Source of the DNA: Candidatus Woesearchaeota archaeon
GTDB lineage: Archaea; Nanobdellota; Nanobdellia; Woesearchaeales; JABGUJ01
Reading direction: 5' to 3'
DNA length: 64,000 bases
Assembly (NCBI GenBank): GCA_018646625.1
Contig: JABGUJ010000002.1
Coordinates: 350,843-414,842 of the forward strand
Within the stretch, counting starts at the first letter, position 1, and each line of letters opens with the position of its first letter. The notes under the pieces are model-generated. The model was not told where the DNA came from, did not search any database, and saw only the letters and a program-made list of their open reading frames with translations. Below, piece after piece: positions 1-64,000 of this stretch. The translations under genes were made by a program, and so were the position numbers.

Positions 1-660
1 CTGGTCCATGTGTTTTGGCATTTCTTGCGCAACCATATGACCATTCAAAATATTAACTAGCTCTCTTAATTCCCCAGGCAAGTTAGTATCAAAATCATGC
101 CTCATCGCCATAAGTGAAGCAGAATACAAAGCAGTAGTTTGCAAACCAAGCGTACTTCCATTGGCCGCATGTTCAGTAGCTGAATGTAATGCAGCACCTA
201 GTTCATCTTTTCTTCTTGCAGTTTGTAAATTTCTTGAAAAGTAGTTTCCCGTTGATGAGTCCCCATAGTGTATCGCAGTATCGCGAACTGAGTCTTCAAT
301 ACTACCGGCACCTATTCCTGCAACAAGTTGTGATGCAAGTTCATCTAATTCCTCAACAAGTTGTTCAACTCTTTGCAGATTATCATAACCGGGCTTGAGA
401 GTTTCTTTATGTTCTTCGTATAAAGAATCCATGCGTATGGCAAAAGGAACTAGTCTCACCGTGTCTGCACAAAAAACAAATAAGTTTGCATCTATGTTAG
501 GATGTTTTTGTTCTCCATCTTTTGCAAATCTTAGAATTCCAGATTCTGTTTGTTCTAAAGAATAGCCTTGATTGGTCATACCAGAGATGATTGGATCTAC
601 ATCAGCACCTAAAAGTTTCGTAGCGTCAAGCTGTTCTTCGAGACTTACGTTTATGATCAT
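1..660 (-). CDS. Hypothetical protein, 3' end cut by window edge
   Basis: An open frame of 220 codons runs from an ATG at 660 to the window edge without a stop, so the C-terminus is missing. The protein is mainly helical and acidic, with no signal peptide, membrane segment or cysteine motif that I recognise; a central stretch rich in Glu, Leu and Gln may form a coiled coil. It is transcribed divergently from the thioredoxin-fold gene at 801, and the 140-bp gap has A/T-rich promoter-like DNA. I do not recognise the family. Overlapping open frames on the other strand look like shadows. Confidence 0.7.
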   Translation of the reverse strand, partial: MIINVSLEEQLDATKLLGADVDPIISGMTNQGYSLEQTESGILRFAKDGEQKHPNIDANLFVFCADTVRLVPFAIRMDSLYEEHKETLKPGYDNLQRVEQLVEELDELASQLVAGIGAGSIEDSVRDTAIHYGDSSTGNYFSRNLQTARRKDELGAALHSATEHAANGSTLGLQTTALYSASLMAMRHDFDTNLPGELRELVNILNGHMVAQEMPKHMDQ

Positions 661-769
661 TCTCAACTAAGTAGTAGTTAAGAAGAGGTAATATATTTAA
701 CCTATAAAATATATAGATATTATATATACTGGCGATAACGTTGTTATTTGAGTTGGAGTTATCAAAAAG

Positions 770-776
770 TTTATAA
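770..776 (+). promoter_or_regulatory. TATA box of the thioredoxin-fold/CcdA operon
   Basis: TTTATAA lies 31 bp before the ATG at 801. With the usual archaeal distance from TATA box to start site, transcription would begin at or next to the start codon, so the mRNA is probably leaderless. Confidence 0.55.
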
Positions 777-800
777 GGAAAAATTCATGAGTGTTGATAG

Positions 801-1385
801 ATGGTGATTTCAGTGAAAAAAGTATTAATGATTATTCTAATTTTGTGTATGTCAACAGCAGTTTTTGCGCAGTTTAATCCTGATGAACATATTTTGCCGG
901 AAGGAGAAACTGTTGAGGTATACATATTTCATGGACAAGGCTGTCCACATTGTGCTAAAGCGCTATCTTGGTTTGAAGAAATTTCTCCAAAGTACCCTCA
1001 TGTAAATATACACGAAAAGGAAGTATATTCTAATGATGAGAACAGAGAGTTATTTGAAAAATTTTGTTATGAAGCTGGAACAAGCGTACAAGGAGTTCCA
1101 ACGATCTTTATCGAGGACAGAATGTTTGTCGGGTTTAGTAATGAAGTAAGAGATCAAATTGAATCAGAGATACAATCTTGCATTGTTGAAAAATGCGAAA
1201 TTCACGGACCAGGTGGGCAAGTTAATGATCCATTACCAAGAGATATTGATCCCGTTGATCCTAAAACTGAGACATATCATTCATTGATTGGAACTTTGTT
1301 TTTGATGCTTGTTGGTTTGACAATCGTGATATATTTTGGCCATAAATATGCTAAGAGAACATTGAGAAGAGGAAAGAAAAAATGA
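801..1385 (+). CDS. Membrane-anchored thioredoxin-fold protein (thiol-disulfide oxidoreductase)
   Basis: A 194-residue protein with an N-terminal signal or anchor helix (residues about 5-23), a thioredoxin-like domain with the redox motif CPHC (Cys48, Cys51) and the cis-proline motif GVPT (Pro100), and a C-terminal transmembrane helix (about 162-182) followed by a basic tail. The domain should lie outside the membrane and exchange disulfides with exported proteins. Its stop overlaps the start of the CcdA-like gene (ATGA), so the two are translated together; CcdA-type proteins pass reducing power across the membrane to such partners. A GTG at 813 is an alternative start. The fold is clear; whether it reduces, oxidises or isomerises is not. 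Confidence 0.85.
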   Translation: MVISVKKVLMIILILCMSTAVFAQFNPDEHILPEGETVEVYIFHGQGCPHCAKALSWFEEISPKYPHVNIHEKEVYSNDENRELFEKFCYEAGTSVQGVPTIFIEDRMFVGFSNEVRDQIESEIQSCIVEKCEIHGPGGQVNDPLPRDIDPVDPKTETYHSLIGTLFLMLVGLTIVIYFGHKYAKRTLRRGKKK

Positions 1386-2077
1386 TTGAACAGCTCACTA
1401 TTCCTGCAGTTGTTGGTGCTGCGTTAGTAGACGCAATTAATCCGTGTGCGTTCGCAGTATTAATATTATTGATGAGCACAGTGTTGGCGTCAGGGGATAG
1501 AAAGAGAGCATTATGGTGTGGTGTTACATTCATTGCAGCCATTTATGTTATGTATTTCTTAATGGGTGTCGGCATATTCACAGTTATCCAAGTATCAGGA
1601 ATTACTCATACATTTTATTGGATAGTATCTATAATTGCTTTGCTGGTTGGATTATTTAATGTTAAAGATTATATTTGGTACGGTAAAGGTTTCTTGATGG
1701 AAGTGCCTTTGAGTTGGCGCCCTACAATGAAAAAGTTATTGAAGAGTGTTGCATCTCCTGGCGGTGCAGGAGTTATTGGAGTTGTAGTTAGTTTCTTTTT
1801 ATTACCGTGCACATCAGGACCGTATATAGTTATCTTAGGTTTGTTAGCTAAAGAAGTTACAAGATCTACAGGAATACTGTATTTATTATTGTACAATCTG
1901 ATATTTGTTTTTCCAATGATTGTTATAACTTGGGTAGTATACCAAGGTTTGGCTACAACAGAAAAATTGGAAAAACTGAGACAATCAAAGTTGAGGCATT
2001 TGCATTTAATTGCAGGCGTTATAATGCTTTTACTAGGTCTGGGAATGATTGTGGCCATGCGTTTAGGCATGGTTTAA
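1382..2077 (+). CDS. CcdA/DsbD-type transmembrane thiol-disulfide transporter
   Basis: A 231-residue protein with about six hydrophobic helices. It has the two hallmark proline-cysteine motifs of the CcdA/DsbD transmembrane family: NPC around residues 20-22 and LPCTSG around 141-146, which form the redox-active pair. Members carry electrons from cytoplasmic thioredoxin to thiol proteins outside. It overlaps the thioredoxin-fold gene by four bases, which matches a donor-acceptor pair. No cytochrome c maturation gene is nearby, so general disulfide handling is the likelier job. Confidence 0.88.
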   Translation: MIEQLTIPAVVGAALVDAINPCAFAVLILLMSTVLASGDRKRALWCGVTFIAAIYVMYFLMGVGIFTVIQVSGITHTFYWIVSIIALLVGLFNVKDYIWYGKGFLMEVPLSWRPTMKKLLKSVASPGGAGVIGVVVSFFLLPCTSGPYIVILGLLAKEVTRSTGILYLLLYNLIFVFPMIVITWVVYQGLATTEKLEKLRQSKLRHLHLIAGVIMLLLGLGMIVAMRLGMV

Positions 2078-2098
2078 TTTTTATTTCTTGTAATAAGG

Positions 2099-2106
2099 TT
2101 TATAAA
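2099..2106 (+). promoter_or_regulatory. TATA box of the hydrogenase operon
   Basis: TTTATAAA lies 45 bp before the GTG start of hydC, after the stop of the CcdA-like gene, so the hydrogenase genes probably have their own promoter with a short leader. Confidence 0.5.
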
Positions 2107-2143
2107 GCGAGATATCCCTCATAGCTCTAAAAAGGGTGTTGAT

Positions 2144-2602
2144 GTGGATAAGAAACTCCAGAAGATTTTTGATAAACATAAAGAGGATAGAAATACCGTT
2201 GCAATACTGCAAGATCTTCAAAGTGAGTACGGCTATGTTCCTGAAAAAGAATGTAAAGAACTATCTTTAGCGTTGGATATTTCTATGGTTGATATGTTTG
2301 GAGTTGCTACATTTTATTCTCAGTTTAAATTGGAAAAAGAAGGAAAGTACGTGATTAGTTTGTGCAGAGGCACCGCATGTCATGTTAACAAATCAGAATC
2401 TATAATGAAAGCGCTTGAAACATTTTTAGGTGTGCAGGAGTGTGGCACTACGTCCGATGGATTGTTTACTTTAGTTCCCGTGAATTGTATTGGTGCGTGT
2501 GCAAGGGCACCTGCGATGATGATTAACGGCACAGTTTATGGAAGCCTTACTGATGAAAAGGCAATTGAGATTGTTAAGAAAATAAAAGAGGGAGATAAGT
2601 GA
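2144..2602 (+). CDS. hydC: HydC/NuoE-like [2Fe-2S] subunit of trimeric [FeFe] hydrogenase
   Basis: A 152-residue NuoE-family protein: an N-terminal helical bundle, then a thioredoxin-like domain with the [2Fe-2S] cysteine pattern (CRGTAC near residue 84, then CIGAC near 127). In HydABC hydrogenases this subunit helps NADH oxidation and electron transfer to HydB. Start is GTG at 2144, preceded by a GGTG ribosome site; its stop overlaps the GTG of hydB, so the subunits are translationally coupled. The link to hydA two genes later separates it from a complex I NuoE. Confidence 0.9.
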   Translation: MDKKLQKIFDKHKEDRNTVAILQDLQSEYGYVPEKECKELSLALDISMVDMFGVATFYSQFKLEKEGKYVISLCRGTACHVNKSESIMKALETFLGVQECGTTSDGLFTLVPVNCIGACARAPAMMINGTVYGSLTDEKAIEIVKKIKEGDK

Positions 2603-4419
2603 AAACTTGTTTGTTTTGTGGTAAGGAACTAGAAGTTGGTAAAGTTCACCACGAAAGTAGTGAGTGTAAAGATAAAATTTCCGAAGTTAATAATTATTTA
2701 GAGAAAGATGATAGAATCACTGTAGGAGTTGCAACATGTGGTTTGGCTGCGGGAGCAAAGAAAAGTTTAGATGTGTTGAGAAGTTCTAAGTTGAGTATGC
2801 CTGTTGACGAAGTTGGTTGTTCAGGCATGTGTTTTAATGAACCTATTGTTAGTGTTAGAATAGCGGGAAAGACGTTTATTTACGGAGAAGCTACAGAAGA
2901 TAAGATAAGAAATATAATTAAAACGATAAAAGATGGAACAAGGCATGATGATTGTTTCATAGGTGAAAAGTTAGAAGATATTGAGTTCTTTAAGAAACAG
3001 AAAAGAGTGTTGATGAGTAATTGTGGACTAGTTAGTCCTTTAGTTGTTGAACATTACATTGCTCGTGAAGGGTATAAAGGGTTGATGCATGCTGTTGAAT
3101 TAGATTCGGGTGAGATAATTGCAGAGATTAAAAAATCTGGTTTAAGAGGAAGAGGCGGAGCAGGTTTTCCCACTCATATGAAATGGGATATATTTTCTAA
3201 ATCAAGCGGAGAAAAATATTTAGTGGTTAATGGTGACGAAGGAGATCCTGGCGCGTTCATGAATCGAACTTTGATTGAATCCGATCCGTTTAGAATATTG
3301 GAAGGCTTTACAATTGCATCTCGAGCAACTGGAGCAAAGAAAGGCATAATCTATACTAGAGCAGAATATCCCCTAGCGGTTGAAACATTAGAAAAAGCAA
3401 TTAGTATCTGTGAAGAAAATAATTTGTTAGGTAAAGATATTCTAGGAATAAAAGGTTTTGATTTTGATGTTGAAGTTAAAACAGGCGCTGGTGCATTTGT
3501 TTGCGGCGAGGAAACTTCTTTAATGAAATCTGTGGAAGGTAAAAGAGGACATCCAATGCCTCGTCCACCGTATCCTGCTCAAAAAGGAATATTAGGGCAT
3601 CCAACAAATATTAATAATGTTGAGACGTATGCGCATGTTGCTAACGTGCTACGTTATGGATCATCTTTTTATGAGAAAATAGGTGTTGAGAAAAATCACG
3701 GGACAAAAGCAATATGTTTAGCAGGAAAGGTTCTTAGAGCGGGTGTTGCAGAAGTTCCTCTAGGAATCACCTTAAGAGAAGTTGTTTATGATATTGGTGG
3801 TGGGTTGAAGAACGGTAAAAAATTCAAAGCAGTTCAATTGGGAGGTCCAAGTGGTGGATGTATTCCTGAGCAATTTTTAGATACTACATTGGACTTTGAT
3901 AGTGTTCCCAAGTTAGGAGCAATAATGGGTAGCGGCGGAGTTATTGTATTAGATGAAGACGATTCCATGGTTGATGTTGCGCGGTTTTTTCTTACGTTTA
4001 CTACAAGTGAAAGTTGCGGTAAGTGCGTACCATGCAGAGAAGGTACAAAAAGAATGTTAGAAATTGTTGACAGGGTTTCTAAAGGAATGGGTCAACATCA
4101 TGAGATTGAATTATTGAAGAGATTAGCAAAAGTCGTACAAGATTCTTCGTTGTGCGGTTTGGGAAAGAGTGCGCCAAATCCTGTGCTAACTACGCTAAAG
4201 TATTTTGGTAAAGAATATGAAGAAGCGCTAGGTCAAAAGAAACCTAATACGTTTATGATAACTGATAGATGTATCGGATGTGGATTGTGTAAAAGGAATT
4301 GCCCCGTGAAAGCAATATCAGGCACTCCAAAAGCTAAACATCATATTGATCAAGAAACTTGTGTGCATTGTGGTAAGTGTCATAAAGTTTGTCCAGTAAA
4401 TGCCATAGATATTTTGTAA
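2599..4419 (+). CDS. hydB: HydB/NuoF-like NADH-binding flavoprotein subunit
   Basis: A 606-residue NuoF-like protein with HydB-type extensions. In order: a small CxxC...H...C element at the N-terminus, a thioredoxin-like [2Fe-2S] domain (about residues 40-115), the FMN/NADH core with GRGGAGFP and GDEGDPGAF motifs, the SCGKCVPC iron-sulfur motif, and a C-terminal pair of [4Fe-4S] clusters (CIGCGLCKRNC and CVHCGKCHKVC). In trimeric hydrogenases it oxidises NADH on FMN and passes electrons on, possibly with ferredoxin bifurcation. The start is GTG overlapping hydC's stop; hydA begins 2 bp after its end. No genes for other complex I subunits are present. Confidence 0.92.
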   Translation: MKTCLFCGKELEVGKVHHESSECKDKISEVNNYLEKDDRITVGVATCGLAAGAKKSLDVLRSSKLSMPVDEVGCSGMCFNEPIVSVRIAGKTFIYGEATEDKIRNIIKTIKDGTRHDDCFIGEKLEDIEFFKKQKRVLMSNCGLVSPLVVEHYIAREGYKGLMHAVELDSGEIIAEIKKSGLRGRGGAGFPTHMKWDIFSKSSGEKYLVVNGDEGDPGAFMNRTLIESDPFRILEGFTIASRATGAKKGIIYTRAEYPLAVETLEKAISICEENNLLGKDILGIKGFDFDVEVKTGAGAFVCGEETSLMKSVEGKRGHPMPRPPYPAQKGILGHPTNINNVETYAHVANVLRYGSSFYEKIGVEKNHGTKAICLAGKVLRAGVAEVPLGITLREVVYDIGGGLKNGKKFKAVQLGGPSGGCIPEQFLDTTLDFDSVPKLGAIMGSGGVIVLDEDDSMVDVARFFLTFTTSESCGKCVPCREGTKRMLEIVDRVSKGMGQHHEIELLKRLAKVVQDSSLCGLGKSAPNPVLTTLKYFGKEYEEALGQKKPNTFMITDRCIGCGLCKRNCPVKAISGTPKAKHHIDQETCVHCGKCHKVCPVNAIDIL

Positions 4420-4420
4420 A

Positions 4421-6184
4421 ATGTTTAAGAAAAAAAGATGCAAAGTAAAGTTCAGGAAAGAAAAACCTACTGTTAAGTTGGTGATTAATGGAATGGAGAT
4501 CTTGGCTTATCAAGATGAAACAATATTTCAGGCAGCTGAGAGAAATTGTATAAATATACCTCACTTTTGTTATCATCCTAGATTGAAGGTTGTTGGCGCA
4601 TGTAGAATGTGCGTTGTTGAAGTTGAAGGCAGAAGAAATCTTGAAGCGTCATGTTCTACACCAGTTAAAGAAGGGCAGGTTGTGTATACTCATTCTGAAA
4701 GGGTTATTGAAGCTCGACGTACAATATTAGAACTTTTGTTGGCTAATCACGATTTGAATTGTCCGACATGTAAGAAAAATTTGAATTGTAAACTACAAGA
4801 ATATTCTACGGACTTGATGATAGATGAAATATCATATGTTGGAGAAATGAGACATAACCCAAAAGACCATTCTTCCGTGTCAATTCAAAGAGATCCCGAT
4901 AAATGTATTTTATGTGGTAGATGTGTTAGAGTTTGCGGAGATGTTCAGACTGTGCATGCAATTGGCCAAGTTAACAGAGGATTTTATATGAATGTTGAAC
5001 CACCATTCAAGCACGAGTTATCGGAGTCTAGTTGTATTAATTGTGGACAGTGTGTTGTGAATTGTCCTGTTGGTGCACTGACAGAACATTCCAGTATTCA
5101 TGAATTTATTAAAGAATTAGTTGATAAGTCTAAGACAAAAAAACATTTTGTTGTTCAGGTTGCACCATCTATTAGAGCAACATTAGGAGAATTGTTCGGT
5201 ATGCCCGCAGGCACTCCCGTTACAGGTAAATTAGTTACCGCTTTACGAGAAGTTGGATTCGATATGGTCTTTGATACTGACTTGGCAGCAGACATTACAA
5301 TTGTTGAAGAAGCAACTGAATTTGTTAAAAGATTAAAGAATAATGACAATCTTCCAATGATTACTACCTGTTGTCCTGCATGGATAAAGTTCGGAGAACA
5401 ATTCTTTATAGACGAACTAGAGCATATGTCTAGTTGTAGATCTCCACAGGCAATATTAGCATCATTAGTGCGAACATACTATGCAGAAAAGAAAGGAGTA
5501 GATGCGGATGATATTGTGTTGGTAGATATTATGCCTTGCACTGCGAAGAAGTATGAGATTCAGCGTCCCGAGTTTGCAGGTGATGTTGATTATGTTCTTA
5601 CAACTGTTGAATTGGCTAAGTTGATTAAGCAATTCAATATTGATTTTGAAGATCTTCCTGATAGTGAGTTTGATAATCCATTAGGAATTTCTAGTGGAGC
5701 TGGCGCAATATTCGGAAGAAGCGGCGGAGTTATGGAAGCTGCGCTTCGTACAGCGGCAGATTTTTTAACTGGAAAAGATCTTAAGAAAGTTGAGTATGAA
5801 AAAGTTAGGGGACTAGAGACATTAAAAGAAGCAGAGATTAATATTGCAGGTCACAAAATAAAAGTTGCAGCAGTACAAACATTAGGCGAAGCTCGTAAAA
5901 TCATGGATGATATAAGAGCAGGAAAATCACCATATCACTTTATTGAAATAATGGCCTGTTATGGCGGATGTATCGGTGGCGGAGGACAACCACCGTTAAA
6001 AGATGATGATGTATTAGTGGAAAGAGCAGGTGCTTTGAATAAGCAAGATGTGAAGATGAAGTATAGGAAATCTCATAAAAATCCCGCAGTGCTTGAGATA
6101 TACAAAGAATATGTAGGAGAGTTTGGTGGAGAGAAAGCACATAAATTGCTGCACACTAAATATTCTAAGAAGGATTATATTTGA
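4421..6184 (+). CDS. hydA: HydA, catalytic subunit of [FeFe] hydrogenase
   Basis: A 587-residue catalytic subunit that reduces protons to H2. Domains: plant-type [2Fe-2S] (Cys50, 61, 64, 78), a His-Cys3 [4Fe-4S] site (His110, Cys114, 117, 123), two [4Fe-4S] clusters (Cys162-172 and Cys205-215), then the H-cluster domain with its three signatures: TTCCPAW (315-321; usual form TSCCPxW), MPCTAKKYE (371-379) and MACYGGCIGGGGQP near the C-terminus. All H-cluster cysteines and the proton-transfer cysteine are there, so it should be active once matured. No HydE, HydF or HydG gene lies in the window. NuoG was considered and excluded by the H-cluster motifs. Confidence 0.96.
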   Translation: MFKKKRCKVKFRKEKPTVKLVINGMEILAYQDETIFQAAERNCINIPHFCYHPRLKVVGACRMCVVEVEGRRNLEASCSTPVKEGQVVYTHSERVIEARRTILELLLANHDLNCPTCKKNLNCKLQEYSTDLMIDEISYVGEMRHNPKDHSSVSIQRDPDKCILCGRCVRVCGDVQTVHAIGQVNRGFYMNVEPPFKHELSESSCINCGQCVVNCPVGALTEHSSIHEFIKELVDKSKTKKHFVVQVAPSIRATLGELFGMPAGTPVTGKLVTALREVGFDMVFDTDLAADITIVEEATEFVKRLKNNDNLPMITTCCPAWIKFGEQFFIDELEHMSSCRSPQAILASLVRTYYAEKKGVDADDIVLVDIMPCTAKKYEIQRPEFAGDVDYVLTTVELAKLIKQFNIDFEDLPDSEFDNPLGISSGAGAIFGRSGGVMEAALRTAADFLTGKDLKKVEYEKVRGLETLKEAEINIAGHKIKVAAVQTLGEARKIMDDIRAGKSPYHFIEIMACYGGCIGGGGQPPLKDDDVLVERAGALNKQDVKMKYRKSHKNPAVLEIYKEYVGEFGGEKAHKLLHTKYSKKDYI

Positions 6185-6186
6185 AA

Positions 6187-6942
6187 ATGGCAGATGATGG
6201 TGCAATGAAGATGTTTGTATACAGTTTTGTAGGCCTCGGTGTCGGAGTTTATTTGTTCTTTAAAGGATTTACTTGGTTGAGGGAGAAAAGGCTAATAGAA
6301 AACACTCCAACTTCTAAGATAAGGTCATTGGCTATGGGTAGAGTTGAGATTTTCGGTAAGGTTGTTGCAGAAGCTAAAAAGAAAATCAAATCACCATTTT
6401 CGGGCGCTGATTGTGTTTATTGTAAATGGACAATTGAAGAGTATAGGAATCAAGGTAAGAGTAGCAGATGGGTTGTAGTAAAGGAAGGTGTTGAGACAAA
6501 TCATTTTAATCTTCAAGATAACACGGGGAAGGTACTAGTAGACCCAAAAGATTCTCAACTAGACATTCCAGTTGACTTTGAAAGTAAAAAACTCACTGAG
6601 CCTATAAAGAAATATCTAGATGGCGAAGCAATAAAGTATAAGTCATGGTTAGGATTTAATAAATCACTCAGATTCAGAGAGTATTACTTAGCACCCGGAG
6701 ATGAAGTGTATATTATGGGTAGCGCAGGGGATAATCCTTTTGTTGAAGATGGAAGTGCACAGAATAATGTTGACGATATTATGATTCAGAAAGGTAAAAG
6801 TGACTTTTATTATATTTCAGATAAACCAGAAACGGCTGTGCTGAAGAAATTCAAGTGGAAAGTACTTGGTGGTTTCTTGGGCGGTGGCGCATTGATAGTG
6901 GTTTGTTTGTTTTACATATTTTTTTTCATAGGAATACTATAA
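6187..6942 (+). CDS. GIDE-domain membrane protein (MULAN/E3-like without RING)
   Basis: About 251 residues with one transmembrane helix at each end and a soluble middle domain resembling the GIDE domain of eukaryotic mitochondrial ligase MULAN; prokaryotic members lack a RING finger and often sit beside LemA, as here. I chose ATG 6187 over a TTG at 6181 that overlaps hydA's stop. The lemA start is 14 bp downstream. The role is unknown, perhaps organising a membrane protein complex. Proximity to the hydrogenase suggests cotranscription but not necessarily a shared role. Confidence 0.75.
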   Translation: MADDGAMKMFVYSFVGLGVGVYLFFKGFTWLREKRLIENTPTSKIRSLAMGRVEIFGKVVAEAKKKIKSPFSGADCVYCKWTIEEYRNQGKSSRWVVVKEGVETNHFNLQDNTGKVLVDPKDSQLDIPVDFESKKLTEPIKKYLDGEAIKYKSWLGFNKSLRFREYYLAPGDEVYIMGSAGDNPFVEDGSAQNNVDDIMIQKGKSDFYYISDKPETAVLKKFKWKVLGGFLGGGALIVVCLFYIFFFIGIL

Positions 6943-6955
6943 GGAGGAAAAGAAA

Positions 6956-7525
6956 ATGGCAATAGGATTAGGAATAATTATTGCGGTCGTTGTTGTACTT
7001 GTTGCGTTGGTTTTTATCGGTTACTTTGTAGGTATATACAACGCGTTTGTTAGATTAAGAAATGATATTAAAAAATCATGGTCTAACATTAATGTTTTGT
7101 TAAAACAAAGACATGACGAATTACCAAAGTTAATCGCTTCTGTAAAAGGTTACATGAAGCACGAAAAGTCAACTTTAGCCGAATTAACTAAAGCGAGAAC
7201 TGCTTTTATGAGTGCCAAAACCATGGATGCGAAAGCTGCAGCAGACAATCAGATAACCTCTGCTTTGAAGACTATATTTGCGGTTGCAGAAAACTATCCA
7301 AATCTAAAAGCTAATGAGAATTTCTTGCAATTACAAAGCAGAATTAGCGGATTAGAGAATGAATTGGCAGATCGAAGAGAATTCTATAACGAATCTGTTA
7401 ATACTTACAACATAAAACGTGAGTCGTTCCCTGACATGATTGTTGCAGGATGGATGAAGCTTCAATCTAAAGAAATGTTTAAAGTTTCTGAAGAAGAGCA
7501 GCAAGACGTTAAAGTTGAATTTTAA
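6956..7525 (+). CDS. lemA: LemA family protein
   Basis: A 189-residue LemA protein: one N-terminal transmembrane helix (about 3-25), then a long helical domain. The stretch around residues 27-50 (YNAFVRLRNDIKKSWSNINV) is characteristic, followed by a conserved ENYPNLKANENF segment. A strong AAGGAGG ribosome site precedes the ATG. LemA proteins are widespread membrane proteins of poorly known function; the coupling to a GIDE-domain protein is a common arrangement. Two T-rich stretches follow the stop and may end transcription. Confidence 0.92.
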   Translation: MAIGLGIIIAVVVVLVALVFIGYFVGIYNAFVRLRNDIKKSWSNINVLLKQRHDELPKLIASVKGYMKHEKSTLAELTKARTAFMSAKTMDAKAAADNQITSALKTIFAVAENYPNLKANENFLQLQSRISGLENELADRREFYNESVNTYNIKRESFPDMIVAGWMKLQSKEMFKVSEEEQQDVKVEF

Positions 7526-7530
7526 TTTTT

Positions 7531-7920
7531 TTATTTTATTAATTTTAATTTTGGTTCTATGTTTTCAGGTTCAGGTAGCGCCATTAGTATTTCCAATCCG
7601 CCTTCTTTAGTTCTAATCCGATCTCTTATTTTTCTCCATGCTTTATTTACACCTGTTCCATTGGTTGTTATGTCAATTGTTTTCTCAGGCGATTGATTGA
7701 TGACTTCCGCAAGTTCTGATCCCCTATCTCTTTGTACTCTTAATTCAACAACCATGTATCTTACTTTCGCATGCCAAGAACCATAGTAATTGCCCATCGT
7801 TTCTCTGTAAAACTCAGGCTCAGTAGAAAGAACATGCACGCGTCTAGCGATGTAGGTGGTGGAACGACTTGGCCCCTCACCATCTACTTGAGTCTCGTAG
7901 AGAGGGTTTGATGTCATCTC
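7531..7920 (-). CDS. Hypothetical protein
   Basis: A protein of about 129 residues, convergent with lemA. I prefer ATG 7920 because a TATA-like ACTATATA lies about 30 bp upstream; a GTG at 7977 would add 19 residues. No signal peptide or membrane segment. A repeating pattern of basic and acidic strands suggests an alpha/beta fold, but I do not recognise the family. Confidence 0.6.
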   Translation of the reverse strand, partial: EMTSNPLYETQVDGEGPSRSTTYIARRVHVLSTEPEFYRETMGNYYGSWHAKVRYMVVELRVQRDRGSELAEVINQSPEKTIDITTNGTGVNKAWRKIRDRIRTKEGGLEILMALPEPENIEPKLKLIK

Positions 7921-8015
7921 AGTAAGTAATATGTTTTGAGAGTATATAGTTTTTTCTGCGAGAATAGTAATTCGCACCCATCAGGGCGTTATTCTTGCGA
8001 ATTCAAACAAGAAAA

Positions 8016-8033
8016 CTTCAATCTGAATTGAAG
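8016..8033. repeat. Short inverted repeat in divergent intergenic region
   Basis: CTTCAAT and ATTGAAG form a perfect 7-bp inverted repeat with a 4-base centre, just before a TTTATATAAA box at 8045 that probably serves the DUF4349 gene. It could be an operator or a chance hairpin. Confidence 0.3.
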
Positions 8034-8044
8034 TCTTAGATTGG

Positions 8045-8054
8045 TTTATATAAA
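8045..8054 (+). promoter_or_regulatory. TATA box upstream of the DUF4349 gene
   Basis: The symmetrical TTTATATAAA lies about 66 bp before the chosen ATG at 8111; the leader contains an AAAGGAGGT ribosome site. Confidence 0.5.
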
Positions 8055-8110
8055 CGCTAAGTTTATTAGGTAGTAAAATGATTAAATGTCCAAGAAAGGA
8101 GGTAAGGGAA

Positions 8111-9043
8111 ATGTCCTTTTCAAATAAAATAAAAGAATTTTATTCTAGTAAAAAAGAGTTTTTGTGGTTAGTTGTAATCGTATTAGTTTTATTTTCAGTC
8201 GCATCTAACTTCGGAGGTAGTTCATTTAAATCTGTCGGAGGCTACGCTGAAAGTAGTGAGATGATGGCTATGAACGATGCTCCTCGAATGATGAAAAGTG
8301 CATCTTTTGCATCAGAAGGGATGGCGGCAGATATGCATATGCCTCAACCAGAGTTGTATGAACAAGCGCCTGTAGAAGATGAAGAAAGAAAGATTAGAAA
8401 AACAGCAAACATGCAGTTGGAAGTTGAAAAAACTGCATACGAAAGTGCTAAAGCAGCAATTAATGTTGTAATTGATTCTAACTCTGGATTTTACACTTCA
8501 AAGAATGAGAATAAACATAACTGGTATGATTCTCATTACAAAACGTACAATATTGCATTCAAAGTTCCTAAAGATGGTTTTGAAGAAACTATTGAGAGCT
8601 TAAGAGCAATTGGCGAAGTAAAGAATCTTAATGTTGACTCATACGATATGACTACTCAGTATCAAGATATACAAGCGGACCTAGATAGTAAAGAAAAGGT
8701 TAAAGCAAGAGTGGCAGAATTGTTAGTAAAGGCAGAAGACATCAAAGATGTAATTACAATTGAAGAAAAGCTTGCTAATTTGCAAAGAGAGATTGATAAT
8801 TACAATAAAAGATTAACTAACATCGATAGACAAACAGATTATTCTACAATAAGTGTTCAAATAACTGAAAAGCACGACGTTAAAGATACATTTTATGAAA
8901 TGACTCCCGTAAAGGAACATTTAGAGAATGTAATTATTAGCTTTGATGACTTGTTTTCGTTCTTGTCTAGAACAGTAGCATTTATAATTGGAATACTTGT
9001 ACTGTTTGGATTGTACAAAGGGTACAAGAGAATTACGAGGTGA
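8111..9043 (+). CDS. DUF4349 family membrane-anchored protein
   Basis: About 310 residues with an N-terminal membrane anchor (about 14-32), a low-complexity Met/Ala-rich linker, a DUF4349 domain with a long coiled coil, and a C-terminal transmembrane helix followed by a basic end. The stretch from RKIRKTANMQLEV onward is characteristic of DUF4349. A GGAGGT ribosome site fits ATG 8111; an upstream ATG at 8078 lacks one. It is followed 4 bp later by a lipoprotein gene, so both probably act at the cell surface. Function unknown. Confidence 0.82.
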   Translation: MSFSNKIKEFYSSKKEFLWLVVIVLVLFSVASNFGGSSFKSVGGYAESSEMMAMNDAPRMMKSASFASEGMAADMHMPQPELYEQAPVEDEERKIRKTANMQLEVEKTAYESAKAAINVVIDSNSGFYTSKNENKHNWYDSHYKTYNIAFKVPKDGFEETIESLRAIGEVKNLNVDSYDMTTQYQDIQADLDSKEKVKARVAELLVKAEDIKDVITIEEKLANLQREIDNYNKRLTNIDRQTDYSTISVQITEKHDVKDTFYEMTPVKEHLENVIISFDDLFSFLSRTVAFIIGILVLFGLYKGYKRITR

Positions 9044-9047
9044 TTAG

Positions 9048-9692
9048 ATGAAAAAAGTATTTTTACTTTTAGTTTTATTGACAGTTGTTTTGTACGGATG
9101 TGGCGAGGCTCCAGCTAATGAGCCAATGGATGAACCAGAAGCTATGCCCAGTGAAGCAACTCAAGATGAAAGATTAGCTGAAGAAGTGGAAATTGTTTCT
9201 GAGCCTGAAGTTGAAGCGAAGCCTGAGAAAATATACATATCCGATGAAAAAATTGTATATGGTATCGGCGAAGGGGATATGACTCAAGCAGAAATGATGG
9301 CAGATTGTGAGCAAAAAGGCGGCACATTTAACGAATGTGGAAGTCCTTGTGCTGAAGGCGATGATATGTGTGTAATGGCTTGCGCATTTGTGTGTGAACT
9401 AGCTGTTGAAGATGATGTTATCGTAAGAGCAAAGGATGAAGAGTCTGCTCAAGTCGCTAACCCCGCTTCAGTTAAGTGTTTAACTGATGGTGGAGACTTT
9501 AAATTAATAAGTTGGCCAGAAGGTACAGAAGGAATGTGTATTTTTGACAAAACGAGTGTTTGTGAAGAATGGGCTTACTTTAATGGCGAATGTAGTGTAG
9601 GAGATTGTGCAGTCGAGTGTAAAGAAATTGGCACCGCTAACGAAGGTTGGTATGACTGTAACGAAAAACTATTGTACACAGAAATTTGTTAA
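9048..9692 (+). CDS. Cysteine-rich predicted lipoprotein
   Basis: A 214-residue protein with a lipoprotein signal peptide (hydrophobic run ending in LYGC, Cys18), an acidic Pro/Glu linker and a C-terminal half with many cysteines, some as CxxxC pairs, that are likely disulfide-bonded. It has the look of a small extracellular disulfide domain anchored to the membrane by lipid. It starts 4 bp after the DUF4349 gene and overlaps the end of the convergent hydrolase by four bases. The thiol-disulfide pair at 0.8-2.1 kb could help fold such proteins, which is inference. Confidence 0.7.
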   Translation: MKKVFLLLVLLTVVLYGCGEAPANEPMDEPEAMPSEATQDERLAEEVEIVSEPEVEAKPEKIYISDEKIVYGIGEGDMTQAEMMADCEQKGGTFNECGSPCAEGDDMCVMACAFVCELAVEDDVIVRAKDEESAQVANPASVKCLTDGGDFKLISWPEGTEGMCIFDKTSVCEEWAYFNGECSVGDCAVECKEIGTANEGWYDCNEKLLYTEIC

Positions 9693-10243
9693 TTTTTTAT
9701 TTCTTTTTTTATTTCTTCTAAAAGTTCCTTGAACTCAGTATAACCTGCTGCTTTGTTAAAATGTCCTGCGTTAGTTACTAAACTTGGTGTGATGTTTAAG
9801 TGATTTGCAATTTCTTTGGCCTTTTCTTTGGGTACATAAGGATCGTTGTCCGAGTAGAAAATTTGAAAATTCTGACAGTTCTGTTGTATCTTGGCCCAAT
9901 CTAGATTTGTCATGAATGTTTTGTTTATGTCGTCAAAATCAGGATTGTTAATTCTTCCTAGAAATGGTGCTACGAAAAATGCCGCTTTAGCTTTATTCGT
10001 TTGTAATAAATTTAGAATGAATGCAGGACCTAAACTGTGTCCTACGAAAATTGTGTCGTTGGTTATCTTATCTTGGTATGGTTCAAATGCTTGCATCCAC
10101 GTTGTTAATGATTGATTCTCAGGTGTTGGGAAGGTCGGCGTTATAACTTCAAGATCTAGTTTTTCTAGTTCTTGTTTTAACCAAGGAAACCAGTTTTCGT
10201 GAGGGTTTCCGTACGATCCATGAATTAAGAATATGTTGTTCAT
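9689..10243 (-). CDS. RBBP9/YdeN-type alpha/beta hydrolase
   Basis: A 184-residue serine hydrolase of the short RBBP9/YdeN type. Motifs: FLIHGSYGNPHENWFPWL near the N-terminus, the nucleophile elbow GHSLG (about residues 68-72), an acidic residue in SDNDPYVP and the catalytic His in NAGHFN. No lid or signal peptide, so it is cytoplasmic. Substrate unknown; such proteins hydrolyse small esters in vitro. Confidence 0.88.
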   Translation of the reverse strand: MNNIFLIHGSYGNPHENWFPWLKQELEKLDLEVITPTFPTPENQSLTTWMQAFEPYQDKITNDTIFVGHSLGPAFILNLLQTNKAKAAFFVAPFLGRINNPDFDDINKTFMTNLDWAKIQQNCQNFQIFYSDNDPYVPKEKAKEIANHLNITPSLVTNAGHFNKAAGYTEFKELLEEIKKEIKN

Positions 10244-10279
10244 GTGTGTTGTATTGAGAATTATGTATATAAAACTTAT

Positions 10280-10978
10280 CTATATTACAATAACAAGAAC
10301 GATAGACACTAGAAATAAGAAAATGCTTCCGCCAAGGCAACTCCAAGCTACACGTTCATCCATAGGAGATTCATTCCATCTAAGAGGAAATGTTTGAAAG
10401 AATTTCTTTACTTGGTCAGGCACAAGTTTAATGTTTTCTTTAATGTTTTTGAAGTAGGTAGGAATTTGTTCAGTAAAAAACTTTTGTAATCGTAAATTGA
10501 ATGAGTTCCAATCAAAACCTAATTTGATTTTGTCTAGTTCAGGTCTTGGTGGTTTGAAAAAGGTGTGCCATACTGGTTTAGGCAGAGGTTTAGGTATTGC
10601 GGCAGGTCTTGGTTGAGTTGAAGGTCTTTGTGCCACAGCCTTAGATTTTTGTTGTGTTGTTGTTTTTGGTTTTGTAACTGTTAATGGTTTATTTCTAATA
10701 ATTGGTTTCGTTTTTGTTGCAGGTTTTTTTATATTTAATGAGGATAATTTAGAGAAATCATCACTTTTTGGTTTTGGCTTACCTGCGACAGAAGAAAGAT
10801 TAGAAAGTGCAGATTTGGATTCTGCTTTATTTACGGGTTTCTTAGTTTTTAGTTGACTTAATTTATCAAAATCGTCAGGTGCCTTTGCTTTTGACTTTGT
10901 TTTGGTAATAGAGCCGAGATCAGAGATAGCGCTTGAAGAAGTCTTCTTTTTAGTACTCTTTTTAGCTGATGCTGGCAT
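10280..10978 (-). CDS. Lys/Pro-rich tail-anchored hypothetical protein
   Basis: A 232-residue protein. Residues 1-130 are low complexity, rich in Lys, Ser, Thr and Pro, with repeated DDFxKLSxL and KPxxKxxSALSNL units. A more ordered segment follows, and the last 20 residues form a single membrane helix, so it is probably tail-anchored with a disordered cytoplasmic region. A GGTGA ribosome site precedes the ATG. The family is unknown to me. Confidence 0.65.
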   Translation of the reverse strand: MPASAKKSTKKKTSSSAISDLGSITKTKSKAKAPDDFDKLSQLKTKKPVNKAESKSALSNLSSVAGKPKPKSDDFSKLSSLNIKKPATKTKPIIRNKPLTVTKPKTTTQQKSKAVAQRPSTQPRPAAIPKPLPKPVWHTFFKPPRPELDKIKLGFDWNSFNLRLQKFFTEQIPTYFKNIKENIKLVPDQVKKFFQTFPLRWNESPMDERVAWSCLGGSIFLFLVSIVLVIVI

Positions 10979-10999
10979 CTAGTCACCTCTTTATATAAT

Positions 11000-11013
11000 A
11001 AAAAAAGAAAAAA
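11000..11013 (-). terminator. T-rich terminator after eS6
   Basis: Read on the minus strand this is a run of T with one C, just past the stop of the ribosomal protein gene. Oligo-T tracts end transcription in archaea. Confidence 0.45.
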
Positions 11014-11039
11014 GGAGTTAATAAAACTATTTGTTTTTT

Positions 11040-11537
11040 TTACTCCTTTGGTGCTTCTTTGGGCTTAGATTCTTCTTTTGGAGCTTCAGCTTTTGCGTCT
11101 CCTTCTGTCTGCTCAGGAGCAGCTTCAGGTTTAGGCTCTAAAGGATCTTTACCGTACTTGAGTACTTTAAGATTAATTTGAGAAGTTATCTCAGATATTG
11201 TGTTACCTGCAACAGTTTTTCTAGTTCTCATACCGTTCATAGTTCTCTTCCCTTTCTTAGTCTTTTTACGGTATTTCTTTTTGTTGTTTAAACCAACACC
11301 TTTGATTGCTAAAATCTTTTTTCTTTGAGTTCCTTCAACGTCGGATCTCATAGGAAAACCAGCTTTATCACTACCACCAGTGATTTTAAACTCATAACCA
11401 GTCATGTCAAAAAGTTCACCTTTTATTGTTTGACCAAGTTTTTTTCCTAGAAGTGGTTGAGCATCTGTATCTTTTAGCTCTTTTTTGTGAGACTTACCTT
11501 CTTTGGTGTCTCCGATTACTAGTTTAAATTCTGCCAT
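11040..11537 (-). CDS. rps6e: Ribosomal protein eS6 with a long charged tail
   Basis: A 165-residue small-subunit protein. The N-terminal 125 residues follow eS6: MAEFKLVIGD start, GSDKAGFPMR motif and a very basic KKKYRKKTKKGKR segment. The last 40 residues form an acidic Pro/Glu/Lys/Ala tail that most archaeal eS6 lack. I chose ATG 11537 because GGAGG lies just upstream; the frame itself stays open to 11582. Confidence 0.95.
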   Translation of the reverse strand: MAEFKLVIGDTKEGKSHKKELKDTDAQPLLGKKLGQTIKGELFDMTGYEFKITGGSDKAGFPMRSDVEGTQRKKILAIKGVGLNNKKKYRKKTKKGKRTMNGMRTRKTVAGNTISEITSQINLKVLKYGKDPLEPKPEAAPEQTEGDAKAEAPKEESKPKEAPKE

Positions 11538-11680
11538 TTTTTTATCCTCCCGAGGCATTGAGTCCTTAACAGAACGTCCCATTGGGCGCCTCAGCTTTTA
11601 ACTGATGATTAACGAAGTCATTTATAAAGGTTTTGGCTAATTGAAAAAAGTTTAAATATAGGTTAAGTACTCGAATCTCG

Positions 11681-12478
11681 ATGTCAGAGCGCTTATTGAG
11701 CAACTTCAGCTTCGCAGGGTTAGAAACTTGTACAGTAGATGAAACTAGAGTGTTGCGTAAGAAATGGAATGAAACAATTTCGCAAGGAGATGTTCCTTCT
11801 GTAAATCAAATTTCTGAAGAGATTTCAAACTATTTTATTTCTGAAAGTGAAGTAGATGCAATGAAAAGTGTGCAAGGAGTATTTGATGAGATAGAAGGAA
11901 TAATGATTCATATATCTGCATTAGCAGATCAAAAGAAAAAAGTTTATGAAACTATGAACATCGGTAGAGTTAAAACAATCATTAATGAAGTTCCTGGAGC
12001 ATTGCAGAGAAATATTGACTTGTTTGAAAATTTGCTTAAGGTTCAACAAGGGTTATGTAATAATGTGCAATCATCTTTGTCGAGATTGAGATCAGGGAAG
12101 AATGATACAGTTCTTGATGCACTCGGTAAAGAAATGTTTTCTATTATGTGTGACGTATTAGGTAATGGCGAGGGTAGACTAAAGTATGAAGAGTTGATTA
12201 ATGAACAACAGTATGAACATATGAACGGCATAGTTGGCCAATTGAAAGATGGATACATGTTTCATTTTAGTGTGATAGATGAAATGCATACGCAATCTTT
12301 AGCAAAATTGTTAGAACAACAAGTTCCAGAAGAAGATAGAAAAATTAATGATCATTTAATGGAAAAAATGCTTTGCGTCGCTAATGCAGTTAATGTTGCG
12401 TATAATGCAAATTGGAAAATTATAGCAATGACTAGAAAATTGTTTTGTATTGTTAAAGAAACCGTGAATAGAATTTAG
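11681..12478 (+). CDS. Hypothetical helical protein
   Basis: A 265-residue protein rich in Glu, Asn, Lys and Leu, predicted nearly all-helical with coiled-coil heptads; no membrane segment or metal motif. TTTAAATA at 11651 lies 30 bp before the ATG, so the transcript is probably leaderless and monocistronic. I do not recognise the family. Confidence 0.7.
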   Translation: MSERLLSNFSFAGLETCTVDETRVLRKKWNETISQGDVPSVNQISEEISNYFISESEVDAMKSVQGVFDEIEGIMIHISALADQKKKVYETMNIGRVKTIINEVPGALQRNIDLFENLLKVQQGLCNNVQSSLSRLRSGKNDTVLDALGKEMFSIMCDVLGNGEGRLKYEELINEQQYEHMNGIVGQLKDGYMFHFSVIDEMHTQSLAKLLEQQVPEEDRKINDHLMEKMLCVANAVNVAYNANWKIIAMTRKLFCIVKETVNRI

Positions 12479-12567
12479 AGTGTTATTAACAAAGAGAATA
12501 ATGCCAATCCAATAAAGGCGGCGGCTCCAGTTAATATCAATTTTTTCTCATCCTTGAATCTGCTCAT
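12475..12567 (-). CDS. Possible 30-residue membrane peptide
   Basis: A short frame codes for a charged N-terminus (MSRFKDEKK) followed by a single hydrophobic helix of about 20 residues, with a GAG-type ribosome site near the start. It fills an otherwise empty gap and overlaps the end of the previous gene by four bases. Layout resembles small tail-anchored subunits, but it is too short to assign. Confidence 0.4.
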   Translation of the reverse strand: MSRFKDEKKLILTGAAAFIGLALFSLLITL

Positions 12568-12646
12568 CTCTGAAACATCCAAAATCATCAATTATAAAGC
12601 TTTCGAATGGTTTGCATGTATAGAATTAGCAGTTTACAGACGTTAA

Positions 12647-13060
12647 TTACTTGTTTTGCATAAGCCTTAGCGAAGGTTGATCACAATAAGGACATCTTTT
12701 AACAGGTGAATCTTCTCTTCGTAACATTACAAAACCGCAGTTTATGCATTTGTATTTTAACTTCTCTTCTTCCACAGAACGTATGAACGGTTCTATGTTA
12801 GGTTTGTTGAAAACAGGATATTCCGGTTCAGGTTTTGGTTCTTTCTCTCCTACTCTATCAACATCTTTAACCAAAGGATTGGGTTTTTTTCGCACAGGAA
12901 TTGGATCATCCGATATTTTAGTTATCTTACTACCAGGATTATCTAAGCAATTTTTGCAAACTAAAGCTTCAGATCTAGAATCTAATTGCATGTGGGTGAT
13001 AGGTAAATCTAATCCACACTTTGTGCAAACAACAATGACCTCTCTGTATGTGTCCCCCAT
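12647..13060 (-). CDS. Zinc-ribbon protein
   Basis: A 137-residue protein with two zinc-binding modules: CTKCG...CKNC near the N-terminus (about residues 12-40) and CINCG...CPYC near the C-terminus (about 105-125), joined by a Pro/Lys-rich linker. Such small archaeal zinc-ribbon proteins bind nucleic acids or ribosomal components, but the partner is not evident from neighbours. Confidence 0.7.
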   Translation of the reverse strand: MGDTYREVIVVCTKCGLDLPITHMQLDSRSEALVCKNCLDNPGSKITKISDDPIPVRKKPNPLVKDVDRVGEKEPKPEPEYPVFNKPNIEPFIRSVEEEKLKYKCINCGFVMLRREDSPVKRCPYCDQPSLRLMQNK

Positions 13061-13153
13061 AAGGATAGGATGGTAAGAGGAGTTTAAATAATTTTAGTAG
13101 AGTATTTTTAAAGAGAATTTAAAGGTCCAGAGTCATCCTAACTTAGAGACGAA

Positions 13154-14224
13154 TTAACGTTTTAATTTAGGGTCATAGACTTTGACCAGCTCTCGGTATA
13201 CTTCCATTAAAGTAACTCTGTAAACGGAGTATACTGGAATGGCAAGAATCATTCCTAATGGACCAAGAAGTTTTGCTCCAACTAATATAAGTACTAAAGA
13301 AAGTAGCGGATCAATTTTGACTTTACTAGAAATCATAAAGGGAATTATGTATAAATTATCTAAAAGTTGCGCTACCACTATTGTTCCTAAAACCCAATAT
13401 ACAGTCGTGATGGATGGATGAACAAACGCTAAAAATAGTGGAGGTATGGCTCCAAGAAATGGACCAAGGTAAGGAATTATGTTTAGGAATCCTGCGAGTA
13501 TTGCAAGAAATAACCAACCTTTAAGTCCACCAAAGTAAAATCCAATTGCACATACACATGCTATTATGAATGACTCAACTAATTTTGCAGTAAAAAAGGA
13601 ATAAAGTTCATTTGATGCATCATTGTATACACCTTCAAATGCTTTTTTAAACTTTATAGGCACCAGTTCAAGTATTTTATCTGCTAGTTCTCTTCGCCTT
13701 GCAAAATAAATGTAAAATAATAATGGTATGATTAAAATTGAGTTTACTAATATTGATGCAGTTGATGAAACTGTATCTGCTAAGAATTTTCCAAAGAAAT
13801 CTGTAAATCTTAATATATAGTCTTCAGTAAAAAACTTATCTTGAATATTTTTAGGAATAAGTGTGTCTACTTTTTCTCCAATTAAAGTTGATATTCCCTG
13901 ATTGGATTCTCGCACGGTTGACATTAGCTGACCCATGTCTGCGCTTGTGAATGAAACTAAGTAGTAAATGAATCCTAACCAGAACACAATTACTATTGCA
14001 ACAGATAAGAATCGAAATATTCCATCTTTTGGAAATCGCCCAAAAAGCTTTTCTAGCTTTCCAAGAAATAATCTTGTGACTAATATAAGTGCAAAACCAA
14101 TAATGAATGTTACGAAAATGTTCTCAAAATAGAATACCAGAGAGAATACCGCAGTTAAAGCTAGAGCAAATAATAAAGTAAATTGCCACACTTTAGTATT
14201 TATTGTCAGAGCCAGAATTAACAC
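13154..14224 (-). CDS. AI-2E/PerM family membrane permease
   Basis: A 356-residue protein with about eight hydrophobic helices and the AI-2E family layout: paired helices at each end and a long soluble segment around residues 95-150. The conserved GGLKGWLFLAILAGFLNIIP-type stretch lies at about 230-250 and a LLGPLGMILAIPV motif near 325. Some members act as Na+(Li+)/H+ antiporters, others export signals; the substrate cannot be told. The start is a GTG at 14224 and is uncertain. Confidence 0.85.
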   Translation of the reverse strand: MLILALTINTKVWQFTLLFALALTAVFSLVFYFENIFVTFIIGFALILVTRLFLGKLEKLFGRFPKDGIFRFLSVAIVIVFWLGFIYYLVSFTSADMGQLMSTVRESNQGISTLIGEKVDTLIPKNIQDKFFTEDYILRFTDFFGKFLADTVSSTASILVNSILIIPLLFYIYFARRRELADKILELVPIKFKKAFEGVYNDASNELYSFFTAKLVESFIIACVCAIGFYFGGLKGWLFLAILAGFLNIIPYLGPFLGAIPPLFLAFVHPSITTVYWVLGTIVVAQLLDNLYIIPFMISSKVKIDPLLSLVLILVGAKLLGPLGMILAIPVYSVYRVTLMEVYRELVKVYDPKLKR

Positions 14225-14436
14225 CTCTCTTTGCTGATTTTAATATATAGGGAGGGTGCTTATAAACTTTGTGATTGATGTTAGGAGATAATTTTATAAA
14301 TACTATTTCAATATTGGTGATAGAAGAGAAGAACGGACGGAATCCGCGAGGCAATATATTATCGGAACCTTGCATTCTAAAACAATTCATTGAAAATGAT
14401 TATGTACGAAAATTCGTTCAATTGGAGGAATATAAG

Positions 14437-15936
14437 ATGACAATCCAAAAGGATTCGAAAGACAAAATCTCCGGTTTGAAGTCAAATGACTTTTTTAGCG
14501 GAGTAGTTAAAATTTTAAGAAAAGCAAAACCAGGACCAGTAATATTACAGGTTAGCGATGGGGTTTGCACAATAGATGCAGTCTCAAAAGAATGTGAATT
14601 TGAAACTGGAGATGTAATTAAGCTATCAGGCTTTGTTAATGAAAGAGCAGGCAGAATGCAGATAGAGATTAAATCTGTGTTTAAATCAGATAAAAACTTT
14701 GATGATATTCTAGAAGAGAATAGTAAACCAAAAAGACAAGAGTTGTCTATGCAATCAGATAAACTTGAGAAGTTAAAACCATACTTCTTGAAAATTGCTG
14801 CTAGAATTCGAAGATCGATCTTTGATGGACAGCCAATAATGATCAGACACCATGCAGATGCAGATGGTATAACTTCCGCGCTATGTATTGAGAAAGCTTG
14901 CGTTTCATTAATGACTGAGATAGGTATGGAAAGCCATTATAACTTTTTTAGAAGCCCTAGTAAAGCACCATTCTATGAAGTAATGGATGTATTGAAAGAT
15001 ATTACATTCTCAACTAAATTTATCGCAGGTCATGGTCAGAAGAAACCTTTGATTTTGATACTTGATAACGGTTCTACTCCTGAAGATGTTTTTGCAATGA
15101 AGATTTGTAAAGATTTGGGGTATGAAGTTATAGTTATTGATCACCACAATCCTGTTGAATATGAAGGTAACAAAACAGCAGTATGCCCATATGTTAGTTT
15201 ACATGTGAATCCATACATGGAAGGATTTGATGGACAAGTAACAGCGGGAATGGAATGTTATGAGATCGCCAGATTTGTGAATGAAACTTTTGATAACAAA
15301 GTTCTACCTGCTTTAAGCGCAATAGGGGATAGAAGTGATATTGATGAGGCTCACGCTTACATTAAAAACAGCGGAGTTCCTGAAGAAGAGTTGCGTGACA
15401 TGGTCATTGCATTAGATTATTTGGCATATAACTTACGTCATGATTCTGGAAAAGGCGTTTATGAAGAAGTTCTTGACAACAAGGCGTTTGTTAAGACATT
15501 AATTTCTCAAGTAAATAAAGGTGTTGAGACGCAGTTGCAAAGTACTTTACCTTATCTTAGAACTCAAACTATTGGTGGTGTTTGCTTTTCTTATATTGAT
15601 TTGGCAAAATACACACTAAGGTTTACTTATCCTACGCCCGGTAAGTTGATTGGAATAATCCATGATCAAGTTAAAACAGGAAAAGAAGCACAGCCAGTAT
15701 TGTCGTTAGGTATATTGCCTGATATGATAATCTTCCGTGCAACTGAACCAGTCTTGCCTGTGCAAGAAGTAATCGACAGATTGCAGAAGGAAGTTCCTGA
15801 AGCTAACGTTGATGGTGGTGGACACGAATGTGCTGGTACGATTAAGTTTGTAGAGGCTCATAAGGATTATGTCTTTGAAAGCATTAAAAGAATGCTTAGA
15901 GAGAAAAGAGAAGCGCAAATGAAGTTAGAGGAATAA
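14437..15936 (+). CDS. OB-fold plus DHH-family phosphoesterase (RecJ-like)
   Basis: About 499 residues from ATG 14437, which has GGAGGA upstream; the frame is open back to 14275. An N-terminal OB fold (about 15-80) is followed by a DHH phosphoesterase domain with the metal motifs HHADADG and VIDHHNP, and a C-terminal DHHA1-like part ending in a DGGGHECAG motif. Archaeal RecJ-like enzymes degrade single-stranded nucleic acid and partner with GINS; an OB fold at the front fits nucleic-acid binding. A cyclic-dinucleotide phosphodiesterase role is possible but less likely. Confidence 0.85.
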   Translation: MTIQKDSKDKISGLKSNDFFSGVVKILRKAKPGPVILQVSDGVCTIDAVSKECEFETGDVIKLSGFVNERAGRMQIEIKSVFKSDKNFDDILEENSKPKRQELSMQSDKLEKLKPYFLKIAARIRRSIFDGQPIMIRHHADADGITSALCIEKACVSLMTEIGMESHYNFFRSPSKAPFYEVMDVLKDITFSTKFIAGHGQKKPLILILDNGSTPEDVFAMKICKDLGYEVIVIDHHNPVEYEGNKTAVCPYVSLHVNPYMEGFDGQVTAGMECYEIARFVNETFDNKVLPALSAIGDRSDIDEAHAYIKNSGVPEEELRDMVIALDYLAYNLRHDSGKGVYEEVLDNKAFVKTLISQVNKGVETQLQSTLPYLRTQTIGGVCFSYIDLAKYTLRFTYPTPGKLIGIIHDQVKTGKEAQPVLSLGILPDMIIFRATEPVLPVQEVIDRLQKEVPEANVDGGGHECAGTIKFVEAHKDYVFESIKRMLREKREAQMKLEE

Positions 15937-15937
15937 G

Positions 15938-16684
15938 TTATTCCTCTGCGCAATGATCCCATATGAACTGCCAGAACTTCCTGTAACCATCTGCAAGATT
16001 CTGGCTTTTTAGAACAAACGCAATTGGTTCTTCTGGTAGAACTCCTACCTTAGACCCCATGAATGTTATGACATATGGACCGAAGATATCTACCATAGCT
16101 AGTCCTGAATACTTTTTTGGGAGAAATTTGTAGGGTTTTCCAACTAATTTTAAAATTTCAGGCATTTCTTCTTTAACTTCATGATCAAATAAGTGTTTAA
16201 ATTTAATTCCTAAACGTTTACGTTCTCTTTCAAATCTTGGAAGAAAAGATTTTAGTCTTGGATCTAACCAAATTGCTTTTGCTCCAACAAAGTATACTGT
16301 TTCTTTTGTTTTAAGAATGTCCTGAAGATAGTTTTTGAATCCTTCAATACCTTTGTAAATATAGGCTTCTTCTTTTTCTTCTATTGCTTCGTATCTTTTT
16401 TGCATCTCAGGCAAAGCTTTGTTTATTTTTTCTTCTTTCTCTTTGATTAACTCTAGAAGTCTTCTTGGATTAATAGCTTTGAAATTTTTTTCTCCTTTAA
16501 TGAAAACCTCAGATGCTAATCCTTTCTCAGAAAGTTTACTTAATGAATCGTAAACATTTCTTCTGTGTACGCCAGAAGATAAAGAAATGGTTTGCACTGA
16601 TGCTTCTCCGGTTTTAAGAAGCGCCTCGTACACTCTAGCTTCGTTAGGGCTTAATCCAATTTCTCTTAAGAGTTCTTCGTGCAT
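15938..16684 (-). CDS. TrmB-family transcriptional regulator
   Basis: A 248-residue regulator with an N-terminal winged helix (about 8-75: GLSPNEARVYEALLKTGEAS), a coiled-coil linker and a sensor domain, as in TrmB-like proteins that control sugar and transport genes. A TATA box at 16708-16715 sits about 31 bp upstream of the ATG, suggesting a leaderless transcript. It is divergent from the sodium:solute symporter gene; control of that gene is a reasonable guess. Confidence 0.88.
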   Translation of the reverse strand: MHEELLREIGLSPNEARVYEALLKTGEASVQTISLSSGVHRRNVYDSLSKLSEKGLASEVFIKGEKNFKAINPRRLLELIKEKEEKINKALPEMQKRYEAIEEKEEAYIYKGIEGFKNYLQDILKTKETVYFVGAKAIWLDPRLKSFLPRFERERKRLGIKFKHLFDHEVKEEMPEILKLVGKPYKFLPKKYSGLAMVDIFGPYVITFMGSKVGVLPEEPIAFVLKSQNLADGYRKFWQFIWDHCAEE

Positions 16685-16728
16685 AGTATATAAACAAAGT
16701 AAGGTTCTTTATAAAGGTTGCGAATATT

Positions 16729-16744
16729 GGTGGTAAGTGCCACC
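16729..16744. promoter_or_regulatory. Inverted repeat between TrmB gene and symporter gene
   Basis: GGTGG and CCACC arms flank a 6-base centre. It lies between a minus-strand TATA box (16708) and a plus-strand TTTATATAG (about 16752), a good place for an operator serving both directions. Not a match to a known TrmB site. Confidence 0.35.
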
Positions 16745-16855
16745 GCCAGAGTTTATATAGTTAATTATCCCTTAGTGACAATAGGTTGAAGTTGGGTGTT
16801 TAGGTAGATTTTCAAGAAATTTACGAAATAGCGATAGCTATAACAGAGGTGTAAA

Positions 16856-18298
16856 ATGCAATTCATATCACAAACAACAGGATATTGGTTTTTGTTGATA
16901 TTTAGTCTCAGTATGATTTTGATAACCTATCTTTTTTCCAGAGTTAGAAAATGGAAAAACAAAGATAGTTTCTTAGTAGCAGGAAGAAAAGTAAAATGGT
17001 GGTTGGGTGGACCAAGTATTGCTGCGTCTTGGATTTGGGCAGGTGCTTTGTTTGTTTCTGTACAAATGGCATATCAAAAAGGTTTGGCAGGCATATTTTG
17101 GTTTACGTTTCCTAATGTATTGGCGTTAGCGCTATTTGCGTTTTGGGCTCCACAGATAAGAAAGAAGTTTGTTAATGGTTATACTTTGCCGCAGTTTATT
17201 AAACATAAACTTGGTTGCGATAAAGTTCACAAAATATATCTCATTCCATTCTTTTTTATTCAATTGATTGCAATAATCTTTAACGTGTTTGCGGGAGGAA
17301 CAATGATTTCCCTCCTTACAGGAATACCTATGGTTCAAGTAGTCCCAGTGTTGGCAATAGTCGCATTATTGTACACATTGATATCAGGAGTAGAAGCATC
17401 AATCATTACAGATTTTATTCAGATGACATTGATCATTGGAGGTATTGCAATTATAGTTCCTTGGGCATTTCATGCAGCAGGTGGAGCTAGTGTTGTAAGT
17501 GCAGGACTAGGCGGATTAAGTGGCGGTTTTAGAAATATATTTCATCCAGGTGTTGCATTTTCATTAGGAATCGTTAGTTCAATTGGTTTAATCTCTTCAA
17601 CGATTGCAGATCAACAATATTGGCAAAGAACTTTTGCAATGAAAGATGGACACATTGCCAAATCATTTCTGTTTGGTGCTGTACTGTTTGCGTTGGTTCC
17701 AATTGTTCTTTCGTTATTAGGTTTTATAGGCGCAAGTCCTAGTTCAGGAGTTGTGTTACCGGCAGGAGTAGATCCATCCATGATTGGAGTTGTGACGGTG
17801 TCAAGTTTATTACCCTCGTGGGCGACTGCATTGTTCGTATTGATATTGTTGGCAGGACTGAGTTCAACAGTAGACTCGGCAATATCTGCTACAAGTTCAT
17901 TATGGGCAACAGATGTTGTAAAAAGTGGAGATGATAAAACAGTAATTAGGAAGTCAAGGTATGCTATGATTGGAGTTACTCTTATAGGATTAGCTTGCGT
18001 GTATATCATCATGAGCATTACAGGAATGGGACTAAATCATCTTTGGTTATTGAGTATTTCAGTTGCCGCATCCATCTCTGTTCCAACAGTGTTGAGCGTA
18101 TATTGGGATAGATTGAGTGCGAAAGGCGTTTTTTGGGGCGTATTGATAGCGATGATAGTTGGCATGCCAGTATTTTTTTATGCAAACCTGGTCGATAACA
18201 CCATCTGGGTAGTAATGGCTTCGTTGTTTATGATTGCAATTAGTACTGCATTTTGTGTATTGATGCCAAAGAAAGATGTTGTTGTATTGAGAAGTTAA
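16856..18298 (+). CDS. Sodium:solute symporter (SSS family)
   Basis: A 480-residue membrane protein with about 13 hydrophobic helices, consistent with the LeuT-fold SSS family of Na+-coupled transporters. Early helices hold WWLGGPSIAASWIWAGALF, and helices 8-9 hold the family segment LAGLSSTVDSAISATSSLW, with Ser/Thr residues that coordinate Na+. Substrate cannot be assigned. It is single and divergent from the TrmB gene, with a leader of about 75 bases. Confidence 0.9.
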   Translation: MQFISQTTGYWFLLIFSLSMILITYLFSRVRKWKNKDSFLVAGRKVKWWLGGPSIAASWIWAGALFVSVQMAYQKGLAGIFWFTFPNVLALALFAFWAPQIRKKFVNGYTLPQFIKHKLGCDKVHKIYLIPFFFIQLIAIIFNVFAGGTMISLLTGIPMVQVVPVLAIVALLYTLISGVEASIITDFIQMTLIIGGIAIIVPWAFHAAGGASVVSAGLGGLSGGFRNIFHPGVAFSLGIVSSIGLISSTIADQQYWQRTFAMKDGHIAKSFLFGAVLFALVPIVLSLLGFIGASPSSGVVLPAGVDPSMIGVVTVSSLLPSWATALFVLILLAGLSSTVDSAISATSSLWATDVVKSGDDKTVIRKSRYAMIGVTLIGLACVYIIMSITGMGLNHLWLLSISVAASISVPTVLSVYWDRLSAKGVFWGVLIAMIVGMPVFFYANLVDNTIWVVMASLFMIAISTAFCVLMPKKDVVVLRS

Positions 18299-18309
18299 AA
18301 AGAAAAAAA

Positions 18310-18687
18310 TTAGCTTCGCCACAAGCCATGGATGTTGCAAAGAGCTCTTGCAGAAATATTCTCGGTACTTTCGAGATGAAACTCTGCTTCGGGCTTTTCG
18401 CCAGGCATTAGTCTGACACCTGCAATGATCCTGTCGCCACCCATTATTTGGATTAAGATTATGTGATGATCTTGATCCATAGGATGTGGCGTTGAGCCAA
18501 CCACAACTTTGACTTTGTTTCCATCAATAGTCATGACTGGAACGTGTTTTTCGTTCCCTTCTGACTCTTTTGTCATAGATTTTAACTCAGTCATAGGTTG
18601 ACCGCAACAGTTTAGCGGAATACCTTTGTCTTCTAAAAGTGAAGCAAGGTTTCCACAAACATCGCATTTGAATACCTTATCGGTCAT
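18310..18687 (-). CDS. Desulfoferrodoxin-type superoxide reductase
   Basis: A 125-residue superoxide reductase with both metal sites: an N-terminal rubredoxin-like centre (CDVCGN at about 5-10 and NCCGQP near 26-30) and the catalytic His4-Cys iron site (HVPV, HPM, HHI and the CNIHG motif near the C-terminus). It reduces superoxide to peroxide without making oxygen. The ATG at 18687 is 2 bp from the rubrerythrin stop, so peroxide can be handled by the co-expressed rubrerythrin. Confidence 0.95.
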   Translation of the reverse strand: MTDKVFKCDVCGNLASLLEDKGIPLNCCGQPMTELKSMTKESEGNEKHVPVMTIDGNKVKVVVGSTPHPMDQDHHIILIQIMGGDRIIAGVRLMPGEKPEAEFHLESTENISARALCNIHGLWRS

Positions 18688-18689
18688 TC

Positions 18690-19232
18690 TTAGCAACACC
18701 CACAGTCATCTTCAAAACACATACATTCAGGTTCAAAGTATCCCTTTTCATGTTTACAAGATGGACATTTGTCAGGAGGCATTTCGCCTTCGTGTATATG
18801 GCCGCACTTGCTGCATTTCCACTTGATTGGTTTATCTCTTTTGAAGACAGTTCCATTTTCTACCATTTCAAGAAGTTTTTTGTATCTTGCTTCATGGTGG
18901 GATTCAACATTTGCAATTCTTTTGAATAATTCAGCAGCTTCCATGTTGCCCTCTTCTTCAGCTTCTTTAGCAAAAGTCGGATACATGTCAGTTGTTTCGT
19001 AATGCTCGCCATCCATTGCGGCTTTAAGGTTAGTTTTAGTGTCACCAATGCCTTTCAGAAGTTTAAACTCGTCTTTTGCGTGTTGCATCTCGTTGTCCGC
19101 GGTTTCTTCAAAGATCTTAGCTATGTAGTGATAGCCTTCTTTTCTCGCAACTTTTGCAAAATATGTGTATTTGTTTCTAGCTTGACTTTCGCCTGCGAAA
19201 GCAGCTTGAAGATTTTCGTCTGTTTTACTCAT
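18690..19232 (-). CDS. rbr: Rubrerythrin (peroxidase)
   Basis: A 180-residue rubrerythrin: a ferritin-like four-helix domain with di-iron ligands ([11 protein letters not shown] near residue 45-55 and ESHHEARY near 130), then a rubredoxin domain (CSKCGH and CPSC). It ends in an extra cysteine-rich tail ([12 protein letters not shown]) beyond the usual length, possibly binding another metal. It reduces hydrogen peroxide using rubredoxin electrons and lies in an operon with superoxide reductase. Confidence 0.95.
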
Positions 19233-19410
19233 TTTTCTCTTCCTCCTCTAATTTCATTGCAAAGAAATCGTTAAGTGACTTGTCTGTGACAATCCCTTCA
19301 GGATGTTCTTGAAGGAACTCTTTGAATAGTTTCATAAGGTTGGCGTCTTGTTCTAAGACTAAACCAATTAGTTCTTCTTTTGATAATTTTTCTAGCTCTT
19401 CTCGATTCAT
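19225..19410 (-). CDS. Small acidic hypothetical protein
   Basis: A 61-residue protein from ATG 19410. It is helical and acidic, with [14 protein letters not shown] reminiscent of SAP-like helix-loop-helix motifs. It overlaps the rubrerythrin start by 8 bases and the next gene's end, so it belongs to the oxygen-defence operon. Function unknown. Confidence 0.55.
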
Positions 19411-19724
19411 GCTGCTAGCCTCACAGTTGTTACAGTGATAATTGCTAGAATATCTATTAGCACAAGAAAATAAAAACAAATTCTAAGGACAGACCCTAAA
19501 GATTTGTACTTAGTGGAAAGCCAAATTAAGAGTGATGCTAATAAATAGAAGAATGCAAACATGATTATTAATGCAATAAATTGTGCCCATAAAGGATTTG
19601 ATGTAGCGAAGAAGTTGATTATGGCTTCAAAAAATACGAACGCACCAAGCACTAAAGTAACGATTAACTTTGTTTCAGATAATCCAAGAAAACTCTCTGA
19701 GTGTTTTTTCAGTCTTAGTTTCAT
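19407..19724 (-). CDS. Small membrane protein, three helices
   Basis: A 105-residue protein with about three hydrophobic segments and a basic N-terminus. It is probably the first gene of the minus-strand oxygen-defence operon (overlap of 4 bases with the small acidic gene). Family not recognised. Confidence 0.65.
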   Translation of the reverse strand: MKLRLKKHSESFLGLSETKLIVTLVLGAFVFFEAIINFFATSNPLWAQFIALIIMFAFFYLLASLLIWLSTKYKSLGSVLRICFYFLVLIDILAIITVTTVRLAA

Positions 19725-19776
19725 ACATCAACCACCTAGGCTGTAGCTGGCAATGAGCCTTTATAAATGTTATGCA

Positions 19777-22248
19777 TCAAGATATGGTACTTACGTGGTT
19801 GTCTTTTGTTATTTTTAGTACACTCTCGACAAAGCTTTCTACTTTACTCTCATGACTAACTACAATGATTTGTCTCATTTTTAATTGTTGAATTACATCA
19901 CGAACTCTGTCAAGTTGTTCCGCTGAGAATCCATCAGTTGGCTCATCAAGAATGATTAAGTCTTTAGTGTTTATTTCAGAAATAACGTCGTTAATAACTT
20001 TGTTTAATGCTAAACGATAAGAAAGAGCTAATGCTGTTTTCTCTCCGCCAGATAAAGATCTAACGTTAGTTTCATAGCCATTTTGCATTACAACTGGAGT
20101 AAACTCTTCATCAAGTTTAGCAGAGAGCATTTCATCTTCAATAATCAAATTAAACCATTCAGAAAATAGATTGTTGAATTGATGGTAAACTTTAGACATG
20201 ATTTGTTTTTCCATCAAAGTTACAAGATTAACAAAATATTCTTCTAGCCAGTTCTGGATTTGTGCGACTTTTTGTGCTTTCTCCTTAAAACAGACTTTGA
20301 GCTTTACTTCATCATTTATGTCTTCTAGAACTTTATTAATATTAGATAGATTTTGTGTTAACTGCGCATGTTTTATTTCTACTTCTTTCTCTTGCTTCGA
20401 TATTTGTTCTAGATCGTGTCGCAAGTTTTCGTAAGTTACTTCACATTCTTTTAATTCACTCACCCTTTTTTCTAAAGTGATCTTTAAGTTGAGCAAAGCG
20501 TTTGTTTCCTCCTGAAGATTGTCTCGTTGTGACCTTAGACGTGTTTTGTCGTTGTTTTTTGACTTTAAAGATTGTTCTAGATGAGATTTTTCTTTTATCT
20601 TCAGAATAGTATCTTGATGTGTTTTTAGTAATTCCTTCTTTTTGTTAATTTGAGCTAGAAGTGCTTCTGTGTTTAGCATCTTAAGAGAATTTATTTGTCT
20701 TTCTAGTTCTTCCGCCTTTTTGTTAGTATCTTGTCTTTGTGTTTCTTTTTGTGTTATTTCATTTTGTATCTCTTTTAAGTTTTCTAGTTCCGACTTTAAG
20801 ATTAGGAAGTTCTTTTCTTTCTCTTGCAAAGTGATTAGCTGTTCTTTTAAGCTTTTTATTTTATTTTCTTTCTCAGTTAGTTCAGAAGTTAATGTGTCTT
20901 TTTCTTTAGAATGGGTTGCGATCTTCCCATCTTCAGTCTCAGTTATCTTGGTTTTGTGTTCAGTTGTGACTGGCTGAATACAAGTGGGACAAGTGTCAAG
21001 ACTCGATATGTCCTCTTTTGTTTTAGTACTTAAATTAATATTGATCGTGCATTCGTTTATTTTGGCTTTAAGTTCATCTAGCTCTTTATTTATTATGTTC
21101 AATTCTTCTTCTACGATTTTCTTTGATTCTACTTCTAATTTGATGATGTCAAGATCGTCTTTCTTTTTATTTAGCAACTTTAGTTTGCTTTCTTTGATAG
21201 TTATCTCTTCTTGTATTATCTTAACTGATTCTTTTGTCGAGTTTAATATTGCATTTAGTTCTGATTCTTTTTTTTCTTTTGATTGTATCTTGGTTTGTAG
21301 CTCTTCAATCTCCGCATCTATTTGATCAGAATTAATTGGATTCTCATCTATTTTCATGGTTGAAAGTTTGTTGTTTATGCTAAGAATCTCAACATCCAAT
21401 CGCTCAATCCATTCTTGTTGCTTTTTTATCTGTTGAGTGTGTGCCAAGACCTTTTCTTCAGCAACCAAGATTTTCTTTTTTGTGTCCAGAAATCGTTTAA
21501 CGTTGTCTTCCCCTTGTTGTATCAACTCTTTCTTTTGAGTTATTTGTTCTTTCAACGTTCGAATTGTTGGGGTGATGATTTCAACATCTTTGGTTATTCT
21601 TTTAGACTCTTCTTCGTAAAGCTCTTTTTGTTTTAACTTGCCCGCCAGATCTGCAAATCGTCCTTCAAGCTCTTTTCTTTTTTCTTTAAGAGTTCTAACG
21701 TAAGTTACGGCGTTCTCTTTAATTAACTTGTATTTGTCAATGCCAAAAACTTTTCTTAGCGTGTTTAGTCTGGTTTCTTTATCATCATAAATTATGCTTT
21801 TCATATCTTCTTGAGGAGTGTAGACTGTATATCTATACACCATAGATTTAGATTTAGAAACCAGATCTTGAGGATAGCCAAGCATTTCGATTATTATTGT
21901 TTTTAATTCTATCGCGGTAGCTTCTTTTTTTACGTTGTCTCGTATTATGAAACCTGCTTCTTGCTTAATAGAATCTTTCGTCTTCCGAAGGTTACGTCTT
22001 ATTGAGATGTCTTCCCCTTTTATATTAAAAGCCAACTCAACAGAACCTTGAATTTCTCCATGTCGCAAAAGGGATTCTGCCGACAATTGATCTCGCCGGG
22101 TTCCAAATAATGCGAATTCTATTGCTTGAAGCACGGTGGATTTGCCTGAACCAATATCTCCAGACAATAATAGAGATCCTTCAGGGAAGTCGATCTTTTC
22201 GCAGAGATAGCTCCTGATATTCTCTAACTTTAGGCTCTTTAGAATCAT
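19777..22248 (-). CDS. rad50: Rad50-like SMC-type ATPase
   Basis: An 823-residue protein with the Rad50 plan: N-terminal Walker A (GDIGSGKST, about 30-38), long coiled coils interrupted by a CPTC zinc hook (near residue 415), and a C-terminal lobe with the ABC signature LSGGEKTALALS and Walker B LIILDEPTDG. Rad50 works with Mre11 to process DNA double-strand breaks. No Mre11, NurA or HerA gene is next to it; the only gene just upstream is a small winged-helix-like frame. The length fits archaeal Rad50. Confidence 0.93.
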   Translation of the reverse strand: MILKSLKLENIRSYLCEKIDFPEGSLLLSGDIGSGKSTVLQAIEFALFGTRRDQLSAESLLRHGEIQGSVELAFNIKGEDISIRRNLRKTKDSIKQEAGFIIRDNVKKEATAIELKTIIIEMLGYPQDLVSKSKSMVYRYTVYTPQEDMKSIIYDDKETRLNTLRKVFGIDKYKLIKENAVTYVRTLKEKRKELEGRFADLAGKLKQKELYEEESKRITKDVEIITPTIRTLKEQITQKKELIQQGEDNVKRFLDTKKKILVAEEKVLAHTQQIKKQQEWIERLDVEILSINNKLSTMKIDENPINSDQIDAEIEELQTKIQSKEKKESELNAILNSTKESVKIIQEEITIKESKLKLLNKKKDDLDIIKLEVESKKIVEEELNIINKELDELKAKINECTININLSTKTKEDISSLDTCPTCIQPVTTEHKTKITETEDGKIATHSKEKDTLTSELTEKENKIKSLKEQLITLQEKEKNFLILKSELENLKEIQNEITQKETQRQDTNKKAEELERQINSLKMLNTEALLAQINKKKELLKTHQDTILKIKEKSHLEQSLKSKNNDKTRLRSQRDNLQEETNALLNLKITLEKRVSELKECEVTYENLRHDLEQISKQEKEVEIKHAQLTQNLSNINKVLEDINDEVKLKVCFKEKAQKVAQIQNWLEEYFVNLVTLMEKQIMSKVYHQFNNLFSEWFNLIIEDEMLSAKLDEEFTPVVMQNGYETNVRSLSGGEKTALALSYRLALNKVINDVISEINTKDLIILDEPTDGFSAEQLDRVRDVIQQLKMRQIIVVSHESKVESFVESVLKITKDNHVSTIS

Positions 22249-22294
22249 AGATTTAATGGGTTTGAGGTGGTTTATTAAGTTTATTGTAGCGTAT

Positions 22295-22522
22295 TTAAAT
22301 GGGATGCATTGCTATCCAGCGGTATTTATTGCCGTCTTGACTTTTCTTCTTTTCAATGAAACCTTCTTTCACTAATAAATTGAAAACTTGAATCCAGAGC
22401 CTAGAATGAGAATTGATGAAGGCTTGCGAGCACCATTGATCTCTGTATTGATAGCGAAATGTTTGTTGTATTTCATGAGCCAAGTTTAGCTTTGATTGTT
22501 CGTTGAATAGTTGCTTTCGCAT
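22295..22522 (-). CDS. Small winged-helix-like protein
   Basis: A 75-residue protein with a pattern of helices and a terminal beta hairpin (VFNLLVKEGFIEKKKSQDGN) like a winged helix. It precedes rad50 on the same strand by 46 bp. Weak support for being real comes from codon use and position; family not recognised. Confidence 0.5.
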   Translation of the reverse strand: MRKQLFNEQSKLNLAHEIQQTFRYQYRDQWCSQAFINSHSRLWIQVFNLLVKEGFIEKKKSQDGNKYRWIAMHPI

Positions 22523-22597
22523 ATGTTTGTTTAGTTTAGTGAGTTAAAATATGTTTTGGTGGAAAGGGTTAAATAGGGTTATTGTGTTGGTCGTTTT

Positions 22598-23692
22598 ATG
22601 GTTGTCGCAGTTGTAAAGTGTAAGGATTACTCATCTGTTGGTAAGATGTTGCCTAAGGCTCTTTCTTTGATCGGTGGAATGGGGAAATATGTTAAGAAAG
22701 GTCAAAGGGTTCTAGTTAAACCAAATCTGTTATTGGGTAAGTTACCAGAAGATGCTGCAACAACACATCCAGAGATTCTTCGTGCCGTGTTAGTTGAATT
22801 GAAGAAGATTGGAGCTTCAGTAATTGTAGGGGATAGTCCTGGAATGGGTAACTTTGACGGGATTGCTAAGAAGACGGGATTAAAGAAAGTATGTGATGAA
22901 TTTAAAGTTGAGATAGTAGAGTTAAAGGAGAGAGTTGATGTTGAAAGAAAACAGAATAAATTAGTTAAGTTGTTTACAATATCTAAATTGGCTAATGATG
23001 TTGATGTTATTATTAATTTACCAAAGATGAAGACTCATACTTTGACGCACTTTACTGGTGCAGTGAAGAATATATTTGGATGCATACCTGGGAAGTTGAA
23101 GCCGCAGTTTCATTTACGACAGCAAGATGCCCATACGTTTTCTAGAATGTTGGTGGATTTGAATAAAGTTGTTGTTCCATCGTTGCATATAATGGATGCA
23201 GTTGTTGGGATGGAGGGGCAAGGTCCTAGCTCGGGTAGTCCTCGCGAAGTTGGATTGTTGATTGTTGGAGAGAATCCTTATGAGGTCGATTCTGTTGCCT
23301 GTTCTGTTGCAGGTATTGATAAGGCCCCTTATTTAGACATTGCTCGCAAACAAAAGTTGCTTGGTAAAGTTGTTGTTAAGGGAGAAAAGTTAGATTCTGT
23401 AAAGTTGTCTAGAAAGTTTTTACCTGCGAGATCTAGTTTTGATAGAATTCCTAAATGGATTATGAAAATGTTTAAAGGATTGTTTACTGCAAAGCCCTGG
23501 TTGTTACCTGAAAAGTGTATTCATTGTGCGAGATGTTTTGAAGTTTGTCCTGTAGATGCAATTAAGATGGTTGATGGTTATCCTCAATTTGATTATAATA
23601 AATGTATTCGATGTTATTGTTGTCATGAAATGTGTCCTGTTAAGGCTATCGGGTTGAAAGATAGTTTTCTTTTGAAGATTTTTAAGAAATAA
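22598..23692 (+). CDS. DUF362 protein with C-terminal ferredoxin domain
   Basis: A 364-residue protein: DUF362 domain (about 1-280, with VKPNLL and a KMKTHTLTHFTGAVKN stretch) and a C-terminal pair of [4Fe-4S] motifs (CIHCARCFEVCP and CIRCYCCHEMCP). DUF362 proteins are soluble iron-sulfur proteins of unknown function found mostly in anaerobes. A TATA-like box 28 bp before the ATG suggests a leaderless mRNA. It may exchange electrons with the hydrogenase pool, which is inference. Confidence 0.88.
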   Translation: MVVAVVKCKDYSSVGKMLPKALSLIGGMGKYVKKGQRVLVKPNLLLGKLPEDAATTHPEILRAVLVELKKIGASVIVGDSPGMGNFDGIAKKTGLKKVCDEFKVEIVELKERVDVERKQNKLVKLFTISKLANDVDVIINLPKMKTHTLTHFTGAVKNIFGCIPGKLKPQFHLRQQDAHTFSRMLVDLNKVVVPSLHIMDAVVGMEGQGPSSGSPREVGLLIVGENPYEVDSVACSVAGIDKAPYLDIARKQKLLGKVVVKGEKLDSVKLSRKFLPARSSFDRIPKWIMKMFKGLFTAKPWLLPEKCIHCARCFEVCPVDAIKMVDGYPQFDYNKCIRCYCCHEMCPVKAIGLKDSFLLKIFKK

Positions 23693-24496
23693 TTATTTTC
23701 TTTTTGATATTAGTAGTGCAATCGTTATTGCCGCAAGTAGTGCTATTATTCCTAAGTAAGCTGGAAATTCTGGTGCTTCGTGCGCTAATATGTCTATGTC
23801 TGAGACCTCAGAATCTTGCATACAATTGGAGTGATATTCATAAGCGTAAAGCATACGACAAGTATAACCATAAGAACAATCTTCATCCGTTTTACAGGCA
23901 CCGCAATAACTACCCTGATACCCCGATATACAAAAAGGCATATCTGAATCAACGCAATGGTCATCAGTTGCACATTCGCTGCAATAATTATCTTCATCAC
24001 AATATTTTGTATCATCATCGTAACATCTGAATCCTTCTTCGCCAACTTCCGAGCATTCAGCAAACTCTGATGCACCAGAAAACTTTATTAAAGCCCAGAG
24101 TACAACTAAAGACGGAGAAGAACAATCATTCTGATCCTGGTCAGCTCTACAGCTAATTTCATTTACAGACTCTCCAACACCATCTAGTGCTGCAAGTTCA
24201 GAGCCATATGCATTAATTAGAGGTTCTTCCATAATACTAGAATATAAACGAATCAAATACATATCAGGATCAATACAGGCATCGTTTGCTGAAATCATCA
24301 CTTCTCCAGTTACCGGATTCAAAATATCAGACATAGAAACACAATATTCATGTGGGCCACAAATGTCCGCAGGATCTTCAGGGTCACAATCAGCTTCAAT
24401 CATATCTTCAAGAACTGGACTTATATCTCCTAAATCGCAACCAGCTAATAGAATTACAACCAACGTTAAAACGAGTATTAGCAGCTTTTTGTTCAT
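23693..24496 (-). CDS. Cysteine-rich lipoprotein with C-terminal membrane anchor
   Basis: About 267 residues from ATG 24496, preferred since it starts a good lipoprotein signal ending LLAGC. The mature part is acidic and has more than 20 cysteines in repeated CxxDxDC-like units (CATDDHCVDSDMPFC, CKTDEDCSYGYTC) that resemble small disulfide- or calcium-binding modules. The C-terminus has one membrane helix and a KRK tail. Probably a surface protein; like the lipoprotein at 9.0 kb it would need a disulfide pathway. Confidence 0.72.
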   Translation of the reverse strand: MNKKLLILVLTLVVILLAGCDLGDISPVLEDMIEADCDPEDPADICGPHEYCVSMSDILNPVTGEVMISANDACIDPDMYLIRLYSSIMEEPLINAYGSELAALDGVGESVNEISCRADQDQNDCSSPSLVVLWALIKFSGASEFAECSEVGEEGFRCYDDDTKYCDEDNYCSECATDDHCVDSDMPFCISGYQGSYCGACKTDEDCSYGYTCRMLYAYEYHSNCMQDSEVSDIDILAHEAPEFPAYLGIIALLAAITIALLISKRK

Positions 24497-24828
24497 TGTG
24501 TTTAACTGTTGAACACCCATTAAAAATGTTTTCATTAAAAATGAGGTTTTAGTAAAACTTATAAACAATGATTACTTCTGTAATTGCCATGACAAAAACT
24601 ATTGTGAGTGGTTGTTTTCATTGTTTGCAAAGTATATTGCACTCCAAATAGTTTAAACACTAATTTCTTCGGACATAAATTTCATAGGTAGCTCCTGCTG
24701 CCTCCTATATCTAAAAACAAATATCTTCGATCTCAAAATCGCCAAAGAACTGTTCTTTGACCTTCTAGGGATTTAAAACAACGTAAAATGTACAATAGCG
24801 CTAGCTATGTCCTTTTATCAACAAAATG
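24497..24828. other. Intergenic region with promoter-like DNA
   Basis: This 332-bp gap has no convincing frame. It holds a TATA-like TTTATAA sequence near 24557 for the minus-strand lipoprotein gene, an inverted repeat CAAAGAA-CTG-TTCTTTG at 24743-24759, and TTTAAAA at about 24772 that may drive the tRNA genes. Confidence 0.4.
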
Positions 24829-24900
24829 GCGGCTATGGTGTATCGGTTTGCATTGAGGTCTGTGGAACCTCAGGTCCGGGTTCAACTCCCGGTAGCCGCT
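24829..24900 (+). tRNA. tRNA with GUG anticodon (His-like, U73)
   Basis: The cloverleaf folds fully: acceptor stem GCGGCTA/TAGCCGC, anticodon stem GAGGT/ACCTC, loop CTGTGGA giving anticodon GTG at 24862-24864, and T arm CCGGG-TTCAACT-CCCGG. There is a G before position 1, but the discriminator is T, not the C that pairs with G-1 in archaeal tRNA-His. So by anticodon it reads His codons, but the usual identity pair is missing. It may be a diverged second copy or charged unusually. It lies 6 bp before a canonical tRNA-His. Confidence 0.8.
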
Positions 24901-24906
24901 TTCAAT

Positions 24907-24978
24907 GTCCATTGTGGTGTATTGGTAGCATACCAGACTGTGGATCTGGAGGGCCGGGTTCAATTCTCGGCAATGGAC
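24907..24978 (+). tRNA. tRNA-His (GUG)
   Basis: A canonical archaeal tRNA-His: acceptor TCCATTG/CAATGGA, a genomically encoded G-1 at 24907 opposite C73 at 24978, anticodon stem CCAGA/TCTGG, loop CTGTGGA with anticodon GTG at 24940-24942, T arm CCGGG-TTCAATT-CTCGG. It is followed 25 bp later by a gene set that ends in hisS. Confidence 0.93.
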
Positions 24979-25003
24979 CTCAAATTATTGGAGGTATGGA
25001 AAA

Positions 25004-25927
25004 ATGCAATTAACAGCTATGAGAGAAAGAGAAGAGGTTGATTCGGTTAGTAGAAACATGATGAAAGAGTGGTTTGATGATTCAAGTACAGGAAAGAAAT
25101 TATTGGACTACGCATGTAAACAAGTTGAAGGAAGAAAAAGGTTTCAAGTAGATGACGAATGGATAGATGAACCCAAAGGAAGAATTACCGATGTTCAATA
25201 CAGGTTGACCCCTGAAGCAGTAAATGGTGTTCTGGCTGCGGCACAAGTATGGAACATGTTGGAAGGTAGAAAACAATTCAAGAGTACGAATCCCGAAGAG
25301 ATTGTGGTTAAGTTGTGGGAGAAATTTGTTTCGGGTGATGAATTATTTTTGTTTACTCCTTGGGGTCCGAGATATGGTTATGAAACTAGAGGAACTGAAA
25401 TTAAAGAAAACGATGCCGAAACGAAGGCACTAGAGGAGTTAGCAGAAGTTACAAAAGGAATTAGAGATACAGGAATGAATGTAACTAATTTGTTGATGTA
25501 TGCCGATCTCTATGGAACAGATGTTAATGGATTGCCTGTAAATGTCGTGAGAGCTTATGGTCAATCACTAAAACAAACAGCAGTTGATAGACTGCAAGAT
25601 CCTTTGGTGAAACCATGGTCGGTAATAAGAAGTGGAGCACAAGATATGTATGATGCTTTGTGTGCACAAGTTAGCGAGATGTTTGGAACGTATGTATCGG
25701 AAGGTACTTTTGAGAAAATGGTCAAGGTTGGAGAGAGATTTAATCCAGGATCAGGAAGAGAATCTTCAAGGAAGTATTGCATCGAGAGAGTAGTTGAAGC
25801 CAGAATGATTGATCTGTTGTATGATCCAATAAAAGCGAGCATGGTCATTCCAGAAAAAGATGAACTAGATGGATCGTTGAAGAGAGTTTATGTAATTAAT
25901 AACAGAGCACCATGGTTAGGGAGGTAA
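25004..25927 (+). CDS. Unknown protein upstream of hisS
   Basis: A 307-residue cytoplasmic protein. A GGAGGT ribosome site lies 9 bases before ATG 25004. Visible features: an FTPWGPRYGYE segment near residue 120, acidic helices after it and an NNRAPWLGR C-terminus. No membrane or metal motif. It begins 25 bp after tRNA-His, and an amidohydrolase-like gene follows 5 bp after its stop, then hisS, suggesting one transcript. I do not recognise the family. Confidence 0.7.
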   Translation: MQLTAMREREEVDSVSRNMMKEWFDDSSTGKKLLDYACKQVEGRKRFQVDDEWIDEPKGRITDVQYRLTPEAVNGVLAAAQVWNMLEGRKQFKSTNPEEIVVKLWEKFVSGDELFLFTPWGPRYGYETRGTEIKENDAETKALEELAEVTKGIRDTGMNVTNLLMYADLYGTDVNGLPVNVVRAYGQSLKQTAVDRLQDPLVKPWSVIRSGAQDMYDALCAQVSEMFGTYVSEGTFEKMVKVGERFNPGSGRESSRKYCIERVVEARMIDLLYDPIKASMVIPEKDELDGSLKRVYVINNRAPWLGR

Positions 25928-25932
25928 TTAAT

Positions 25933-26796
25933 ATGGATAATTCATTTATGAGAAGAGTTTGGGATTTGCATTATCACATAGGACCTGAAGTTATTCCAAG
26001 GAAATATGGTGTTGCAGAACTTCGAGAAAGAATGAAAGGCAATATCAAGGGAATGGCTTTGAAGTCACACTTTTATCCAACAAGTGTTTTTATCGACGAT
26101 TCAGACTCGTTGATAGGCTCAGTTGCATTGAATAATTATGTTGGTGGTATAAACAAAGATGCAGTGTATGCTGCATCAGTTATCAGCAAAAAACCAATTA
26201 TTGTGTGGTTTCCAACAATAAATGCAAAAAGATTTGTGGATAAATCGGAACTCGAGATTCCTAATGAGTGGACTCAAGGAAAAATAAAGTCAAGAAGTGC
26301 AAAAGAAATCGAAGGGTTGAGTGTTTTGAACTCAGTCGGTGGTTTAAGCGAAGATGCAAAAGCAGTCGTTAAAGCAGCAAAGGTATTCAACAATGTTATT
26401 GCGACCGGACACTTAAGTTGGCAAGAAGCGAAGAAGTTGGCAAAGTATTGTTTGCAGGATGATGTTACGGTAGTGATAACTCACCCAATATATCACTTAA
26501 TTGATATGCCAATAGAAGTACAAAAAGAATTGGCGGTGAAAGGCGCATTTATAGAACAAACTTATGCCATGTACTCAATTGACAACATTCCAATGAGTAA
26601 GATTGCTGAGCAAATAAAAGAAATTGGTGCAGAGAAATGTATCATGACTTCAGATAGCGGCCAAGTGTTTAGCAAGGATCCTTGGGTGTGTATGAATGAG
26701 TTTGCGGAAGCATTGAAAAAAGAAGGGATTAGTGAAAGAGAGCTTGAGCTCATGATGATAACCAATCCTGAAAAGATAATAAGTTATATAAAGTAA
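25933..26796 (+). CDS. Amidohydrolase-like protein (DUF6282-type)
   Basis: A 287-residue TIM-barrel hydrolase-like protein; ATG 25933 is preferred over 25912 because GGAGGT precedes it. It has the DLHYHIGPEV metal motif near the N-terminus, a conserved ALKSHFYPT strand, ATGHLSW, ITHPIYH and a TSDSGQ motif near the end, the metal-ligand pattern of amidohydrolase relatives. The reaction is unknown. Placement between an unknown gene and hisS is notable. Confidence 0.75.
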   Translation: MDNSFMRRVWDLHYHIGPEVIPRKYGVAELRERMKGNIKGMALKSHFYPTSVFIDDSDSLIGSVALNNYVGGINKDAVYAASVISKKPIIVWFPTINAKRFVDKSELEIPNEWTQGKIKSRSAKEIEGLSVLNSVGGLSEDAKAVVKAAKVFNNVIATGHLSWQEAKKLAKYCLQDDVTVVITHPIYHLIDMPIEVQKELAVKGAFIEQTYAMYSIDNIPMSKIAEQIKEIGAEKCIMTSDSGQVFSKDPWVCMNEFAEALKKEGISERELELMMITNPEKIISYIK

Positions 26797-26817
26797 AAGA
26801 GAGAAGGAGTGATCAAG

Positions 26818-28092
26818 ATGAAACTACAAACTGCAAAAGGAGTAAGAGACATACCACCAGAGGAAAAGATAGTTAGGAATAGAATGATTTCTACGTTGAC
26901 CACAGTTTTTGAGAGATATGGTTTTGCACCATTAGAAACTCCAATAATTGAACGGTTTGAGACATTAGCTGCTAAAGGTGGTGCTGGTGGAGAAAGTGAT
27001 GCTTTGAAAGAAACTTTTACTTTGAAAGATCAAGGCGATCGTGCATTGGGATTAAAGTTTGAACAAACAACTTCTTTAGCAAGGTATGTAGGAATGAATC
27101 CTCAGATTAAAATGCCTTTCAAAAGATATGAAATCGGTCCAGTGTTTAGAGATGGCCCAATAAAAGCTGGAAGGTATAGACAGTTTTGGCAATGTGATGT
27201 AGATACTGTTGGAAGTAAATCTATGTTGGCAGATGCCGAAGTTATTGCAATAATGGAAAAAGTGTTTGAGGACTTTGGTTTTGATATTGCAATTAAAGTT
27301 AATAATCGAAAAGTGTTGAATGGTTTGTTGAATCAAGCAGGCGTAGATGATAAAGAAGAGGCAATTATTGCAATTGATAAACTCGAGAAGATTGGAAAAT
27401 CTGGAGTGACTGACGAGTTGTTCGATAGAGGATATAACGATGTTCAAGTTGAAAAGATCTTTGATGTGTTAGATGTTGGTAGTGATTTATCTAAATTGAA
27501 GTTGAAAATAACAGATGAAGAAGGTTTAGAAGGTGTTAAAGAGTTGGAAGAGTTGTTTGGTTACTTAGATAAGATGAAAATCAAAGTGGCTGCGTTTGAC
27601 GTAACTCTTGCACGTGGTTTAGCATACTATACTGGAACTGTGTTTGAAGCTTTTTCTAAATCTGGTCCGATTAAATCATCTCTCGCAGGCGGCGGTAGAT
27701 ATGATTCTATGGTTGGAAAATTTTTGGGCGGTGGAAGAGACATACCTGCAGTAGGTGTTGCATTCGGTTTAGCACCAATAATGGATTCTTTGAAAGCTAA
27801 AGAAGAGTTCAAAGAAAAAAATCCTGCAAAGGTTTATGTGATTCCAATTAAAACAGTTGATGAATCATTAGATGTTGTTCAAAAGTTGAGAGACTTGGGA
27901 GTGAATGCGGATTTTGATATTAATGGTCGCGGCATGAGTAAAAACTTGAACTATGCTAATGCAATGGGGATTCCTTTTGTTATCATTATTGGAGAAAATG
28001 AGTTAAAGGCAGGGAAGGTTTTGTTGCGAGATATGGCTAGTGGAGATCAGAATCTTCTAACTGTTGAAGAAGCGGCTAAGACACTTTCTTAG
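26818..28092 (+). CDS. hisS: Histidyl-tRNA synthetase
   Basis: A 424-residue class II synthetase: motif 1 region around LETPIIERFE, motif 2 around FKRYEIGPVFRDG and RYRQFWQCD, histidine-binding motifs RGLAYYTGTVFEAF and AGGGRYDSM, and a C-terminal anticodon-binding domain. It charges tRNA-His and normally reads G-1:C73. It lies downstream of both GUG-anticodon tRNAs. ATG 26818 follows a GGAG ribosome site; a GTG at 26809 is less likely. Confidence 0.96.
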   Translation: MKLQTAKGVRDIPPEEKIVRNRMISTLTTVFERYGFAPLETPIIERFETLAAKGGAGGESDALKETFTLKDQGDRALGLKFEQTTSLARYVGMNPQIKMPFKRYEIGPVFRDGPIKAGRYRQFWQCDVDTVGSKSMLADAEVIAIMEKVFEDFGFDIAIKVNNRKVLNGLLNQAGVDDKEEAIIAIDKLEKIGKSGVTDELFDRGYNDVQVEKIFDVLDVGSDLSKLKLKITDEEGLEGVKELEELFGYLDKMKIKVAAFDVTLARGLAYYTGTVFEAFSKSGPIKSSLAGGGRYDSMVGKFLGGGRDIPAVGVAFGLAPIMDSLKAKEEFKEKNPAKVYVIPIKTVDESLDVVQKLRDLGVNADFDINGRGMSKNLNYANAMGIPFVIIIGENELKAGKVLLRDMASGDQNLLTVEEAAKTLS

Positions 28093-28115
28093 TTCTTTTT
28101 TTTTGAAAGAATTGT
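28093..28115 (+). terminator. Terminator after hisS
   Basis: A run of nine T directly after the stop, partly flanked by TTCTTT and AAAGAA that could pair, is the sort of signal that ends archaeal transcription. Confidence 0.5.
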
Positions 28116-28161
28116 TTTCAATATGGAAAATATATATTTCTTTTTAAAGAAAATGGAAAAG

Positions 28162-28196
28162 TTTAAATAGTGTCTCGATCGTTACTAAGTAGTAAC
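28162..28196 (+). promoter_or_regulatory. Promoter with operator-like palindrome
   Basis: TTTAAATA at 28162-28169 is a TATA box, and a perfect inverted repeat GTTACT-AAGT-AGTAAC at 28181-28196 lies where transcription should start, so a bound repressor would block initiation. It controls the small frame at 28219 and the genes after it. Confidence 0.5.
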
Positions 28197-28218
28197 AATT
28201 ACTAAGAGGTATTGGAAC

Positions 28219-28329
28219 ATGGTACTAAACGAGCTTGAAAGACGGAAATATGAACTGAAAAAAGAAGTTTGGGTACAGACCGAAATCTCTAAATATAATG
28301 AGTTTCTGAATGAGGTACGGGGAAAATGA
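28219..28329 (+). CDS. 36-residue protein coupled to LysM-like gene
   Basis: A small helical, charged frame (MVLNELERRKYELKKEVW at the start) with an AAGAGGT ribosome site. Its stop overlaps the ATG of the next gene (ATGA), a strong sign that it is translated. Heptad-like spacing of Leu, Tyr and Val suggests a short coiled coil. Confidence 0.55.
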   Translation: MVLNELERRKYELKKEVWVQTEISKYNEFLNEVRGK

Positions 28330-28868
28330 GAGATAATAGAAGACAGACATATTTCTGGAGAATACCTGATCGTAATTATAATGTTGATGATCTTAGAGGA
28401 TTTGCAAAGTTTGGACATAATCATCCTACAATATCTGGACTTGCAATGAAGTACGTTGCTAAACCAGTAGGTGTTGCTGCAGGTATAGGAGTGGCAGCAT
28501 TACTTTTAGTTGGAGCATTGAAATTAATACAACCTATGGAATATTCAGCAGATCATTGTGATTATACAGTACAGCGAGGAGATACTCCTGCAAGTATTGC
28601 ACAAAAAGCAGGGTATACCGGTAGAGATGTTGATGATGCAGTAAGCTTTATGTGTAGAGCTAATGAGAATACTCACGACAGAGATGTTGGTCAAGGACTT
28701 CTTTCGTTTCCAAGTGATGATCCTAACTGCGGTACAATTGTTGCTGGACATGCAATTATGGTTCCTTATGATCCAAAGACTGCACAGTTTGCAGACGGTG
28801 AATGTCAGCCATTACCAACGGCTTCAGAAAACTTTGCTACATTAGTTGACATAGTTACAGGACGTTGA
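28326..28868 (+). CDS. Membrane protein with LysM-like domain
   Basis: A 180-residue protein: basic N-terminus, one membrane helix (about 50-70, GVAAGIGVAALLLVGAL) and an extracellular part starting DYTVQRGDTPASIAQKAG, a good LysM-like opening, ending with HAIMVPYD as LysM units often do. Four cysteines may form disulfides. LysM binds N-acetylglucosamine polymers; in archaea it may bind surface glycans. It is coupled to the 36-residue frame. Confidence 0.7.
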   Translation: MRDNRRQTYFWRIPDRNYNVDDLRGFAKFGHNHPTISGLAMKYVAKPVGVAAGIGVAALLLVGALKLIQPMEYSADHCDYTVQRGDTPASIAQKAGYTGRDVDDAVSFMCRANENTHDRDVGQGLLSFPSDDPNCGTIVAGHAIMVPYDPKTAQFADGECQPLPTASENFATLVDIVTGR

Positions 28869-28872
28869 TAAT

Positions 28873-29577
28873 ATGGATTACTTTAATACCCGTATAGAGA
28901 CGCCAGATTTACAAAGGCTTTTAGGAGATTCTCACACCACATCTAAAGAAGTTAATGTAAAAGATATTGACGGAGTTTCTGCAGTTTATGCAACATCAGA
29001 GGATGTTATGACTGTTTGCGCAATTATTGGCGAAACTGTTTATGATGTTGAAGGTGGAATAAGCGAAGTTGGATTAGCAGCAGAAGTCATGAAAGACAGA
29101 GTTCCTGTTTTAGTTGAGCATAGAGATGGCACATACACCGCAATTTCTCATCACGAATATGTTGAAGCATTTAGAGCAATGGAAATTGGCACTTTTGAAG
29201 CAGAAGTGATTCCACAAGCATACTTTACAGAGATGAGACGAGTAGACAAAGAAGCAGAAGGTTTTCGCGGTTCTCCTGAAAACTGGGACGCCGTAATGAG
29301 AGCTACTGGTGCTAGAGGATCAATTGTTATTCCTTCAAGAGATGAGAAAGGCAGAACGTATGAATTAACTGCCTGCTTTGAGTTTTATGGAAGAGCCTAT
29401 GAATTACATGCAGATATAAAATATGAGGATATACTTATTCTCCCCATGAATTTAGCAGCTGATAAAGCAACAGGGCCTCAAAAAATGGAAGATCATCAAA
29501 GAATGGCTCTCGCATTAGATACTGCGAAGCTTAAAGGCACGTTAATAGACAGAATAGTGAATAGCCTCAGTCAATAA
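28873..29577 (+). CDS. Hypothetical protein
   Basis: A 234-residue cytoplasmic protein, acidic, of mixed alpha/beta pattern, 4 bp after the LysM-like gene and probably in the same operon. No membrane segment or catalytic motif that I recognise. Confidence 0.65.
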   Translation: MDYFNTRIETPDLQRLLGDSHTTSKEVNVKDIDGVSAVYATSEDVMTVCAIIGETVYDVEGGISEVGLAAEVMKDRVPVLVEHRDGTYTAISHHEYVEAFRAMEIGTFEAEVIPQAYFTEMRRVDKEAEGFRGSPENWDAVMRATGARGSIVIPSRDEKGRTYELTACFEFYGRAYELHADIKYEDILILPMNLAADKATGPQKMEDHQRMALALDTAKLKGTLIDRIVNSLSQ

Positions 29578-29607
29578 TTTTATATATTCCTTTCTTATTT
29601 TTATTTT

Positions 29608-29874
29608 ATGAATTTTGATTTAGAGCTAGATAAAGCTGTTAAGGAAATAGAGTCTTCTAAAGCTAAAAGGGTATGCATACAACTGCCTGATGGATTAAAG
29701 ACAAGAGCGTTAGAGGTTTACGATCATTTGAAAGCAAACACTAAAGCGGAAATTCTTATTTGGATGGGAAGTTGTTTTGGTGCGTGCGATGTTCCAAATG
29801 GATTAGAAAATCTTAAAGTGGATTTGCTGATTCAATGGGGACATTCTAGATTCTCAAAACCAAAATTTGGTTAA
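29608..29874 (+). pseudogene. dph2: Dph2-like N-terminal fragment
   Basis: Eighty-eight residues match the start of archaeal Dph2, the radical SAM-like enzyme for the first step of diphthamide synthesis on elongation factor 2, including VCIQLPDGLK and the first cluster cysteine in GSCFGACDVP. Full-length relatives have about 320-340 residues and two more cluster cysteines; here the frame stops after PKFG, and no rest of the gene follows before the malic enzyme. It keeps a TATA box 29 bp before the ATG. Most likely a remnant, though a short working protein cannot be excluded. Confidence 0.7.
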
Positions 29875-29942
29875 AGAAATAGTTTAAGGTATAAAGAATC
29901 AATAGATAAAGGAATTTAATGTTTATTATGGGGTGTTGCAGA

Positions 29943-31106
29943 ATGAACTATCAAGAAGAATCACTAAGAGTACATGAAGAGAAAAAAGGTAAGATTGCTG
30001 TTAGATCTAAAGTTAAAGTTGAAACAAAAGATGATTTGTCATTAGCTTATACTCCAGGTGTGGCTGAGCCATGCAGGTATATAGCCAAAAATAAAGAAGA
30101 TGTTTACAAATATACTTTCAAAGGAAACAGTGTTGCAGTAATTTCTGATGGTAGCGCAGTTCTTGGATTAGGTAACATAGGCGCGGAAGCTTCTTTACCA
30201 GTAATGGAAGGTAAGGCTATTTTGTTTAAAGAGTTTGCAGATATTGATGCGTTCCCTATTTGTTTAGCATCCCAAGATGTTGAGAAAAATATTGAAACGA
30301 TTAAGAATATTGTTCCAGTTTTTGGAGGAATAAATTTAGAAGATTTCAAAGCACCTCAATGTTTTGAGATTGAAGCAGCATTGCAAGATTTGGGTATTCC
30401 AGTAATGCATGATGACCAACATGGAACTGCAGTTGTTGTTATGGCTGCAATGATTAATGCATTAAAAGTTGTAGGCAAGAATAAAGAAGATGTTAAGGTC
30501 ATAGTTAATGGTGCGGGAGCTGCAGGTATTGCAGTAACTAAATTGTTAGTTAGTTATGGCATTAGTTCTAAAAATGTAATATTATGTGATTCAAAAGGTA
30601 CAATTTATTCTGGTCGAGAGGATCTTGAAAATAATAAATACAAAAAAGAGTTGGCAGAGATAACGAATTCATGTAAGGTTCAAGGTAATTTGAGTGACGC
30701 AATAAAAGGTGCAGACGTTTTCTTAGGTGTATCAAAAAAAGGTTTGTTGAAAAAGGAAATGGTAGAGAGCATGAATAAAGATGCAATCGTCCTTGCAATG
30801 GCAAATCCAGATCCAGAGATAATGCCTGATGAAGCTAAAGAAGCGGGTGCTAGAGTTATCGCCACAGGTAGGAGTGATTTTCCTAACCAAGTGAATAACG
30901 TTCTAGGTTTTCCGGGGATTTTCAGAGGGGCATTAGATGTTAGAGCAACAAGGATTACTGAGAAGATGAAGGTTGCGGCAGCAGAAGCACTTGCGTCAAT
31001 TGTCGAATCACCTTCAGAAGAAAATATCATACCCTATGCATTGGATAAAAGTGTTGTTCCCAAGGTTGCAGAGGCAGTAAAGCAAGCTTGGCTCTCCGAA
31101 AATTAG
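29943..31106 (+). CDS. NAD(P)-dependent malic enzyme
   Basis: A 387-residue malic enzyme of the short prokaryotic type that turns malate into pyruvate and CO2. Motifs: LAYTPGVAEPC near the N-terminus, GDDQ-like VMHDDQHGTA with metal ligands, and the Rossmann loop NGAGAAGIA. ATG 29943 is preferred over 29919 because it starts the conserved MNYQEESLRVHE region. It fits a fermentative metabolism with pyruvate at the centre. Confidence 0.94.
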   Translation: MNYQEESLRVHEEKKGKIAVRSKVKVETKDDLSLAYTPGVAEPCRYIAKNKEDVYKYTFKGNSVAVISDGSAVLGLGNIGAEASLPVMEGKAILFKEFADIDAFPICLASQDVEKNIETIKNIVPVFGGINLEDFKAPQCFEIEAALQDLGIPVMHDDQHGTAVVVMAAMINALKVVGKNKEDVKVIVNGAGAAGIAVTKLLVSYGISSKNVILCDSKGTIYSGREDLENNKYKKELAEITNSCKVQGNLSDAIKGADVFLGVSKKGLLKKEMVESMNKDAIVLAMANPDPEIMPDEAKEAGARVIATGRSDFPNQVNNVLGFPGIFRGALDVRATRITEKMKVAAAEALASIVESPSEENIIPYALDKSVVPKVAEAVKQAWLSEN

Positions 31107-31157
31107 GAGTAAGATATATAAAGAGCAAATCTTGATTATAGTAGAGGGGGATTGATA

Positions 31158-31613
31158 ATGAAATGTCCTTATTGTGGCGCTACCGAAACTAAAGTTGTTG
31201 ATAAACGAGAGACTGAAAACATAGAGGCAACGAGAAGAAGAAGGGAGTGCCTTAAGTGTGAAAAGCGTTTTACGACTTATGAAAGAATAGAAAATATTGA
31301 ACTTCTGGTTATTAAAAAAAATGGCGTTAGAGAGCAATTTGACAGACAGAAATTGTTGAAGGGCATCTTACGTTGTTGTATTAAAAGAGATATTAGCCAA
31401 GACAAAATTGAGAAAGTTGTGGATTACGTTGAGAATGAATTGCGTAACAAGGAAACAACAGAGATTAAGTCAAGGGAGATTGGCGATTTTGTTATGAAAA
31501 AGCTAAGAAGAATTGATCAAGTAGCTTACATTCGTTTTGCATCTGTGTACCGAGATTTTGCAGATCTTGAAGAGTTTGAAAAAGAACTTAAAAAATTGTT
31601 AAAGAAGAAATAG
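31158..31613 (+). CDS. nrdR: NrdR-type transcriptional repressor
   Basis: A 151-residue protein with the NrdR layout: zinc ribbon (CPYCG and CLKCEKRF), the [19 protein letters not shown] linker, and an ATP-cone domain ([16 protein letters not shown]). NrdR senses ATP/dATP and represses ribonucleotide reductase genes; it is common in bacteria and patchy in archaea. No reductase gene is next to it. The last G of its TAG stop is followed at once by the GTG of glutamate dehydrogenase. Confidence 0.93.
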
Positions 31614-32717
31614 GTGAATGAAGTGGTAGATTATGATGAAGTTGGACCTGAAAAAATAATACAAGTGTATGATCCTAAGACAAAATTGCGAGGAGTGGTT
31701 GTTATTGACAATACTGCACTAGGCCCGGGTAAAGGCGGGTGTAGAATGACTCCGACAGTTAATGAAGAGGAAGTTAAAGGTTTGGCAAGAGCTATGACAT
31801 GGAAGAATGCAATGGCAGACCTTCCATTTGGCGGAGCTAAATCAGGAATATTTGCAAATTCTAAAGAGATTACAAAAGAAGAGAAAAAATCAATTGTCGA
31901 AGCATTCGGAAGAGCACTTAGAGGAATAGCTCCTGCAATTTACATTTCTGCTCCTGACATGTATATGGGAGAAGAAGAAATGAGACAGATGGCAGAAGCT
32001 CATGGCGACCATAAATGTTGTACTGGAAAGCCGTTAGATATGAACGGGCTACCTCACGAGTTAGGAAGTACTGGCTTTGGCGTGGCACAGTCTGCGTTTG
32101 TTGCGATAGAACATCTAGGATTAAACTGCGACCAAATCACATTTACTGTAGATGGTTTTGGAAATGTTGGTACGTTTGCTGCAAAATTTTTAACAGAACG
32201 AGGTGCAAAGTTTATTGCGGCTTCAGATTCTAAAGGAGTTATTTACAATCCAAATGGATTAGATTATGATAAATTAATGTGTGTTAAAGGAGAAATGGGT
32301 TCTGTTGTTAAATATGACGACGGAGAAGTTTTACCAGGCGAAAAGATTGCTGAAATTAAAACAGATTTGTTTATCCCAGCAGCTAAACCTGATATTATTC
32401 ATGAAGCCAACAAAGATAAAGTTGATGCAAAAATCATTTGTTGTGGTGCTAACATACCCATGAGTGCAAGAATTGAAGAAGAAATGCACGAAAAAGGTGT
32501 TTTGGTTGTTCCAGACTTTGTTGCAAATGCTGGCGGAGTTATTTCTTCGTATATCGAAAGTATAGATGGAAAAGAAGAAGAAGTTTTTCCTATGATTGAA
32601 GATAAAGTTGTGAAGAATACTAAACTTATGCTTGAAAGAGCAAAAGAGAAAGGTATTAGTGCAAGACAAGCGGCAATTGAGATTGCTAAGGAAAGAATTT
32701 CAGGTTCAAAAAATTAA
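31614..32717 (+). CDS. Glu/Leu/Phe/Val dehydrogenase family (glutamate dehydrogenase-like)
   Basis: A 367-residue NAD(P)-dependent amino-acid dehydrogenase. It has the glycine-rich GPGKGGCRM site, catalytic-lysine region LPFGGAKSGI, and Rossmann motif GFGNVG. Length is shorter than typical hexameric GdhA (about 415), nearer the leucine/valine dehydrogenase branch, so substrate is uncertain. GTG start abuts nrdR's stop. It would join amino acid breakdown to 2-oxoacids. Its end overlaps a convergent membrane protein by 12 bases. Confidence 0.9.
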   Translation: MNEVVDYDEVGPEKIIQVYDPKTKLRGVVVIDNTALGPGKGGCRMTPTVNEEEVKGLARAMTWKNAMADLPFGGAKSGIFANSKEITKEEKKSIVEAFGRALRGIAPAIYISAPDMYMGEEEMRQMAEAHGDHKCCTGKPLDMNGLPHELGSTGFGVAQSAFVAIEHLGLNCDQITFTVDGFGNVGTFAAKFLTERGAKFIAASDSKGVIYNPNGLDYDKLMCVKGEMGSVVKYDDGEVLPGEKIAEIKTDLFIPAAKPDIIHEANKDKVDAKIICCGANIPMSARIEEEMHEKGVLVVPDFVANAGGVISSYIESIDGKEEEVFPMIEDKVVKNTKLMLERAKEKGISARQAAIEIAKERISGSKN

Positions 32718-33422
32718 TCCGTGAAATTCGTCTTGTGGTTTTTCTTCAGGTGTTAAGTAGTTTTCTAGTCTTCTAGCCAATCGTCCTATCGAGAAGAATA
32801 GTACAATTAGACCCAGAGTTATTGCAAACAAACCAAAGCTGAAGTGTACTCCACCTATGAATAATTTAGAAAGATGCTCTTCGAAGGTGTTCATTATGAA
32901 TGTGTTAAAGAGATATGCTTCAAGTGCACCTATCGCGCAAAGACTAAGTTCTAATCCCAAGTAATCGGGTTCTAAGAATACTGTTAGTAATATGTAAAGA
33001 GCATACCTTACGATAGTAAAAAGATATATTGTGTTTATGGCAGAGCCGCCAGTTACGAAATAGAAAAGAGGTGTTAAAAAACCACACACCATTATACTTA
33101 TTCCATCTTTTACTGTGTATAACCACCACTCTTGTGGACCAAAGATTCTAGAGAATAACATAAGTAGTATTCCAAATATTCCTCCGAAAATTCCACCAAC
33201 ATGGATTGCCAACATCACTACAAAAAAATCAACAACTTCGAAGTCTTTTGTGAACGTTGAAAGTAAACAAGGAACTCTACTCCATAAGCATACAATTGCA
33301 AAGAGCATTATCACAGACCAGAATCCACTAAAAGGCAAAAGAACGATTACAATGATGAACATGACAACTGTTGTAATCTTTAACGGTTCCCATAAAACAA
33401 ACTCATTTATCAAGTCCGACAT
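32706..33422 (-). CDS. Polytopic membrane protein of unknown function
   Basis: A 238-residue protein with about six to seven hydrophobic helices; a GGIFGGIFGILL segment occurs near residue 75-90, resembling small integral components such as ECF-type substrate-binding proteins, though the match is not firm. GGGGTG lies before the ATG as ribosome site. Confidence 0.65.
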   Translation of the reverse strand: MSDLINEFVLWEPLKITTVVMFIIVIVLLPFSGFWSVIMLFAIVCLWSRVPCLLSTFTKDFEVVDFFVVMLAIHVGGIFGGIFGILLMLFSRIFGPQEWWLYTVKDGISIMVCGFLTPLFYFVTGGSAINTIYLFTIVRYALYILLTVFLEPDYLGLELSLCAIGALEAYLFNTFIMNTFEEHLSKLFIGGVHFSFGLFAITLGLIVLFFSIGRLARRLENYLTPEEKPQDEFHGLIF

Positions 33423-33448
33423 TTTACACCCCTTTTAGTTGTAAGTTG

Positions 33449-33658
33449 TTACCACCCAATCTTTCCATGCTCAAACAACCAACGTTCTCTCGCAGGACCT
33501 GTTTCTCCCATCATGAGTCCAGTTCTTTGATCGATCACTTGTTGTTTCGCATGTTGATATCTTGAGTCAGTATAATGAAGATTAAGCAAACGCCAATTGG
33601 GATCAAGTTCCCTTAATTCTTGTTCAGTCAGAGTTATCGCCATTTTTACCACTTTCAT
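33449..33658 (-). CDS. Small hypothetical protein
   Basis: Up to 69 residues, or 64 if the ATG at 33643 is used. It has TLTEQELRELDPNWRLLNL at the start and a GETGPARERWLFEHG end, giving helices and a loop without cysteines. It lies between a membrane protein and the Lrp gene, in a region with a minus-strand promoter-like sequence. Family not recognised. Confidence 0.5.
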   Translation of the reverse strand: MKVVKMAITLTEQELRELDPNWRLLNLHYTDSRYQHAKQQVIDQRTGLMMGETGPARERWLFEHGKIGW

Positions 33659-33723
33659 GGGATGAAAGAAGTATCTTAGATATATAAAATATTTTTATGT
33701 ATTTTCGACAAAATAACGGAAGA

Positions 33724-33730
33724 TTTATAT
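33724..33730 (+). promoter_or_regulatory. TATA box of the tandem Lrp gene
   Basis: TTTATAT lies 30 bp before the ATG at 33754, so the mRNA should be leaderless. Confidence 0.5.
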
Positions 33731-33753
33731 CAAAATTCGACTAATAGTGCAAT

Positions 33754-34767
33754 ATGTCAGAAATTAAGCTAGACAAGAAGGATTGGAAGATATTGGAGTT
33801 ACTCTGTACAGATGCCAGGCTAAGCCACAATCAAATAGCAAAAAGAGTTGGGTTGAGTAAAAACGGAGTTACGTACAGGGTTGAGAGATTAAAGAAAAAT
33901 AATATCATCGTTGGTTTTTTTACAATACTAGATCACGGACCATTAGGACATAGCTTCTATAATTTATTCTTTAGAACAAGAGCATCAGAGGAAGAAGAAA
34001 ATAAATTTGCAAAGTTTTTATGCAGCCTACCAAATACTCTTACAGTAGATAGGTTATCAGGTGAATGGAACTTTGTAACAGAGATGGGATGTAGCAATAT
34101 ATACGAATACTTCAAGTTGTTTGGGAAAATAATGAAAGAGTTCTCAAACATAATTGAAACGTATGAAGTTCATCCGGTTTATGACGCATACAAAGTTGAG
34201 CAATTACCATTGGGCAACCAGATAGAAAAAGAATATGCATCGTTTATTATTCCTGACACAATAATACCAAAAAATCTAGATAAAGCAGACAGACAACTAT
34301 TATACGAGTTAGATCATGATTCAACTACTTCATTAAGAGTGTTATCAGAAAAGATAGGATTAACATCGGAAACGGTCGCAGAGAGGATAAAGAGATTAAA
34401 GAAAAATGGAATAATCAATAAATTCACAGCAAAAATGAATCTTGAGCCGTTAGGTTATACATATTACTGTATAAGACTAGATCTTAGAGATATAGGTGGT
34501 GAAAAGGAAAGAGCCTTGCGAAATTATATCATCAATCATCCAAGAATACTGTATTCTTTCATGAGTGCAGCACAGCCTTCAGTGTTCATATACGCGACGT
34601 TCAAAAGGCCAGAGTCGTTGGAGAATTTCCAGAGAGAAACTAAAGAGAGATTCTCCGATAACATGGTTAATTTTAGATATTCCATATTAACGGCTAACTA
34701 CAAATATAACATATTCCCCAAGTCATTCTTAATGTCATTGGAGGAAAAAGACAATAATTTTAAATAG
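33754..34767 (+). CDS. Lrp/AsnC-type regulator with two tandem modules
   Basis: A 337-residue protein with two Lrp-like units in one chain. Each begins with a winged helix: LDKKDWKILELLCTDARLSH at residue 5 and LDKADRQLLYELDHDSTTSL near 174, followed by a RAM-like alpha/beta domain. Normal Lrp proteins have one unit (about 150 residues) and form dimers; this one can carry its own pair. The siroheme decarboxylase AhbA/AhbB pair also has an Lrp shape, but the DNA-binding helices here look intact. Confidence 0.85.
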   Translation: MSEIKLDKKDWKILELLCTDARLSHNQIAKRVGLSKNGVTYRVERLKKNNIIVGFFTILDHGPLGHSFYNLFFRTRASEEEENKFAKFLCSLPNTLTVDRLSGEWNFVTEMGCSNIYEYFKLFGKIMKEFSNIIETYEVHPVYDAYKVEQLPLGNQIEKEYASFIIPDTIIPKNLDKADRQLLYELDHDSTTSLRVLSEKIGLTSETVAERIKRLKKNGIINKFTAKMNLEPLGYTYYCIRLDLRDIGGEKERALRNYIINHPRILYSFMSAAQPSVFIYATFKRPESLENFQRETKERFSDNMVNFRYSILTANYKYNIFPKSFLMSLEEKDNNFK

Positions 34768-34803
34768 TACAATGCCCTAATTTATTGCATTAGCGTGGTC
34801 AAA

Positions 34804-34917
34804 ATGGCTAAATGGATGTGTACAACTTGCAGCTATATGCATGATGGAGACGGTCTTCCGGATGAGTGTCCAATGTGCGGGGCTGTGATTGAGGATTTTG
34901 AACAGATTGAAGACTAG
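34804..34917 (+). CDS. Small rubredoxin-like protein
   Basis: A 37-residue frame starting MAKWMCTTCSYMHDG with CxxC at residues 6 and 9 and CPMCG at about 24-28: a minimal rubredoxin fold for one iron. It is shorter than normal rubredoxins (about 52), resembling rubrerythrin's C-terminal domain. It may hand electrons to superoxide reductase and rubrerythrin. A GTG at 34795 could also be the start. Confidence 0.75.
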   Translation: MAKWMCTTCSYMHDGDGLPDECPMCGAVIEDFEQIED

Positions 34918-34980
34918 AGACGACGTCAATCACGTTTTTGCTAATATAGAATCGACAATGACTTAAAGAGGTGAGCGTCT

Positions 34981-36426
34981 GTGAAAGTTAGTGCTGCACA
35001 GAAAGATTATAGTAAACTGAGTTCTCAACTTTTAATATTGGGAGTTTTTGAAAAAGAGAAGTTACCTTCTCATCTATCTAAAAATGTGTTAGATGCTGCT
35101 AAAATAGAGAAGTTTAGTGGTAAAGATGGAGAAGCATGTTACGTTAGACTAAATGGAAAACTGAAAAGAGTAGTGTTGTTAGGTTTGGGTAAAAAAGAAA
35201 AATTTGATCTAGCAAAAGTACGCGAATTTTCAGGTAAGAGTTATTTAGTTGCTTCATCTAAGAAAGTAGAAGAATTCTGTTTAGATTTATTTGAGATAGA
35301 AGAAGATGTTTTGTTGAGGGCGCAAGCTGCAACTGAAGGAATTGTTTTGGCATCATATAAATTTGATAAGTATAAGAAAAAAGAAGATAAACAACCAGAA
35401 GTTAAGAACGTTAGCATATTGGTTTCCGATGTTAAATTAGGTAAAAAAGGAGTAATGATTGGTTCTGTGTTGGGAGAAGCAGTAATGTTTGCAAGAGATA
35501 TCGCAAATGATCCTGCAAACAAACTAACACCAACAGCAATGGGTAATATTGCAAAGAAAATTTCTAAAGAATCAGGAATGAAGTGTAAAGTTCTTGATAA
35601 GAAACAGATCGTTAAACAAAAAATGAATGGTTTGTTGGCAGTATCTCAAGGTAGCATAGAAGAACCAAGATTTATTGAAATGGAATATGGATCAGGCAAA
35701 GATACCGTTGTTTTAGTAGGTAAAGGTCTTACATTTGATGCAGGAGGAATTTCACTCAAGCCAGGAGTAAGAATGGATGAGATGAAGTTTGATATGTGCG
35801 GAGCAGCAGTTGTTCTAGGTGTGATGAAAGCAGTAGCTAAATTAAAGCCAAAATTACATGTTGTTGGTTTGATAGGTGCGGCAGAGAATATGCCTAGCGG
35901 TTCTGCAGTAAAACCCGGAGATCTTATTGAATACAACAATGGTAAGAGTGTAGAAGTTATGCATACAGATGCGGAAGGTAGATTAGTTCTTGCAGATGTA
36001 TTGATACATGCTAAAAAGTTTAAGCCTAAGGCAATGATTGATTTTGCCACTTTAACTGGCGCGTGCGTTGTCGCATTAGGTCATGCGAGTGCTGGGTTGA
36101 TGAGTAACTCCGATACACTGTGTTTGAAAATGGAATTGGCTAGCAGAAAGAGCTCCGAGAAAATATGGAGATTACCAATGTATGAAGAATATTCTGACTT
36201 GTTGAAAAGCGATGTTGCAGATCTTAGAAACTTAGGCGGCTGGAGCGGAGAAGCTGGTACTAGCACCGCGGGTTGTTTTTTGAAAGAGTTTGTTGAATGC
36301 GAGAACTGGGCACATTTGGATATTGCAGGTGTTGCTTGGGGAATGAAAGAAAACAGCTATACAAAAAAGGGCGCGACAGGTTTTGGAATTCGACTAGTTA
36401 GTCAATTATTGCTAGATTGGAAATAA
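34981..36426 (+). CDS. pepA: Leucyl aminopeptidase (M17, PepA-like)
   Basis: A 481-residue M17 aminopeptidase: N-terminal macro-like domain, then the catalytic part with GKGLTFDAGGISLKPG (metal ligand Asp), MHTDAEGRL (NTDAEGR equivalent) and ATLTGACVVALG. It removes N-terminal residues, supplying amino acids. Starts at GTG 34981 with a GAGGTGAG ribosome site; the next gene follows 7 bp after its stop. Confidence 0.95.
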   Translation: MKVSAAQKDYSKLSSQLLILGVFEKEKLPSHLSKNVLDAAKIEKFSGKDGEACYVRLNGKLKRVVLLGLGKKEKFDLAKVREFSGKSYLVASSKKVEEFCLDLFEIEEDVLLRAQAATEGIVLASYKFDKYKKKEDKQPEVKNVSILVSDVKLGKKGVMIGSVLGEAVMFARDIANDPANKLTPTAMGNIAKKISKESGMKCKVLDKKQIVKQKMNGLLAVSQGSIEEPRFIEMEYGSGKDTVVLVGKGLTFDAGGISLKPGVRMDEMKFDMCGAAVVLGVMKAVAKLKPKLHVVGLIGAAENMPSGSAVKPGDLIEYNNGKSVEVMHTDAEGRLVLADVLIHAKKFKPKAMIDFATLTGACVVALGHASAGLMSNSDTLCLKMELASRKSSEKIWRLPMYEEYSDLLKSDVADLRNLGGWSGEAGTSTAGCFLKEFVECENWAHLDIAGVAWGMKENSYTKKGATGFGIRLVSQLLLDWK

Positions 36427-36433
36427 TTCTAGA

Positions 36434-37264
36434 ATGAAAAAGTTACATTTTGGTACCGCAGGTACACCACATAGTTGTAGAGAGCGAACTACTATTGAAG
36501 GTATTAGGCGGGTTAAAGAATTAGGTTTGGGTTGTCTCGAAGTAGAATTTGTTAGAGGAGTTCGGATGAAAGAAGAAACGGCTGCGGCCGTTAATGAAGT
36601 TCGCGCATCAACAGGAATAGAGTTAAGTGCTCATGGACCTTACTATATTAACTTGAATGCTAAAGAAAAAGAAAAAATTGATGCAAGTATTGAAAGAATT
36701 CTACAAACTGCACGTATTGCAAAGATTTGTGGTGCGAGTACGATCACATTTCATGCAGGATTTTATTTAGGAATGGAAGCAGACAAAACTTATTCTGTTA
36801 TTAAGTCAAATATGAAAAAGATTGTTGATACTTTGCGTGCAGAAGGTAATGATTTGTGGATCAGGCCAGAAACAACAGGTAAAGGAACACAATGGGGTTC
36901 ATATGAGGAGATAGTTAAGTTAAGTTCCGAGTTAGATAATGTAATGCCGTGCGTTGATTTCGCTCATGTGCACGCCAGAACGAATGTTTACAACACTTAT
37001 GATGAGTTTCGAAAAATATTAACACATATTGAAGATAATCTAGGTAAAAAAGCATTGCAGAACATGCACATTCATGTTGCAGGGATAGAATATAGTGAAA
37101 AAGGAGAGAGGCATCATCTTAATCTTAATGATTCAGATTTAAAGTACAAAGAGATGCTTAAGGCATGGAAAGATTTTGATATTAAAGGAATAGTGATTTG
37201 CGAAAGTCCAAATATTGAGGATGACGCAATGATGTTGCAAAAAGAATATAAAAAAATAAATTAG
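36434..37264 (+). CDS. Endonuclease IV-like TIM-barrel protein
   Basis: A 276-residue AP endonuclease 2-type TIM barrel: HFGTAGTPHSC opening, SAHGPYYINL with a metal-binding His, TFHAGFYLG, RPETTGKGTQWGS, VDFAHVHART and HIHVAGIEYSEKGERHH, all matching the three-zinc site of endonuclease IV. It likely cuts DNA at abasic sites. Overlaps the convergent gene by four bases. A sugar isomerase relative is possible, but the Glu and His pattern favours Nfo. Confidence 0.88.
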   Translation: MKKLHFGTAGTPHSCRERTTIEGIRRVKELGLGCLEVEFVRGVRMKEETAAAVNEVRASTGIELSAHGPYYINLNAKEKEKIDASIERILQTARIAKICGASTITFHAGFYLGMEADKTYSVIKSNMKKIVDTLRAEGNDLWIRPETTGKGTQWGSYEEIVKLSSELDNVMPCVDFAHVHARTNVYNTYDEFRKILTHIEDNLGKKALQNMHIHVAGIEYSEKGERHHLNLNDSDLKYKEMLKAWKDFDIKGIVICESPNIEDDAMMLQKEYKKIN

Positions 37265-37683
37265 TATGCAAATGCAGGAACAGCGGGTAATGGAATAGGT
37301 TGTTCAGGTTCTTTGAGTTGTTCTGCCAAATCTCTCACGTATGTTTTTTTAACCATCGCTATACCGTTAAGTCTACAAAAGTCTTCAACATCAGGTTTTG
37401 CAGTTGATCCGCTGTAGAGAACTATCGAATCTCTTTGCTCTTCAGGAGTTAATGTATCCATAAGAAATGCATAGTTAACTAAGAACATAGGTTCAGCACT
37501 CCTTGTACCGTCTTCAGGCACGTAGTCATCTAAGAAATATACTTTTGCTCTCGTTCCAGATTCAATTGCTGATCTGAACGAACTACTATCTTCCACTAAC
37601 TCGTAATTGCGACCTCGCAAGTAATGAGTCATTAAAAAAATGTCATCTCCGTTGTCTTCTAAAACTAATACATCTAAAGTCAT
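37261..37683 (-). CDS. Response-regulator-like receiver domain
   Basis: A 140-residue single-domain protein. Receiver features: LVLEDNGDD acidic pocket near the N-terminus, a central FLDDYVPEDG with possible phospho-acceptor Asp, LYSGS and an MVKKTY end with the conserved Lys. A Pro-rich tail follows. No histidine kinase lies nearby. The ATG at 37683 is preferred; the frame extends to 37704. Confidence 0.65.
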   Translation of the reverse strand: MTLDVLVLEDNGDDIFLMTHYLRGRNYELVEDSSSFRSAIESGTRAKVYFLDDYVPEDGTRSAEPMFLVNYAFLMDTLTPEEQRDSIVLYSGSTAKPDVEDFCRLNGIAMVKKTYVRDLAEQLKEPEQPIPLPAVPAFAY

Positions 37684-37745
37684 CGTGTTTCTACGTTTTT
37701 GCAAGTTGTATTTAAGAGTAACTGTTTGCAGTGTTAAGAGAAAAG

Positions 37746-38519
37746 TTAACTCCTATACTCCTCCGGTTTTACTTCGCAAAATAAAAGTTTGTGATCAGAA
37801 TATCCTGTACTAGTTTTGTAGGTCGCACGCGTATTTGCATCTCGCTTCACAAGAATGTGGTCAATCGCCCTCGTCATACCAGGAAGAAATGCACTTCTGT
37901 TATTCGGATAAGTATCTAATGCTTCACCTTCAATTCCAAACTCAGCAGGATCAATTAGATCATAAATTTGTTCAAGAGTACAATTGAAATCTCCCATCAC
38001 AACAAGTTCTCGATCTAGTTCTTTTTGTTCTCGTAAAAATTTTCTTAAATCAAACAATTGAGTAGTAATCATTTGTCGATCCAAAGCAAGATGCACACCC
38101 ACAACAGTAGTTTTAGCTTCATGCAGGTAAGCTGCACAAGCTCCACCACCACCACCCATTTGCGGCCACATGGAAATTTCAGGATCAATTGCTTGAATCA
38201 TATACTTAGATGCTAAGACAATCCCAATATCTAAAGGAGATGCATGATGTCTTGAGGCTTTCCAAGCAATACCTCTGTAACCATCTGCACGTAATCGTTC
38301 AGTAATGTGTTCAAGTTGTGGTGTGATTAAAGTTTCCGTTAAACAAAGAACATCAGGATCTTGACCAAGTGCTAAAGCGACTGCATGATCTAAACTACCC
38401 ATTAGCTTTTCTGCAAATTTAGGAGATTTCATTCCATGAACTGCAAGATGTGCTAGAGCTTGACCTGTAACAGTACTACCATCCATCCCAAACATCACGT
38501 TATAAGTTAAGTACTTCAT
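37746..38519 (-). CDS. Endonuclease/exonuclease/phosphatase family protein
   Basis: A 257-residue EEP-fold hydrolase with the typical motifs: YNVMFGMD at the start, LCLTETLI (metal Glu), VMGDFNC, and SDHKLLFCEV near the C-terminus. Members include AP endonucleases, nucleases and lipid phosphatases; I cannot tell which. Convergent with the Nfo-like gene and separated from the receiver gene by about 60 bp. Confidence 0.85.
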   Translation of the reverse strand: MKYLTYNVMFGMDGSTVTGQALAHLAVHGMKSPKFAEKLMGSLDHAVALALGQDPDVLCLTETLITPQLEHITERLRADGYRGIAWKASRHHASPLDIGIVLASKYMIQAIDPEISMWPQMGGGGGACAAYLHEAKTTVVGVHLALDRQMITTQLFDLRKFLREQKELDRELVVMGDFNCTLEQIYDLIDPAEFGIEGEALDTYPNNRSAFLPGMTRAIDHILVKRDANTRATYKTSTGYSDHKLLFCEVKPEEYRS

Positions 38520-38582
38520 AGTAGTAGCATTTTAAGAGGTCCCATATAAAATAGTAGGTTTTTTATTTTCCATATGGAAATA

Positions 38583-38590
38583 TTTATATA
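38583..38590 (+). promoter_or_regulatory. TATA box upstream of 38613 gene
   Basis: TTTATATA, 30 bp before the ATG: leaderless-type spacing. Confidence 0.5.
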
Positions 38591-38612
38591 GGGGGCTTGT
38601 ATTGCTATAATC

Positions 38613-38939
38613 ATGCCAAGAGGAAGACCTGTAAGGAGTCAAATAAGACAGAATGTAGTAGAAATCTTGTTCTTTATGAAATCAGGTTATGCATACGAAA
38701 TATACAAAGTATACAGAGAAGTTTTTCCTAAGGCAACTATGAGAGTTATTTATTATCACCTGAAAAAAGGATCTTCAACTGGAGAGTTTGCAGTTGATAG
38801 AGTTGTAAGAGAGAAAGGTGATTTTAGTTGGGGACCTGAAGCTGAAAAAATATATTACAGATTAGGTGAAGAAGCAAAGCCAAAAGTCGATGAAAGAGTA
38901 AGAGAATATTTTGATAAAAAAGAGGTGAAAAATGGATAA
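38613..38939 (+). CDS. Small winged-helix-like protein
   Basis: A 108-residue basic protein (MPRGRPVRSQIRQNVVEILF) whose helices and YYHLKKGSSTGEF segment suggest a winged helix with DNA-binding. An ATGxxxA overlap of 8 bases couples it to the next gene. Likely a small regulator; family unknown to me. Confidence 0.6.
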   Translation: MPRGRPVRSQIRQNVVEILFFMKSGYAYEIYKVYREVFPKATMRVIYYHLKKGSSTGEFAVDRVVREKGDFSWGPEAEKIYYRLGEEAKPKVDERVREYFDKKEVKNG

Positions 38940-39270
38940 ACACCTTGTTGGTTATATCGAAGAAGCATTAAAGAAAAACTTTTCAGAAGAACATATTAGA
39001 AATCATCTTAAGAAAGCAGGCTTTCACGCAGATGATATAGACATGACTTTATTGCAAGTGTACAAAGGATTGGGCGCAGTGCCAGTACATCCTAGAGTGT
39101 TGCATACAGTAAGAGCGTTATTAGGTCACAACATACCAGACAAAGAAATTATAAAAAGAATTTGTTCTAGAGGAATAGATCAACATTTTGTTGAGTATGC
39201 AATAAAAGAATCTAAAGTCCAGAACAATATTATTGCGCACAAGCATAAAAGACTACACTTGCCAAAATGA
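38932..39270 (+). CDS. Hypothetical helical protein
   Basis: A 112-residue protein with two similar helical repeats (about FSEEHIRNHLKKAGFHADDI and IPDKEIIKRICSRGIDQHFV), each like a UBA-type three-helix unit. It overlaps the winged-helix-like gene by 8 bases, so the two are produced together. Confidence 0.6.
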   Translation: MDKHLVGYIEEALKKNFSEEHIRNHLKKAGFHADDIDMTLLQVYKGLGAVPVHPRVLHTVRALLGHNIPDKEIIKRICSRGIDQHFVEYAIKESKVQNNIIAHKHKRLHLPK

Positions 39271-39972
39271 TTATTTTATTTTTCTGAAGAATCCCATTAG
39301 AGAGAATGCTTCTCGTTTGGTAAGAAAACTCTTCCCAATTATTCGTTTCCAAATTTTTTTCTGTGTTTCTTGTTTATCTTTAGTTCTAAATGGCAGATTT
39401 TTTATTGCTTGATTAATAATCTTCAGTAGTCGCGTCTTTTCTTCTGAGCCAATTGGTTGAAACTCATCCTCAAGGCGTTTTGAGTGAGATTGTTTAGATA
39501 ATTCGTAAAGCAGAGTACTAGTTGCGTGGCTAATGTTCATAATAGGATATTTTTTGTCAGTGGGTACGTGTACAATGAAATCACAAAGTTCTAGCTCTTT
39601 GTTTAGCAATCCAGAGGATTCCCTTCCAATAATAAGTGCGACTTTCTTTCCTTTAACTTGACTTAATCGTTTTGCTAAACTTTCAATCTGTATAGGCGTT
39701 CTCGTTATGTTGTAGTCAGAACCTAGTTTTCCTGTTGTACCAATAACATAATCAAACTTTTTTAGTTTGTTAAACGTAGTCTTCTTTGCTTTAGTTAGGA
39801 TTTCTTGAGAATGTTTTGCTCGATTTCTTGCGGTTTGAGATAAGTGATTAACTTTAGGATCTAGTAGTAGAAGATTCTTGAAACCAAAGTTTGCCATAGC
39901 TCTAGAAATTGCACCGATGTTGCCAGAGTTTCTTGGTTCAACAAGCACCACGTGAAGTGAGTCAGGATTCAT
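39271..39972 (-). CDS. TrmJ-like SPOUT tRNA methyltransferase
   Basis: A 233-residue SPOUT methyltransferase of the TrmJ/TrmH family: LVEPRNSGNIGAISRAMANF near the N-terminus, IIGRESSGL (motif 2) and VPTDKKYPIMNISHATS (motif 3, knot). TrmJ 2'-O-methylates position 32 of tRNA. Its start codon overlaps the stop of the site-2 protease (ATGA). Confidence 0.9.
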   Translation of the reverse strand: MNPDSLHVVLVEPRNSGNIGAISRAMANFGFKNLLLLDPKVNHLSQTARNRAKHSQEILTKAKKTTFNKLKKFDYVIGTTGKLGSDYNITRTPIQIESLAKRLSQVKGKKVALIIGRESSGLLNKELELCDFIVHVPTDKKYPIMNISHATSTLLYELSKQSHSKRLEDEFQPIGSEEKTRLLKIINQAIKNLPFRTKDKQETQKKIWKRIIGKSFLTKREAFSLMGFFRKIK

Positions 39973-41156
39973 CTTATGAATGCAAATGCTATGTTAACTA
40001 TTATTAGTAGTAAGAAGAACAAACCAGTGTATTTCCAAATGCTGTCTGCAAGTTTCTTTTTCATAACAGCGTATAACCCTTGTTGAAGCATTCTTCCACC
40101 ATCAATAGGCCCAAGAGGCAGTAAGTTGAACAAACCAATACCGATGTTTAGTAAATATAGCCAGTATAGTAGGCCTAAAAACCAGAGTATAAACTTACCA
40201 GTCCACTTACCAAATAAGTTTGCAAACGAATCTTTAATCTTTGATCCTTGTTCTAAGAAAATACCCATGTATGCTTTACTGTTGTTCTCAGGATGTGCAT
40301 CAAGAGTTACATCAAAGCTCGCTTTATGAGTTATTACAGTTATTTGATCACCAGGTGCATGTCTTAACAGTACATCGGTAAAATTATTTACTGAAACAAT
40401 ATTATAATCATCTATGCCAATAATTTTATCCCCTATAGGAAGATTGTATTTCTCAGCAGGGTATGTATGATTGCCAGGAGTGTAATCTTTTATTACAACA
40501 CCATCATAATCAACTACACCAGTTGCGACAGGTGTTGCTAATGCAAATAATAGTAATGCGCAAACGATTCCCAACACAATGTTAGCCATAGGACCTGCAG
40601 CATATACAGACATTTGCTGTAGCTTAGGTTTTTTTGCTAACTGTTTTTCGTCAGGTTCAACAAATGCGGCAGGGATTATAGGTACGATTGCACCTAAAAA
40701 AGCAAATCCGCTAGATTTTATCTTTATAGCATATCTTCTTGCAACGACACCGTGTGCAAACTCATGTATAGTAGCAATAACAAAGATTGAGATTATCCAA
40801 TATAGAAATGGAACATAGAATCCGCCTTTGACTTTAAATGGTAGAACTAAAGCAACCTGAGATACAGCAGATTCAACAAATAATAATTTTAGAAAACTGT
40901 CAATAAGCGAGTATGCAATTAGAATCATTCCAGCAAAACCGAGAACAACACCAATATAACCGGCGACTTTTATGGTTCTAGGAAATTTCTTAGCAAGACC
41001 GTCCATAGATTTTAATCCTAACTTAGTCTTGTACATTCCGAAGTACAATACAGGACCAAAAATCTTCTGAATAGTAAACTGTGCACGCTTTATTAGAAAA
41101 AATGATAACAATGAGATAAGAAAAACAATGGCAGCCGCGGATTGCAGGTCTATCAT
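39969..41156 (-). CDS. Site-2 protease-type membrane metalloprotease (M50) with PDZ
   Basis: A 395-residue intramembrane protease with about six helices, the zinc motif HEFAHG in a helix near residue 130, a PDZ-like insert (about 220-300) and the LGPIDGGRML metal motif in a later helix. It cleaves membrane anchors in regulated proteolysis. It is 1 bp from eL40 on the same strand and overlaps the TrmJ-like gene, so it lies in a translation-gene operon. Confidence 0.92.
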   Translation of the reverse strand: MIDLQSAAAIVFLISLLSFFLIKRAQFTIQKIFGPVLYFGMYKTKLGLKSMDGLAKKFPRTIKVAGYIGVVLGFAGMILIAYSLIDSFLKLLFVESAVSQVALVLPFKVKGGFYVPFLYWIISIFVIATIHEFAHGVVARRYAIKIKSSGFAFLGAIVPIIPAAFVEPDEKQLAKKPKLQQMSVYAAGPMANIVLGIVCALLLFALATPVATGVVDYDGVVIKDYTPGNHTYPAEKYNLPIGDKIIGIDDYNIVSVNNFTDVLLRHAPGDQITVITHKASFDVTLDAHPENNSKAYMGIFLEQGSKIKDSFANLFGKWTGKFILWFLGLLYWLYLLNIGIGLFNLLPLGPIDGGRMLQQGLYAVMKKKLADSIWKYTGLFFLLLIIVNIAFAFIR

Positions 41157-41157
41157 C

Positions 41158-41319
41158 TTATTTTTTACGCACTGTCCTTAATGCTTTTGAGCTGCACTTT
41201 CTGCATTTAATCTTGCCTGCAAGTACTTTCAAGTTAGGTGCTCTAACCTTACTCTTACATACTTTACATACGAAGATGTTTTTGAATAATCGTGCATCAG
41301 CTTCTGGGAATTTCGCCAT
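41158..41319 (-). CDS. rpl40e: Ribosomal protein eL40
   Basis: A 53-residue large-subunit protein: MAKFPEADARLFKNIFVC at the start, four zinc cysteines in CKVC and CRKC, and a basic end. Typical archaeal length. It lies 2 bp after the aIF5A stop and 1 bp before the protease gene on the minus strand. Confidence 0.93.
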   Translation of the reverse strand: MAKFPEADARLFKNIFVCKVCKSKVRAPNLKVLAGKIKCRKCSSKALRTVRKK

Positions 41320-41321
41320 AT

Positions 41322-41714
41322 TTAATCACTCTTAATCTGTTTAATGACCTTATCTCCTAGAATGTTCCAATATAATATTTGGCAACCTTCTACGACTTGA
41401 TCTTTAAATTCATCATCGACCTTCATGTCGAATGTTTCATAGCTCTCTGAGTCCATTACGTTTGCAACATCTCCTGTTACAGACAGAACTTGAGCAGTTC
41501 TCTTATCAATCACCGGAACTTCAACTTGATCGTGACCTGGTAAGACCACGTTTCTCTTTTTCTCATCAATTAAACCAACAGCCATCATGTTAACTTTAGC
41601 ATGACCGTGCTTTCCTGGCCTTGAAGTTGCAGTGCTGGTGACTCTGCATGCCACACCATCAACGATGATATAACTTCCTTTTTGTAAACTTCCAACACTT
41701 GCTAACTTTTTCAT
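41322..41714 (-). CDS. eif5a: Translation factor aIF5A
   Basis: A 130-residue aIF5A: N-terminal SH3-like domain with the hypusine loop SRPGKHGHAK (modified Lys) and a C-terminal OB fold. It helps ribosomes pass through proline stretches. The ATG has GAGGAG upstream. The deoxyhypusine synthase gene is not in the window. Confidence 0.96.
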   Translation of the reverse strand: MKKLASVGSLQKGSYIIVDGVACRVTSTATSRPGKHGHAKVNMMAVGLIDEKKRNVVLPGHDQVEVPVIDKRTAQVLSVTGDVANVMDSESYETFDMKVDDEFKDQVVEGCQILYWNILGDKVIKQIKSD

Positions 41715-41804
41715 AATAAACTCCTCCTTTTCACGAAATTAAATCAGGAATATAAATCGTACAAATTATGAGAACTTTGACCCTCATTTATAAATTTATT
41801 GGCT

Positions 41805-42020
41805 CTACTGCTTTGCTGCTAATTTAATGTCCCCAGCCTTTACAGTCTTTCTTCCTGCATGGACTGCAAGCTTAACGGCCTTCTCAGCAATATGTTCAGC
41901 AGCTTCTTCAACGACTTGCTTAAGAGCAACCTTTGCCTTGTCTGAGACTCGCTCAGCACCGCCTAGCTTAAGGATCTTCTCCATTGCCGCAAGAGGAAGT
42001 AGCCTCTTAGATTGTGTCAT
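41805..42020 (-). CDS. Archaeal histone
   Basis: A 71-residue histone-fold protein with LPLAAMEKILKLGGAERVS and VKAGDIKLAAKQ, matching HMf-type histones, with no tail. It forms dimers that wrap DNA. Upstream is a TATA-like ATTTAAAT at about 42067 and a GGGGG ribosome site. Confidence 0.96.
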   Translation of the reverse strand: MTQSKRLLPLAAMEKILKLGGAERVSDKAKVALKQVVEEAAEHIAEKAVKLAVHAGRKTVKAGDIKLAAKQ

Positions 42021-42167
42021 CTGTTTATACCCCCAATAGGTTAATTAAGTTAAAATCGCGAAAATCCATTTAAATAGTTTTCGGAAAAAATGGCCGTTTT
42101 AGGTTGTTTTGGGCGTGAGAAGGGCAGAATGTGCTTCGTAGAGACAAAAAAGGAGAAACTAGAGTGC

Positions 42168-42845
42168 TTATCTCTTTAATCCAAAGAAACCTTTGAGCCT
42201 GGCTTTTCTAGCAATCTTTGAGAGCTCCTTTTCAATTTGTTCTTGATTTTCATATATTCCTTCCAAAACTTTGAACTTTTTATCATGATAAGTAGTTCTA
42301 GAAGAATTTGTTTTAAACTTTCTAACTTTATGTAGTAATTCATGATACATTATGTAATCTAGGTAGTTAAGTTCTTCATTTTCAAAAATTCTACTTACAC
42401 TAACAGTATCTGTTTTGAAATCATAACTTCCAAGTTTGGTTGTAGAGTGTGATCCCCATTCTAAGTTAGGCATTTCCACTCCGCCCAAAAAATAACGTTC
42501 ATTAACTCTGTCGAATGACTCTTTAAGATCAGGATCAATGTTATTTTTGGGAATTGCAATGTGTAAATTCTTTATGAAATTGTTGTAGAGATCTATATAA
42601 TAAGATTTTTTTCTTTTGTTCTTGAACAATTTTAGTAAAAGTTCTTGTATTAAACCAAGTTTAATCTCACCATCAACAGGAAACCATTTTCTGCATAAAT
42701 TAAACTCAATGTGATTTCCAGAAAGTCTGACGTTAGCCCCATAATCTTTGAATCTTCCAGAATAAATTAGATCTGTCTTGTATTTGAAATCCCTACCAGG
42801 ATAAAGCTTGTTGTAAGCTTCTTCAATTAGATTCATATCAGTCAT
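42168..42845 (-). CDS. SprT/YgjP-like zinc metallopeptidase
   Basis: A 225-residue protein with the zinc motif YHELLHK near residue 167 and a third His further on (TTYHDKKF), as in SprT- and WLM-type metalloproteases involved in repairing DNA-protein crosslinks. The N-terminal half holds alpha/beta structure with no known domain. Substrate unknown. Confidence 0.78.
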   Translation of the reverse strand: MTDMNLIEEAYNKLYPGRDFKYKTDLIYSGRFKDYGANVRLSGNHIEFNLCRKWFPVDGEIKLGLIQELLLKLFKNKRKKSYYIDLYNNFIKNLHIAIPKNNIDPDLKESFDRVNERYFLGGVEMPNLEWGSHSTTKLGSYDFKTDTVSVSRIFENEELNYLDYIMYHELLHKVRKFKTNSSRTTYHDKKFKVLEGIYENQEQIEKELSKIARKARLKGFFGLKR

Positions 42846-42918
42846 AATGTTCTCTACTTTGCTTTAGTTTTTATTATTTTTGAAAACGCAGTTAATTATC
42901 TACTACTTAAAGGAATAA

Positions 42919-42926
42919 TTTATAAA
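42919..42926 (+). promoter_or_regulatory. TATA box of GGDEF protein gene
   Basis: TTTATAAA 31 bp before the ATG at 42950, suggesting a leaderless transcript. Confidence 0.5.
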
Positions 42927-42949
42927 CCTTGTAAAGCAGTTATTATGGT

Positions 42950-44569
42950 ATGAGCGGCGATGATGGTTCTAATCACCATATAGAAGAAGTAATTAAACAA
43001 ATGGCCGAGTTGGCAGATTATCAGAAGCATTTCATAAAAGATCTTCCAGACTATTTTCGCAGAGTCAGAATACATCTTGACAGAGTAAAAAGAATTATTC
43101 TTCTTACTAAAAGATCTGCAACTAAAAATTATTGGATAGAAGGTGAAGAACTATTTCGTTTAATGAATAAAGTAATCGCAGAAATTGACGCAGATAAGGC
43201 ATTAATTAATCGAAAAGTCTACGATGAACAGGACGTAGAAGCCAAGTTAGAGAAAGATAAGGATCTTACTAAGGATGAAGAGAATTTAACTTTTGCACTT
43301 TATGAATCGCTTAATGACGCAAGATTGGAGAAGGGCCTTACAACTAGAAAAACATTAGAAAAAGTTAAAACGCGATTAAAATTTGCACACAGAAAAGAAC
43401 AAGTGGTTGATTCTATTGATGTTCATTTGGCAGAACTACTAAATCATTTTCGTGGAGTTGTCGGTTTGATAAGAGATAGAATAAGACTCGAGCTCGATAG
43501 TTTGAGGGCGATCGCATCATATAAAGATGCAGAGTTAAAGTTAAATTCACCAGAATGGAGAAAAATTGAGCAATACGCGATTAGACTAAGGAGAACTAAT
43601 AAGGAATTAACAGAATTCCATCTTGAACTTAAAGAGAATTTCTATAAACCATTTCAAAAATTTCTTGATGATAAGGTTACTGCAGAAGACAGAGTTGCAG
43701 AAATTATTTCTGAAAAAAACCAACATTGGTGGAATAAAGTATCAGTATTTAGAAATAAAGTCGATCTTCCAGAGGTATTAAGAGATTATAGAATTATGAC
43801 TTCACCATCAGAAGTTCTTGATTTCTTTCGTGCTTTACGTAAAAATCATAAGTTTTTGACAAAGAGAGCACGAGCATTCATAACACATGCCGAAAAGGGT
43901 GTGTTGCTTAAAGCTAAGAAAGATTCTTTTAGACTTGCCAGACAAGTTGTGTTGGCTCACAGAGACAGATTAACTGGAGCGATATCTCGTCCAGAGTTTG
44001 AAGACAGATTGTTTCCCAGCTTTGTTTTAAATTATACTAGAACAGGTAGAGAGTTTTCTTTACTTTTCTTAGATATTGATAACTTTAAAACATTTAATGA
44101 TCCGGACAAAGGAGGATATGGTCACTCAGTAGGTGATGATGTATTGAGAATGGTTGTTAAAAGTATGGGGGATGCTGTTAGGTTTGAAGCAGACAGAAAA
44201 ATTGATCCCGTTATTAGATATGGTGGAGAAGAGTTCTTGATATTACTTTCTACAGCAAATAAAAATGCGGCGATAACAGTTGCAAACAGAGTTAGAAAAA
44301 GAGTAATGGAAGATAGTAGAAAATTAAATGCAAGAAGATTGAAGAAAAATAAAGAGCCTTGGTATGACCCTTTAGATAAAGATGGTAAGAAACCGGTTAC
44401 AATTAGTATTGGAGTTGCTACTTTTCCAAGTAGTTGTAACATAAAAGGCGGAGTAGAAGTAATAGCTGGTGCAAATGTTACAAAATTAAGAGAACAAATG
44501 GTAAAAGCAGCAGATGGTGCGCTTTACAAAGCAAAAGAAAAGGGCCGAAACAGAGTAGAAGCCGCCTAA
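42950..44569 (+). CDS. GGDEF-domain protein (putative diguanylate cyclase)
   Basis: A 539-residue protein. Residues 1-330 are charged, helical and probably a sensor or coiled-coil region with no recognised domain. From about residue 335 a complete GGDEF domain follows: HRDRLTGAISRPEFEDRL opening, FLDIDNFKTFND metal site, the active-site loop GGEEF (about residue 425) and a TISIGVATFPS strand. An RxxD inhibitory site is not obvious. GGDEF proteins make c-di-GMP in bacteria and are rare in archaea. No EAL or PilZ gene is nearby; the protein has no membrane helix. Confidence 0.88.
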   Translation: MSGDDGSNHHIEEVIKQMAELADYQKHFIKDLPDYFRRVRIHLDRVKRIILLTKRSATKNYWIEGEELFRLMNKVIAEIDADKALINRKVYDEQDVEAKLEKDKDLTKDEENLTFALYESLNDARLEKGLTTRKTLEKVKTRLKFAHRKEQVVDSIDVHLAELLNHFRGVVGLIRDRIRLELDSLRAIASYKDAELKLNSPEWRKIEQYAIRLRRTNKELTEFHLELKENFYKPFQKFLDDKVTAEDRVAEIISEKNQHWWNKVSVFRNKVDLPEVLRDYRIMTSPSEVLDFFRALRKNHKFLTKRARAFITHAEKGVLLKAKKDSFRLARQVVLAHRDRLTGAISRPEFEDRLFPSFVLNYTRTGREFSLLFLDIDNFKTFNDPDKGGYGHSVGDDVLRMVVKSMGDAVRFEADRKIDPVIRYGGEEFLILLSTANKNAAITVANRVRKRVMEDSRKLNARRLKKNKEPWYDPLDKDGKKPVTISIGVATFPSSCNIKGGVEVIAGANVTKLREQMVKAADGALYKAKEKGRNRVEAA

Positions 44570-44661
44570 GTTACTAATTCTACTTAATTAGTTGTTATTT
44601 CTGTCAAGGAACAACTTTATAAATAAGTTTTGTATTGTAGTTCTAGGTATTGGGGGATATC

Positions 44662-45249
44662 ATGACCACAGGACTTGACAAAGTACTAGAGAGCTATGAT
44701 CTTAGACCAGGCGATAATGTAGATATTTCTTTGTCCGCCAACACTTTAACTCCAAGCGAAGAACTAAACAAGCGCGGAAGTACTTGGACTTTCAGATTAG
44801 AGTTGAGAGTTAATGATAAAGATAGAGGCAGGCCCATCGATTTAGCAGATGTGTTGAGAGCTCCAGACGAAAGCTTAGATTATGGCAAGAGTAGTGTACC
44901 ATTACTTGATGTTGTAGCTGCAATGAAATATCTTGGAATTGTAGGTGCACCAACTCACATACTAGAACCATTTATGGACATACCACCAATAGGTCTTGAA
45001 GATAAAATGTCTTCAGATAGTATACTGTATGTTTTTTCAGGTTTGGTAGAATATGCAAGGGCAATTGCAGAAAGAATCAAACCTGCAGAGGGAGATGCTG
45101 CATTGTTTAGAGGAAAAGTTCAGTTAACTCCAAGAATTCTTGATAGACTATACAGCCAAGTTGAAGATATTTATAAAGGTCCTAAGGATTTTGCAATGGA
45201 TGATCTTAGAAATCTAGAAGCCGCATCAGGAATGAGAAGATCTTCTTAA
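44662..45249 (+). CDS. Hypothetical protein
   Basis: A 195-residue cytoplasmic protein. ATG 44662 follows GGGGGA; a TTG at 44650 is possible. The TATA box TTTATAAAT at about 44617 lies upstream. Helical in the C-terminal half, no cysteines. Overlaps aRF1's end by four bases, convergently. Family not recognised. Confidence 0.65.
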   Translation: MTTGLDKVLESYDLRPGDNVDISLSANTLTPSEELNKRGSTWTFRLELRVNDKDRGRPIDLADVLRAPDESLDYGKSSVPLLDVVAAMKYLGIVGAPTHILEPFMDIPPIGLEDKMSSDSILYVFSGLVEYARAIAERIKPAEGDAALFRGKVQLTPRILDRLYSQVEDIYKGPKDFAMDDLRNLEAASGMRRSS

Positions 45250-46346
45250 AGATCTACATTATATCTTAGAATAGCAGCAATCATACCCATGTCTCTTAAT
45301 TGAACACCTTCTCGAGTTTCTGTTGAAATAATCTCAACCGTGGTTCCTTGTTCTGTTGCCATCTCTTCAAACTCTTCAATCTTCTCGTCATCTAAATTTT
45401 CAGAGATAAGTAATGAATCGACTGCACCCATCTTTAAATGCTTTTTAACATGATCTTCACCATAGCTAACCATCCCAGGTTTTGTTGCTAGGTAGCCAAA
45501 GAATTTTTGCATAATTTGTTTTTCATGTGAGACTTCTTCAGAAGCTAATATGTCAGAACTTTTTTCTAATAATTCTTGTAATCCAAAATCGCCAGTATAA
45601 CTAAGATCTTTTGTTCCGAGTATCTTTTTCTTCAAATCTCCAGTAAGATAATTCTTTTCCATAAAAGAACTAATAGTTGAACCAGGACCACCAATAATAA
45701 TACCTTTAAGGTTAGTCATAGTAAGAAATTGATTCTTCATGTACTCTGCAATTTTTTTGTAGTGCTCGAATGCAGCACCATCTCTTAGTCTTTCAAATCT
45801 TTGTGCAGATTGACCACCAGTTTTGTGTTTACCAGGAACTTCGGAATGAGTAGATTGAAGAGGAATTATTGTTTTTCCTTTAAGCAAAGCAATATCTCCA
45901 TCTCTTAGATCTAAAACCACTAAGCCATAAACTTCTTTGACTTCTATCATGTCTTCTAGTGCTTCAAGAACAAAAGTTTTATCGCATCTGTAAATACGTT
46001 GATTCAAAGGAACAGGTGGTTCAAAACTCCAAACCTTAACATCGCTTTGCCCTTCACGTTCTGCAACGTTACCTGAGAAAACACATAATCCATTTTCAGG
46101 AGTTTTTTTGTACAACTTAAGATGTTGTATCATTCTTTCCAAACCATCAACCACATTCTTTCTAGTAGATGCGGACTTAATGTTTGTAGCAGTGCCTTGC
46201 TCTTGTTGTAAATGAGAAATAATCTTGTTAAGATCATATCCTGCAGGAACATATACTGTAACAAGCTCGGTATGTCTACCTCGATAAGTGGAAAGCTCCT
46301 TTATTAGCTTCTTTAACTTGTATTGCTCTTTTGCAGATATTGACAT
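45246..46346 (-). CDS. prf1: Peptide chain release factor aRF1
   Basis: A 366-residue class I release factor. NIKS (TNIKSASTR) near residue 58 reads the stop codon, GGQSAQRFERLRDGA (about 180) releases the peptide, and the C-terminal domain binds aRF3-type factors. Shorter than the usual 410 because of a compact C-terminal domain. ATG 46346 is preferred over 46373. Confidence 0.95.
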   Translation of the reverse strand: MSISAKEQYKLKKLIKELSTYRGRHTELVTVYVPAGYDLNKIISHLQQEQGTATNIKSASTRKNVVDGLERMIQHLKLYKKTPENGLCVFSGNVAEREGQSDVKVWSFEPPVPLNQRIYRCDKTFVLEALEDMIEVKEVYGLVVLDLRDGDIALLKGKTIIPLQSTHSEVPGKHKTGGQSAQRFERLRDGAAFEHYKKIAEYMKNQFLTMTNLKGIIIGGPGSTISSFMEKNYLTGDLKKKILGTKDLSYTGDFGLQELLEKSSDILASEEVSHEKQIMQKFFGYLATKPGMVSYGEDHVKKHLKMGAVDSLLISENLDDEKIEEFEEMATEQGTTVEIISTETREGVQLRDMGMIAAILRYNVDL

Positions 46347-46430
46347 TTTAGCCTCTTTATAGGTGGAAAACAAGGGTCTTTATAAATATTCGCCCGCTAT
46401 TATATAGAGATAGTCTCAGGTAAGCAAAAG

Positions 46431-46440
46431 CTTTAAAAAC
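46431..46440 (+). promoter_or_regulatory. TATA-like box before tRNA-Pro
   Basis: CTTTAAAAAC lies 26-35 bp before the tRNA's first base, the expected distance for an archaeal tRNA promoter. Confidence 0.45.
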
Positions 46441-46465
46441 AGCTAATAAAAACCCTGAAGTATCC

Positions 46466-46539
46466 GGGGCTATGGTGTAACTTGGTTAGCATTCAAGGTT
46501 TGGGACCTTGCGCTGGGGGTTCAAATCCTCCTAGCCCCA
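46466..46539 (+). tRNA. tRNA-Pro (UGG)
   Basis: A full cloverleaf: acceptor GGGGCTA/TAGCCCC, anticodon stem CAAGG/CCTTG, loop TTTGGGA with anticodon TGG at about 46499-46501, discriminator A. No CCA is encoded. Confidence 0.94.
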
Positions 46540-46608
46540 TAGCATAACATTTATATATGGATTGAAATTTCGCGAGAAGTAGAGCTTAAGGCTCTGAGAA
46601 GGTAAAAA

Positions 46609-46833
46609 ATGGCGGTTCCTAAAGAATTATCATCAGCAAAGCGGTTTGGACCAAGATATGGCCGAACTTTAAGAAATAAACTTTCTAAAGTAGAGAGTCA
46701 GCATAAAGGTAAAAAGAAATGTCCTTTCTGTACTTGGCAAAAACTTAAGAGATTGGCTGCAGGTATCTGGCAGTGCGACAAATGCGATAAAAAATTCGCA
46801 GCTAAAGCTTACAGTCCTAAAGTTCAGAGATAA
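46609..46833 (+). CDS. rpl37ae: Ribosomal protein eL43 (L37Ae)
   Basis: A 74-residue zinc-ribbon protein: SSAKRFGPRYGRTLRNK at the start and CPFC...CDKC. First of a run of small translation and transcription genes in the order known from other archaea (eL43, rpoP, pcc1, pfdB). Confidence 0.95.
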   Translation: MAVPKELSSAKRFGPRYGRTLRNKLSKVESQHKGKKKCPFCTWQKLKRLAAGIWQCDKCDKKFAAKAYSPKVQR

Positions 46834-46855
46834 CTGAGCTTGGTTCATACTAAAA

Positions 46856-46993
46856 ATGGTCGAATATAAATGCTTTCAATGTAATAAACAAGTCGGTCTC
46901 GAATATTTGAGAAAGAAAATCAGATGTCCGTACTGTGGTTCTAAGATGTTGTACAAACCTAGAGGCAGAGCTACGGTTGTAAAGGCATTGTAA
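46856..46993 (+). CDS. rpoP: RNA polymerase subunit P (Rpo12)
   Basis: A 45-residue zinc-binding subunit: YKCFQC...RCPYCG and the YKPRGRATVVKAL end typical of Rpo12. It lies 23 bp after eL43 and 1 bp before pcc1. Confidence 0.94.
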   Translation: MVEYKCFQCNKQVGLEYLRKKIRCPYCGSKMLYKPRGRATVVKAL

Positions 46994-46994
46994 A

Positions 46995-47219
46995 ATGAAA
47001 TACAGTGTTGTTGTTAACATCAAAGAAGATGTTGATACCGTTTACAAATGCATGCTGACTGAGATAAGTGAAAGAGAACGATCTCTGTTCACTATAAAGA
47101 AAGATGATGATCGTCTCGAGTTTCATGTTGAGGCGAAAGACGCTACAGCGTTACGTGCAACATTAAGTGCAATAACACAGTTGTTGTCTATCTATGAAAA
47201 GATGGGGGAAATAAAATGA
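46995..47219 (+). CDS. pcc1: KEOPS subunit Pcc1
   Basis: A 74-residue alpha/beta protein with the ATALRATLSAITQLL helix typical of Pcc1, a dimerising subunit of the KEOPS complex that makes t6A37 on tRNA. Overlaps the prefoldin gene by four bases. Confidence 0.85.
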   Translation: MKYSVVVNIKEDVDTVYKCMLTEISERERSLFTIKKDDDRLEFHVEAKDATALRATLSAITQLLSIYEKMGEIK

Positions 47220-47545
47220 GTGAAAATAAAGAAGCACAAGAAAAAATCCAACAACTACAACTTATCGAACAAAATCTTCAAAATTTTCTAGTTCAAAAAC
47301 AATCATTCCAATCTCAGATGTTAGAAGTTGATTCTGCACTAAACGAGATTGAAAAAACTGATGAAGCTTACAAAATTGTAGGTAACATTATGGTTGCTTC
47401 TAAGAAAGACGAATTAAAGAAAGATCTCGAAGCTAAAAAAGAGTCAACAGAGCTTAGAATTAAAACAATAGAGACACAGGAAGAAAAGCTTAGAGAAAAA
47501 GCAGAAGCCATGCAGAAAGAAGTTCTTGAAAGCATGAAGAAATGA
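47216..47545 (+). CDS. pfdB: Prefoldin beta subunit
   Basis: A 109-residue coiled-coil protein with prefoldin-beta features: two long helices joined by a hairpin around EKTDEAYKIVGNIMVAS. With an alpha subunit encoded elsewhere it captures unfolded proteins. Coupled to pcc1. Confidence 0.93.
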   Translation: MSENKEAQEKIQQLQLIEQNLQNFLVQKQSFQSQMLEVDSALNEIEKTDEAYKIVGNIMVASKKDELKKDLEAKKESTELRIKTIETQEEKLREKAEAMQKEVLESMKK

Positions 47546-47555
47546 GGCAAGTAAG

Positions 47556-47819
47556 ATGTCATCAGAATCTACATTTATGGACGACCCAATGGTCGGTATT
47601 ATCGAAGCATTAAGCGAGCTTCAAAACGATACTTCTGTTCCTAGAAATATTAAAAGTAAAATAATGGGCATTATTGGTGTCCTGCAAGACGATTCTGAAG
47701 TTTCTATTAGAATAAATAAAGCACTTACTGAACTTGACGATATATCTGAAGATTCAAACATGCAACCGTATACTAGAACTCAGATTTGGAATGTAGTTTC
47801 TTTGTTAGAAACAATTTAA
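47556..47819 (+). CDS. UPF0147 family protein
   Basis: An 87-residue helical protein with ALSELQNDTSVPRNIK and WNVVSLLE segments of the archaeal UPF0147 family, whose job is unknown. It follows prefoldin by 10 bp, as in many archaeal genomes. Confidence 0.88.
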   Translation: MSSESTFMDDPMVGIIEALSELQNDTSVPRNIKSKIMGIIGVLQDDSEVSIRINKALTELDDISEDSNMQPYTRTQIWNVVSLLETI

Positions 47820-48436
47820 GATTTTTTCTTTTTAGAAGTTTTCTTCTTAGCTTTTTTCTTGAATTCCATTTTAACAACTTCTGTTTTAGTTAAAGCAGAG
47901 TTTGGAATAAACAAAATGTCTCTATTCTTGGTTTCTACTTTAGTTTCAAGAAGATTAATTTGAGTTATCTTCCCTTCGATGCCTTTAAATTTTATCCAGT
48001 CGCCTTCTTTAAGGAATGCGTTTCTAAATATGAAGAATCCAGAGAACGCGTTTGGAATGAAATCTTTTAGTGCTAAGAATACTGAGATAATAATGATCAC
48101 TATTACTGCCGCACTCAACATGTTTAAGATTGTTGTTGTTAATCCTAATTGGTTTAATGCAGTGATTATTGTAAGAAAATAAATGAAATAAGTTAGAAAT
48201 CCTGATATGATTTCTTCAATTCTTATGTTAACTCCAGTAGCATTACCTAGAATATTGTTTATTTCTATCTCACTCATTAGTTTCTTGACTACTTTACCAA
48301 CAAACTTACCTAAAATAAAACCCACCAGAAGTATTACGAGCGCCACTACAATCTTTGCAAAGAATCCTTCAAATAGATCTCTTGCAAATGAAAAAGTCTG
48401 TCCAAGCACAGAATACTTGATTGTCTCGTTTATCAT
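47816..48436 (-). CDS. MscS-family mechanosensitive channel
   Basis: A 206-residue small MscS protein from ATG 48436: three to four N-terminal helices, the pore-like LALKDFIPNAFSGFFIF helix and a beta domain with FKEGDWIKFKGIEGKI-type and PNSALTKTEV motifs. The C-terminus ends in a run of lysines. It opens under osmotic stress. Confidence 0.9.
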   Translation of the reverse strand: MINETIKYSVLGQTFSFARDLFEGFFAKIVVALVILLVGFILGKFVGKVVKKLMSEIEINNILGNATGVNIRIEEIISGFLTYFIYFLTIITALNQLGLTTTILNMLSAAVIVIIIISVFLALKDFIPNAFSGFFIFRNAFLKEGDWIKFKGIEGKITQINLLETKVETKNRDILFIPNSALTKTEVVKMEFKKKAKKKTSKKKKS

Positions 48437-48496
48437 TATTTTATTGATTCTTAAAGGGTTTATATATTTTGTGAATCCAGGCTTTTGTGGCAAATA

Positions 48497-48504
48497 TTTA
48501 AATA
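48497..48504 (+). promoter_or_regulatory. TATA box of the DRG GTPase gene
   Basis: TTTAAATA lies 30 bp before ATG 48527. Confidence 0.5.
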
Positions 48505-48526
48505 GGGCGTGTTCAGGTTAGAACCT

Positions 48527-49621
48527 ATGGTTGACTATCTTGAAAAGGTAAAGGATCTAGAGAAAGAGCTTTCTACTATGCAGTACAATAAACGTACTCA
48601 GCACCATTATGGGTTGGTACGTGCCAAGATTGCTCGTTTGAAGGATCAGGAAAGATCAAGAAGTTCAGGTGGCAAGAAAGGTTCAGGTTATTGTGTTAGA
48701 AAATCAGGAGATGGTACTGTTATTCTAATTGGTTTTCCCAGTTCAGGTAAGTCAAGTTTGTTGAATCAATTGACTGATGCCGAATCTCTAGTTGGAGATT
48801 ATGAATTTACAACGCTGGATGTAGTTCCAGGTTTGCTTGAATATAAAGATGCAAAAATACAGATATTAGATGTTCCCGGTATAGTGCAAGGAGCAGCAAT
48901 GGGTAGAGGTAGAGGTAAAGAAGTTTTATCTGTTGTGCAAAATGCAGATTTAGTATTAGTATTGTTGGATCCTTTGCGTCCTGCAGCGCATAAAGTAATT
49001 TTGCGCGAGATATATGATTCTAATGTTAGAGTGAATAAAGAAAAACCTGACGTTGTTATTAAGAAGAAAGCTAAAGGCGGAATAAGTATAGGTAAAACAG
49101 TTAGGTTGCCTAAGTTAAGTAATGATACTATAAAATCAATTCTTAAAGAATTTAGACTTAATAATGCAGATGTTGTAATTAGATCTGTGATTGATGCAGA
49201 TGAAATGATTGATATAATTGAAGGTAATAAAAAGTATATTCCTATGTTGACTGTGATGAACAAAATTGACTTGGTAGATGATGAGAGATTAGAAGAATTG
49301 AACCAAGAATTAAATCCTGACTTGTGTATTTCTGCAAAGAGTGGAGTTGGAATAGATGAACTTAAGGAAATGATTTTCTCTAACTTAGATTTTATGAGAA
49401 TATATTGTAAAGAAGTAGGTAAAAAAGCAGATATGGGGGAACCTTTGATTATGACTGTAGGTTCTAATATTGAAGCAATGTGTAGAAAGTTGCACAAGGA
49501 TTTTGTGAAGAAGTTTAAACATTCAAAAGTATGGGGACCATCAGCTAAATTTCCCGGACAGAGATTAATGAAGAAACATATTTTGCAAGATCAAGATATT
49601 GTTGAGATACATTTGAAATGA
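48527..49621 (+). CDS. drg: DRG-family GTPase
   Basis: A 364-residue Obg-related GTPase of the eukaryote-like DRG branch: an N-terminal HTH-like basic helix, G1 GFPSSGKSS, G3 DVPG, G4 NKID, the GAAMGRGRGKEVLS stretch, and a C-terminal TGS domain. DRGs bind ribosomes and help translation. It overlaps the C39-like gene by four bases. Confidence 0.94.
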   Translation: MVDYLEKVKDLEKELSTMQYNKRTQHHYGLVRAKIARLKDQERSRSSGGKKGSGYCVRKSGDGTVILIGFPSSGKSSLLNQLTDAESLVGDYEFTTLDVVPGLLEYKDAKIQILDVPGIVQGAAMGRGRGKEVLSVVQNADLVLVLLDPLRPAAHKVILREIYDSNVRVNKEKPDVVIKKKAKGGISIGKTVRLPKLSNDTIKSILKEFRLNNADVVIRSVIDADEMIDIIEGNKKYIPMLTVMNKIDLVDDERLEELNQELNPDLCISAKSGVGIDELKEMIFSNLDFMRIYCKEVGKKADMGEPLIMTVGSNIEAMCRKLHKDFVKKFKHSKVWGPSAKFPGQRLMKKHILQDQDIVEIHLK

Positions 49622-50250
49622 AATTAGATATTCCATTCTACAAGAACGATAATGACGGTAAACAGTGCATGCAGGTTGCTATGAAGTGCGTTATTGAATA
49701 CTTTCTAGATACTAAAATTTCTTTAGATGAATTAGATAAACTTACTAAACGTAAAGAAGGACTTTGGACTTGGACTTCTCAAATTGTAACTGTTTTGCAC
49801 AATAGGAGTTTGAAAGTTAAATATTATTCTAAAACAGATTTAGAACCTTTTCTAGAAGGAGAGCCATTTATACTAAAGCACTTTGGTAATGACGCAAAAA
49901 CTGTTTTGAAGTTTACTGACTTGCCAGTTGTTTTAGAATCCATACAAGAGCTTTTGAAGTATGATGTATTTGAGAAAAGAATTCTATCACTGAACGAAAT
50001 TGAATCTGAAATTGAAAATGGCCATGTGCCGTTGGTTCTGATTGATCATAATGTCTTGGCAGAAATAGATGGCGAGTATCAAGGTCATTTTGTTGTTCTA
50101 ACAGGCTATGATGAATCTAACCTCTATTATCACGAGTCAGGTCCAAAGGGTGCTGAACCTCATAAAAAAGTTGATAAAACTCTTTTTGAGAAAGCTATGA
50201 ATGCGAATGGCACAGATAATGATTGCGTTATTGTTTATGGTAAGAAATAG
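49618..50250 (+). CDS. C39-like peptidase domain protein
   Basis: A 210-residue protein resembling C39-like cysteine peptidases: DGKQCMQVAMKCVIEYF supplies the catalytic Cys, and GHFVVLTGYDESNLYYHES the catalytic His and Asp. No signal peptide, so it probably acts in the cytoplasm. It is coupled to drg. Confidence 0.75.
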   Translation: MKLDIPFYKNDNDGKQCMQVAMKCVIEYFLDTKISLDELDKLTKRKEGLWTWTSQIVTVLHNRSLKVKYYSKTDLEPFLEGEPFILKHFGNDAKTVLKFTDLPVVLESIQELLKYDVFEKRILSLNEIESEIENGHVPLVLIDHNVLAEIDGEYQGHFVVLTGYDESNLYYHESGPKGAEPHKKVDKTLFEKAMNANGTDNDCVIVYGKK

Positions 50251-50475
50251 TCAATCACTTTTTTTATTGTTTCTTATTAAGAAAATGAATCCTATAATTA
50301 ATAGAATGATTGATGGCCAGAGAGTTATGAATGCTAATAATCCTAAGCCAATGGGATTTGGGTTGTCTAAAATCCCTATGATCGATAATAATATTACTAT
50401 TAAAAGTGGACCTACCCCGAGTATTAGTAAAGCCAAACCAATGCTAAGTATCCAGTTTTTCTTGAAAAAGTTCAC
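50251..50475 (-). CDS. Small membrane protein, two helices
   Basis: About 74 residues from a GTG at 50475; this start has a minus-strand TATA box 30 bp upstream (about 50505), while the frame extends to 50550. Two hydrophobic helices and a charged tail. Last ordinary chromosomal gene before the accessory island. Family unknown. Confidence 0.55.
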   Translation of the reverse strand: MNFFKKNWILSIGLALLILGVGPLLIVILLSIIGILDNPNPIGLGLLAFITLWPSIILLIIGFIFLIRNNKKSD

Positions 50476-50664
50476 GAGTTGTGGAGATCCTTTAAGGTTA
50501 TAAAACCATTGAACATAACAAAAAATGAGCCACACCCTCCTATTCACCACTTTTCAGTGGCGTTTTGGCGAAACATTTATAATCTGCGAATTTTTGAGAC
50601 ACAGCGTTTCTATCCCTATATTTTGGCTATTTGAGAGAACTAAGAAATAAGAGGTTCGGAAAAA

Positions 50665-51051
50665 ATGGCTAGAATACGTAAAAATATCTTTGAAGAGCTA
50701 GAAAAAGTTAAAAAATTAGTAGAAGTTCACTTTCCCGAGATAGAAATTCGGGAATTGTGTAAACTTTTGGGAAAAATTGGAACATACCATTACAACAAAA
50801 AGAAAATAATGTTGTTAGGGAAAGATAAATTAGTGTATAATACTTTGATAGAAAATTCTTACAATCCCTACACAGTTTACCGCTGGGCTTTATTGAAGCG
50901 TGTTCCTGAAGACATTAGATTTCAGTTAAGGAATCATAACTTAAGTCAGAAGAAAGCCAGTAAGCTATTCTTTGAGCGAAGACACGAAACAGAAACTAGT
51001 TTACAGCTAAGCATTAAGCAATTAGGCTTACAATTAGTTAGAGGTATGTAA
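50665..51051 (+). CDS. Recombinase-linked hypothetical protein
   Basis: A 128-residue basic protein. A helix-turn-helix-like stretch RNHNLSQKKASKLFFERR near residue 95 hints at DNA binding. Its stop is 1 bp before the tyrosine recombinase, so it may be an excision or site-choice helper. Family unknown. Confidence 0.6.
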   Translation: MARIRKNIFEELEKVKKLVEVHFPEIEIRELCKLLGKIGTYHYNKKKIMLLGKDKLVYNTLIENSYNPYTVYRWALLKRVPEDIRFQLRNHNLSQKKASKLFFERRHETETSLQLSIKQLGLQLVRGM

Positions 51052-51052
51052 G

Positions 51053-51790
51053 ATGGTGAATTTCAGAAAAATTAAAGAAAAAGAGAGAAAATTACCTAAC
51101 ATATTAAACAAGAAACAATTAACTTCTTTATTCACTTACATTAAAGAAACAGACGTGTTTATTGCCTGTTTAATCGCTCTCTGTTGCGGTCTAAGAATAA
51201 GTGAAGTTTGTAGTCTCAGAAAGAGGGATATTGACTTTGAGAACGAGAAAATCAAAGTTGTGCAGGGAAAAGGAAGCAAAGACAGATATGTAATGCTTCC
51301 TGAGAAACTTAAACCAATTTTAAAGAAATGGTTTAGAATCAACGAGAAAGATTTTGTTATTGCTGGAATGTATAATGAAAAAGTTTCCCCTGCGATATTA
51401 TCTAATAAGTTTAGGAAATATTTGAAGCAGGCAGAATTGTTGATTAAAACTGAAGTGACAAGTCACGGACAGCAAAGACACGCCTATAGTTTTCATACTC
51501 TTAGACATACTTACGCCACTTTTCTTTTAGAGAAAGGTGTTGATCTTTATTATGTGCAACGTGCTTTAGGTCATGCAGATATTCACACAACCCAAATTTA
51601 TACCCACATCAGCAACAAAGACTTACAGAATAAGATTAATGGTGCTTTTGGAAAAAGCAAGAAGAAAATGAATCATAACATCACTGATCCTGTTCAGTTA
51701 TTGCAGTTAAAGTTTGCTAATGATGAATTAAGTCTGGAAGAATATCAGAATAAACTAAACATACTTAGTCAAGTGGGTGGGTTTGTTTAG
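51053..51790 (+). CDS. Tyrosine recombinase (XerA/phage-type integrase)
   Basis: A 245-residue integrase with all catalytic residues: Arg in CGLRISEVCSL, Lys in the beta hairpin near GKGSKDR, HTLRHTYATF (His and Arg), GHADIHTT (His/Trp position) and the nucleophile Tyr in QIYTHI. It lacks a long N-terminal arm-binding domain, so it resembles Xer-type enzymes. First gene of a mobile-looking region reaching the DGR. Confidence 0.92.
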   Translation: MVNFRKIKEKERKLPNILNKKQLTSLFTYIKETDVFIACLIALCCGLRISEVCSLRKRDIDFENEKIKVVQGKGSKDRYVMLPEKLKPILKKWFRINEKDFVIAGMYNEKVSPAILSNKFRKYLKQAELLIKTEVTSHGQQRHAYSFHTLRHTYATFLLEKGVDLYYVQRALGHADIHTTQIYTHISNKDLQNKINGAFGKSKKKMNHNITDPVQLLQLKFANDELSLEEYQNKLNILSQVGGFV

Positions 51791-51842
51791 AGCGGGAACA
51801 AACAGAAGATTTTAATATAATTAGAATAACACTAAAGAAAAG

Positions 51843-53195
51843 ATGAAAGAATCTGAAACTTTGGAATTGAAAAGGTCTTTAGCAGAGACTAATGAAATTC
51901 TAGAAACCATCTCAGCTTTTTCAAATTCTAAAGGCGGAGAAATCTTAGTCGGTATTGAAGAAAATAAAGATGGTTCTGTTAAAGAAGTTGTTGGAATGGA
52001 AATTAAGGGCAAAGAGATTGAAAATTTAACTAATGAAATTAAACAAAATACTGACCCAACTATATTTCCATCAGTTGAAATAAATGAAATGCAAGGAAAA
52101 GAGATTTTGTCTATCAAAGTAGAGGAAAGCCCTTTCAAGCCAGTGTTTGCTAAGAGGAGTGCTTTTAAGCGGGTGGGAAAAACAAATAGAAAACTTACTT
52201 CAGAAGAAATAAGAAAACTAGCTAAAGAGAGTGTTGGGTTTAATATTACAGAATTAGTTTGTAAAGAAGCAACTCTAAAAGATATTGATGAAGAGAAAGT
52301 GCAGTGGTTTGTTAGAGAATCAAAAAAGCAAAGAAACTCAAATCTTGAGGAAGGGCTTCCAATAAAAGAAACACTTATGAGACTAAACTTATTGAAAAAT
52401 GAAAAATTAACGAATGCAGCGATTTTATTGTTTGCTAAAAGTCCGCAGAAATTTTTCTTACAAGCAGAAGTAAAAGGAGTGCGGTTTAAAGGGATTAAGC
52501 CAGTTAAACCATTTATTGACTTTGAAGTTATTTCAGGAAATATTATTGATCAAGTCATGGAAGCAGAGAGATTTGTACTAAAAAACATTAGAAAATCTGT
52601 TGAACTTGTTCCTGGAGAAATTCAAAGGAAAGAAAAATATGAATTTCCACCAGATGCAATCAGAGAAGCTATTGTGAATGCCATTGCTCACCGAGATTAT
52701 GAAAGTTCATCTCATGTTCAGATTAGAATTTTTGACGATAGGATAGAATTTCTTAATCCTGGGAGACTTCCAAAGGAATTGACGGTGGAGGATTTGGAAA
52801 GACAACATCGTTCAATCCCAAGAAATCCTTTTATTGCTAAACAATTTTATATGATTAACTTTGTTGAAGAATTAGGAACTGGAACAAATGATATCATTAA
52901 TGCTTGTGTGAAAAACGGATTACCAGAACCTCATTTTGAAGAAAAAGCAGGTGGTCTCGTTGTAACACTAAGGAAATACAGAATTAGTGACGAAATTTTG
53001 GCTGACTTGAATGAAAGACAAAGAAAAGCGATTAAGTTCCTCATTAAAAACAAGAAAATTACTAATAAAGATTATCAAGACTTGTGTGTTGGAGTTTCAA
53101 GAAAAACACTCACTCGAGATTTACAACAATTAGTAAAGAAACAAGTAATTAAGCAAAAGGGCGAACGGAAAGGAGCCTATTATGAACTCAATTAA
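51843..53195 (+). CDS. AlbA_2/Schlafen-type ATPase regulator
   Basis: A 450-residue protein. Its N-terminal AlbA_2/Schlafen domain has ETLELKRS and FSNSKGGEILVGIEE; the central part matches the RecG-like/GHKL domain (EFPPDAIREAIVNAIAHRDY) with EELGTGTNDI; the C-terminus is winged-helix (GVSRKTLTRDLQQLVKK). Such proteins act as transcription regulators on mobile elements and defence islands. TATA-like sequences lie just before 51843. Confidence 0.86.
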   Translation: MKESETLELKRSLAETNEILETISAFSNSKGGEILVGIEENKDGSVKEVVGMEIKGKEIENLTNEIKQNTDPTIFPSVEINEMQGKEILSIKVEESPFKPVFAKRSAFKRVGKTNRKLTSEEIRKLAKESVGFNITELVCKEATLKDIDEEKVQWFVRESKKQRNSNLEEGLPIKETLMRLNLLKNEKLTNAAILLFAKSPQKFFLQAEVKGVRFKGIKPVKPFIDFEVISGNIIDQVMEAERFVLKNIRKSVELVPGEIQRKEKYEFPPDAIREAIVNAIAHRDYESSSHVQIRIFDDRIEFLNPGRLPKELTVEDLERQHRSIPRNPFIAKQFYMINFVEELGTGTNDIINACVKNGLPEPHFEEKAGGLVVTLRKYRISDEILADLNERQRKAIKFLIKNKKITNKDYQDLCVGVSRKTLTRDLQQLVKKQVIKQKGERKGAYYELN

Positions 53196-53203
53196 TCTTA
53201 TGG

Positions 53204-53225
53204 GACATTTATGAGACATTTATGG
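53204..53225 (+). repeat. Tandem 11-bp repeat
   Basis: GACATTTATGA is followed directly by GACATTTATGG: one period of 11 bp, one mismatch. It is the first of several 11-bp-period pairs in this island (see 55554-55825) and precedes a hairpin GGGTCATTGACCC at 53224-53236. Confidence 0.5.
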
Positions 53226-53303
53226 GTCATTGACCCAGAATGAGAATCTATAATATCAACCTATATTTCTCTTAAGCAACTTCCCCCCAAAAGAATATTA
53301 TGG

Positions 53304-53327
53304 GGGTAGAAAAAACTCTACCCTTTT
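53304..53327 (+). terminator. Hairpin terminator
   Basis: GGGTAGA and TCTACCC form a perfect 7-bp stem with a 6-base loop, followed by TTTT, downstream of the AlbA/Schlafen gene. A second hairpin, CCCCC-AAAAGAATATTAT-GGGGG, lies just before it. Part of it overlaps the end of the convergent small membrane gene. Confidence 0.6.
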
Positions 53328-53533
53328 GCAGTACGTATCATTGAAACACACATTGCCACAATAATACTTGTTCCAGAGACAGCCATCAAACCAATCACAC
53401 CCAAAGCTGTCCTAAGTATTTCTCCAACAAACACTGTTAGATGATTGCCAATAATAGCAAACAACCCCACAATACCTCCTGCCAGTGCTACTAACAAAAA
53501 CCAAGCACTTGAATAATGGTCGTCTATTTCCAT
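53318..53533 (-). CDS. Small membrane protein, two helices
   Basis: A 71-residue protein with two hydrophobic helices and charged ends. A GGAGGTAG ribosome site precedes the ATG. The layout recalls small membrane partners of mobile elements, but nothing identifies its function. Confidence 0.6.
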   Translation of the reverse strand: MEIDDHYSSAWFLLVALAGGIVGLFAIIGNHLTVFVGEILRTALGVIGLMAVSGTSIIVAMCVSMIRTAKG

Positions 53534-53595
53534 ATTTATCTACCTCCGTATATTAGATATGTTTTCACCGTAATATATCCATATATAATTCGCCT

Positions 53596-53643
53596 GTGAG
53601 AACGTCCCAAAGCCCAAGATTTTGTGGGCTGGGAGGTTCTCAC
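53596..53643. repeat. Strong 48-nt stem-loop
   Basis: GTGAGAAC and GTTCTCAC pair perfectly at the base, and AGCCCA pairs with TGGGCT further in, with GTCCC/GGGAG between, giving a long hairpin. It lies just past the stop of the nuclease-like gene and may end or stabilise its transcript, or be a recombination site. Confidence 0.55.
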
Positions 53644-53650
53644 CGAAAAA

Positions 53651-54994
53651 TTATCGGTCATTCATCGGTTCTTCTGCTGAAATTAATATTTTTTCAATAA
53701 ACTCCTTTGCTTTCTTAGGTTTCATGCAGAAACTTTTTTTATTGTTAACATACTTGTCATATTTTGCTTCTAGTTTCTTTGGACAGACGAAGATCCATTG
53801 GTCAAAGTTCTTATTTAACCACTGGATTTTCGCAGCCAAATAATTTTCTCTATTTGCTCCTGTTTCAACCTCTATTCCCAACTTGAAGTTTTCCAAGAGG
53901 AAAACTGCATCAATTCTTCTGCCGTCAATTGTTTCTTCTACATAGATATTATCATGTAACTCAGCAAAGAGGTGCTTCATTACAAAGTGATAATCTGTTT
54001 CTCTGGGGTTTTCTTTCCTAATATAAAATCCGCCCCGAAGAAAACCATCTAAGTTAGGTACTCTCACATACTTAAAACCCTGTGCTTTAGCAATTCTTTT
54101 TTCATCTTCATCAAACTCATCTGCACGATAGAAATTCTTTTTTAATTTCTCACCCTGAAATTCAATTTTAACTTTCTTTTTCAGTTCAATTTTCTTGTTC
54201 TCAATATCATCTCTTACTTCTGCCCAGATTTCTTCCTTTTCTTCATCTTCAAAATGTGGTTGAGTATCTAAGTCATGGGTTCTGTAATACTCAATTGCTT
54301 CATCTCGGTTTTCTTTGTATTCCTGTTGTTCACTGAAATAACCTCTTGCTTCCCAAGTGGCTTCACTAATAACTCTTTTTGAATATGTTTTGTCTGTAGG
54401 AACTGCTTCTGGGTCTTTCTTTTTTAGTTTGAAATCATATAATTCTTTTACTTTACTCTTGTGTTCTCTTTCTTTTCTTTCCTCTTCCTGACGTTCTCTT
54501 TCTTCCTGTTCTAATTTCTGTTGTTTAAGTAATTCCTCTTTTCTTATTTTTCTTTTGATAATATCTTTCTTTTCAGCATAGAATTCTTTTATCTCCTTTT
54601 GAAATTCATCCCTAATCTCTGGGCTAATTGCTTCAATTTCTTTTTTAGTTTTGTCTAACTTCTCTCTCATCATTTCAGGAGATAAATTCCCCAGAGTTAT
54701 TCTTATTAATGCCCGTAGTTTGTTTCGTGTATTTTCTATTCTTTCAATTTCTGCTTCCTTTTTCTCTTTGTTATATTTTATCTTGCGGTAAATGTAACGA
54801 ATAATCCGATACAAAATAAATAATGAAATTATTGCTACAGCAGTTCTTATTCCAATCAATTTCCAGTTAAGGTTTAGAATTGGGTGAATTATTACCAGAA
54901 TTTTTTCTTTGTAAAAATAAGTGGGAATTGCTAAAATAACACTTATAGCCAAGATAATTGTAACAATGCCAACAAATTTTTCTTCAGTGTTCAT
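53651..54994 (-). CDS. Membrane-anchored nuclease-like protein
   Basis: A 447-residue protein: two N-terminal transmembrane helices, a long Glu/Lys/Arg coiled coil (about 75-210), and a C-terminal domain with DGRRIDAVFLL and LGIEVETGANRENYLAAKI, whose Asp, Glu and Lys spacing resembles PD-(D/E)xK nucleases. ATG 54994 overlaps the upstream integrase stop (ATGA). It may process DNA of the element or of invaders; a purely structural role is possible. Confidence 0.65.
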   Translation of the reverse strand: MNTEEKFVGIVTIILAISVILAIPTYFYKEKILVIIHPILNLNWKLIGIRTAVAIISLFILYRIIRYIYRKIKYNKEKKEAEIERIENTRNKLRALIRITLGNLSPEMMREKLDKTKKEIEAISPEIRDEFQKEIKEFYAEKKDIIKRKIRKEELLKQQKLEQEERERQEEERKEREHKSKVKELYDFKLKKKDPEAVPTDKTYSKRVISEATWEARGYFSEQQEYKENRDEAIEYYRTHDLDTQPHFEDEEKEEIWAEVRDDIENKKIELKKKVKIEFQGEKLKKNFYRADEFDEDEKRIAKAQGFKYVRVPNLDGFLRGGFYIRKENPRETDYHFVMKHLFAELHDNIYVEETIDGRRIDAVFLLENFKLGIEVETGANRENYLAAKIQWLNKNFDQWIFVCPKKLEAKYDKYVNNKKSFCMKPKKAKEFIEKILISAEEPMNDR

Positions 54995-55500
54995 TGTTCC
55001 CACACTCGCTTAAAATCTTCTAAAACTCTCGTTCCTGAATAGTTTAGATACATATCTGTTGTCTGAATATGGCTATGCCCGAGAATTCCCTGCAAAGCCC
55101 TCACGTTTCCGCCTCTATGTAAATAACAGACAGCGAAAGTATGTCTCAGTACGTGAGGACTTACTTTTTTCATCACTTTGGCTTTTTCTGCTACACGTTT
55201 TACTATCTTTTGTATCCATCTGCTTCCGTACTTAATTCTGTGTTTATCTTTGAAATGTTCGGCGAGGTAGAATCTAGTTCTACTGCTCATCGGAATAACT
55301 CTTCTTTTTCCACCTTTGCCGATTGTAGTTATACAATCTCTTTGCCAAGAGATTTGGTCTTTCTCTAACTTGGCTAATTCAGAAACTCTCATTCCTGTTT
55401 CCAGTAAAACGTTAATTATTAGTGATTCTTCAAACGTTTTACAGGCTTTTCTTAGAACATCTATCTCATAATCCTCTAAAGGTTCTCTTTTATATGTCAT
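54991..55500 (-). CDS. Tyrosine recombinase (short)
   Basis: A 169-residue catalytic-domain-only tyrosine recombinase. ATG 55500 is preferred because GGAGGT lies 10 bases before it; the frame extends to 55602. Active-site residues: Arg in TGMRVSELAKL, HVLRHTFAV, GHSHIQTTD and nucleophile Tyr in MYLNYSG. The N-terminal SAM-like domain is very short. It is translationally coupled to the nuclease-like gene. Confidence 0.88.
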   Translation of the reverse strand: MTYKREPLEDYEIDVLRKACKTFEESLIINVLLETGMRVSELAKLEKDQISWQRDCITTIGKGGKRRVIPMSSRTRFYLAEHFKDKHRIKYGSRWIQKIVKRVAEKAKVMKKVSPHVLRHTFAVCYLHRGGNVRALQGILGHSHIQTTDMYLNYSGTRVLEDFKRVWEQ

Positions 55501-55553
55501 GTTAAAGTACCTCCGAGTTTTGTTTTTGTTGGTTATTTGTTGAATATATAATA

Positions 55554-55825
55554 TTTGTACGGCATTTTGTCGGTATTTAACTCTTATGTGCGTCCCGTGC
55601 ACATAAACCAGAGATTAAAGTTAATTATAAGTCTTGTATATCGTTTGTGTATACAACGTTTATTAATTTTTGAGTCTATCAGGGTCCCTTTTAAACTTTG
55701 TAGGACATTTGTAGGACAAAAAATTGTTTATTAATCTTGTAGCCAATTGTGGCTACACTTTTAAGTTTTGTAGGACTATGTGGGGACAAAAGAGTTTATT
55801 AATTTTGTACGGAATTTGTACGGAA
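55554..55825. repeat. Array of paired 11-bp repeats
   Basis: Inside a 462-bp gap are six pairs with an 11-12-bp period based on TTTGTAnGGA. Two are exact: TTTGTAGGACA twice at 55697-55718 and TTTGTACGGAA twice at 55804-55825. Degenerate pairs start near 55554, 55633, 55736 and 55767. The element TTTATTAAT recurs three times between them. TGTAGCCA-ATTG-TGGCTACA at 55738-55757 is an inverted repeat, and TTATGTGC-GTCCCGT-GCACATAA lies near 55583. One-turn spacing suits a protein bound side by side. Confidence 0.55.
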
Positions 55826-55870
55826 AGTTCTGTTTAAATAATTCCTGGACTTATAGTGGCCATGTTCTTC

Positions 55871-55899
55871 GTTTTGTTATCACTATTTAATAACAAAAC
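55871..55899. promoter_or_regulatory. Operator-like inverted repeat before the DGR operon
   Basis: GTTTTGTTAT and ATAACAAAAC form a perfect 10-bp inverted repeat with a 9-base centre, ending 2 bp before the TATA box of the first variable-protein gene. A dimeric repressor here would block promoter use; the AbrB-like protein of the operon is one candidate. Confidence 0.55.
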
Positions 55900-55900
55900 A

Positions 55901-55908
55901 TTTATAAA
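55901..55908 (+). promoter_or_regulatory. TATA box of the DGR operon
   Basis: TTTATAAA lies 62 bp before the ATG at 55963, so the operon has a short leader. Confidence 0.55.
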
Positions 55909-55962
55909 GAATTTGCTATTTTTCTATAATAAAGTTATAACAAATGAACAATTATGTGAAAA

Positions 55963-56841
55963 ATGTCAAAAATAAAGACTTTAAAACCGTTGGACTTTGG
56001 GAATGTACTTACTACAGAGGAAGCTCTTGCGCAGTTGGAAGGCTATGTTCCAGAGAAATCTCCTCAGGATGATGGTAGAACTCCAACAACTTCTCCACAA
56101 CCTCCAGGAAATATTCCCGGTTCAGAAAATGTTTCTGGAATTTATAATTTAGTTTCTGGAGACACTTATGCTCTTGGTGTGCATGCCTTAAGAGAAGCCT
56201 GTGTTAACGACCCAAATTCTGCTCAGCTTTTGTTTACTAAAGATGATGGCAGTGAAATCTATCGCCCTTTAACTTTTAAAGAAACTATTAGGGCAAGAGT
56301 TGATGACTTTAATACTTCTGTTGCTGAAAACGGAGAAGAACGTTCTCTTGATGAACGTTTAAAATTATATGCCCACTATATTGATTCTTGTACAAGTATA
56401 GCTTACAAAGCAGAAACAACCAAATTCAAAGTAATTCCAGTGTGTAAAAAACTGATTACTATTGATTCAAGTTTTAATGAAAATTTTTTACCAGTGGATT
56501 ATGATACGTTGTCTGGTGTTGAATTAGATAGTAGCAATGAGAAATATGATCAATCATTAACTAAACAGGAAATTGAAAATCATTCTGGTTGGCGTACTGC
56601 TCTTGAAGATGATTTAGATTTGTTGAAAGAATATCGTAATATCGTTTTTGAAGCTTTGAAAGATTCTGAAGGAAACCAGCCAGAAAAAGCAATGGGCTTT
56701 TATGTGATGGGGAATACTGCTCAAGACCAATTGAGGGCGTTGTTCGTTGATTATCTAAATAGCAATTCGAATGCAGGTGGTAGCGTTAGCCTATACGATA
56801 GCGGGTCTTTTCTCCAAGTAGCCCCCTCGAAGACGCCGTAG
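55963..56841 (+). CDS. DGR variable protein 1
   Basis: A 292-residue protein, one of four paralogs. Layout: an N-terminal block (IKTLKPLDFG then LTTEEALAQLEGYVPEK, residues about 4-37) shared almost exactly by all four; a Pro-rich linker; a conserved body with RPLTFKETI, CTSIAYKAETTKFKVIPVC and HSGWRTALEDD; and a C-terminal variable segment after LRALFV, ending GSFLQVAPSKTP. This C-terminus has the length and layout of the C-type-lectin-like fold used by other DGR targets, which is inference. No signal peptide or membrane helix: cytoplasmic. First gene of the DGR operon; 40 bp before the AbrB-like gene. Confidence 0.9.
   Translation: MSKIKTLKPLDFGNVLTTEEALAQLEGYVPEKSPQDDGRTPTTSPQPPGNIPGSENVSGIYNLVSGDTYALGVHALREACVNDPNSAQLLFTKDDGSEIYRPLTFKETIRARVDDFNTSVAENGEERSLDERLKLYAHYIDSCTSIAYKAETTKFKVIPVCKKLITIDSSFNENFLPVDYDTLSGVELDSSNEKYDQSLTKQEIENHSGWRTALEDDLDLLKEYRNIVFEALKDSEGNQPEKAMGFYVMGNTAQDQLRALFVDYLNSNSNAGGSVSLYDSGSFLQVAPSKTP
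56734..56825 (+). repeat. DGR variable repeat VR1
   Basis: Aligns without gaps to the template repeat at 63158-63249. In the first 72 positions it differs at 13 sites, all adenines in the template (10 A to G, 3 A to T). Template positions 85 and 88 are also A to G, as in all four VRs. It encodes the variable residues from LFVDYLNSNSN to GSFLQV. Confidence 0.95.
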
Positions 56842-56847
56842 GCAGTC
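56832..56847 (+). other. Hairpin after VR1 (DGR homing element)
   Basis: GACGCC-GTA-GGC(A)GTC forms a six-pair stem with one bulge, 6 bases after VR1, followed by the palindrome TCGCGCGA. DGR targets need a hairpin at this position for efficient retrohoming. Confidence 0.6.
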
Positions 56848-56881
56848 GCGCGAAAAAATCATGATATAAAACAAAACGAAA

Positions 56882-57028
56882 ATGAATTTAACAATAACTA
56901 AAAAAATAGCAAAACAGGGAAAGAACTTAGTACTTATTATTCCTAGAAATCTTCATCCATTTTTGAATGGTGGAGATTTAGTTGAAGTAAATTTCACTAA
57001 ATTACAACCAGAGGTTAAAAATGAATGA
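56882..57028 (+). CDS. AbrB/MazE-like 48-residue protein
   Basis: A small frame with ITKKIAKQGKNLVLIIPRNL followed by GGDLVEVNF, the pattern of a swapped-hairpin AbrB/SpoVT domain (lysine, glycine, IPR and GDxVEV). Its stop overlaps the start of the MoxR gene by 8 bases, so it is translated with it. Such domains bind DNA as dimers; here it may regulate the operon, for instance at the inverted repeat at 55871, or it may be an antitoxin-like part. Confidence 0.7.
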   Translation: MNLTITKKIAKQGKNLVLIIPRNLHPFLNGGDLVEVNFTKLQPEVKNE

Positions 57029-58424
57029 ATTGACTTACGATGAATTGAAATTTCCTAATTATGTGAATAGTAATACTGCTATTCGTTTAAGGGCAAAAGT
57101 TGGCGAGCCAGAACTAGATAGAGAAGGAAAAGATGCAAGACCCTTAAAAACTTTAGAATTAACTTTATCTGATGTGGTTTATGCTGCTGAATTAGCAGGA
57201 TTAAACATGTTATTTGTTTCTGATACTGGGAGAGGTAAAACTCAATTAATGAGTGATGTTGCCTGGCATCATTATGGTGGAGACCAAGAAACTGGACAGG
57301 CTAACTGGGCTGATGGACGTCCAAGTTTTGATATTACTGATTTGTTTGAAAGGACAAGAGTAGATTTAGATTCAGGCAAATTTGACAGCGATACTGCCAG
57401 ACAAGTTAAAGAAGAACGAGTTAAAAGATTATTTTTCGGGGTTGATGAGATTAATCGTGCTCCTGGCCCAAAACAAAACGAGTTTTTTGATTTAGCTGAT
57501 GGTAAATATACTTTTAACGGAAAAAGATTGAATTTGGGAGAAGATGGATATGCTCTTTTCATGGCTACTGCTAACTTAAACAAACTGAACGGAGATTTTT
57601 CAGGAACTTTCGAGTTAGACCGTGCTTTACTGAACAGAGCACACTTAACTTTTGATTTAGATCATCCTAATTTCAGGCCAACCCCTGAAGATGAGATGGT
57701 GATTGAAGAAAGGAAAGCTAATCCTAAAGTGGATTTAGCTCCTGCTCAGGACTTAACTGGTAAGATATTAACTATTAACAAAAAAATTTTGACTGCTGCC
57801 AAGCAGTTAGACCCTTATTTTACTGCTTTTAGGTTTTTAGTGGGCAGAGGATTAGATTATTGTGATACCGATAAGTATAAAGAAAAAGGAGCCGCTTTTC
57901 CGATGCTTTGCAATGAATGTGGATATACTGGCAAAGATTTGTGTTCAATGATTAAAGGTTCTTCTGAAAGAAGTATTCCAGCAGTAAAAACTTTAGCTTA
58001 TGCTTTATCTTACCTTGCTGAATTGAAATTAGGAGAGAAAGTAGAGATTGACCCTCTTGATGCTGTTTTACAAGCTTTTAGATTCACTACTTATCACGGC
58101 AATCTTAATGAACTGGTTGCTCAGGAAGAATATGCTGCTCGTAATCAGACAATGATGGATGAAACAGTAGAAAAATTGTCTGGAGTAGTTAACACTTTAA
58201 GGGATTATTTGCCAATGATGATTGCAGGGCAAGACCCAACAATTATTAGTTATCAGTTTCAGGGCAACAGAGTTAAAGCACCAAAAGATCAAAAAACTGT
58301 TCAGGCGTTAAATAAAGCAAATATTTCTTTCCAAGAAACAAATCTAAAGAAAGAATTGAAAGAGAAAGGCTTAGGAGTTGACTGGGTTGATCCTTATGTT
58401 AAAAGAATGAAAGAATTAAAATGA
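57021..58424 (+). CDS. MoxR-type AAA+ ATPase of the DGR operon
   Basis: A 467-residue AAA+ ATPase: Walker A variant DTGRGKT (68-74), Walker B FFGVDEIN (138-145) followed by the MoxR-type RAPGPKQNEF, sensor 1 ATAN (182-185), and an arginine-finger segment ELDRALLNR (198-206). MoxR ATPases act with vWA partners as chaperones or remodelers; a vWA gene lies two genes downstream. It overlaps the AbrB-like gene, and its stop overlaps the start of variable protein 2 (ATGA). Mg-chelatase and gas-vesicle relatives were considered; no such genes are nearby. Confidence 0.92.
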   Translation: MNELTYDELKFPNYVNSNTAIRLRAKVGEPELDREGKDARPLKTLELTLSDVVYAAELAGLNMLFVSDTGRGKTQLMSDVAWHHYGGDQETGQANWADGRPSFDITDLFERTRVDLDSGKFDSDTARQVKEERVKRLFFGVDEINRAPGPKQNEFFDLADGKYTFNGKRLNLGEDGYALFMATANLNKLNGDFSGTFELDRALLNRAHLTFDLDHPNFRPTPEDEMVIEERKANPKVDLAPAQDLTGKILTINKKILTAAKQLDPYFTAFRFLVGRGLDYCDTDKYKEKGAAFPMLCNECGYTGKDLCSMIKGSSERSIPAVKTLAYALSYLAELKLGEKVEIDPLDAVLQAFRFTTYHGNLNELVAQEEYAARNQTMMDETVEKLSGVVNTLRDYLPMMIAGQDPTIISYQFQGNRVKAPKDQKTVQALNKANISFQETNLKKELKEKGLGVDWVDPYVKRMKELK

Positions 58425-59290
58425 CCATCAAAACTTTAAAACCTTTGGACTTTGGAAATAGAAGAGTACTTACTACAGAGGAAGCTCTTGCACAGTTGGA
58501 AGGTTATGTGCCAGAAAAGCCTCCTCAGAATCCAACTAATCCACCTATTGACCCAGACCCAGACCCAAATGGTGATTTAGAAGGTTCAGTGGAGATTACT
58601 GGCAGTCATATCTTAATGCCACAAACAAGTACTTATGCATTAGGTGTTCAAGCGTTAAGAGATGTTTACTCTGAAGGAAAATGTCCAGATCATCCAGTTA
58701 TTGAGATTGCAGGAAGTAGAATTGTTCGCCCTTTAACTTTCAAAGAAAATATTGAAGCGAGAGTTAATGATTATAAAACTTTAACTAATCCCGATGGTTC
58801 TGAAAGAACCAAAGAGGAAAGGTTAAGATTATTTAATCGTTGGTTGGACTCTAGTTGTGGGATCGCCTACAAAGCAGGCACAACCAAATTCAAAATCATT
58901 CCTGTTTGTAAAGAATTGATTGAAGTTGTTAAAAATTTTAATGGAGAATATCTTCCAATAAATTATGATAAGGTTGTGGGCACAGAATTAGATAGAAGTA
59001 ATGCCAAATATGACACGCTATTAACAAAAGCAGAAGTTATTGAACATCCTGCTTGGAGAACAGCAGTTGAAGATGATAAAGAATTGTTAAAAGATTATGC
59101 AGATATTATTTTTACAGAGAAAAAAAGTGCAAATAAACTAATGAGTTTTTGGACGAGAAGTAATATTGCTCAAGATCAATTAAGGGCGTTGTTCGTTGAT
59201 AATCTAAATGACAATTCAAGTGCAAATGGTAGCGATTACCTAAGCAATTACGGGTCTTTTCTCCAAGTAGCCCCCTCAAAGAAGCCGTAG
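58421..59290 (+). CDS. DGR variable protein 2
   Basis: A 289-residue paralog of variable protein 1 with the same shared N-terminal block (LTTEEALAQLEGYVPEK), Pro/Asp-rich linker, TFKENIEARVNDY, AYKAGTTKFKIIPVC and HPAWRTAVEDD segments, and a variable end from LRALFVDNLNDNSS. It starts inside the MoxR stop (ATGA overlap), so its synthesis is tied to the ATPase. Cytoplasmic; no membrane segment. Confidence 0.9.
   Translation: MTIKTLKPLDFGNRRVLTTEEALAQLEGYVPEKPPQNPTNPPIDPDPDPNGDLEGSVEITGSHILMPQTSTYALGVQALRDVYSEGKCPDHPVIEIAGSRIVRPLTFKENIEARVNDYKTLTNPDGSERTKEERLRLFNRWLDSSCGIAYKAGTTKFKIIPVCKELIEVVKNFNGEYLPINYDKVVGTELDRSNAKYDTLLTKAEVIEHPAWRTAVEDDKELLKDYADIIFTEKKSANKLMSFWTRSNIAQDQLRALFVDNLNDNSSANGSDYLSNYGSFLQVAPSKKP
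59183..59274 (+). repeat. DGR variable repeat VR2
   Basis: Aligns gap-free to the template; eight differences in the variable part, all at template adenines (6 to G, 2 to T), plus the fixed pair at template positions 85 and 88. Confidence 0.95.
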
Positions 59291-59296
59291 GCAGTC
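59281..59296 (+). other. Hairpin after VR2
   Basis: GAAGCC-GTA-GGCAGTC keeps the GCC/GGC core, with one mismatch lower in the stem compared with VR1; TCGCGCGA follows. Confidence 0.5.
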
Positions 59297-59334
59297 GCGC
59301 GAAAAAATCATGATATAAAATAAAGTGAAACAAA

Positions 59335-60216
59335 ATGACAATCAAAACATTAAAACCGTTGGACTTTGGACGTAGAAGAGTGCTTACTACAGAGGAAGCT
59401 CTTGCGCAGTTGGAAGGTTATGTTCCAGAAAAACTTCCTGAAAACCAACCTCCGATTAATCCGCCACAACCCCCAGGAAATATTCAGGGTTCAGAAAGTA
59501 TTTCTGGGAATTATATTTTAATGGCGAAAACAAACACTTATGCTTTGGGTGTTCAAGCTTTAAGAGATGTCTATGCCAGAGGAGAATGTCCAGGCCATCT
59601 GACTGTTGAAATTGAGGGAAGTAAACTAGTTAGACCTTTAACTTTTAAAGAAAATTTAGAAGCCAGAATTAATGATTATGAAACTTTAACTAATTCAGAT
59701 GGTTCTGAAAGAACTAAAGAAGAAAGATTAAAGTTGTTTACAGAAAGATGGCTAGACTCTTGTACAGGAGTTGCTTATAAAGCAGAAACCACTAAATTTA
59801 AATTAATTCCTGTTTGCAGAGAATTAGTTACTATTGACAAAGATTTTAATGACAGTTACTTAACTGTTGATTATAATTCAATAGCAGGAGTGGAATTAGA
59901 TAGTAGTCAAGAAGGAGTAAAATACAGACCAGTATTAACTCAAGCAGAGGTTTTAGAACATCCAGCTTGGCTTACGGCTGTAGAGGAAGACAGAACATTA
60001 TTAGAAAATTATACCCAGATTGTATTTTCAGAATTGAAAGAGAAATATAACCGAGATACAGGAATGGGATTTTGGGTAAGAACTGAAAACATTACAGAAA
60101 ATGAGTTAAGGGCGTTGTTCGTTGATTATCTTAATGACAATTCAGATGCTAATGGTAACAATAACCTAAGCAGTAACGGGTCTTTTCTCCAAGTAGCCCC
60201 ACCGAAAACGCCGTAG
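59335..60216 (+). CDS. DGR variable protein 3
   Basis: A 293-residue paralog with the shared N-terminal block, a Pro-rich linker, body motifs TFKENLEARINDYETL, AYKAETTKFKLIPVC, HPAWLTAVEED and a variable end from LRALFVDYLNDNSD to GSFLQVAPPKTP. Begins 44 bp after variable protein 2; its body is as diverged from the others as they are from one another. Confidence 0.9.
   Translation: MTIKTLKPLDFGRRRVLTTEEALAQLEGYVPEKLPENQPPINPPQPPGNIQGSESISGNYILMAKTNTYALGVQALRDVYARGECPGHLTVEIEGSKLVRPLTFKENLEARINDYETLTNSDGSERTKEERLKLFTERWLDSCTGVAYKAETTKFKLIPVCRELVTIDKDFNDSYLTVDYNSIAGVELDSSQEGVKYRPVLTQAEVLEHPAWLTAVEEDRTLLENYTQIVFSELKEKYNRDTGMGFWVRTENITENELRALFVDYLNDNSDANGNNNLSSNGSFLQVAPPKTP
60109..60200 (+). repeat. 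DGR variable repeat VR3
   Basis: Gap-free match to the template; eight differences in the variable part, all at template adenines (5 to G, 3 to T), plus positions 85 and 88. Confidence 0.95.
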
Positions 60217-60222
60217 GCGGTC
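60207..60222 (+). other. Hairpin after VR3
   Basis: AACGCC-GTA-GGCGGTC has the same core stem with altered flanking pairs, followed by TCGCGCTCGA in place of the exact palindrome. Confidence 0.5.
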
Positions 60223-60256
60223 GCGCTCGAAAATCACAATCATAAAAAATAAAAAA

Positions 60257-62056
60257 ATGGATTTAGCAGAACTTACAGAGGAAATCAAAGAACAGGAAAC
60301 CGCAAGGTTTGATTACAAAGGAGAAGTTTCTATTAGAGAAATCTCTAAAAAACCTAGTTTTTCTGGTTGTATGGACTTGTTAACTACCGCAAAGGTAGAG
60401 CTAGGTTATAATCCAGAATATGTTGAGAAATCTGAGCATTTAGAAAAAATAGTGGCTCATCCATTTAAAGAAGCATTTACTGCCATTCAAAGGCATGAGT
60501 TAAATCATAAAGGTGGTGGAAATTTTCAGGGTTGTCCTAGAAAAATTGATTTACACGTTGAAAACATCTTGGAGCCAGTATCAGAAACTTTAAGAGAATT
60601 AGGTTTTCCTAACATGTTAGTAAATGAAAATCAAACCCTCTACGCATATATGGCTAATTTAATAGAAGATATTTTTGACAATTCTGAATTAGGCAATAGT
60701 TCAGACCATGTTGGGATGTTTTTATGTTATAAAGATGATGCAGAAAACTCTCCACACGTTAAAGATAAAAAATTATCACCATTGTTTGATGCATTTGTGC
60801 AATTACAACAAATTTTTTATGGTGGTAAAAGAAGCAGGAAGCTATTACAGGAACATTATTCTGGAGAAGAGAAAGTTCAAACCACATTAGACAATTTTAT
60901 GCAACGTTCTGGATTAAGCGAGTTACAAAAAGAAGGTTTTACCAGAAAAGAAGAGAAAAAGTTAGTTCTTGACAGAAAAAAAGCAGTAGAATACTGTTTA
61001 GATGAAACTAACTGGTCAGAATTATCAAGAATCTTAACTGAAGAGTTTGCTAAATTGATTGATAAGGATAAACTTCCTCAGCCAGAATATGTTAAAGTCA
61101 CTTTTACTCCATTAAAAGGAGAAGCTGATGGTTTCTCTGATGAGATGGATCATAAAGAAACTAAAATGAAATTTGTTTGGAAGAAATATCAAAAGGGCAA
61201 AGAAGCTTCTTTAGGATTTCAACCGCCTGCTTATTTGGATGATTTTGAATCTTTAGATTTAGTTTACCAAAGGTTAGCCAGAAATCTGGAAATTAAAACT
61301 CGTGCTTCAACAAGAACAACCACAATGCCGATAATGTGGTATGGTAAAAGGGAATTTGATCTCCAGAAAGACAAATTATCTAAAGCCAGAGTTGGTTTTG
61401 GAAAGAAAGGAAAATTAGAATTAAGTGTTAAACGATACCATGAGGATCATCCAATTGAATATACAGAAAGGAAAAGAAGTTTGCCGGAAATAAAGTTTGT
61501 GATGTTAGACACTTCTGGTTCGATGGCTTGGCCTGTAGAGGGAGATGATTCTGGCATGGTTATGAATCCTTGGGCAGATGAAGAAAGGCAATGGGGAAAT
61601 AACAGCAGATATCATCATGCTTTGGTTGCCTGGTATGGATTACAGGAATTGTTAAGGAAACAAGGAACCTTAAAACATACTTCAGTTAAATTAGCAAATT
61701 ATTCAAGTTCAACTAAAACTGCTTCTAATTTAAGAGAAGCAAGGAAACTGGCTTTAACTCCTCAGTTTGGTGGTACTTCATTAAGCATGGATGCAATTAA
61801 TGACATGTTTGGCAGAGAACAATTAGTGTTTTCTTTATCAGATGGAGATGTTACTAACTGGAGTAGTATTAAAGATGATTATATTAAAAGAGCTAAACAA
61901 AACCATTATTTTCATTTACAGATCGGTTCGCCAACAGCAATGTCGCAAGATTTAGAAAATGCGGGGTTAGTTGTTAAATATGATAATGGAAAAAACTTAG
62001 GTAAATTGGTGATTGATTTAACCAGACCTTATATTACAAGAAGTAAAACAAAATGA
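60257..62056 (+). CDS. vWA protein with HELNH metallopeptidase-like domain
   Basis: A 599-residue protein. The N-terminal region holds HELNH (80-84), the pattern of a zinc protease, with a later NLIED (134-138) that could give the third ligand. The C-terminal vWA domain has a complete metal site: DTSGS (418-422), a Thr in FGGTS (507) and SDGD (528-531). This arrangement resembles metallopeptidase-vWA proteins that pair with MoxR ATPases. Its stop overlaps the start of variable protein 4 (ATGA). It is probably the effector or adaptor of the module; protease activity is inferred from the motif only. Confidence 0.85.
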   Translation: MDLAELTEEIKEQETARFDYKGEVSIREISKKPSFSGCMDLLTTAKVELGYNPEYVEKSEHLEKIVAHPFKEAFTAIQRHELNHKGGGNFQGCPRKIDLHVENILEPVSETLRELGFPNMLVNENQTLYAYMANLIEDIFDNSELGNSSDHVGMFLCYKDDAENSPHVKDKKLSPLFDAFVQLQQIFYGGKRSRKLLQEHYSGEEKVQTTLDNFMQRSGLSELQKEGFTRKEEKKLVLDRKKAVEYCLDETNWSELSRILTEEFAKLIDKDKLPQPEYVKVTFTPLKGEADGFSDEMDHKETKMKFVWKKYQKGKEASLGFQPPAYLDDFESLDLVYQRLARNLEIKTRASTRTTTMPIMWYGKREFDLQKDKLSKARVGFGKKGKLELSVKRYHEDHPIEYTERKRSLPEIKFVMLDTSGSMAWPVEGDDSGMVMNPWADEERQWGNNSRYHHALVAWYGLQELLRKQGTLKHTSVKLANYSSSTKTASNLREARKLALTPQFGGTSLSMDAINDMFGREQLVFSLSDGDVTNWSSIKDDYIKRAKQNHYFHLQIGSPTAMSQDLENAGLVVKYDNGKNLGKLVIDLTRPYITRSKTK

Positions 62057-62931
62057 CTATAAAAACTTTAAAACCATTGGACTTTGGAAATAGAAGAGTG
62101 CTTACTACAGAGGAAGCTCTTGCACAGTTGGAAGGCTATGTTCCAGAGAAAACTCCTCAGAATCCACCTACTGACCCAGACCCAGAACCAAATGGTAATT
62201 TAGAAGGTTCAGTGGAGATTAGTGGTGATTACATCCTGATGCCTAAAGCTAACACTAAGGCCTTAGGAATTCACGCATTGAGAGAATCCTGTGAAAAGGA
62301 AAGCAGTTCTGCTCATCCTCAGTTTGTTAGAACTGATGGCAGTAAAATTTATCGTCCTTTGACATTTAAAGAAGATATAGAAGCGAGAGTTAATGATTAT
62401 GAAAGCAATAAAGATACTGATACAAGAGATAACGCTAAAAATAGATTACGTTTATTCAATCGTTGGATAGATTCCTGCACAGGAGTTGCTTACAAAGCAG
62501 GCACAACTAAATTTAAATTAATTCCTCAATGTGAACCATTGATTGAAATTGCTAAAGATTTTAATAGTGCGTTTATGGTAATTGATTATGATTCAATAGC
62601 AGGAGTAGAGTTGAACAGCAGTAGTGGAAAATATAATGAAAGATTAACAAAAGCAGAAGTTATTGAACATCCTGCTTGGCGAGCAGCAGTTGAAGATGAT
62701 AAAAAATTATTAGAAACTTATGCCGAGATTGTTTTTACAGAGTATGCACAACAATATCCTGACCGAGATGCAAGTAAATTAATGAGATTTTGGGTTACAA
62801 GTAATACTGCTCAAGATCAACTAAGGGCGTTGTTCGTTAATATTCTAAATAACATTTCAGATGCAAATGGTGGCAATGACCTAGACATTAACGGGTCTTT
62901 TCTCCAAGTAGCCCCACCGAAGACGCCGTAG
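62053..62931 (+). CDS. DGR variable protein 4
   Basis: A 292-residue paralog with the shared N-terminal block, Pro/Asp-rich linker, TFKEDIEARVNDYESN, CTGVAYKAGTTKFKLIPQC, HPAWRAAVEDD and a variable end from LRALFVNILNNISD. It overlaps the vWA stop by four bases. Its VR lies nearest to the template (243 bp). Confidence 0.9.
   Translation: MTIKTLKPLDFGNRRVLTTEEALAQLEGYVPEKTPQNPPTDPDPEPNGNLEGSVEISGDYILMPKANTKALGIHALRESCEKESSSAHPQFVRTDGSKIYRPLTFKEDIEARVNDYESNKDTDTRDNAKNRLRLFNRWIDSCTGVAYKAGTTKFKLIPQCEPLIEIAKDFNSAFMVIDYDSIAGVELNSSSGKYNERLTKAEVIEHPAWRAAVEDDKKLLETYAEIVFTEYAQQYPDRDASKLMRFWVTSNTAQDQLRALFVNILNNISDANGGNDLDINGSFLQVAPPKTP
62824..62915 (+). repeat. DGR variable repeat VR4
   Basis: Gap-free match to the template; eight differences in the variable part, all at template adenines (5 to G, 3 to T), plus positions 85 and 88. 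Confidence 0.95.
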
Positions 62932-62937
62932 GCAGTC
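62922..62937 (+). other. Hairpin after VR4
   Basis: GACGCC-GTA-GGCAGTC, identical to the VR1 hairpin, with TCGCGCGA after it. Confidence 0.6.
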
Positions 62938-63157
62938 GCGCGAAAAATTTAGCCACTCAAATTTAGAAAGCTTTTTATTCTTGTTAGTATTTTCAATAAA
63001 TAGGCCTTGCGTTGCTTCTTTATGAGAAGTAATGGAAGTGCTTGGGCTACACGTCCTTTCGCTACGACAAACTAATATCTGTTTGTCATAAAATTCAATC
63101 ACGACACCTAATGCGTGAAGTGGTGGTGCATTCAACTAGGCGAGAGGGCTACTGAGG
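62938..63157 (+). ncRNA. Structured spacer upstream of the template (possible DGR RNA)
   Basis: No convincing gene. It holds a stem-loop GACAAAC-8-GTTTGTC at 63066-63087 and a second pairing AATGC...GCATT at 63110-63132, just before the template. In other DGRs the template RNA extends beyond the repeat and its flanks fold and guide the reverse transcriptase. No Avd-like coding sequence is here. Confidence 0.45.
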
Positions 63158-63249
63158 AGGGCGTTGTTCGTTAATAATCTAAATAACAATTCAAATGCAA
63201 ATGGTAACAATAACCTAAACAATAACGGGTCTTTTCTCCAAATAACCCC
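63158..63249 (+). repeat. DGR template repeat (TR)
   Basis: A 92-bp template for all four VRs. Read in the VR frame it has 13 Asn codons (AAC/AAT), the classic DGR design where changing the first two A bases yields many residues but never a stop. The invariant GC-containing positions match all VRs. Unlike the VRs it has A at positions 85 and 88, and no hairpin follows it. Confidence 0.95.
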
Positions 63250-63315
63250 AGCACTACGCAAGGCTTTTATGCTTATTCTAATAGTGGCTTATTATTACTC
63301 AAAGAGGTAGTTTTT

Positions 63316-64000
63316 ATGGAAAATCTTTATTCAAAGCTTTGTGCTTATCAAAATCTTAAACTTGCTTTCAAGAATGCAAGAAAAGGCAAAACTCTGAAAT
63401 CTTATGTTACTGAATTTGAGGAGAATTTAGAAGAAAATTTATCAAAGTTAAGAAGTGAATTGATTTTCCACATCTACAAACCAAAACCTTTAGAAAATTT
63501 TATTCTGCGTGATCCAAAAACAAGAAAAATTAGTAAATCTGCTTTTCGTGATAGAATCGTTCATCACGCATTATGTAACATAATCACCCCAATCCTAGAA
63601 AAAGAGTTTATTTATGATTCCTATGCCAACAGAATTGGCAAAGGAACTTTTAAGGCAATAAAAAGGTTTAATTATTTTGCTAGAAAAGTGTCTAAGAATC
63701 ATACAAGAATTGCTTATGCTTTGAAAGTAGATATTAAACATTATTTTGAAGATGTTAATCATAGTATTTTGATTTCAATTCTCAAAAGAAAAATTGAAGA
63801 TGAAAGAGTATTTTGGTTAATAAAAACTATTTTAACAAATTACAAAACAAAAGTGAAAGGCAAAGGTATGCCTCTTGGCAATCTAACTTCTCAATTTTTT
63901 GCTAATGTTTATCTTAATGAATTAGATCAGTTTATGAAACACAAACTAAGAGCAAAGTATTACATTAGGTATGTTGATGATTTTGTTATTTTTGATGCAT
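63316..64000 (+). CDS. DGR reverse transcriptase (3' end cut by window)
   Basis: The first 228 residues of a group II-like reverse transcriptase. Motifs: FRDRIVHHALCNII (about 77-90), YALKVDIKHYFEDV (catalytic Asp, about 139), GMPLGNLTSQFFANVYL (184-200; the SQ form is typical of DGR enzymes in place of SP), and YVDD (219-222). A GAGG ribosome site precedes the ATG; the gene lies 66 bp after the template. It copies the template RNA with adenine-specific errors. The thumb domain lies outside the window. Confidence 0.95.
   Translation, partial: MENLYSKLCAYQNLKLAFKNARKGKTLKSYVTEFEENLEENLSKLRSELIFHIYKPKPLENFILRDPKTRKISKSAFRDRIVHHALCNIITPILEKEFIYDSYANRIGKGTFKAIKRFNYFARKVSKNHTRIAYALKVDIKHYFEDVNHSILISILKRKIEDERVFWLIKTILTNYKTKVKGKGMPLGNLTSQFFANVYLNELDQFMKHKLRAKYYIRYVDDFVIFDA

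Follow-up and report, generated by a model that had tools for sequence, protein, structure and literature searches.

The window analyzed here is a 64,000-nucleotide stretch of DNA from a Candidatus Woesearchaeota archaeon, spanning positions 350,843-414,842 of a 504 kb contig (JABGUJ010000002.1). The host genome belongs to the DPANN archaea (Nanobdellota, presumably order Woesearchaeales), and is 1.57 Mb in four contigs, 96.4% complete and 0.6% contaminated. The window contains the only GGDEF protein gene of this genome, followed by a conserved gene, here called the partner, that is absent from an earlier note on this DNA. The features are as follows, in window coordinates.

42919..42926, + strand: TATA-box-like TTTATAAA, located 31 nt ahead of the GGDEF gene's ATG (sequence)
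42950..44569, + strand: GGDEF-domain protein, 539 aa, ATG start (open reading frame and domain search)
42950..43945, + strand: N-terminal helical domain (N-domain), residues 1-332 (profile searches and AlphaFold2 model)
43955..44554, + strand: GGDEF catalytic domain, residues 336-535 (Pfam)
44195..44206, + strand: RKID, the product-inhibition I-site (RxxD), residues 416-419 (sequence and alignment)
44222..44236, + strand: GGEEF active-site motif, residues 425-429 (sequence and alignment)
44616..44623, + strand: second copy of the TATA-like TTTATAAA, ahead of the partner gene; GGGGG at 44652-44656 precedes the ATG of that gene (sequence and inference)
44662..45249, + strand: conserved partner gene, encoding 195 aa when read from its ATG at 44662, with TTG at 44650 as an alternative start (homology and adjacency)

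Given the position of the first TATA-like box, the GGDEF gene mRNA is likely leaderless, and because the same box lies upstream of both genes a shared transcript is not required. Elsewhere in the window, a divergent neighbor at 42168-42845 encodes a 225-residue protein with a YHELLHK zinc-peptidase-like motif, possibly SprT-like, that has no match in Pfam, PADLOC or PHROGs, and paired tRNA-His predictions (GTG) with 6 bp between them are present at 24828-24979.

The 539-residue protein matches PF00990 with 95.6 bits against a cut-off of 23.8 (E=3.4e-27), covering all 161 profile positions, as well as TIGR00254 (112.2 bits, cut-off 37.4) and 47 solved GGDEF sequences. Alignment shows that D375 and D377 (DID), N383, D396 (VGD) and K529 are retained, and the I-site and active site follow in the order RKID, PVI and RYGGEEF (RxxD-xxx-R-Y-GGEEF), with RKID five residues ahead of GGEEF, the spacing found in PleD. 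D396 lines up with the corresponding Asp in DosC and GcbC. The cGAMP-making Hypr GGDEF proteins have Ser where GTP-specific enzymes carry Asp, and the presence of Asp at this GTP-selective position sets the window protein apart from that group. Catalytic, metal and I-site residues are intact both in the window protein and in nearly all of 18 aligned family members, whose overall identity is about 20-37%. The earlier note had reported conservation of the GGEEF motif and metal-binding residues and expected c-di-GMP or another dinucleotide to be made; the active site is indeed intact, and c-di-GMP synthesis is predicted from these residues.

The N-domain is all-helical in an AlphaFold2 model of the monomer, and its last helix (residues 305-336) leads straight into the GGDEF domain. 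The earlier note had described a long helical N-terminus unlike known sensors, and both points are borne out, the helices by the model and the dissimilarity by the lack of a match to any Pfam family; what it missed is that this is a recurrent domain. Iterated profile searches identify 18 GGDEF proteins sharing a homologous N-terminus, with no other convincing Pfam domain in the N-terminal part of any of them, and the N-domain profile has strong matches (E ~1e-9 and below) in 24 genomes of the order, representing 12 families. The domain is fused to GGDEF in all 24 of these, and the profile matches neither plasmids nor viral contigs. As judged by sequence comparison, the N-domain is a real and recurrent family, found within this order only fused to GGDEF and absent from Pfam. 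Foldseek aligns helix 305-336 plus the GGDEF domain to stalk-carrying cyclases such as GCN4-WspR, SiaD and DgcB.

Two other relationships of the N-domain were considered and rejected. The long N-termini of other GGDEF proteins in the order are PocR-GAF, and are unrelated by profile comparison; matches among PDB sequences are mostly to designed coiled coils and other helical proteins, and are an effect of composition only. The PocR-GAF-GGDEF arrangement, a bacterial-type sensor architecture, itself recurs in the order (L004, L002, L008, L009, L016, and L024).

In three other genomes (G163, G173, and G177), the gene immediately following the closest GGDEF relative, in the same orientation, encodes a homologue of the partner (29-36% identity). 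The partner thus lies next to and downstream of the GGDEF gene, co-directionally, in every one of the four members of the closest GGDEF subfamily, which come from two families and have different other neighbors. Each of the three genomes is an archaeal MAG; one is placed in Nanobdellota, and one comes from a marine biofilm assembly. When genome contigs are scanned, the partner turns up in these three only, and profile searching across 70 genomes recovers just these and the window, two further matches at E>0.05 being noise. Confinement to the closest GGDEF subfamily is as would be seen for a dedicated partner. The partner has no Pfam match up to E=1, and its predicted fold (model pLDDT 54, best Foldseek E=0.9) is too poor for use.

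More broadly, small co-directional genes (110-204 aa) lie no more than 170 bp downstream of 15 of 23 N-domain GGDEF genes, a count made by hand on genes with readable surroundings only and without a control count. These look alike by eye, but in profile comparison they do not rise above shuffled controls, and a common homology was rejected. Because no relationship between these genes and the partner is detectable, the partner family is limited to its four members.

In five relatives from four families of the order the GGDEF-plus-small-gene unit is immediately upstream of mre11 (L141:11290-16179, L134:2797-8706, L136:3776-9727, L096:3904-9205, and L140:2617-5942). The N-domain GGDEF gene and small, unannotated genes are located between herA and mre11, with the unit directly following herA, in four of these (G022, G347, G345, and G240) and directly upstream of mre11 in the fifth (G210), which hints at a coupling of N-domain GGDEF enzymes to DNA-end processing in relatives with the insertion. 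However, herA and mre11 are adjacent without a GGDEF insertion in the host genome (L179), as they are in G036 (L183), so the insertion belongs to some relatives and not to the window gene; a DNA-repair role for the window protein was rejected for want of any linkage.

Two other GGDEF neighborhoods recur in the order. In three genomes of family f4 (L089, L093, and L137) the GGDEF gene is near genes for proteins of about 315 and 714 residues, the larger of which starts MKKGQ(V/L)T(V/I)FIIIG and is probably a membrane or surface protein. In family f73 (L094:7964-8830 and L135:7099-7932) the GGDEF gene is preceded by a gene for a conserved protein of about 195 residues of no known family, and followed by one whose product, also conserved, is a membrane protein weakly matching DUF1189.

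The earlier note regarded c-di-GMP signalling as rare in archaea, but GGDEF proteins are not rare in the lineage described here: half of the order's genomes encode PF00990 (177 of 353, and 103 of the 180 of high quality). PilZ is found in one and EAL in eight of the 353 genomes, and MshEN in one of 26 genomes. The whole host genome contains no PilZ, EAL, or MshEN, extending the observation that EAL and PilZ are missing nearby. Searches of 14 known genomes as positive controls found PilZ in five and EAL in six, so the absence in the order is not a search failure. The c-di-GMP-I riboswitch had no match in 26 genomes, and the control genomes gave none either. No known c-di-GMP receptor was found in the host genome, a point that the earlier note had set against its own proposal.

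A genome-wide search for HD-GYP proteins, suggested in the same note alongside PilZ and EAL, did yield a candidate phosphodiesterase. HD_5 has two weak matches in the host genome, and one HD-GYP-like protein of 275 residues, encoded beside dnaG (L082:2206-3033) and not linked to the GGDEF gene, has the motifs HDFGK, His, HHHDNGGNGY, ADKLDA, and RPYRK. All of the signature His and Asp residues are present, although GYP reads GYA and the PF13487 score of 29.2 bits is barely above the cut-off of 27.2. Its nearest solved chains, V-cGAP3, PmGH, and PA4781, are all cyclic-dinucleotide phosphodiesterases, and it could degrade the GGDEF product. The other HD_5 match, L083:1912-3144, encodes a weakly GAF-like part and a degenerate-looking HD-GYP-like domain. 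Clear HD-GYP domains are present in several relatives (L072, L073, L074, L075, and L081), and HD_5 is more common in GGDEF-positive (19/45) than in GGDEF-negative genomes (6/57; Fisher p=0.0004) in non-random genome samples, with a p value that ignores relatedness.

The lack of PilZ, EAL, and MshEN in the host genome could reflect a GGDEF domain that is catalytically silent, acting as a regulatory module or scaffold that binds GTP or c-di-GMP, with the function carried out by the N-domain or the partner. Consistent with this, the window GGDEF domain has loop insertions near its active site that have no counterpart in aligned relatives, PDKG (4 aa) after FND and RFEAD (5 aa) before RKID, and one relative (L038, genome G021) has lost both GGEEF, which reads GGEEI, and the FK residue. 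However, retention of the catalytic, metal, and I-site residues among such divergent proteins would be unlikely without selection on catalysis, and we regard a silent domain as unlikely.

The missing c-di-GMP receptor set could also be accounted for by another product, such as 3'3'-cGAMP, c-di-AMP or a linear dinucleotide, or some signal addressed to a defense effector, and V-cGAP3, the nearest solved relative of the HD protein in this genome, is a cGAMP phosphodiesterase. Both the signature D396 and the guanine-binding N383 are nonetheless GTP-selective residues, and PADLOC gave no above-noise match to a signalling defense system, its matches being weak Cas3-HD and Cas6 noise that led us to reject a defense system here. 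A product other than c-di-GMP is thus quite improbable.

The GGDEF gene is surrounded in the window by archaeal genes, including those for eIF5A, a site-2-protease-like M50 peptidase, aRF1, prefoldin, and UPF0147, and its codon usage and GC3 are inside the range of the neighboring genes. The earlier note had named recent transfer with decay as a finding that would count against its proposal, and there is no sign of either. In the GGDEF tree, backbone support is weak and bacterial sequences are interleaved, and the domain is too short for the tree to support a bacterial origin. Although this interleaving and the warning by Galperin et al. (2018) about contaminated archaeal contigs (PMC5847659) leave some room for a recent bacterial acquisition or an assembly contaminant with no role in the archaeon, this explanation is largely refuted, and very improbable, given the archaeal flanks on a 504 kb contig, the native codon usage, and an N-domain spread over 12 families of the order but not in plasmids or viral contigs.

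On balance we favor the interpretation that the window encodes an archaeal cytosolic diguanylate cyclase, in which the coiled-coil-like N-domain and the partner control dimerization as SiaC does for SiaD. Paired GGDEF domains would condense two GTP molecules to c-di-GMP, an activity and product predicted from the sequence, with the RxxD site providing product feedback. The oligomeric state would be set by the N-domain through the coiled-coil-like helix leading into the GGDEF domain; because GGDEF domains must pair and there is no known sensor, the N-domain is likely the control of pairing and the partner the likely switch. By analogy with SiaC, to which it is unrelated in sequence, the partner expressed from the co-directional downstream gene may bind and switch the N-domain. 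The product would be removed by phosphodiesterases of the HD-GYP rather than the EAL type, and would presumably be read by receptors other than PilZ.

More tentatively, this DPANN order may run its own reduced circuit, with synthases of the GGDEF type, hydrolases of the HD-GYP type, and receptors or switch proteins from uncharacterized families, including the 44662-45249 product, and essentially no PilZ, EAL, or MshEN. Counting against the cyclase reading, assays of two archaea, H. volcanii and S. acidocaldarius, did not detect c-di-GMP (PMC8646023), though both are distant and nearly devoid of GGDEF.

As of 2018 archaea had a single known GGDEF domain, and further examples from uncultured members were suspected of being contamination (PMC5847659); a BLAST count in 2021 gave more than 300 archaeal GGDEF matches, many in Asgard and DPANN (PMC8646023), and one study reported a higher frequency of diguanylate cyclase genes in those ultra-small groundwater MAGs that were sediment-enriched (PMC9938205). 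The literature searched contains no description of the N-domain, the partner, or the lack of PilZ and EAL across the order. With GGDEF in half of one DPANN order, the host copy on a long archaeal contig, and almost no known receptors, the role of the signal in tiny, probably host-dependent cells becomes a pertinent question, and c-di-GMP signalling in archaea becomes testable. The partner may prove to be a cyclase regulator or c-di-GMP receptor of a new type, and offers a specific candidate for one.

Comparison with known systems places these components in context. The candidate phosphodiesterase shares HD, His, HH, NGY, and RPYRK with HD-GYP phosphodiesterases, and has cyclic-dinucleotide phosphodiesterases as its nearest solved chains, but differs in having GYA for GYP, a score barely above the Pfam cut-off, and a location alone beside dnaG. 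The PocR-GAF-GGDEF proteins of the same order (L004 and L024) are likewise archaeal, about 500 residues long, and have a C-terminal GGDEF domain, but have recognizable PocR and GAF sensors to which the N-terminus of the window protein is unrelated by profile comparison. In common with PleD, WspR, and DosC, the window protein has a full GGDEF domain with GGEEF, metal Asp residues, guanine-binding Asn and Asp, an RxxD I-site, and a helix running into the GGDEF domain; it differs in being archaeal, in its helical N-domain of about 330 residues of no known family, and in a genome without PilZ or EAL.

The closest parallel in mechanism is in Pseudomonas aeruginosa, where SiaC binds the SiaD stalk and converts inactive pentamers to active dimers (PMC8457831). 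SiaD and the window protein are both cytosolic GGDEF proteins with a helical N-terminal part and no recognized sensor domain, and each has a small protein encoded by a neighboring gene. The N-domain is far longer than that of SiaD, however, no SiaA or SiaB is seen beside the window gene, and the lack of a Pfam match shows that the partner is not of the SiaC/DUF1987 family. By analogy, SiaC-SiaD is a precedent not for membership but for the mechanism that we propose.
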